Source: a virus. Taken from it: a stretch of 25,227 nt of DNA. Where the stretch lies: IMG/VR virus record IMGVR_UViG_3300007234_002289, positions 1-25,227 of that record; one strand, 5' to 3'. Numbering within the stretch: position 1 is the first letter of the stretch; every line of letters starts with the position of its first letter. A program made the position numbers and the translations under genes. The notes under the pieces were generated by a model. That model saw nothing but the letters and a program-made list of their open reading frames with translations, ran no database searches and had not been told where the DNA came from. Of this stretch, positions 1-25,227 are shown one piece after another.

Positions 1-1186
1 TAGCACCAGCCTTAACCATTGCATCTACACCAAGAGTCTGTCGGCTTACATTGCTGAAACCAGTTCCAGTTTGTCCAGCATTTAAGGATGACAATAATCC
101 TTGTTCTCCAAACTTAGCACCTACTTCAGCAGCAGTTACCTGACGCTCTAACTTAGGCAGTTCATCCTCTGGGTTTAGCAGATATGCTGCAAGGTCTGTA
201 GTTGTAATGTTATAAAATCTACGTAGTGTATCTGTAACCAATGGGTCAGCATTCTGAACCCTGTCTATAGCAATAGATACTCTGCTTTGCAACTCTGAAG
301 GTGACATATCTCCAGCAATAAACTTGCTTACATAGTCATCAGAGTCAAATCTTTTTAGGCCATATGCCCGAAGGATTTGGCGATACTTATCCTCAAGGGC
401 TATGTATTCACCAGGCTCAAGAACCGCTAGGTTATTCTTTCTGCGGATTTCATTAGCCTTAAACCGCTCTTTCCACTCTGGAGTACTAGAAAGTTCTAAA
501 GAAATAGTGGCTTCTGTGGCACCAGCAATAGCCAGTTCTTTCATTTTAGGGATAAGACTTGATAGCCCATACTTAGTAAACAAATCAGTAAGGGTTGATA
601 TAGCAGTTTCTGTTCTTTGTTTTTCCTGCAAAGCCATATAAGCAGCAGTCATATCAGAATCTGTAGTTGTAGTTTTATTATCAGTAGTATTTGTATTATT
701 AAAAGAAAAGTTAAATTTTGTATTTGTTTTAGTTGTACTTTCTGTATCAGTCACATCAGTAGGTGTATTCCAACCAATAACATTTCCGTTAGCATCCATA
801 GTAGGATTAGGCTGGTTTACCAGTGCATTGGCACCTAAACTACTTGTATAACTAGCCTGTGTTGTGCCACCAAAGGTGCGGGAACCATACTTAAGTTGAT
901 TTTCTACTGTGTTGGGTGCACGATATAGTGTCCATTGACCAGTAGTAGTGCCACCAATCCAAGAGTAATAATAAATATAATTTGGGTTTGTTTGTTCTGC
1001 TGCTGGACGTTGAGTTATATCCAGCATCGGGTCAGTAGCAGCACGGGCCTTGGCTGTCTCTTCATAGGCTGCTAATCTTGCAGCCTCAAGTTCTGCCATT
1101 CTATCAGTATTTTCATAAGGGGTAGGCTCTACATAGTCAGGCTGATAGCCACCATCATCAAATAAAGGACCACTTTCTATAGCCAT
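1..1186 (-). CDS. Virion-associated protein, C-terminus cut by window edge
   Basis: The frame is open from the ATG at 1186 to the left edge (395 codons visible), so the C-terminus is missing. Its ATG overlaps the upstream stop by one base (TAATG), with GGAG just upstream. Visible layout: an acidic, Ala/Glu-rich start; a Tyr/Gly segment near residues 70-110; a Thr/Asn/Ser-rich low-complexity linker at about 141-180; then a helical domain with EPGEYIALEDKYRQILRAYG near 257-276. The helical part resembles repeats I know from structural proteins of many actinophages, but I cannot name the family. Its position as last visible gene of the virion operon suggests an internal or tail-associated virion protein. 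Function is unassigned; the virion role is inference. Confidence 0.7.
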   Translation of the reverse strand, partial: MAIESGPLFDDGGYQPDYVEPTPYENTDRMAELEAARLAAYEETAKARAATDPMLDITQRPAAEQTNPNYIYYYSWIGGTTTGQWTLYRAPNTVENQLKYGSRTFGGTTQASYTSSLGANALVNQPNPTMDANGNVIGWNTPTDVTDTESTTKTNTKFNFSFNNTNTTDNKTTTTDSDMTAAYMALQEKQRTETAISTLTDLFTKYGLSSLIPKMKELAIAGATEATISLELSSTPEWKERFKANEIRRKNNLAVLEPGEYIALEDKYRQILRAYGLKRFDSDDYVSKFIAGDMSPSELQSRVSIAIDRVQNADPLVTDTLRRFYNITTTDLAAYLLNPEDELPKLERQVTAAEVGAKFGEQGLLSSLNAGQTGTGFSNVSRQTLGVDAMVKAGA

Positions 1187-2103
1187 TAAACTAGTCTCCA
1201 ATCCTTAAGAACCTTAAGAGCAAGATTGTCAAAAGTTTCTTTTGCATTCTTTGTAGTCATCCATTGGTCACTGCTTTTAACTATCTTTTCTGCTTCCCAC
1301 AAAGAAATAATTTCTGGCTCTTTAGTCTTAGGGTTGGTATAATTAACTAACTGCTTGAACATAGAGTTATTGTTATTAATTGTATCTACGTCTATCTCTA
1401 GTAGGTTGGCAATAGTCTGGCGCAGTGCAGAGGTTTGCTGTTGGAAACTTCTACCTACCTCTATGCCTTTAGCATAGGCTGGATAAGCAGACATAGCAGT
1501 TTGTTTAATTTCTTCTTCTACATCCTCTACATTTATACTGCCTTCAAATAAACCTTTAGAGATTTTGTCCCAGTAATTTTTGCCAAGTAATTGGGAAACA
1601 CCTTGGTCATCGGCAAGGGACTTTAGGGTATTTACTAAACCCAGGGTAGAACCAGCAAAAGTTCCCACCAAGCCAGAGTCAAGAATTTTTGCATCAATCT
1701 GTAAGTCAGTTAAACCTTGTAGATAATAGCCTTCAAGTAGACCCTCTATCTGTGGAGTTACTTTAATACCCTTTTTGTTAATACGAACAACTTGTTCTTT
1801 TTTCCAAGCGTCAAATTCCTGGGCATAAACACCAGGCTGGGTTGCTTTACTCTCTGTTCTAGTCTTAGAAGTCTGAGTTAAGTCCTTATAGTATGTAGAA
1901 TTATAATAAGCAAGTCTTGCTTCGGTAAACCTTTTCTTAACAAAAAGTTGGTAAATAGGCTCTAGTTCAGGGTATAGCGCTATCAACTCTTTGGTAATAC
2001 CATAAGCAAGAGCCATTAACTCTCCGCTTGTTTCATCTCCAGTAGGAACAACTGATTGAGTAGAACCATCACCGTCAATTAAAGAACCATCTGTAATAGC
2101 CAT
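1186..2103 (-). CDS. Virion-associated protein (305 aa), function unknown
   Basis: A complete 305-aa frame whose ATG overlaps the upstream stop by one base (TAATG), so it is probably translationally coupled. The N-terminus (MAITDGSLIDGDG) resembles that of the next gene (MAIESGPLFDDGG). The middle and C-terminus are helical. The last ~90 residues carry an LRQTIANLLEID segment and end with SSDQWMTTKNAKETF and a terminal Trp-rich helix. That C-terminal arrangement recalls a module common in actinophage virion proteins, which I recognise by pattern only. No signal peptide, membrane segment or catalytic motif is seen. Context (between the giant protein and another structural-looking gene) suggests an internal or injected virion protein. 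Confidence 0.7.
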   Translation of the reverse strand: MAITDGSLIDGDGSTQSVVPTGDETSGELMALAYGITKELIALYPELEPIYQLFVKKRFTEARLAYYNSTYYKDLTQTSKTRTESKATQPGVYAQEFDAWKKEQVVRINKKGIKVTPQIEGLLEGYYLQGLTDLQIDAKILDSGLVGTFAGSTLGLVNTLKSLADDQGVSQLLGKNYWDKISKGLFEGSINVEDVEEEIKQTAMSAYPAYAKGIEVGRSFQQQTSALRQTIANLLEIDVDTINNNNSMFKQLVNYTNPKTKEPEIISLWEAEKIVKSSDQWMTTKNAKETFDNLALKVLKDWRLV

Positions 2104-2981
2104 TAACGCTGCTCCATCTGTGCTAAGAAACTAAGAAAGTTTAAACTTTGTGCTTGCTCGTATTCTGTCTTTTTTTCTGTAGGTAGTTTTGCTGTCAACT
2201 CAGCCCTTGCTCTGCTCTCACTAAAGCCAGCAGTATTCTTTCTAACTACCTCACCGCCAACTTTTTTAACGGTTGTTAGGGTACCTTTCTTAATCTGATT
2301 CATATAGTAATCAGTCTTTTCTTTTACCCAAGCCTCATCTGGAGCATTGCCTATTTCGTTCATATAAACATCTTCAACTAATGCTCTGACTACATCACGG
2401 TCTAAAAGATTAATATCACGAACTGGCAGGTCTGGCTCACCAGAGCCGTCACCAACAGACTTAAGACCTGTAAGCCAGTTATTAAACGGAGCAAACTTTG
2501 TTTTGCCATTAACTGTAAAGTTCTGGATTTGATTAACGCTATAGTTTCTAGCAGCCCTTAACAATCCTTTATTAAAAGCAGTCTCATCTTGAGTCTGATA
2601 CTCAGTCTTATCAATAAACTTCTTGTCATAAAGTAGTTTTCTTAGACCTTCAAAGTTACCCTTGTAGCCTTCTTTCAACTTCTTAATAGCCTGTGAAGCA
2701 TTAAGGGTTGTGTAGGATACGCCATCACTGGCTACCCAAAAGAACTTCTCTTGTGTGGAGACAATCTCATCCTTATCATTGACAACCAACTCCTGTAGGA
2801 TTAAGTCTCCGTACTGGTCAAAGGCTATCTGAAACTTACCACCCTCACTGCCAGGTGCACCAAAGTCAATGACCAAATCATTGTAATGCTTTTTATTCTT
2901 TTCTATCTTTTGGGCATTACCTTTTTGTGCTTTTTCAGACTGTGCTTTTGCTTCATCTGGACTTTTTGCTACTGGACTCAC
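2103..2981 (-). CDS. Virion-associated protein (292 aa), function unknown
   Basis: The start is GTG at 2981, overlapping the end of the giant upstream gene by 4 bases, with AGAGG as ribosome site. The N-terminus (first ~30 residues) is Lys/Ala/Gln-rich and probably disordered. A central stretch (about 95-150) with alternating short helices, including SQAIKKLKEGYKGNFEGLRK, loosely resembles peptidoglycan-binding-like helical repeats, but the match is weak. The C-terminal third is charged, with Glu/Arg-rich helices. There is no membrane segment. Its place in the run of large virion genes suggests a structural or ejected protein. I do not recognise the family. Confidence 0.7.
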   Translation of the reverse strand: MSPVAKSPDEAKAQSEKAQKGNAQKIEKNKKHYNDLVIDFGAPGSEGGKFQIAFDQYGDLILQELVVNDKDEIVSTQEKFFWVASDGVSYTTLNASQAIKKLKEGYKGNFEGLRKLLYDKKFIDKTEYQTQDETAFNKGLLRAARNYSVNQIQNFTVNGKTKFAPFNNWLTGLKSVGDGSGEPDLPVRDINLLDRDVVRALVEDVYMNEIGNAPDEAWVKEKTDYYMNQIKKGTLTTVKKVGGEVVRKNTAGFSESRARAELTAKLPTEKKTEYEQAQSLNFLSFLAQMEQR

Positions 2982-5900
2982 GGGTATCCTCTTTCTGGTG
3001 AAGCACTAATTGCATCTCGGGAATACTTATTCAAAAGCGGAACAAAGATAAGTCTTGTTGCTTCTTTAACTGCTGGGTCAAAAGCAAGTTCCCGAAGCAT
3101 AGCAATAACATCATCTTTCATTTTTGCTCTATCAGAGGTAAAGGTATAGGAGTTCTTGTTTACCATATTGTTAGAGAAGAGTTCAAAGTTCTTAACCTGT
3201 TGTATAGCCAAGCGCATTGCGCTCTTTGTATTATCAGCAATAGGACTCTTAGGGTTATTGACTGCATCCTCAAGGTCACTGAACATTATTTTTAGTTCGC
3301 CCTTGTTTTCTCCTGCCTCATTTATAGCATCCTCTAGTAAAGGATTAGAAATAAAGAGTAGTTGTTTTTCTCTTTCTGCCAGAGCAATAAACTTCTTACG
3401 TTCAGAATAATCGGCAGTTTCAGATAACTTCTTATTTAATTCTTTATCTACAGCAAAGTATCTTTCTTTGTCTACAGATATTTGTACCTTCTCAAGGTAC
3501 TTAAATAGGTCTGGCTGATTTACTAAATCTACAGACTGCATCCAGTTATATATATCTGGGTTATACTCGCCCACCTTTGGGGCAAAGATATAGCCAATAC
3601 CAGAGTCAGCATATGTATCTACAAATCTTTTGTTATCTGTAGCCCATTGCTTTAACTCATTAGTTTTGTTAATAAATACCTTAGAAGCCTTGTCAGTTCT
3701 AGGAATTGTATACACAGACTTGCCTGGGTTCTTGCCAATAAACATAGCCAAAGCAGTTTCAAAAGGATTAGCAACTTCTGTATCAGAGGCTAGTACGCCC
3801 TGATATATATCCCAGAAAGCACTGGTCCAGGTACTAATACCATTATCTCTTATGAAGTTTGGTAAACCTTTTGCATCTTTAACACCAGGAAAACCTGGGC
3901 TAATCATACCAAGTATTGCTTGACCTGCAGCAATATTATCTGCAGCAATCTTTAAATGGTACATATACTTCTGCTTTTCCTGCTTTGTTGCATTGGCAGG
4001 TAATCCATTGCCAAATGCTTCTAGGTAAGAAATACCCTGAATTACATAGTTAGCCTTCATACGGTTCTTTTCAGAATCTCTTACTACCGTATCCCAGGCT
4101 GTGCTAGCAAGCATAGGAAATCCTATACGTAGCACATCGCCAAGGTCTGTATTTCTACCAATATGACCCATAGCAAAAGTATCTAAGTAATCTGCTGCTT
4201 CATTAGTCCAAGGGTAGATGGTATCTTCCCAGTTCTGTGGAAGAAGCATTTTTATTACTGGCAAATCTCTGAGTAAAGCCTTTGTTAATAGAATACCAAG
4301 CCCTGCAACTGGCCCAGCAAACGCTGGCACACCAGCATCTGGTGAGAATGATGGGTTAATTAGGCGGAACTTTAATGTGAAGTTATTAAATGTTCCTACT
4401 TTGTAAGTATTATCCCCAGTCAAAGCCTGAATAGTTTTGTTAATAACAGTATTCATAACTATGTCTGTTGGAAATACAATGTATTCATCACCTTGCTCAT
4501 CTTCATAAATAGAGCCAAAGTTCTCTAGACCATAGTGTAGTAACCGCATACGCATCAAAGCACGTGGGCCTTCATTAGCATACAGACGATAAACACGGCG
4601 GTGGAAATCCTCAGTAGCACGGATAAATCGGCCAACGTGACGGATAGATAAAGCAAAGTTAGAGCGGATATTAGGGTTATCAACAAACTCTAACAAAGTA
4701 TCTGTAGCATTATTAACCACAATATTGGTTACTGTCTTATCTGCTATTTCTTCTGCTCTTGCCATAGCAACAGCAGTGTCAAGATTAGGGTTAGCCTCTA
4801 TAATAGCCTTGTAGTGGCGGTCAACTAATAGTTGTTCAAATGGCTTAATATCGTCAAAGCCCTTATTAATAGCCACACGCATTGCTGGTAGACGGAAGAA
4901 GCCAGTCACCTGACGGTCCATCATCTCTAAAGCCTTTTCAGGAAACTTTTCAAACATTAATTCAATCTTGCTTAAGTCTTCTTTAAGGCCATCTAGGTCT
5001 GAAACTTTACCACCGCTGACAATACGGGTATTGACATACCCTGAAGTGGGGCGCATTCCAAGGGTTGCTTCGTTGAACTCTTTCCAAGAAATGTTATTGG
5101 CTGCTCTAGACCAAGCATAAGCCAATGGCTTCTTCTGACGTGATGCTGCCTTAACAACTTCGTTGTACTTGCTACCCATCAACTGGAATAGTTTGTCATT
5201 AAAACCATTAGAACTACCGTGGAAGGTAAAACGCATATCTGTAATCATACGTTCAGCATAAATTCTTGCTATCTCTGGGTCAGATAAACCCTTCTGTCTG
5301 TAGTAAACAGTCTCACCAAAGAATGATAAAGCAGACTTTAATACATCCTCATCCAATGTGTCATACATATTGATAACATCATTGTATGTAGCACCCATCT
5401 GCTCCATAATATCAGTACGTGCCTTGGCAAAATCCATATTGCTCTTAATGCCATTGTTGGCAAAGAACACATCTACTGGATTTAGGTACTTTTTATCTGA
5501 GATTTTAATTTGGTTATAGCCAAACCTAAGTAAAAAGTTATCCCACATAGCAATGCCAACTTCTTGTTGGGTCAAATCTGCTACTTCTTTAGGGCTATAT
5601 CCTGGGGCTTTCTCTAAGCCCATTTCTTTTAAGAATAAATTAAACTGGTCGGTAGTAAACAAAGCACTGAAGTACTCTGAGTCCATCTTGCCAACTGATA
5701 GGTCACGGGCACCCATTGAAGAGATTAGACCATCTGTGAAGTTAGGGTTATTTCTAAAAACCCGCTTCCAGTTTTCCCACTCTGGGCCATTTACATCATA
5801 AATGTCTTGTATGCGAGAAAGAATTGACTCTTTAACAAGAACTGGAGATAGTTCTGACATAGGGATTTCATACCCCAGTTTTGCTGAAAGTCCTTTTCTT

Positions 5901-8392
5901 AAATCCTCAAGCAACTCCGCCCGCTGAGCAGGGGTATAAATCTTGCGTGGGTCATAGGGCAAACCATCTGCATCTTTAATGCGCATTTTACCAGCCATAT
6001 AATACAAAGAACCCTTGTATGGGCCTATTGCTGCGCTACTACCAGTAACAATCTGGCTTGCTTTAATATCTCTTGAGAACTTACTTGCTACTAAATCCAT
6101 AACATCTGTCAATGGTTTAGTTAAATAATAGAAAAATCCTTCATCAACATTGGTACGGATACCCAAGCGTGGAACAAGAGTATAGGCTGCCCAGTTATTG
6201 TTCCAAATTCTTACAAAATGGCTACGTAAAAAGCCATTAAAACCTTTAATAAGATGCTTTCCTGGTGTTCCTTTGGGCAGATTATCAAGTTTAGCCTTAG
6301 CAGATAATTGATAAATAGTATCAAAAGGCAAAGCCTTGATACCTTTGGTCAACTGTGAAGGGTGTATACCACCTGTAGCACTCAACATACCCTCACCATT
6401 GACTACATTGATAGTCGCAGGGTGCATCTGAGGTAGGAACTCATCTGCTACTGGCAGGTTGGCTACAGAAGTAAAGCCTTCATCGTTATAAGTCTTGTTT
6501 AAAATCTGAACAATGTCATCCTCATCCAGATTTAGACGCTTCATATAAGCGTACTGCATATTACGCACTGCAGTTAACTGAACATCTAGTGGTTCATCCA
6601 ACAACATTATGGTAACTGCATTAGCAATATTCTTAGGCAGCACTAGATTTGCAGTATTACGGATATTATCTGCAGTATCAATGGCGTTTTCGCCAAAGTA
6701 AATAGGTCCAGGGGTTCTACCAGCAGCCACACCTAATTTATAGGCTATTTTTCTAGCGCCAGTTATATCTTTTTGTAGTGCAAAAAGGTCATCAATCTCT
6801 GGGTTAAGTAGTTTATTCTCATCATCGGCTACTTTTGTTAGTACAGTCATAGCCTTGACAGCATCTGTATCTGATTTAGCGAGTATTTCTTTAGCAGCAA
6901 GGTCTACTTCTGAAGTAGGATTAAATACCTGATAGGCAACACGGTGCATAGCAGCCGTTAGGTTTCTAGTTTTACGGGCATAAGGAATACCATTGCGCCT
7001 GAAAGAAAGACCATTAACTCGGCCACTAAGCATCATATTTGCATCATCTACATAAGTAAAAAACTTACGTGCTGACTCGGCATCAAATGTTTTATTATCT
7101 ACCAGAATTTTAATGGTCTTATCGTTATACCATTCTGGGAAATCAAACTTCATAGATTCAAGGATTGAAGCCTTCTTGGCTGGAGTATCGGCTTCAGAGT
7201 AAGCCTTTAGTCTTGGCCCAAGGTCTACATCCCAAAGTTTCTTCACCTCTGGAACATCCTTAAATAGCCAGGAGTATCCTTCTTCTAAACCTTTGTTCTC
7301 TGAAACAAACTTTAGTTGCTCAGCAAGTCGTTGTCCCTTTGTTTTAAAGGCTGCTTGCTGGAAAGCCTCACGTACACCAACACGGATACCGCCAACACCT
7401 TTAGCAAGTGACTTTCCTACTGCTGGAAGACCTAATCCTACATAGGTTAGCGGGTCAATAAATATTGTGTAAAAAGCATCTACCGCTCCAGAAACTCTTT
7501 TCTTGTTTTTGGTTTCATACTCTAGAGCAATGGCTTTTGCTTTTTTGCTATTAGGATTCATCCCTGGTGGTAAAACATATTTATCTTCACCAAGTAAAAA
7601 CTTGGCTATTTTTTCTACCCAATAATTTGCTTCTCTGTTATTGCCAGGTGCAATTCTGCCAGCAACTAAATCACGGCCTGGAGATAGTTGAGCATCTACT
7701 TTAAGTGCTTCTTTAATTAGATTAAATTCTTTTGGCTTGTCATACATAGATATAACAGCAGCCATCATATCTTCATCAGCATTACCCCAAAGGTCAATAG
7801 CACCTTCTACGGTGTGACCTTCAGCAATTGCTCTCATAAGAGTTGTAAATGCTGCGCCATAGCGCTCTTCATATGATGAAACCTTGTCCCAGTCCCAGTT
7901 GTTTAGCCCATTATAGGTATCACTCAAGATACCTTTTTTAAAGTCAGTTCTTTTAGTTACGGGCAATCCTGCTGATAATGCTTGCTTTGCTTCTTGAGCA
8001 GAACGAACCTGTGAATAGCCAGTCTTAGTTCCTTTTTCCCAAGCATCTAACGCATCAAGGGCTTTTATAAATGGGGTGCTGAGAAGTTCTATAGCCTCAC
8101 GTGGTCCCTTTGTTATAAAGGATACTGCTTTTCTTAAGTTACTCGGTTCATCAGAAAACATTTTTCTGTCAGGAAACAATGCTTGAATATTCATACGAAC
8201 CGTAGGGTCTAATTTAAGAAACTCATTGCGACCCATTGAGTCGCCCATAGCAATAAGTTCTTTACCCTTTTTATGGTTAAGAGAAAATTGATTTAATATT
8301 TTAGCCCACTTAGGGTCTAAACCAGTTGTTATTGCTGCCTTGTATAAGTTAGGACTTATGTTAGCAACAGACTCATCAACTATTCTTGGCAC
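2978..8392 (-). CDS. Giant virion protein (1804 aa), probable internal/ejection protein
   Basis: A single uninterrupted 1804-codon frame from GTG 8392 (preceded by GAGG) to a TGA at 2978. It is largely helical. The middle has a segment around RIWNNNWAAYTLVPRLGIRT, and the second half has SNFALSIRHVGRFIRATEDF. Both resemble conserved stretches of very large actinophage virion proteins. I see no clear lysozyme, transglycosylase, RNA polymerase or peptidase motif. A Pro/Ala/Gly hydrophobic stretch (DAGVPAFAGPVAGLGILLTK) could touch a membrane. Coming after portal and two small genes, it is best explained as an internal core or DNA-ejection protein; a tape-measure role is less likely because long coiled coils are not obvious. 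Function is inferred from size and position. Confidence 0.8.
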   Translation of the reverse strand: MPRIVDESVANISPNLYKAAITTGLDPKWAKILNQFSLNHKKGKELIAMGDSMGRNEFLKLDPTVRMNIQALFPDRKMFSDEPSNLRKAVSFITKGPREAIELLSTPFIKALDALDAWEKGTKTGYSQVRSAQEAKQALSAGLPVTKRTDFKKGILSDTYNGLNNWDWDKVSSYEERYGAAFTTLMRAIAEGHTVEGAIDLWGNADEDMMAAVISMYDKPKEFNLIKEALKVDAQLSPGRDLVAGRIAPGNNREANYWVEKIAKFLLGEDKYVLPPGMNPNSKKAKAIALEYETKNKKRVSGAVDAFYTIFIDPLTYVGLGLPAVGKSLAKGVGGIRVGVREAFQQAAFKTKGQRLAEQLKFVSENKGLEEGYSWLFKDVPEVKKLWDVDLGPRLKAYSEADTPAKKASILESMKFDFPEWYNDKTIKILVDNKTFDAESARKFFTYVDDANMMLSGRVNGLSFRRNGIPYARKTRNLTAAMHRVAYQVFNPTSEVDLAAKEILAKSDTDAVKAMTVLTKVADDENKLLNPEIDDLFALQKDITGARKIAYKLGVAAGRTPGPIYFGENAIDTADNIRNTANLVLPKNIANAVTIMLLDEPLDVQLTAVRNMQYAYMKRLNLDEDDIVQILNKTYNDEGFTSVANLPVADEFLPQMHPATINVVNGEGMLSATGGIHPSQLTKGIKALPFDTIYQLSAKAKLDNLPKGTPGKHLIKGFNGFLRSHFVRIWNNNWAAYTLVPRLGIRTNVDEGFFYYLTKPLTDVMDLVASKFSRDIKASQIVTGSSAAIGPYKGSLYYMAGKMRIKDADGLPYDPRKIYTPAQRAELLEDLRKGLSAKLGYEIPMSELSPVLVKESILSRIQDIYDVNGPEWENWKRVFRNNPNFTDGLISSMGARDLSVGKMDSEYFSALFTTDQFNLFLKEMGLEKAPGYSPKEVADLTQQEVGIAMWDNFLLRFGYNQIKISDKKYLNPVDVFFANNGIKSNMDFAKARTDIMEQMGATYNDVINMYDTLDEDVLKSALSFFGETVYYRQKGLSDPEIARIYAERMITDMRFTFHGSSNGFNDKLFQLMGSKYNEVVKAASRQKKPLAYAWSRAANNISWKEFNEATLGMRPTSGYVNTRIVSGGKVSDLDGLKEDLSKIELMFEKFPEKALEMMDRQVTGFFRLPAMRVAINKGFDDIKPFEQLLVDRHYKAIIEANPNLDTAVAMARAEEIADKTVTNIVVNNATDTLLEFVDNPNIRSNFALSIRHVGRFIRATEDFHRRVYRLYANEGPRALMRMRLLHYGLENFGSIYEDEQGDEYIVFPTDIVMNTVINKTIQALTGDNTYKVGTFNNFTLKFRLINPSFSPDAGVPAFAGPVAGLGILLTKALLRDLPVIKMLLPQNWEDTIYPWTNEAADYLDTFAMGHIGRNTDLGDVLRIGFPMLASTAWDTVVRDSEKNRMKANYVIQGISYLEAFGNGLPANATKQEKQKYMYHLKIAADNIAAGQAILGMISPGFPGVKDAKGLPNFIRDNGISTWTSAFWDIYQGVLASDTEVANPFETALAMFIGKNPGKSVYTIPRTDKASKVFINKTNELKQWATDNKRFVDTYADSGIGYIFAPKVGEYNPDIYNWMQSVDLVNQPDLFKYLEKVQISVDKERYFAVDKELNKKLSETADYSERKKFIALAEREKQLLFISNPLLEDAINEAGENKGELKIMFSDLEDAVNNPKSPIADNTKSAMRLAIQQVKNFELFSNNMVNKNSYTFTSDRAKMKDDVIAMLRELAFDPAVKEATRLIFVPLLNKYSRDAISASPERGYP

Positions 8393-8775
8393 TATAAACC
8401 TCGCTCAAGCAGAGCCTTATAGATTAACTCAGTCTCTCCGCTTGGGTCATTTTCTGCAATCTGCTGTAATACAGAAAGCAGAGTAGGTTCTTGGTTCGGA
8501 AGTTTAATAACATTAGAATTTGGACCTGCGCCAAAATCCACACCCGCAGTAATTGGCTCATCACGTCTTTGGCTTGGCGCAGTAAGAGGAATTATATCTG
8601 ACATAGTAGGTTCACCTACTGCAGCCATAGGTGCAGCGGTTTGCTGGTCATAGGTAGCCTGACCTTGCCCTTGAGGCAAGCCAGAAATATATCTTGCTGG
8701 TTGTTTAGATACGTTTAAATCTGTTCTTTGGGAAAGAGCGCCAATTCCAGAAACCTTTTCTCTAATATCTGCCAT
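8392..8775 (-). CDS. Conserved actinophage protein next to portal (127 aa)
   Basis: A 127-aa protein whose start codon overlaps the upstream stop by one base. The first half is Gln/Pro/Ala-rich and likely disordered. The centre has APSQRRDEPITAGVDFGAGP. I recognise this as the 'R-x-D-E-P-x-T-x-G ... G-x-G-P' pattern of a small protein that follows the portal in many actinophages. The last ~40 residues form an amphipathic helical tail ending LIYKALLERGL. The role is not known to me. Size, acidity and position would suit a scaffold-like or virion-assembly factor, but that is inference. Confidence 0.75.
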   Translation of the reverse strand: MADIREKVSGIGALSQRTDLNVSKQPARYISGLPQGQGQATYDQQTAAPMAAVGEPTMSDIIPLTAPSQRRDEPITAGVDFGAGPNSNVIKLPNQEPTLLSVLQQIAENDPSGETELIYKALLERGL

Positions 8776-9035
8776 TAGTCATCATCCTCTTCAAAGTCAT
8801 CTAGTGGATTTTTAATAGGGTCAACTGGGTCTACTATCCAATCTGGATAACTTGACCTGTCCATAGCAAAGGCCATTGCTGTGCCTTCATCAAATCCAGC
8901 ACGAACACAAGCATCATAAACTTCTTTTGCAGCAATCGCCCAAAAATCAATTTTAACCAATACTGGTTCTTTAGTAGTTCTTCTGCGTTTTGGCTGAGGC
9001 TTTGCCTTTTTGTTTACTTTTTTACGTGGTGGCAT
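8775..9035 (-). CDS. Small bipolar-charge protein next to portal (86 aa)
   Basis: ATG at 9035 is preceded by a strong GGAGG. The first ~22 residues are almost entirely Lys/Arg/Pro (PPRKKVNKKAKPQPKRRRT). The middle holds a short helical domain with AGFDEGTAMAFAMDRSSYPDW, and the last ten residues are almost all Asp/Glu. This basic-head, acidic-tail layout with an 'AGF..~tA' helix is familiar from small actinophage proteins beside the portal. The basic head could bind DNA or the capsid interior. Function is unknown. It is separated from portal by 2 bases and overlaps the next gene by one. Confidence 0.75.
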   Translation of the reverse strand: MPPRKKVNKKAKPQPKRRRTTKEPVLVKIDFWAIAAKEVYDACVRAGFDEGTAMAFAMDRSSYPDWIVDPVDPIKNPLDDFEEDDD

Positions 9036-9037
9036 AA

Positions 9038-10771
9038 TTACCTCCGTATAGCAGTTCTGGCACTTGCACTTGCAGTTCCACCAGCACTTAGACTAGAGAG
9101 TAGTGTTTGTAGTGCTGGCGCTTGAGAAGCGCCTCCTGCCAGTGCTTCGGGAGCAGGGGACGGTTGCTCAACCATTGGGGCACCAGCAGGAGGTAATTCT
9201 GGAGCGAAGACTTCTTCAACTGCGTCTTCAATCGCTACACCACGCTGACGTGCCTTAATAACGTCTGCAACTTTCTTAATAACCTGTGAGGCATCTTGGC
9301 CTTGCACAGCCATTTGAGGAATTGCTTGGGTGTAGGCTTGCAGAGATTGAACTAGCGATTTACGCATATTCTCAATCTCAATCTTTTCTTGTTCTTGTGT
9401 TACGTTAATACCAAACGGTAGTTCACGCATAGCAAGGTCTGTTGAGATTAGTCCGCCCCCAAGTGCCTGCAACATAAAAATCAATCCTTGTGCAGGGTTA
9501 AGTCCAGCCAACATACCATAACGAACATCGGCTGAGTAATCCTTCTTTATATCTTTACTAGGCTTGTATGTAATCTGGTAAGGAGAACCAGCATCTACTC
9601 CACGAATTGTTTTTTCATAATCAAAGAACTTCTCATCTACTTCAAAACATACAGAGATTACATCTCTTAATGCTGAAGCAAAGATAGCCTGAGCAGATTT
9701 GACCTGAGTATCAAAGCCTCCCATAAGTGCCTGAACACCTTGGCCAGTGATAATGCTGGCATCAATGTTTCCAGTACGGCCTTCTGGATAGCGTGTTCCA
9801 GTACGGAGTTCTTGCTGAAGTAGAGTCTGCTCAGTAAATGCTCCAGGTGGAATATTTAAATCTACACGGCGAACGCCTTGTGGATTACTGGTGCGAATAA
9901 CGGCATCGCCACCAAGTTGTAGTTCCTGAACATCGGCAGGTAGAACGATAGGAGACTGAACAGACTTTTCCGCTGCTTCCATCGCAAGTAATGCGAACCT
10001 GTTGCGAAGCAACTGAATGCCTAATACATCATCAAATTGTCCACGCATTTCACCATCAATAGTTGGTCTTTTTGCTACGACAATCATCATCTTACCAAGC
10101 GGATTCTTTGCTTGGGAAAGAATTAAGTTATTTCTGTCAGGTAGGTACATTACAGATTGTTCATCATCGTAATAACGAACTATCTCATAATGAGCACCTA
10201 GGTCCTGGTCATAACCTTCTTTGCCAAGAAGTTCCCACTCGTATTCAGGAAAGTTTGCTACCAACTCACCAAGTGGTAAGCGATAACGTTTTGCGAAGGC
10301 TACGCACCGCCCATAGCGGTCAAACTCTGGGTAAGCGCCCACTGGGTTTTCTATACGTATGCGTGGTAACCCTGCTACTTCGTCTAGTTCTACAACGAAC
10401 GGGACGAAACCAAATGTGATGTACATATCTGCACCGCTGTACATCTGTACTTGCAAATCTGAATTTGCAAAGTAGTTATTAGCAATTCTTGTTCTAGTGT
10501 CAGCAAATTTACGGGCACGGTCATTAGCCTGATTAGCAGCAGAGCAATTTACCGAAGGCAATGGTGCCATAACTTCAGATAGGTCTCGGGCAACAATATC
10601 AATAAAGTTTGCGACTACGTTAGCGTCTACGCCATTTGGGAAAAAGTCTGGATATACCTCTGAGATTTTGCCTTTGCGTACAGCAAGAACGTCTTGCTGA
10701 CGGCCATCACGTTCCGCTGCTCGGTCACGTAGGTTGTTTACACGTGCCGAGATTTGTTCTATAGATAGCAT
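9038..10771 (-). CDS. Portal protein
   Basis: The 577-aa protein is the expected size for a portal, the dodecameric ring at the capsid vertex through which DNA is packaged and released. It lies in the terminase-portal block. Features: an N-terminal helical start with many Arg/Asp; a conserved-looking 'NFIDIVARDLSEVMAPLP' helix near residue 55; a beta-rich stem/wing region; an SAQAIFASALRDVISVCFE helix in the C-terminal half; and a Pro/Ala/Gln-rich tail (last ~70 residues) that probably extends into the capsid. It overlaps the upstream gene by one base (TAATG). Assignment rests on size, order and general pattern rather than a catalytic motif. Its local GC is visibly higher than that of the upstream gene's C-terminal half. 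Confidence 0.82.
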   Translation of the reverse strand: MLSIEQISARVNNLRDRAAERDGRQQDVLAVRKGKISEVYPDFFPNGVDANVVANFIDIVARDLSEVMAPLPSVNCSAANQANDRARKFADTRTRIANNYFANSDLQVQMYSGADMYITFGFVPFVVELDEVAGLPRIRIENPVGAYPEFDRYGRCVAFAKRYRLPLGELVANFPEYEWELLGKEGYDQDLGAHYEIVRYYDDEQSVMYLPDRNNLILSQAKNPLGKMMIVVAKRPTIDGEMRGQFDDVLGIQLLRNRFALLAMEAAEKSVQSPIVLPADVQELQLGGDAVIRTSNPQGVRRVDLNIPPGAFTEQTLLQQELRTGTRYPEGRTGNIDASIITGQGVQALMGGFDTQVKSAQAIFASALRDVISVCFEVDEKFFDYEKTIRGVDAGSPYQITYKPSKDIKKDYSADVRYGMLAGLNPAQGLIFMLQALGGGLISTDLAMRELPFGINVTQEQEKIEIENMRKSLVQSLQAYTQAIPQMAVQGQDASQVIKKVADVIKARQRGVAIEDAVEEVFAPELPPAGAPMVEQPSPAPEALAGGASQAPALQTLLSSLSAGGTASASARTAIRR

Positions 10772-12153
10772 TATTTAGTTTCCCAATCTATTGCTCCGCC
10801 GCCTATGTTTAGGCCAGCGATTGGTATCGGTCCTACACCACCAGTTCTTGGAACTATTGGCCTAGGAATATTTTCTTTAACTATTTTTTTTGTTGTTTGT
10901 ATTCTTGGTGCATTACCTGTGTGGTAAATTCTATATGGAGCATCTAATTTATCTAATAATTTAATAAATTCAGAATCTACACCAGGCATATCTCCAACAA
11001 CAAAATTAGCGCCTGCTTTAGCAGCCATAGTTATTTGATTAATTGTTTCTGGTCTTAATGGTTTATTTGCTAATTTACCATTTCTGGCAAGCATAATTGT
11101 TTTACCAGATAAATCTCCAGTAGCAGGACCTAATTTTAACAAACTAGTTTCACTAGAAGTTTTACCGACCATTCCTGGTTGAGCCGTTGTAATTTGTGAC
11201 TGTCTAGTTGTATCTTGTAATTCAACTATTGCAGCATTGGAAATTTTTCTCATAGCAATATCTTTAGCATCTCCCATAGGAGTTCCTTTGCCTGTATTTC
11301 CTCCAGGTACTTTTACTATATTTTCTTTAAAAGACTGTTCTGTTTTTGCTCTTGAAACTCTGTTACGTTCTGCAACTTTTCTGCTTTCAAGGGTTCTGTG
11401 GTCTGCTTTTTTCTGAGCCTTGTAGTCTTCAAAGGCGGAAGTCATATCACCACGTGCTGCTAGTTGTTCTTTCATCGCAGCCTCACGGTCCATAATAATG
11501 TCATTAATACGCTTGGCTAGGTTATCCAGATATTTTTTTTCTTCTACAGTTAAAGAATTTTGTGGAACTCCTTTAATGTACTTTTGCTCACCGATACCCT
11601 CATAGTAACCAGCAACAGCAAAGCGCTCTAGCGCATCACGAATTACTTGTATCTCTGCTCTACGTCTTGCTGCATCAATCGTTGCTTGTCTAGCAAGAGC
11701 CTCTGGGGTAACAACTGGTGGCTTAGAACCAGGTGCTCGGCTCATACCACCAATAGTTCCTTGACGAACTCCTTGGTTTTTTGCTTTACGCTCAGCGGTT
11801 TGCTTTACTGGCAAATCCGCTTCTAGTCTTGCTTTAAGAATTTTTTGTTCACGAACTGGAACATTGCCTGGTTGTGTAGTTACAGTTTTTGTATCTGGCT
11901 TAGGTGCTGGAAGTTTAGAAGTTTTTTCCTCACCATAAGCGTAAAATCTAAATAGTTCTCTTGCTGGGTCTCTAACAGTTCTTACCCCAGTTGCTGGGTC
12001 AACAACTCCACGTACAGGTGTTTCTGGTTTAGGGCCGCCAAGAATAGGACCAGGAGTAACTGGACGTGGCTGTGAAACATTACCACCAGGAGCCTTAGAC
12101 ATTTCTCGCAAAACGTCTTGAAGTCCGCTCTCTAATCTAATTTCTTCAGCCAT
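10771..12153 (-). CDS. 460-aa protein with C-terminal SLOG-like domain
   Basis: The N-terminal ~150 residues are Pro/Gly/Thr-rich and probably disordered. A charged helical region follows (about 150-280). A compact alpha/beta domain lies at about 350-420: GKTIMLARNGKL (strand and loop), a helix, then ANFVVGDMPGVDSEFIKLL and YRIYHTG. The strand-'GD-x-P-G-x-D'-helix-strand-'Y-x-T-G' order is the hallmark of SLOG-superfamily Rossmann-like domains (DprA, YpsA and TIR-associated SLOG relatives), which bind nucleotides or NAD-derived ligands. Sitting between terminase and portal, it could be a virion or packaging-associated protein. By hand count about 117 of 360 bases at 10861-11220 are G/C, against over 50% in sampled lines of the N-terminal half. 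This suggests the domain was acquired separately. Ligand and role are unknown. Confidence 0.72.
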   Translation of the reverse strand: MAEEIRLESGLQDVLREMSKAPGGNVSQPRPVTPGPILGGPKPETPVRGVVDPATGVRTVRDPARELFRFYAYGEEKTSKLPAPKPDTKTVTTQPGNVPVREQKILKARLEADLPVKQTAERKAKNQGVRQGTIGGMSRAPGSKPPVVTPEALARQATIDAARRRAEIQVIRDALERFAVAGYYEGIGEQKYIKGVPQNSLTVEEKKYLDNLAKRINDIIMDREAAMKEQLAARGDMTSAFEDYKAQKKADHRTLESRKVAERNRVSRAKTEQSFKENIVKVPGGNTGKGTPMGDAKDIAMRKISNAAIVELQDTTRQSQITTAQPGMVGKTSSETSLLKLGPATGDLSGKTIMLARNGKLANKPLRPETINQITMAAKAGANFVVGDMPGVDSEFIKLLDKLDAPYRIYHTGNAPRIQTTKKIVKENIPRPIVPRTGGVGPIPIAGLNIGGGAIDWETK

Positions 12154-12159
12154 TTAATC

Positions 12160-14046
12160 CTACCCATAAGTCTCTTGCCATTGCTCAGCAAGCATCTCAT
12201 CTAGATTGACAGTTAATCTTTTTTCTTGTTGCGCCCTAGTCGCCCAACGGTTATTTGCATAACGTTGAACGTGGGAGTTCTGCTGCATAAACTCTCTACA
12301 TCTAATGACACCAAACCAGAACGCCATCACACAGTCAGTCTTACCTCTGGTATCAGGCTTCCAAGTTATTAATTGTTGAATTAAAGCCTTAAGACCTTCA
12401 GAGCCTTCAGTGCTTGGTAACTCTACAATGTTGTCTTTTTGGTGCTTACCTTCACGTGCAGTTCCAAACAAAGCAGACATAGAGGCAACACCAAAGTTAG
12501 TGTCCCATTTATTTTTGCCCGTGAAGTGTGCATTAAGTCTTACCCCATAGGAGGCAAGCCATTGCTGTAAATCTGAGTCAAGCGCATAGGCTTTTTGGTG
12601 AGCGTTAATCTCAACACGTAATTCTTGTGGTTTAAATCTGTGAACAAAATCTTCTATAGCCTGTTGAATTTTCTGAGGCGTAGGTTCTGACATATTAAGA
12701 ACATCTAGAACGTAAATTTTTCCATCGTGCCTGTTATAAGTCATAGCAACAAAAGCAGCATTACCAGACATAGCAGGGTCAAATCCCACTACGGTATAAC
12801 CCTCAACTTGTTTCGGATGGCCCGTGACTCCAGGTTTAAGTGGACCACGTTTACGCATTCCGTTAATAGAACCTTGCACAAGTTCAGGTGGAAAGATTGA
12901 GTCTTCAGTTACATCCTCTTGCTGGTAGACCAGCGCCCACGTAGATGGAGTTACCTCTCCCCTACGTTTGGCGAGTGTTGGGCCGTCCCATTTCGGGAAG
13001 TATCCTTCTTCGTCAGGTGTCTCATCATCGCCATCCCAAGGAGAGTCCGACTTTGGCCAGAGCGTAATCCAGTCTTTCGGTTTCTCGGCATACTGTAATA
13101 CAGCAGGCATACCCATATACGTAAATGGGCTTTTACCCCCTGACCAATGCTTTGGGTCACGGAGTTCTTTGTAAAGGTCTGTAGGCGCAATTCTTGTCCC
13201 AACTACTAACAACTTGCCGTTCTTACCCAAACGGGTAATAACTTCTTTTTGGAGCCAGTTGATTTGCTTCTCGTATTCGTGGGCATTGGCTGTAGTAATA
13301 CAGTCATCCAGAATAATCAGGTCAGCACGGGCACCGTAAATCTGTCCACCCATACCTAGGGCTTGGATAGTCGGGTCCTTCTCAGATGAGTTACGAGCAT
13401 CGCTCCCAAGGTAAACGGTGTCAACGCGCCAGGTGTCAGAGTCTTCTTTCCAACCCCCTTCTGGCCCAAATGTTGTTTGCAACTTCAGCCAGCGCGGGTG
13501 ACTCAACCTTTGTTTGATGGCGTACACGAACTCACGTGCTTTGACCAACGTCTTAGAAACTACGATGATTCTAACATTGGGATTGAGAGCGATGCGGTAA
13601 GTAGAGTAGTTCACCGTAATCACGGTACTCTTGGCGTGTTCTGGTGGCACGTTTACCAGTAGGCGATTTGGGTCGCCTTTCTCGTAAATCATATTTGGGT
13701 GCAACCAACTTGGTTCACGCCCCTCAAGCAGGTCAATCCAATCTAGGTGATGTGGAAAGGCTTTCTGCTCAAGGAACATTTCTGAGAACTGGGGAAAGGT
13801 AATTTCTTCCCTTGCTATCCCCAGGCTCCGCAAGGAGCGTTCTTTAGCATCCTCTTTGGCCTGCTCTAGGTCAGAGGCAAACTTCTTGTCCCTCATACAC
13901 CAGATACGGATAGTGTCGGGTTGCTTGCCAACCTCGGCCATAGCCTTATGTGGTGTCCAACCCTCAGATACAAGGGCTATGACTTTAGCCTTTGCGGCTG
14001 CCATAGCCTCTGTCCTAGGGTTGTTATTGCCTTTCTGAAAAGTCAC
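12160..14046 (-). CDS. terL: Terminase large subunit with N-terminal HTH
   Basis: This is the DNA-packaging motor: an ATPase that drives DNA through the portal plus a nuclease that cuts it. Walker A is PPEHAKST (134-141), Walker B is LIILDD (243-248) and the coupling motif is VVGTR (281-285). The RNase H-like nuclease has GFDPA (D423), E479 in RVEIN and D571 in TDCVMAFW. Residues ~15-70 resemble the helix-turn-helix of small terminases (EGWTPHKAMAEVGKQPDTIR), so recognition may be built in; no separate terS is seen nearby. The chosen start is GTG 14046; a start at Met15 is an alternative. It is the first gene of the leftward operon, facing the 14047-14604 control region. Confidence 0.95.
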   Translation of the reverse strand: MTFQKGNNNPRTEAMAAAKAKVIALVSEGWTPHKAMAEVGKQPDTIRIWCMRDKKFASDLEQAKEDAKERSLRSLGIAREEITFPQFSEMFLEQKAFPHHLDWIDLLEGREPSWLHPNMIYEKGDPNRLLVNVPPEHAKSTVITVNYSTYRIALNPNVRIIVVSKTLVKAREFVYAIKQRLSHPRWLKLQTTFGPEGGWKEDSDTWRVDTVYLGSDARNSSEKDPTIQALGMGGQIYGARADLIILDDCITTANAHEYEKQINWLQKEVITRLGKNGKLLVVGTRIAPTDLYKELRDPKHWSGGKSPFTYMGMPAVLQYAEKPKDWITLWPKSDSPWDGDDETPDEEGYFPKWDGPTLAKRRGEVTPSTWALVYQQEDVTEDSIFPPELVQGSINGMRKRGPLKPGVTGHPKQVEGYTVVGFDPAMSGNAAFVAMTYNRHDGKIYVLDVLNMSEPTPQKIQQAIEDFVHRFKPQELRVEINAHQKAYALDSDLQQWLASYGVRLNAHFTGKNKWDTNFGVASMSALFGTAREGKHQKDNIVELPSTEGSEGLKALIQQLITWKPDTRGKTDCVMAFWFGVIRCREFMQQNSHVQRYANNRWATRAQQEKRLTVNLDEMLAEQWQETYG

Positions 14047-14070
14047 AGACCTGTCCCATCTACATACAGT

Positions 14071-14165
14071 ACTGATAGTTAGAACAGCCTATGTAACAGA
14101 TAGTAGATACAGTCTGTACGCAAGGTCCTAAAGACCTTGCTACTATCAGTGGGCGCTTTGCGCCC
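14071..14165. repeat. Nested and tandem inverted repeats beside terL
   Basis: An outer 9-bp inverted repeat, ACTGATAGT (14071-14079) with ACTATCAGT (14142-14150), encloses a perfect 8-bp hairpin, GCAAGGTC (14120-14127) with GACCTTGC (14133-14140), loop CTAAA. It is followed directly by GGGCGC-TTT-GCGCCC (14151-14165). No clear T-run follows on either strand. On the leftward transcript they would fall in the terminase 5' UTR if transcription starts to their right. They could be a structured leader, protein-binding operators or a packaging signal; the sequence alone does not decide. Confidence 0.6.
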
Positions 14166-14218
14166 CTATATAGTATTAATCCGTTCAAACAGCCTAAACG
14201 AACGCTTTGCTTGCAAAG

Positions 14219-14234
14219 TGTGAGGCAACTCACA
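14219..14234. repeat. GCAA-tetraloop hairpin
   Basis: TGTGAG (14219-14224) pairs with CTCACA (14229-14234) around a GCAA loop, a stable GNRA tetraloop if read rightward. A second small stem, CTTTG/CAAAG, lies just upstream. It is part of the structured divergent region; role unknown. Confidence 0.45.
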
Positions 14235-14454
14235 GAATATACTATACCAAAATAGGACATACTAGGACAGTAGCAGGGGTCATAGGTTGTACGGGAAAAT
14301 CTTTTTGGGACTATACATAATAACTTCAGCCTGCTTTTAATAAGTCTGGGGTCTGTTATATACAGCCTGACTACAGCAAGACAGGCTATCTGTCCAGTGC
14401 TGGTGTGTGTTAGACAGTAGACACTCGCTCGGCACTATCCCTGTCGCCTCGCCC

Positions 14455-14460
14455 TATAAT
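14455..14460 (+). promoter_or_regulatory. Possible -10 box of rightward promoter
   Basis: A perfect TATAAT lies 150 bases upstream of the first rightward gene in an AT-rich pocket. No good TTGACA is seen 16-18 bases upstream, so this is a weak prediction. If used, the transcript would carry the long stem-loop at 14509-14559 in its 5' UTR. Confidence 0.28.
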
Positions 14461-14508
14461 AATAAAGACCTGTGCCAGGCTGATTAATAATTAAATCTGA
14501 AAGTCACT

Positions 14509-14559
14509 AGCAGTCCAGTCAAGTCTAAAAGCGCTACGCAACGACTTGACAGAACTGCT
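14509..14559 (+). promoter_or_regulatory. Two-tier stem-loop in the rightward operon leader
   Basis: AGCAGT (14509-14514) pairs with ACTGCT (14554-14559). After a symmetric 3/3 internal loop (CCA/AGA), GTCAAGTC (14518-14525) pairs perfectly with GACTTGAC (14543-14550), giving 14 Watson-Crick pairs. The 17-base apical loop contains a further GCG-CTA-CGC mini-stem. The arms also carry outward-facing TTGAC sequences, so a DNA operator or promoter role is an alternative to an RNA role. It lies about 28 bases before the leader ATG at 14588. Confidence 0.6.
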
Positions 14560-14587
14560 TATGTAGGAAGAGTTATAGGAGATACCT

Positions 14588-14608
14588 ATGACAGAGAGGA
14601 AATTGTGA
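14588..14608 (+). CDS. Six-codon leader peptide (minigene) MTERKL
   Basis: ATG at 14588 has an excellent ribosome site (AGGAG, 7 bases upstream) but encodes only MTERKL before TGA at 14606-14608. That stop overlaps the GTG start of the next gene (GTGA). The AGAGG inside the minigene is also positioned to serve the next gene. This is either a real leader that couples or limits translation of the operon's first gene, or a chance ATG close to a ribosome site shared by the next gene. Confidence 0.4.
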   Translation: MTERKL

Positions 14609-14733
14609 AAATCTGCTCACTGTGTGAAACCCACACCACTGAAGTAACACTGGTAGATAACCACTACCTATGCTCGGATAGCAAAATGTGCGCCCAACGC
14701 ACAGCAAACCTAGTGTTTGGGGTGTCAGTATGA
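14605..14733 (+). CDS. 42-aa zinc-finger-like microprotein
   Basis: GTG start at 14605, preceded by GAGAGGAAA, with the stop overlapping the next ATG (ATGA). Cysteines occur as C-S-L-C at residues 4-7, then C23 and C29 with several His, so it could bind one zinc ion. It is too short to assign a role. It is the first full gene of the rightward operon, so probably expressed early. Length, Cys pattern and coupling to the next cysteine-rich gene make it believable. Confidence 0.6.
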   Translation: MKICSLCETHTTEVTLVDNHYLCSDSKMCAQRTANLVFGVSV

Positions 14734-15140
14734 GTGAGAATACTGGCATCAGTATCCAAACTATGTGCTATCAATGCCAAGCACTCACTGAACTCTGCCC
14801 TGATTGTCAGGAGCAGAAGGACGCCAATGACATCTACTTGGCCCACAAAATAGTAGATGAGTCCCAAGACTTCTACTACAAAGGCTATGGTGCCAAGAAG
14901 GTAGCCGTAGCCAACGGTGGCTCTGTCTCTGAGTTCAATCCTATGTCAGTTATCCGTGACCTTCCTTCAGGTCACGACTGGACTGACCGTGAAGATGAGT
15001 TCTTAGAGCCAATCGCTATGCTAGTAGACAGGTTATTTGACCTTGAGACCAGCCTGACTACAACATCATCTGAGGTGGTATGCCAATCCTGCCATCTCAT
15101 TTACAACAAGCACCAAGCAGAGTGCCCAATCTGCTACTAA
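14730..15140 (+). CDS. Double zinc-ribbon protein (136 aa)
   Basis: I chose the ATG at 14730, which overlaps the preceding stop (ATGA) and has GGGG upstream, over an earlier in-frame ATG at 14688 that would overlap the preceding gene. An N-terminal knuckle pair, CYQCQALTELCPDC, and a C-terminal pair, CQSCHLIYNKHQAECPIC, flank a charged, helical centre. Two CxxC...CxxC sites at the ends suggest either two zinc sites or one rubredoxin-like site closed by both termini. Possible roles are nucleic-acid or protein binding. No family is recognised. Confidence 0.75.
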   Translation: MSENTGISIQTMCYQCQALTELCPDCQEQKDANDIYLAHKIVDESQDFYYKGYGAKKVAVANGGSVSEFNPMSVIRDLPSGHDWTDREDEFLEPIAMLVDRLFDLETSLTTTSSEVVCQSCHLIYNKHQAECPICY

Positions 15141-15150
15141 TCACAACCAC

Positions 15151-15182
15151 GGGGAACCCCTCACAAGTGAGGGGATTTCCCC
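15151..15182 (+). terminator. Long GC-rich hairpin upstream of the SSB-like gene
   Basis: GGGGAA (15151-15156) plus CCCCTCAC (15157-15164) pair with GTGAGGGG (15167-15174) plus TTCCCC (15177-15182), with a two-base AT bulge on the right side. No T-run follows (GACAAAAAG), so it is not a classic intrinsic terminator. It may instead protect or process the downstream messenger, or attenuate. Confidence 0.45.
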
Positions 15183-15222
15183 GACAAAAAGTAAACAACT
15201 AACTAATAAGGAGACTAACCAA

Positions 15223-15543
15223 ATGAATACAGTAAACGAGTTCAAGTTCAACAATGCGTTGTTGAAATCAGTCCGTGACTATGGCAACGTAGTCAAAGGT
15301 ATCGTTCAGTCCCGCCAGACTGAATACACCCCAGACGGGCAAATGAGAGCCCGCTTCATCGCTAGCCGTCAGGTCACAATTACTGACCCAACAATCCTAG
15401 CAACACTCCGTCCTCTACTAACCGAGAACGCTGAGTTCTTTGTCAACCTATCAGGTTATATGACAACCACAGTCCGTGAGGAAAAAGGACAGACCAAGTG
15501 GTATGACAACCAAATTGTCACCAACCTTGAGTTCATCAACTAA
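15223..15543 (+). CDS. Probable OB-fold single-strand DNA-binding (SSB-like) protein
   Basis: 106 aa, starting at ATG 15223 with a strong AAGGAGAC site. The layout fits a minimal OB fold: NVVKGIVQSRQTEY (strand 1 and turn), RARFIASRQVTI, then ENAEFFVNLSGYM and a C-terminal beta hairpin ending IVTNLEFIN. The latter resembles the 'v.v.G.l......g......V..lef' end of bacterial SSB. It lacks the long acidic C-terminal tail of host SSB that recruits partners. An SSB is expected in this DNA-metabolism arm. It is the only gene bracketed on both sides by strong hairpins, suggesting a separately controlled, abundant product. The fold is inferred from pattern only. Confidence 0.5.
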   Translation: MNTVNEFKFNNALLKSVRDYGNVVKGIVQSRQTEYTPDGQMRARFIASRQVTITDPTILATLRPLLTENAEFFVNLSGYMTTTVREEKGQTKWYDNQIVTNLEFIN

Positions 15544-15555
15544 CAATCCATCCAG

Positions 15556-15585
15556 CAAGGGCAGGGGCTTCGGTCCCTGTCCTTG
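15556..15585 (+). terminator. UUCG-capped terminator-like hairpin
   Basis: CAAGGGCAGGGGC (15556-15568) pairs with GTCCCTGTCCTTG (15573-15585) through 13 pairs (two G-U) around a TTCG tetraloop closed by C-G. Only a short T-poor tail (TTCACGC) follows, so termination may be partial. It directly follows the SSB-like gene. Confidence 0.6.
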
Positions 15586-15653
15586 TTCACGCAGGCCCCG
15601 CGTTCCAAGGCCAGAATGCAGCGAGTCCATTTAAAATTTTAAGGAGATAACAA

Positions 15654-15809
15654 ATGTTTATAGATACAGGCACACTGATAGCCATAGTAATTGCACTAGT
15701 TAGCCAGATGATTGTAATGATATTAAGCGTCCGTGCTGCAGCCAGATGGGAGCAGCAGTATCACAGAATAGTTCGGCTATTAAAAACGGAAAGGGCAGAC
15801 CGCAGATGA
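15654..15809 (+). CDS. 51-aa single-span membrane protein
   Basis: ATG at 15654 follows a strong AAGGAG. Residues ~7-28 (TLIAIVIALVSQMIVMILSV) form one hydrophobic span. It is followed by a basic, amphipathic tail with many Arg ending RADRR, which predicts N-out/C-in orientation. The stop overlaps the next start (ATGATGA). Could be a small membrane regulator, a holin accessory or a superinfection protein; no family is recognised. Confidence 0.65.
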   Translation: MFIDTGTLIAIVIALVSQMIVMILSVRAAARWEQQYHRIVRLLKTERADRR

Positions 15810-16036
15810 TGACCCTATTTGCTACACGCAGATGCCCCTACTGCCACAAGACAGGCAGTATAATGGTAGATGAAAACGAGTTGTTCACCTATCTCAGAGG
15901 TGAGTATGTTCAGCGAGCCTTTACCTCGCTATCAGTCCCGCTAAGAGAACAGATAGTTAGTGGTATGCACCCAGAATGTTGGCAAGAAGTATTCGGAACG
16001 GAGTTAGAAGATGCCAGCCAAATATCAGACGACTAA
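15806..16036 (+). CDS. 76-aa zinc-binding actinophage protein
   Basis: The start is ATG 15806, or the next codon ATG 15809; both overlap the preceding gene's end. RRCPYCHKTG near residues 9-18 gives CPxC, and SGMHPECW near the C-terminus gives HPxC, together a plausible CxxC/HxxC zinc site. The 'REQ-I-SG-x-HPECW' ending is one I associate with short conserved actinophage proteins of unknown role. CPYC could suggest glutaredoxin, but the rest of that fold (cis-Pro, GG) is absent. Confidence 0.7.
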   Translation: MMTLFATRRCPYCHKTGSIMVDENELFTYLRGEYVQRAFTSLSVPLREQIVSGMHPECWQEVFGTELEDASQISDD

Positions 16037-16154
16037 TTGTCGCAAGTGTGATATGCCCATAGTCATACCCGTATATGACTGGTCACCTAGTGGTGAGAAT
16101 TTCTGTAGCCCCTGCGCTATGAGTTATGTTGGTGCTATACCAGGAGATAACTAG
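16011..16154 (+). CDS. 47-aa zinc-ribbon microprotein
   Basis: ATG at 16011 lies inside the previous gene's end (26-base overlap, another frame). The sequence has CRKC (residues 10-13) and CSPC (32-35) separated by 18 residues, a typical four-cysteine ribbon. The stop overlaps the next GTG start. Function unknown. Confidence 0.65.
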   Translation: MPAKYQTTNCRKCDMPIVIPVYDWSPSGENFCSPCAMSYVGAIPGDN

Positions 16155-16270
16155 TGAATATTATATGCCATAAATGTCACGTTCCAACAGATGAGACGGA
16201 GATTATCTGGACCGATGACAAGGGTGACCAATGTGTAGAATGCTACGAGAAGGAGACAATAGATGCGTGA
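16154..16270 (+). CDS. 38-aa zinc-ribbon microprotein
   Basis: GTG start with AGGAGAT seven bases upstream. It shows CHKC (residues 5-8) and CVEC (27-30) around an acidic, Trp-containing hairpin. This is close to the minimum size for a four-cysteine zinc knuckle. It overlaps the next ATG by 8 bases. Function unknown; the ribosome site and coding overlaps support it being real. Confidence 0.62.
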   Translation: MNIICHKCHVPTDETEIIWTDDKGDQCVECYEKETIDA

Positions 16271-16406
16271 CCAAGACATTATGTCAAACATAACAGAGAT
16301 TTCTAAATGGCTAGACTCTCTGATAGTAGAGGTTAACCGTATCAATGAGGTAGTAGAAGACCTCATTGCAGGTGCACCGATATCAGTGGAAGCCTGGTCA
16401 GAATAA
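16263..16406 (+). CDS. 47-aa acidic helical protein
   Basis: ATG at 16263 has an excellent GAAGGAGAC site. The product is one long amphipathic helix with heptad-like Leu/Ile/Val spacing (EISKWLDSLIVEVNRINEVV) and net negative charge, so it may form a coiled-coil dimer or bind a partner protein. No cysteines. The stop and next start overlap (TAATG). Function unknown. Confidence 0.6.
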   Translation: MRDQDIMSNITEISKWLDSLIVEVNRINEVVEDLIAGAPISVEAWSE

Positions 16407-16549
16407 TGTTTCTTATACAAGACGGTAAGATAACTGGCTTTGTATTTCGGTGCCCTACCTGTGGGTTTGATACACTTAATGACAGGGCTTGGTTCTGTCC
16501 AAAGGACAACACCAGACTTAAAGAAGTGCTACTAAAGGACGGAGTATGA
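16406..16549 (+). CDS. 47-aa zinc-finger-like microprotein
   Basis: ATG overlaps the preceding stop by one base. CPTCG at residues 16-20 and FCPKD around residue 31 resemble a zinc-ribbon half plus a single Cys-containing turn (C-x-x-C ... C-P-x-x-N), as in degenerate rubredoxin-like knuckles. It has only three cysteines, so zinc binding would need Asp/His or a partner. Function unknown. Confidence 0.6.
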   Translation: MFLIQDGKITGFVFRCPTCGFDTLNDRAWFCPKDNTRLKEVLLKDGV

Positions 16550-16641
16550 GTGAAGTTATCTTTCCGCACATCCCAACAGCAATCACCTGGCTATACATCA
16601 TTGGCATTGGGTATTGCATATACAGATGGAGTACTAGATGA
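16546..16641 (+). CDS. 31-aa membrane peptide, candidate micro-holin
   Basis: ATG at 16546 overlaps the end of the previous gene and its TGA overlaps the lysin ATG (ATGA). One hydrophobic span (about residues 9-26, IPTAITWLYIIGIGYCIY) is followed by a short basic tail, RWSTR. Position immediately before a secreted transglycosylase suggests a small holin or pinholin, but the family is not recognised and its ribosome site is too close to be strong. Coupled re-initiation from the preceding gene would be required. Confidence 0.45.
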   Translation: MSEVIFPHIPTAITWLYIIGIGYCIYRWSTR

Positions 16642-17069
16642 AGAACAAGTTAGCCGCGCTATTCAGTTGGGCATTGACGCTATCCAGCGTTCTCTTTCCC
16701 AGTCAGTCGTATGCAATAGCAGTAGCAGACAGACACAAAGACACAGACAACTTGAAGAACGAACGCAAGGAGATTCGCTGGACAAAATCCTTGAGCAAAT
16801 CCTATGCGAAGGCAGTAATCTCAGCACAGTATGAGAATTGGGGAGCATCAGAGTTCCGTGCCCTTAAGAAACTATGGGGCAAGGAGTCAGCGTGGGACCA
16901 CACCGCAGATAATCCTAAGTCATCTGCATTTGGTATTCCACAGTTGTTAAAGATGAAACCCGACACGCCTGCGCCCGAGCAGATTGCTCGTGGCTTGGCG
17001 TATATCCAACACCGCTATGGCAAACCATCAGTTGCTTGGGCACACTGGCGCAAGCACGGCTGGTACTAA
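16638..17069 (+). CDS. Secreted transglycosylase-like lysin
   Basis: 143 aa. A classic Sec signal peptide occupies residues ~1-28 (positive start, hydrophobic core, SYAIA end). The mature part has the compact lytic-transglycosylase-like fold seen in actinobacteria and their phages: WGASEFRALKKLWGKESAWD with candidate catalytic Glu83, then SSAFGIPQLLKM and RGLAYIQHRYGKP, ending AHWRKHGWY. It would cleave the glycan strands of peptidoglycan and act as endolysin. The signal peptide suggests Sec export, so a pinholin or membrane depolarisation could trigger it. GGAG lies 7 bases before the ATG. Confidence 0.82.
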   Translation: MKNKLAALFSWALTLSSVLFPSQSYAIAVADRHKDTDNLKNERKEIRWTKSLSKSYAKAVISAQYENWGASEFRALKKLWGKESAWDHTADNPKSSAFGIPQLLKMKPDTPAPEQIARGLAYIQHRYGKPSVAWAHWRKHGWY

Positions 17070-17094
17070 ACAACAAACAAAAAGGAGACAGCAA

Positions 17095-17298
17095 GTGATA
17101 ATCAAACATATAGTAGAACTAGAGACAGTCATTAATGACAACTCTACAGACCCATCAGTGCTAGCAATCCTCGCTATGTCAGAGGAAGACCGTACTAAAT
17201 TCTTTAAAGAACTAGGCACAGGTTTTGTTCAGCATTGTTTTGACACCATTAAAGTTAACGAAGGTATGTCCTTCGCAGAATTGCGGGTAGCCAAGTGA
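17095..17298 (+). CDS. 67-aa protein, function unknown
   Basis: GTG at 17095 has a strong AAAAAGGAGAC site and was chosen over upstream in-frame starts that overlap the lysin gene. The product is helical and mildly acidic (MSEEDRTKFFKELGTGF) with no cysteines or membrane span. The stop overlaps the next gene's GTG (GTGA), so it is coupled to the DUF932 gene. No family recognised. Confidence 0.68.
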   Translation: MIIKHIVELETVINDNSTDPSVLAILAMSEEDRTKFFKELGTGFVQHCFDTIKVNEGMSFAELRVAK

Positions 17299-18290
17299 GC
17301 ATCACTCTAGCCCCAGCAACTCCATATAAGAACAGAGCCAACTGGCTCAAGTCAGGCACAGGTGTAACAGCCACATCAGCATCAGATGTAGCCAGACAAG
17401 CAGGTCTTGACTGGTCAGTGTCATTGCACCCAATGACAGCCCACTATCTAATTCCAGGTGGCGGTCAGCCACTAGCAATACCAGTACGCAACAAGCAGGC
17501 AGTCATTAAGACTACGCCGTTTGGCAAAGTAGATAACATTGGTGTTGTAGGTAATAGATACCAAGTCTTTCAGAACGGTGAGATATTCTCTGCTCTGGAT
17601 ACTTTAATTGATTCAGGTGAAGCACGTTATGCAGCCGCTGGTGAGTATGATGGCGGCGCAAAGGTGTGGATGTTGCTGGAATTACCAACGGAAATTACAG
17701 TAGCCAATGACCCACACGCAGCCTTTATCCTGGCTAAGACCAGCCACGATGGCAGCAGTTCAGTCATCATCAAGCCAATCATTGAGCGGCTATGGTGCCA
17801 CAATCAAATCAATAAGATATTCCGTAGGAATAATCAGTTCACCTATACCCTCAAGCACACCAGCAACAGCAAGTTGCAAGTGTCAGAGATTAGCCATATC
17901 TTAAAGTTGTCTTATCAAAACATTGAGGCATACACAGATATTGCTAACCATCTACTACAGCAAGAGGTAGACCGTGAACACGCAGTCAACTACTTCAAGA
18001 AGGTATTCCCTCTACCTGCCACCATTGAAGATAAGCCACTCAGCCTGCTATCACAGGGTGAGAAAGCGCAATTGACGAGGGCTAACACCGCACGTCATAC
18101 TGCGATGCATATCTACTCAGCCAGCCAGACACAGGAGAATATCCGTGGCACACAGTTCGGTCTATGGCAGGCAGTAGTTGAGTATGCTGACCACGGCAAG
18201 GCTGATAAGGGCACACTCTCAGGTGTGCGTGCTATGTCAGGTGGCTCAGACAATCTTAAGTTACGTGCATTAGAACTACTAACAAACTAA
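17295..18290 (+). CDS. DUF932 / TIGR03299 phage-plasmid protein
   Basis: 331 aa, GTG start overlapping the preceding stop. Recognisable pattern: VGNRYQVFQNGEIFSALDTL near the N-terminal third, then LELPTEITVANDP, the 'H-x-G/S-S-S' stretch TSHDGSSSVIIKPI with RLWCHNQ, and a C-terminal GLWQAVVEYADH. This is the DUF932 family (TIGR03299), widespread on phages and plasmids and usually near recombination or replication genes. Its molecular activity is not established. Here it precedes the nuclease and primase block, which suits a role in DNA metabolism. Confidence 0.85.
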   Translation: MSITLAPATPYKNRANWLKSGTGVTATSASDVARQAGLDWSVSLHPMTAHYLIPGGGQPLAIPVRNKQAVIKTTPFGKVDNIGVVGNRYQVFQNGEIFSALDTLIDSGEARYAAAGEYDGGAKVWMLLELPTEITVANDPHAAFILAKTSHDGSSSVIIKPIIERLWCHNQINKIFRRNNQFTYTLKHTSNSKLQVSEISHILKLSYQNIEAYTDIANHLLQQEVDREHAVNYFKKVFPLPATIEDKPLSLLSQGEKAQLTRANTARHTAMHIYSASQTQENIRGTQFGLWQAVVEYADHGKADKGTLSGVRAMSGGSDNLKLRALELLTN

Positions 18291-18298
18291 GGAGACTA

Positions 18299-18454
18299 AT
18301 GCCTAAGACTAAACAAAAAGAAGTATGTATGGTGTGCAAGTCACACGATGCACTATTCATCACCCTTAAAAACGGGGAGAAACTACCTTGTTTCACTTAC
18401 CTAATTGGGCAGGGTATTATTTGTCCAGATTGCAAACAAGTAAAAGGAGACTAA
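18299..18454 (+). CDS. 51-aa zinc-ribbon microprotein
   Basis: ATG at 18299 follows AAGGAGAC (close spacing). It has CMVC (residues 10-13) and CPDC (42-45), a four-cysteine ribbon around a beta-rich centre. The last codons (KGD-stop) contain the next gene's AAAAGGAGAC site. Function unknown; a nucleic-acid or protein-binding knuckle is likely. Confidence 0.68.
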   Translation: MPKTKQKEVCMVCKSHDALFITLKNGEKLPCFTYLIGQGIICPDCKQVKGD

Positions 18455-18456
18455 CA

Positions 18457-18873
18457 ATGGAATACCTACACACAAACGAAGACGGTACTACTACCAAGTA
18501 TACCGATGATATGATTAAATCTGCTATAACAGATAGAGATTACTACAAAAAGAACTACTACACATATGCTAGTAAAACCAGCCAACTCCGTGATGAAGTC
18601 TATAACTTCTTTAAAGACCGCTATGACTCAGGTGATAGTGAGATTACAGTAACAGTAGATGATGTCAATGACTTGCTAGATAGTATTGGTTCATCCAAAC
18701 TAAAGGCTTTGTTTACAGTCACTGGTACTATTCACTTTACTATCACAGATATTGAGGCAGAAACAGAAGAAGATGCCAACGATATTGTTAACAATGAGTT
18801 GACAGTAGAGTTCAATGGCGAAGGTCAAGTAGATGACTGGAGCCTAGACATTAGCGACACAACCCAACAATAA
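18457..18873 (+). CDS. Acidic 138-aa protein, function unknown
   Basis: I chose ATG 18457 (AAAAGGAGAC, 6-base spacer) rather than in-frame starts upstream. The N-terminal part is Tyr/Asp/Lys-rich (DRDYYKKNYYTYASKT), then helical. The C-terminal ~60 residues form a beta-rich segment (LFTVTGTIHFTITDIEAET) with an EEDANDIV helix and acidic end. The strand-helix pattern 'v.v...v....edA......' occurs in small phage proteins. Strongly acidic overall, so a DNA-mimic or partner-binding role is conceivable but unproven. Confidence 0.7.
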   Translation: MEYLHTNEDGTTTKYTDDMIKSAITDRDYYKKNYYTYASKTSQLRDEVYNFFKDRYDSGDSEITVTVDDVNDLLDSIGSSKLKALFTVTGTIHFTITDIEAETEEDANDIVNNELTVEFNGEGQVDDWSLDISDTTQQ

Positions 18874-18880
18874 ACTTGAG

Positions 18881-18903
18881 TAGTACCAACCGTTCTGGTA
18901 CTA
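18881..18903 (+). terminator. Small hairpin after the acidic gene
   Basis: TAGTACCA (18881-18888) pairs with TGGTACTA (18896-18903) around a 7-base loop, just after the stop at 18873. No T-run follows. It is a weak terminator candidate, or the first of two leader hairpins before the RecB-like gene. Confidence 0.35.
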
Positions 18904-18914
18904 TTCATCACAAG

Positions 18915-18970
18915 AGAGTGGGCTAGTTTTGATTCGTCTCCTTTCTGGCCCACTCTACTTACAAGGAGAC
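18915..18970 (+). promoter_or_regulatory. Hairpin with anti-Shine-Dalgarno loop upstream of the nuclease
   Basis: AGAGTGGGCTAG (18915-18926) pairs with CTGGCCCACTCT (18945-18956) in 12 pairs (one G-U). The loop contains GTCTCCTT (18936-18943), the exact complement of this gene's own Shine-Dalgarno AAGGAGAC (18963-18970). Loop to stem, CTCCTTTCT also equals the last nine bases of the usual 16S rRNA 3' tail. It could form a pseudoknot that blocks ribosome entry, or compete with 16S. Only 6 bases cross the 12-bp stem, so a full pseudoknot is tight. Confidence 0.6.
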
Positions 18971-18978
18971 AAAGAGTT

Positions 18979-19746
18979 ATGGCAGCAGTAGAAATAGAAC
19001 GTGATAGATATGGCAGACCACTAATAGTTCCACCTAAAGGTGGCAAGCCAGTTGCTTATACCCGTGCTACCACAATAGCCAACAGTCTTGACGACCCGTC
19101 AGCGCTTACTGCCTGGAAAATGCGGATGGCTGCGATTGGATTATCAGTTCGCAGTGACCTGCTCCTTGCTATTAACGCAGCACAGGATGACAAGATGGCT
19201 ATCAATAAATACATTGAAGATGCTATGGAAGTAGCAGGTGCTAGCAAGGCAGCAACTATTGGCACAGCCATACATACATTCGCAGAGAAAATGGATTTGG
19301 GTATACCAGTGAGTATCCCAAACGAGTGGGCAGGGGACTTAATTGCCTACGAGCAAACAACAAAAAAACTAAATAAAGTTTTCATAGAACAGTTCTGTGT
19401 CTTAGATAAGTTTAAGATTGCTGGTACACCAGACAGAGTTGTTGAGTATGAAGGCGAAAGATTCATTGCAGATATAAAGACAGGTCGTATTGACCACCCA
19501 AATAATATTGCTATGCAGTTGGCTATCTATGCCAACGGCTTGCCGTATTATCCTGACACGGCAACCCGTGGTAAATGGGGAGACGTGAACAAAGATAAAG
19601 CCATCATCATCCACCTACCTGCAGGTAGTGGTCTATGCAAACTAGTATGGATTGATATTGCAGAAGGCTGGAAGGGTGTACAATTTGCAATGAAAGTCAG
19701 ACAGTGGCGAGACAAGAAAGGTCTTGCTACTCCGTTCCCAGAGTAA
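18979..19746 (+). CDS. PD-(D/E)XK RecB/Cas4-like nuclease
   Basis: 255 aa. The RecB-family nuclease signature is complete: GTAIHTFAEKM (His99), AGTPDRVV (Asp152), FIADIKTG (Asp165, Lys167) and the QLAIYANG motif (Gln180). Such proteins are metal-dependent exonucleases. In phages they often produce single-stranded ends for recombination. No iron-sulfur cysteine cluster of the AddB/Cas4 type is seen. It is followed by a zinc-ribbon protein and a RecA/DnaB-type ATPase. The leader hairpin at 18915-18970 probably controls its translation. Confidence 0.88.
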   Translation: MAAVEIERDRYGRPLIVPPKGGKPVAYTRATTIANSLDDPSALTAWKMRMAAIGLSVRSDLLLAINAAQDDKMAINKYIEDAMEVAGASKAATIGTAIHTFAEKMDLGIPVSIPNEWAGDLIAYEQTTKKLNKVFIEQFCVLDKFKIAGTPDRVVEYEGERFIADIKTGRIDHPNNIAMQLAIYANGLPYYPDTATRGKWGDVNKDKAIIIHLPAGSGLCKLVWIDIAEGWKGVQFAMKVRQWRDKKGLATPFPE

Positions 19747-19756
19747 GGAGAAGGTA

Positions 19757-20215
19757 GTGTCTTCAACCGAAGCGCCCATCAGTATCACAGTAAAGACAGC
19801 AGCAGGTTCACTAGTAACAGTTCGTGCAGAGCACGGAGATGAACTAGATAATGTTGTTGCACATTCATTAGAGGCTATTCGTTCTGCAGTTACAGAACTA
19901 GAATCAGCAGTCAAAGGTGTTACTACAATTACACCATCAGCACCAGCGCCAATGGCACCAGCGCAGGTAGCAGCAGCATTAGGTGCATCAATCGTTGACA
20001 ATGCAGAAGTCAGCACATCAGCCCCATCTATTGGTGGCGGACGTAATTGCCCACACGGCAAGATGACTGCAATTCAGGGAACAGGTAAAGACGGACGTAT
20101 GTATCGTGGTTACTTCTGCCCAGCACCAAAGGGTGCATTTGATAAGTGCAAGAATGATTATGTCAGAGTTGGCAGCGCTGACTGGAATGTATTTGTTCCA
20201 GACCAAGTGAAGTAA
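19757..20215 (+). CDS. Zinc-ribbon protein with Ala/Pro-rich linker (152 aa)
   Basis: I chose GTG 19757 (AAGGAGAAGG upstream) over an in-frame start inside the nuclease gene. The N-terminus is beta-rich, followed by helix LEAIRSAVTELESAV, then an Ala/Pro/Met linker (about 70-95). The C-terminus has NCPHGKM, YFCPAP and DKCKNDY, a CPHG...C-P...C pattern typical of actinophage proteins next to RecB-like nucleases. It may bind single-stranded DNA or help recombination; I do not know the activity. Its stop overlaps the next start (TAATG). Confidence 0.72.
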   Translation: MSSTEAPISITVKTAAGSLVTVRAEHGDELDNVVAHSLEAIRSAVTELESAVKGVTTITPSAPAPMAPAQVAAALGASIVDNAEVSTSAPSIGGGRNCPHGKMTAIQGTGKDGRMYRGYFCPAPKGAFDKCKNDYVRVGSADWNVFVPDQVK

Positions 20216-20367
20216 TGTCCAACATAATTTACTTTCCAATAGTAAAACTATCGGAATGTTGTAATGCACGTATCATTTGGGATACGTGTGATATACACGG
20301 AGAAAATTGTGAAGCAGATGCTTGTGATGAATGTCTTAATTATCTTCGGAAAGATTGTGATAAATGA
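20215..20367 (+). CDS. 50-aa cysteine-rich microprotein
   Basis: ATG overlaps the preceding stop by one base and its own TGA overlaps the next ATG (ATGA). It contains seven cysteines (residues 15, 16, 25, 32, 37, 40, 48), including CDEC, and is strongly acidic. It could bind one or two metal ions. The ribosome site is weak, so translation is probably coupled. Function unknown. Confidence 0.6.
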   Translation: MSNIIYFPIVKLSECCNARIIWDTCDIHGENCEADACDECLNYLRKDCDK

Positions 20368-21182
20368 GAACACTTAAACGCAGCATTAGTAAAGCAGAGG
20401 TGGGTGGCGAACCATTGCCACCCGCTTTTGCGGCATTTGAGCGGGCAGGAATTATCTTGCGCCGTGCAGAAATTACTATGGTTGCAGGCACACCAGGTGC
20501 AGGTAAGTCATCAGTAGCACTGGCTATTGCAGCCAGAGCAAAGGTACCTACTCTGTACTTCAGTGCAGATACCAATGCTCACACTATGGCAATGCGATTA
20601 CTTGCTATGTCTACTCGTATTACACAGACAGCAGCAGAGCAGATGCTCAAACGTGAGCCAGAAAAAGCAGAAGAAATATTAGTTATGAACAACCATTTGT
20701 TCTGGTCCTTTGAATCAACACCCACTCTAAAAGATTTAGATGATGAGGTCAGTGCATTTGAAACTGTGTGGGGCAGAAGCCCAACACTAATAGTTGTAGA
20801 TAACTTAATGGATATTGCAATGGATGGACACGAAGAATTCCAGGGTATGAGAGCAGCAATGAAAGAGTTAAAGTATCTTGCAAGAGATACCAACTCAGCA
20901 GTGCTAGTTCTACACCATACCAAGGAGGGCTCAGAGGGTTATCCCTGCCAACCACGTAGTGCTATCCAAGGTCTTGTCAATCAGATACCAGCAATGGTAT
21001 TAACCATAGGTCAGATGAAGCAGGGTGATGACACCTATCTTTGTGTAGCCCCAGTCAAGAACAGATACGGGCGAGCAGACCAGACAGGTAATAACTATGT
21101 CAGCCTAGCCTTTAATCCAGACACTATGTATCTAGATGATGTTCAGATTAAGTATGCACAGGAGGCTATGTATGGAGGTTAA
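20364..21182 (+). CDS. RecA/DnaB-fold ATPase (helicase-like)
   Basis: 272 aa. Walker A is GTPGAGKSS (42-50), Walker B LIVVDN (142-147), and the sensor-like strand VLVLHHTKEG (180-189) fits DnaB/RepA-type hexameric ATPases. It lacks the N-terminal DnaB domain that contacts primase and is shorter than full DnaB (about 450 aa). It could be a minimal replicative helicase, a RepA-like helicase or a KaiC/RadA-like recombination ATPase. Helicase is favoured because the split primase follows. The C-terminal part has PVKNRYGRAD and hydrophobic strands. Confidence 0.82.
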   Translation: MRTLKRSISKAEVGGEPLPPAFAAFERAGIILRRAEITMVAGTPGAGKSSVALAIAARAKVPTLYFSADTNAHTMAMRLLAMSTRITQTAAEQMLKREPEKAEEILVMNNHLFWSFESTPTLKDLDDEVSAFETVWGRSPTLIVVDNLMDIAMDGHEEFQGMRAAMKELKYLARDTNSAVLVLHHTKEGSEGYPCQPRSAIQGLVNQIPAMVLTIGQMKQGDDTYLCVAPVKNRYGRADQTGNNYVSLAFNPDTMYLDDVQIKYAQEAMYGG

Positions 21183-21354
21183 GATATGGGATATGTCTTT
21201 ATCTCAGCAAGATATAGAAACATTAATTGGTAGACAAATACTAGATGGTGAGTGGAACATAGTTGTTGATGAGTTGTATAACAATGATGTTCTATATGAC
21301 ACTATAAACAAAATGGTTTATGAAATAACAAGGGATGCAATAGGACTTGAGTAA
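21172..21354 (+). CDS. 60-aa acidic protein, function unknown
   Basis: I chose ATG 21172, which has AGGAGG six bases upstream and overlaps the helicase gene by 11 bases; a second ATG at 21193 is possible. Acidic, with two helices (LSQQDIETLIGRQILDGEWN, then DTINKMVYEITRDA) and no cysteines. It overlaps the next TTG start by 8 bases. No family recognised; perhaps a partner or regulator of the ATPase or nuclease. Confidence 0.6.
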   Translation: MEVKIWDMSLSQQDIETLIGRQILDGEWNIVVDELYNNDVLYDTINKMVYEITRDAIGLE

Positions 21355-21691
21355 TCCAGCCAAGGCAAAAGGTAGCCAAGCAGAACGAGCAGTCGTGGCT
21401 TGGCTTAAAGCCAATGGCTACAAGTATGCAGACCGCAGATTAGCAGGAGCAACCTTAGACAAAGGCGACATTAGCGGTTTGCCAGGGGTTACCATTGAGG
21501 TTAAGAACCACGCCAAGTTAGACCTTGCAGGCTGGACAGCAGAGTTAGAAGTAGAGATGAAGAACGATGGTGCTTGGACAGGCACAGTAATCCATAAGCG
21601 TAAAGGCAAAGGAGACGTAGGAGAGTGGTATGCAACTATGCCAGCAAAGGTATGGCTTGCACTCCTAAAGAAAGTTGATGGACAAACATAG
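21347..21691 (+). CDS. Holliday-junction-resolvase-like PD-(D/E)XK nuclease
   Basis: 114 aa. The motif series fits archaeal/phage Hjc-like resolvases: KGSQAERAVVAWLKANGY (first helix with Glu), ADRRLAGATLDKGDISGLPG (Asp) and VTIEVKNHAK (Glu-x-Lys). It would cleave branched DNA during recombination or before packaging. It begins with TTG at 21347; no better in-frame start is seen. It overlaps the primase zinc-ribbon gene by 14 bases (17 if the TTG at 21675 is used). Confidence 0.78.
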   Translation: MSNPAKAKGSQAERAVVAWLKANGYKYADRRLAGATLDKGDISGLPGVTIEVKNHAKLDLAGWTAELEVEMKNDGAWTGTVIHKRKGKGDVGEWYATMPAKVWLALLKKVDGQT

Positions 21692-22070
21692 TATTGCTGC
21701 CTACTTGGCACATATAGGCGCCACCCTGCCACCAGAGGGCAGTGGGTGGCGAAAGATTAAATGTCCATTCCACCCAGATAAACACGCCTCAGCAGGTGTG
21801 AACTATCAGGAACAAAGATTTAAATGCCACGGATGCGGAGTCGGTGGAGACGTATATGATTTAATTATGCACAAGGAAGGAGGCAACTATCGTGAGGCTG
21901 TCAAATTCGCAGAGACAATTTCTCCTACAGGCAACGACAGAGTACGCCCAGCACGTACATCTAGCAGCAGATTATCTGGCAAGTCGGGGTCTGTCGGTAG
22001 ACGAGGCAAGGAAGTTTCATTTAGGAGTAGTGGACAATCCATTACCAGGTCACGAAGGTTACAAGGGTAA
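21678..22070 (+). CDS. Primase zinc-ribbon (CHC2) protein with overprinted tail
   Basis: ATG 21678 (or TTG one codon earlier). Residues ~1-80 are a DnaG-type CHC2 zinc finger: CPFH (29-32), FKCHGC (50-53) and GGDVYDLIM, which helps primase recognise template. From about residue 83 the frame becomes a Ser/Arg-rich basic tail with no family resemblance (SRRLQG end). This tail coincides exactly with the start of the TOPRIM gene in another frame. The catalytic part is thus in a separate, overlapping gene; the tail may be functional DNA-binding sequence or simply read-through. Confidence 0.78.
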   Translation: MDKHSIAAYLAHIGATLPPEGSGWRKIKCPFHPDKHASAGVNYQEQRFKCHGCGVGGDVYDLIMHKEGGNYREAVKFAETISPTGNDRVRPARTSSSRLSGKSGSVGRRGKEVSFRSSGQSITRSRRLQG

Positions 22071-22521
22071 GTTAGTTATCCCATACATCACGCCATCAGG
22101 CGTGGTAGATATACGGTTCAGGTCTATCAATGGTGAGGACCCTAAGTACATCGGCTTGCCAGGGGCTAAGACCACTATGTTTAATGCACAGGCGGTACTA
22201 ACAGCAAACCAATACATCTGCGTCACCGAAGGTGAGATAGATGCAATCACTACAGTAGTCAAGACAGGCCACCCAGCAGTAGGTATCCCAGGTGCTAACA
22301 ACTGGAAGCCTTATTACACCAAGATACTGGACGACTTTGAGACAGTCATTGTCCTTGCAGATGGTGACAATCCAGGGCTAGAGTTTGGCAAGAAGATTAG
22401 CCGTGAGTTAGGTAATGTGAATATAGTTCAGATGCCAGACGGACACGATGTAAACAGCATCGTGCTACAGGAAGGAGTACAGTTTTTAGATGAGCGAATC
22501 AGAAAATGCTTCAACGGATAA
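21892..22521 (+). CDS. Primase TOPRIM catalytic protein
   Basis: 209 aa. The GTG 21892 start has AAGGAAGGAGG ending 8 bases upstream, so it is independently translated. ADYLASRGLSVDEARKFHLG and the strand GYKGKLVIPY are typical DnaG core features. TOPRIM motifs are VTEGEID (111-117) and LADGDN (155-160), with DGHDVN further on, the metal-binding residues that make RNA primers. It is shorter than DnaG and lacks a helicase-binding domain. With the upstream CHC2 protein it would make a complete primase as two polypeptides, or one through a frameshift. Confidence 0.85.
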   Translation: MRLSNSQRQFLLQATTEYAQHVHLAADYLASRGLSVDEARKFHLGVVDNPLPGHEGYKGKLVIPYITPSGVVDIRFRSINGEDPKYIGLPGAKTTMFNAQAVLTANQYICVTEGEIDAITTVVKTGHPAVGIPGANNWKPYYTKILDDFETVIVLADGDNPGLEFGKKISRELGNVNIVQMPDGHDVNSIVLQEGVQFLDERIRKCFNG

Positions 22522-22801
22522 TTTAGAAGCGGTTTGGGAACATATAAAGGAGAACCCCCTGATTATGGGTGTGCCCCTATCCGAGCACAAAGGTATTGAT
22601 TTACTATCTGCACTCCGAGATATTTACGAGACCAACAAGAAAGACCCACACTCAGCCCAGTTACTGCTTACCCTGCTAGCCAACGTGCTAGTAGCAGCAG
22701 CACAGGGTGATGGTGATGAGGTGGTAGAAGAAGTTATAGTCCAAGATGCTATGGCTAAATTTGATAGCGAATCCAGAAAGGTACTAAATGAAGGACACTA
22801 A
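22490..22801 (+). CDS. 103-aa acidic protein, function unknown
   Basis: ATG 22490 overlaps the TOPRIM gene by 32 bases; AAGGAG lies 12 bases upstream (long spacing). All-helical and acidic, with a leucine-rich central helix pair (DLLSALRDIYE; AQLLLTLLANVLVAAAQ) and an acidic tail. Could be a partner of the primase or of the DUF1599 protein that follows with a 14-base overlap. No family recognised. Confidence 0.68.
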   Translation: MSESENASTDNLEAVWEHIKENPLIMGVPLSEHKGIDLLSALRDIYETNKKDPHSAQLLLTLLANVLVAAAQGDGDEVVEEVIVQDAMAKFDSESRKVLNEGH

Positions 22802-23093
22802 ATACTTTGACGATATTCTAATGGAACTAAAAGTAATTATGGTTCGCAAGCATCAGGACTACGGCCCCAACAATATAGCCCGTGCCCCAGGCGGGGCAAT
22901 GAACGGGCTGATTGTCAGGATGCACGACAAGATGGCACGGCTAGAACACCTAACCTTTAACAATAAATCCAACACACCTAACTATGAATCCATAGAAGAT
23001 ACCCTGAAAGATTTGGCAAACTATGCTATAATAGGACTTATGGTGCAAAGGGGACAGTGGGAAGGGTTGAGTGAGCCAAGAGTTCATAACTGA
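22788..23093 (+). CDS. DUF1599 / Nmad1 (nucleotide-modification-associated) protein
   Basis: 101 aa. The family pattern is clear: MVRKHQDYGPNNIARAPGG, then LIVRMHDKMARLEHL, and ESIEDTLKDLANYAIIGL. This is the DUF1599 family (nucleotide modification associated domain 1), an all-helical fold related to MazG-type nucleotide hydrolases and frequent in phages that make or tolerate modified bases. Here it may act on nucleotides for phage DNA. No base-modifying enzyme is visible in this window. Its end overlaps the sigma-like gene's GTG. Confidence 0.85.
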   Translation: MKDTKYFDDILMELKVIMVRKHQDYGPNNIARAPGGAMNGLIVRMHDKMARLEHLTFNNKSNTPNYESIEDTLKDLANYAIIGLMVQRGQWEGLSEPRVHN

Positions 23094-23724
23094 ATACGAC
23101 TACTTAGTTAAGTCGTTATCAGTTGAGTACCATAGAAAATATCCTATGGTAGAAGTACCTGATATACAGCAGGTACTTTGGCTCTGGTTTGTTACGCATC
23201 CCTTAAAGTTAACTGAATGGTCAGCCCTTGATATAAAAGACAGAGAGAAGTTAATAGCCAAATCCCTACGCAATGCAGCAATTAAACATTGCGAAAGGGA
23301 GAAGGCAAGAACAGTAGGCTACGAGTTACTTGACTTGTATTACTATGACGCTTCAGTTATTGAAGCGTTCCTACCTAGCATTATCTCTGAGTCATATGAA
23401 ATACCCAGCAAGATTAAAGATTTAAATTATAAGTTTAGTAAGTCAGAAGGCAGCAGTGACGGCAACAACTGGCTAGTTCTAAGGTCGGACATAGCCAATG
23501 CTTTCTATAAACTAACAGAGGCTAAACAAAATGTTCTAAGAATTAGGTTCAGCACGGACTCTGCGGAATGGAGCCTGATAGCCAAGGACCTAAAGACCAC
23601 ACCAGATGGCGCTCGTATGAAAGTACAACGTGCTATCAACTCACTCATTAGAAACCTAGGTGGCTGGAGGCCATACACAGATGAAGATGTACAACAGCAA
23701 GAGCAGGATGATGAGTCAGAGTAA
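23071..23724 (+). CDS. RNA polymerase sigma-factor-like protein
   Basis: 217 aa, GTG 23071 with GGGAAGG upstream. Residues ~10-90 form a helical part like sigma region 2 (YPDIQQVLWLWFVTH-type helices and KLIAKSLRNAAIKHCERE). The C-terminal ANAFYKLTEAKQNVLRIRF, then AEWSLIAKDLKTTPDGARM and KVQRAINSLIRNL resemble region 4, the -35-recognising HTH. It would direct host RNA polymerase to phage promoters. ECF-like layout with an acidic Gln-rich tail. Could also be an anti-termination or replication regulator with the same fold. Confidence 0.72.
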   Translation: MSQEFITEYDYLVKSLSVEYHRKYPMVEVPDIQQVLWLWFVTHPLKLTEWSALDIKDREKLIAKSLRNAAIKHCEREKARTVGYELLDLYYYDASVIEAFLPSIISESYEIPSKIKDLNYKFSKSEGSSDGNNWLVLRSDIANAFYKLTEAKQNVLRIRFSTDSAEWSLIAKDLKTTPDGARMKVQRAINSLIRNLGGWRPYTDEDVQQQEQDDESE

Positions 23725-23941
23725 AGACATTAGAGACCTGCTAAAGCGGATAGACTACAGCAAGTCAATGGACTTGCGTGGTGAGCCAACAGAAGTATGC
23801 GTGTGTGGCTGTGATGTCTTTGTTATGTTAGGTGGATTTGTAGACGGAGAGATAGCCTTCTACTTTACAGATGCAGAGTGTGCAGGATGTGGCAGTATGG
23901 TCACACTACCTACACCAATAGACGAGGATTACAATGACTGA
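23708..23941 (+). CDS. 77-aa zinc-ribbon protein
   Basis: ATG 23708 (or 23711) overlaps the sigma gene's end; earlier in-frame starts would overlap more. CVCGC at residues 31-35 and CAGCG around 58-62 form a four- or five-Cys ribbon around a beta hairpin (EIAFYFTDAE). The ending TLPTPIDED is typical of small actinophage proteins of this type. It may regulate transcription together with its sigma-like neighbour; this is inference. Confidence 0.68.
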   Translation: MMSQSKDIRDLLKRIDYSKSMDLRGEPTEVCVCGCDVFVMLGGFVDGEIAFYFTDAECAGCGSMVTLPTPIDEDYND

Positions 23942-24062
23942 AAAGTTTTCACCATATAAAGCAGCCTTACGCCGTAAGAAGATAGCAGAGGCTAAAAAAT
24001 TAAAGGCTATTAAATATATAAAAGATATGAACAAGAAGGCAAATAAAGATGCCAACGTATGA
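23934..24062 (+). CDS. 42-aa highly basic peptide
   Basis: ATG 23934 follows GAGG and overlaps the preceding gene's end by 8 bases. About a third of residues are Lys/Arg (YKAALRRKKIAEAKKLKAIK), predicted as one amphipathic basic helix, so nucleic-acid binding is likely. It overlaps the FmdB-like gene start by 14 bases. Function unknown. Confidence 0.55.
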   Translation: MTEKFSPYKAALRRKKIAEAKKLKAIKYIKDMNKKANKDANV

Positions 24063-24222
24063 GTTTAGTTGTCCCATATGCAATATTGTAATTGAGCAGT
24101 ACTTTACAATAGACTCAAACCACATAATTAATTGTGGTGATTGTGGTGTGCAGATGGATAAAAAGTTTTCAGCAGCGCCAGTGCACTTCAAAGGCACAGG
24201 TTTCTACAAAACAGGAGGCTAA
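24049..24222 (+). CDS. FmdB-family zinc-ribbon protein
   Basis: 57 aa, beginning MPTYEFSCPIC and continuing to CGDC at residues 29-32, then APVHFKGTGFYKTGG. This is the complete FmdB signature (zinc_ribbon_8): MPxYxYxCxxC, CxxC and the final 'F-x-G-x-G-F-Y'. FmdB was described as a regulator of an amidase operon, but most members are uncharacterised. In this cassette it lies between a basic peptide and WhiB, so a transcription or ribosome-associated role is plausible. Confidence 0.88.
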   Translation: MPTYEFSCPICNIVIEQYFTIDSNHIINCGDCGVQMDKKFSAAPVHFKGTGFYKTGG

Positions 24223-24501
24223 GTGATACCTAGATTTAAGAACAGAGCAGCGTGTGAAGGTACAGATACCAGCCTATGGTTCTCTGCTCAAGGTAATGAT
24301 TATCCAGAAAGAGAACTACTAACTAGGATTTGTAATGGTTGTCCAGCCAGACAGGAATGTTTAGAGTATGCACTTGAGTATGATGTAGATGGATTCTGGG
24401 CAGGTACATTACCTCACCAGCGCAGAGCAATACGCAGAGTCAGAGGCATAACGCCTAAGTCAATGATAGTAGATTGGGAGCAAAGAACACGTGGCGCTTG
24501 A
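24223..24501 (+). CDS. WhiB-family [4Fe-4S] transcription factor
   Basis: 92 aa, GTG start with a strong AGGAGG. The four cysteines fit WhiB-like (Wbl) proteins: C11, then C37-x2-C40-x5-C46 (ICNGCPARQEC), followed by the GFWAGT turn and a basic helix LPHQRRAIRR. Wbl proteins carry an iron-sulfur cluster and bind the host principal sigma factor. Phage-borne copies can alter host transcription and block superinfection. It is the best host marker in the window, since the family is restricted to Actinobacteria and their phages. Confidence 0.93.
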   Translation: MIPRFKNRAACEGTDTSLWFSAQGNDYPERELLTRICNGCPARQECLEYALEYDVDGFWAGTLPHQRRAIRRVRGITPKSMIVDWEQRTRGA

Positions 24502-24952
24502 ACCTATACGTCAGGTAAATAGTGACGGCAAGAGAGAAAAGATTGCAGCCACAGCCTTGGCAGAGTACTTTCAGGGCTGGAAGTTTTATGGCACTCCCCG
24601 CTTTTACTTTACTGACTTTCACATTTGCCTACAATGGGGCAATGGCAGAGAGAACTACATCGGTGATTTAGAAATCAAATGGCTAAAGACAGACAGCAGC
24701 AAGCCAGCCATCTTTCCATTCAACAAACTACAGCAGATGCTGATAGCACCACCATATACAGACAGTGAACACTCATACCACCGTATCTGTTTTAGATTTT
24801 CAGATGGCATAGCAATGGTTCCAGCCAGAGAACTAGCGCATCTAGAGCCAGTCTTTCATACTAGATGGGACACGCAAGAGCGTGACCTAGTAGTATTCTA
24901 TGATGCAAGGAGCAGGCCAGAATACTGGCACAACCTAGTGATAAACGAATAA
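24491..24952 (+). CDS. PD-(D/E)XK-like endonuclease, actinophage type
   Basis: 153 aa, GTG 24491 (GGAG 11 bases upstream) overlapping WhiB by 11 bases. Candidate catalytic core: TDFHICLQ (Asp), then YIGDLEIKWLK (Asp/Glu-x-Lys), followed by FPFNKLQQMLI, CFRFSDGIAM and TRWDTQERDL. The strand order and 'E-x-K ... F-x-DG ... R-x-D' arrangement matches a small nuclease-like family I know from mycobacteriophages. Activity is not proven and may be lost or altered. It ends before the strong terminator at 24990. Confidence 0.6.
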   Translation: MALEPIRQVNSDGKREKIAATALAEYFQGWKFYGTPRFYFTDFHICLQWGNGRENYIGDLEIKWLKTDSSKPAIFPFNKLQQMLIAPPYTDSEHSYHRICFRFSDGIAMVPARELAHLEPVFHTRWDTQERDLVVFYDARSRPEYWHNLVINE

Positions 24953-24989
24953 GTTTCTGTTGGAAGGGGAAGCCAGCAGAAAGCACAAA

Positions 24990-25040
24990 AGACCCCCCTA
25001 CCTGTCTTATCGGACCAGGTAAGGGGGTCTGTTTTATTTA
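24990..25040. terminator. Strong, probably bidirectional intrinsic terminator
   Basis: AGACCCCC (24990-24997) and TACCTG (24999-25004) pair with CAGGTA (25016-25021) and GGGGGTCT (25023-25030), with one C/A mismatch between. The right flank is GTTTTATTTA and the left flank is CACAAA, giving a T-run on both strands. It lies between two convergent genes and ends the rightward operon and the leftward one. Confidence 0.9.
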
Positions 25041-25043
25041 ATA

Positions 25044-25227
25044 CTATGCGTCAGCAGCCTTATCAAATTTCAATCCGAAGTCCTGTTCTGCTCTGTCTGC
25101 CCACTTAACTATAGGTGCTGTTAGACCACCGATAAGTACTGCATACTCTGGAGCCATATCTGTCAATAGGGCTAGTCCCATAGTTACAGCCGATGCTAGA
25201 ACAGCACGGAGGTAGGACTTAAATGCA
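25044..25227 (-). CDS. Holin-like membrane protein, N-terminus cut by window edge
   Basis: The minus-strand frame is open from the right edge to TAG at 25044-25046 (61 codons visible). The visible C-terminal part begins with an FKSYLRAVLAS motif, has two hydrophobic segments (AVTMGLALLTD; YAVLIGGLTAPIVKW), and ends in a charged AEQDFGLKFDKAADA tail. The 'RA-x-L...AP-x-x-KW-x-D...FG' pattern resembles small actinophage holin-like membrane proteins. It starts a second leftward block, outside this window, convergent with the rightward operon. Confidence 0.65.
   Translation of the reverse strand, partial: AFKSYLRAVLASAVTMGLALLTDMAPEYAVLIGGLTAPIVKWADRAEQDFGLKFDKAADA

Follow-up and report, generated by a model that had tools for sequence, protein, structure and literature searches.

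The window analysed here, a 25,227-nucleotide stretch of viral DNA, contains a long-looped hairpin directly before an exonuclease gene. The loop is complementary to the Shine-Dalgarno (SD) sequence of that gene and also to the ribosome-binding sites (RBSs) of several genes further upstream. Does it act on the nuclease gene that follows it, on the ribosome, or on the RBSs of other phage genes?

The leader hairpin and its surroundings

The initial annotation had described a 12-bp stem closed by an 18-base loop, and this structure was found as described (hairpin 2 in Table 1). The stem is made of AGAGTGGGCTAG (18915-18926) and CTGGCCCACTCT (18945-18956), includes one G-U pair and could be extended by three more outer pairs. 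The local fold of this region is only moderately better than that of dinucleotide shuffles (z -2.43, with 2 of 200 shuffles equally good), and hairpin 2 is accepted as real because it is conserved in relatives. A search of IMG/VR with the nuclease gave 225 relatives, the best 80 of which were kept; with these and with additional DNA-pattern scans, the loop hairpin was found immediately 5' of the nuclease gene in 177 phage loci, representing 42 distinct leaders. Alignment of the leaders, which the initial annotation had suggested as a check and on which RNAalifold was also run, revealed both-sided changes in 10 of the 12 stem pairs and an almost fixed loop (consensus TGATTAGTCTCCTTT). In fact, 69 both-sided cells were counted over stem and loop-SD pairs, every one of them in the stem, as compared to 24.1 ± 5.6 in shuffled alignments, and none of 500 shuffles reached 69. 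The covariation score was 0.323 vs. 0.204 ± 0.010 after shuffling, and again none of 500 shuffles scored as high. The loop of the window itself deviates from the conserved consensus, TTCG replacing TTAG.

Exact loop matches were also present in unrelated contigs, where they were mostly lone RBS-like sequences without a stem and were discarded; their covariance model scores were about 14-19 bits, as compared to 60-89 for true members. The Rfam covariance models gave no gathering hit in the window and only chance hits at hairpin 2. The hairpin does not combine a G+C-rich stem with a following run of U, as an intrinsic terminator would; ACTTACAAGGAG comes after the stem. In L310, a short ORF seems to be inserted between a leader-like hairpin with its SD and the nuclease gene, so that the leader would stand before another gene.

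The phages belong to a large lake-water family. On the basis of the large terminase, their closest cultured phages are the Planktophila phages LanE43AprE7/F5 (PMC10202952), with about 62-63% identity, whose genomes contain neither the nuclease nor the leader. The leader is also absent from the cultured-phage nuclease relatives that were examined (McProf, Amela and Dulem virus 32), in which the genes before the nuclease are packed or overlapping and leave no room for it. A scan of genome contigs for the nuclease revealed no relative.

The account of the leader given in the initial annotation must be corrected, since a second hairpin (hairpin 1) lies just upstream and overlaps a promoter-like sequence (Table 1). 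The leaders are here assigned to groups, the window belonging to g1. The motif TGnTAnnnT is present upstream of hairpin 2 in 35/35 leaders of g1, 21/21 of g2, 42/43 of g3a, 10/10 of g3b and 5/6 of g5, that is, in 113 of 115, with about 8% expected from mononucleotide shuffles. This extended -10 sits inside or beside an inverted repeat, directly 5' of hairpin 2. With a promoter-like element in this position, transcription would begin at hairpin 2, which would thus be a 5' leader. Hairpin 1 may be operator-like, or may form an RNA hairpin within read-through transcripts.

The inverted repeat overlapping the extended -10 would suit a DNA-level element (an operator, an origin or a nicking site), or one might think of a protein-binding RNA hairpin, the complementarity of the loop being incidental in either case. 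However, G-U pairs are retained in hairpin 2 (at least 25 GU/UG cells in the alignment), and a site of this kind would not predict that many RBSs are complementary to the loop; we consider it extremely improbable.

Some minor features of the region were also noted. CCGTC is often central in hairpin 1 and its equivalents in relatives. In L071, L036 and L077, a small Cys/His-rich gene (MPKIADHTYVEALPSGKC...CxCH), which only a part of g1 possesses, is located just upstream of the leader and ends at hairpin 1. A short upstream ORF ending in the loop (at the stops TGA/TAG of TGATTAG) was considered and rejected, because its apparent GTG start is within the coding end of the Cys/His-rich gene and the ORF is lost from several leaders. 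An RBS role for the complement of the loop on the antisense strand was rejected as well, no suitably spaced start codon being found in the leaders inspected by eye.

Table 1. Positions of the leader elements, the nuclease gene and the predicted target RBSs. Positions refer to the window, except where a locus is named.
Feature	Position	Strand	Remarks
Promoter-like sequence	18876..18904	+	TTGAGT (18876-18881), 17-nt spacer, extended -10 TGG-TACTAT (18896-18904)
Hairpin 1	18877..18907	+	12-bp inverted repeat, 7-nt loop, overlaps the -10; palindrome kept, sequence changed in relatives
Hairpin 2 (putative anti-RBS hairpin)	18915..18956	+	12-bp stem, 18-nt loop; stem covariation; present in 177 loci
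Loop of hairpin 2, TTTTGATTCGTCTCCTTT	18927..18944	+	near-invariant in relatives while the stem changes
Nuclease SD, AAGGAGAC	18963..18970	+	8-bp cis complement of the loop; next base A, where the loop consensus of g1 needs T
Cas4-like PD-(D/E)XK exonuclease gene	18979..19746	+	255 aa; gene after the leader; ATG at 18979
Predicted trans target RBS, AAAGGAGACTAAC	18444..18451	+	acidic-protein gene starting at 18459 (family 25)
Predicted trans target RBS, AAGGAGACTA	18289..18296	+	51-aa ORF at 18299
Predicted trans target RBS, AAAGGAGACAG	17082..17089	+	67-aa ORF starting with GTG at 17095
Possible trans target, AAGGAGAC	16250..16257	+	before a short ORF (ATG at 16263)
Predicted trans target RBS, AAGGAGACTAAC	15208..15215	+	106-aa gene at 15223 (family 30); AAAGGAGATAAT in g2 relatives
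RBS sequences predicted to match the g1, g2 and g3a loops			AAGGAGACTAA, AAGGAGATAGC, AAGGAGAGAA
Hairpin with loop CUACCUGC	L106:16789-16850; L091:17137-17200(-); L340 near 15000

Loop types and the ribosome-binding sites of upstream genes

More distant relatives of the nuclease keep a leader hairpin with an altered loop, which is GGCUAUCUCCUUU in g2, GGCUCUCUCCUUG in g3a and GGUUCUCUCCUUG in g3b; further altered loops are GACCUCUUUC in g4 and GCUGUCUCCUUUUU in g5. The leader of g6 contains a different hairpin, GGTCCCGCCATCTGCGAACACGGGAC, without an anti-SD loop. This sequence is highly conserved directly before the nuclease gene in g6 loci, such as L365, L435 and L400. G004 and G020 contain, 2.5-2.7 kb upstream, a hairpin resembling it, in which the loop is CTACCTGCGAACA and the stem has changed.

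In the window, the loop segment GTCTCCTTT (18936-18944), which is the complement of AAAGGAGAC, is complementary to the RBSs of upstream genes. Across g1, the RBSs of other same-strand genes contained GGAGAC in 95 of 240 cases, as compared to 5 of 139 on the minus strand, and their consensus AAGGAGACTAA complements the loop segment UUAGUCUCCUU. Each loop type has a corresponding partner: GUCUCC is matched by GGAGAC(U), AUCUCC by GGAGAU, a second GUCUCC by GGAGACA and, more weakly, CUCUCC by GGAGAG.

This correspondence was measured on genes called by simple, heuristic ORF/RBS rules, taking as upstream those within 7.5 kb of the leader and comparing the dinucleotide after GGAG with the complement of the loop. 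In g1 (AC, giving GGAGAC) the predicted form was present in 67/123 upstream, 7/69 downstream and 5/133 minus-strand RBSs, and in g2 (AT, giving GGAGAT) in 46/68, 12/41 and 4/29, respectively. For g5 (AC, giving GGAGAC) the values were 12/34, 0/11 and 1/11, the upstream cases being always followed by A, as the loop predicts. The signal of g3a (AG, giving GGAGAG) was moderate, with 51/191 upstream, 14/153 downstream and 2/83 minus-strand matches, and a comparison of its own loop with swapped loops did not reach significance (p 0.12). One subgroup goes against the rule, at the first discriminating base: the loop of g3b predicts GGAGAG, yet its upstream RBSs are GGAGAA in 24/51 cases and GGAGAG in 4/51. 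The upstream RBSs of g6, which has no anti-SD loop, showed no comparable preference. Altogether, roughly half of the upstream RBSs mismatch their loop.

When each gene family was given one vote, 42 of 125 upstream RBSs matched their own loop, with respect to 18.0 under label shuffling (maximum 31, p<=2e-5), while downstream families did so in 10 of 87 cases vs. 7.6 when shuffled (p=0.19). In the first genome set, 32 of 45 matched their own loop, the maximum in 100,000 permutations being 26. The third base, which follows GGAGAC, changes as well: it is T in 14 and A in 5 families of g1 (loop A), and A in 6 and T in none of g5 (loop U). Moreover, homologous genes change their RBS together with the loop. 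For family 25, the gene next upstream of the leader, the RBS is AGGAGACTAA in g1 but AGGAGATAGC/AGGAGATAGA in g2, and families 30, 82, 83 and 122 switch likewise. Action in trans on other early genes, a secondary suggestion of the initial annotation, thus receives strong support from the co-variation of loop and RBSs and from the no-loop control provided by g6.

Part of this resemblance might be due to shared ancestry or composition, the same-strand RBSs being alike by descent and the loop being an inverted RBS copy with no regulatory role. Homologous genes do not contribute independent RBSs, and the loop types are few (about five), so that there were few loop-change events, though many genes changed with each. 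This explanation is nevertheless very unlikely, considering that about 17 unrelated families carry GGAGAC in g1 and 11 carry GGAGAU in g2, that homologous genes switch together, and that the loop is fixed while the stem turns over. Furthermore, the downstream and minus-strand genes of the same genomes mostly lack the signature, and g6 is without both loop and signature.

The initial annotation had also interpreted the loop as a mimic of the 16S rRNA 3' tail, that is, a ribosome decoy that would bind free SDs or compete with the anti-SD of the ribosome. The sequence CUCCUUU is common to the loop and to the usual bacterial 16S 3' end, the SDs of the phage are of the AAGGAG type and, in the window, the longer match CTCCTTTCT does span from the loop into the stem. 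However, its TTCT part (UUCU in the stem) varies among relatives, and the base next to UCC departs from 16S, differently in each group (GUC, AUC or CUC before UCC) and in step with the phage RBSs, leaving only CUCCUU in common. Since the loop varies at positions at which the 16S tail is not free to change, this role is unsupported and scarcely credible.

Possible pairing of the loop with the nuclease SD

The loop and the nuclease SD are exactly complementary, as reported in the initial annotation. The loop sequence GTCTCCTT (18936-18943) can form 8 bp with AAGGAGAC, which lies 19 nt downstream of it, and a 6-nt linker follows the stem. The recurrence of this SD before other genes was also borne out, AAGGAGAC being found at 15208, 16250, 17082, 18289 and 18444 as well. 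The main claim derived from these features was a self-sequestering pseudoknot. It is considered here as an H-type pseudoknot between loop and nuclease SD that would reduce the translation of the exonuclease. Such cis autoregulation, which might coexist with action in trans, is feasible as far as pairing is concerned: the complement is exact in the window, the loop-SD pairing is kept in 97.4% of the alignment cells, and an anti-SD-like loop precedes the nuclease in g1-g5. Nonetheless, we consider it unlikely. None of the 8 loop-SD pairs shows a both-sided change in the leader alignment, and for this reason the retained pairing may merely reflect two fixed sequences. In addition, the nuclease SD avoids the base that discriminates the loops, matching it in only 3 of 105 cases (T in 3/35 for g1 and 0/21 for g2, A in 0/6 for g5, G in 0/43 for g3a). 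This mismatch is not predicted by a cis switch, whereas it is predicted by a trans regulator that spares its own gene. Finally, the part of the loop that lies 5' of GUCUCC, with the g1 consensus UUA, fits the upstream RBSs and not the nuclease SD, and the 12-bp stem would have to be spanned by the 6-nt linker.

The extent of contiguous complementarity differs in the same direction, since in many genomes the longest matches to trans targets extend over 10-12 nt, as compared to 7-8 for the nuclease SD in cis. In the window, where the loop has TTCG and not TTAG, the trans matches stop at 9 nt vs. 8 for the cis SD.

Leader hairpins and pseudoknots that sequester an SD are known from ribosomal-protein leaders and from the expression platforms of riboswitches. 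Hairpin 2 is similar to them in being placed directly before an SD and in carrying an anti-SD sequence, but differs in that its loop is specific to the RBSs of other genes, its own SD being mismatched beyond the core.

Predicted action in trans and further leader hairpins

Taken as a comparison of sequences, these results suggest that the leader of the later nuclease/replication transcript probably pairs by its loop with the RBSs of same-strand upstream genes and represses this early set ("early" and "late" being defined by strand and gene position only). Hairpin 2 would be a 5'-leader element of this transcript, which may start just upstream of the hairpin. The exposed, pyrimidine-rich loop would pair with the upstream RBSs and block ribosome binding, and hence translation, and the early gene set would be turned down once the leader transcript is made. 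This action would be mainly intermolecular, although the sequences do not distinguish it from pairing within one polycistronic mRNA, between the leader and RBSs far away from it. If the leader is made 1:1 with a polycistronic mRNA, the repression of many RBSs would require an excess of leader; no separate terminator for a short RNA was found.

As in trans-acting anti-RBS RNAs, here an unpaired segment complements the RBSs of other genes, and RNA and targets have co-evolved, with the exception of g3b. In the 6C/B11 sRNA of mycobacteria and other Actinobacteria, C-rich hairpin loops are reported to bind several mRNAs at their RBSs and to repress these mRNAs (PMC10470900). The likeness lies in the loop-RBS matches across several genes, and the host of the nearest cultured phages is likewise an actinobacterium. 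However, 6C/B11 is a cellular sRNA with C-tract loops, whereas here a phage mRNA leader carries a group-specific loop that tracks phage RBSs. In fact, the loop is UGAUUAGUCUCCUUU or a group variant of it and not a cytosine run, and the 6C/B11 covariance models of Rfam matched neither the window nor hairpin 2. In Firmicutes, the anti-SD sRNAs RNAIII, LhrC and RsaE are reported to block the SDs of their targets by CU-rich (UCCC) motifs (PMC4132741); these are stand-alone sRNAs with generic anti-SD motifs, in contrast to an mRNA-leader loop whose specificity differs among related phages together with the RBSs. Among phage antisense RNAs (P22 sar, P1/P7 c4 and lambda OOP), sar and c4 pair with phage mRNA and control translation (PMC12197685). 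RNAs of this type, such as P22 sar, repress single phage mRNAs and act on one gene or operon, whereas here one loop fits several to a dozen upstream genes and forms part of a later gene's leader. The literature searched gave no earlier case of such a multi-target RNA in a phage.

Some of these phages contain a further leader hairpin, with loop CUACCUGC, about 3.9 kb upstream of the nuclease leader (Table 1). In all of the 8 loci with enough upstream sequence, this loop is a 7-8-nt complement of the unusual RBS GCAGGUAG(AAAAUG) of one small gene located 1.4-2.5 kb upstream (RBS form GCAGGUA(G/C)-AAAAUG). The product of the small gene (MSKHTVSFADAELAGLAIKTAKNG..., about 101-117 aa) has no Pfam match, and its distant homologues, in phages without the loop-CUACCUGC hairpin, have other RBSs. 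In L438 and L439, a hairpin that shortly precedes the nuclease leader (7881-7950 in both) has a loop that complements, over 15 nt and perfectly, an RBS of the small-gene family about 5.6 kb upstream of it; no target was found for the nuclease-proximal loop of these two loci. In g4, the nuclease-leader loop GACCUCUUUC can pair with GAAAGAGG, the RBS of the small target gene in L359. These cases, which were found after the main hypothesis had been formed and in few phages, appear to agree with the anti-RBS hypothesis and point the same way.

It is possible, if short of probable, that antisense leader hairpins make up a code in these phages. The leader loops of later transcripts would be adapted to the RBSs of a gene class expressed earlier, loop and RBS set would be re-tuned jointly, and base-pairing of mRNA leaders would take the place of a repressor protein in early shut-off; the nuclease leader, with many targets, and the CUACCUGC leader, with one, would be two channels of this code. 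If the proposed action is true, widespread freshwater phages, distantly related to the Planktophila phages, time their genes by an RNA loop that co-evolves with a whole RBS class, and coordinated RNA-RNA co-evolution of many genes is rarely so plainly visible. A sequence rule would then predict the genes of the repressed class, natural orthogonal anti-RBS loops would be available with their matching RBSs, and the differing spacer bases after GGAG among related phages would be accounted for.

The idea that hairpin-1 loops are general anti-start-codon elements was discarded, their overall excess being small (6.4 vs. 5.7 for reversed loops); among them, only those of L438/L439, with 15 nt, and of G015, with 11 nt, are conspicuous. 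At 15140-15185, the window has yet another leader hairpin, GGGGAACCCCTCACAAGTGAGGGGATTTCCCC, which is strong and precedes the 106-aa gene at 15223.
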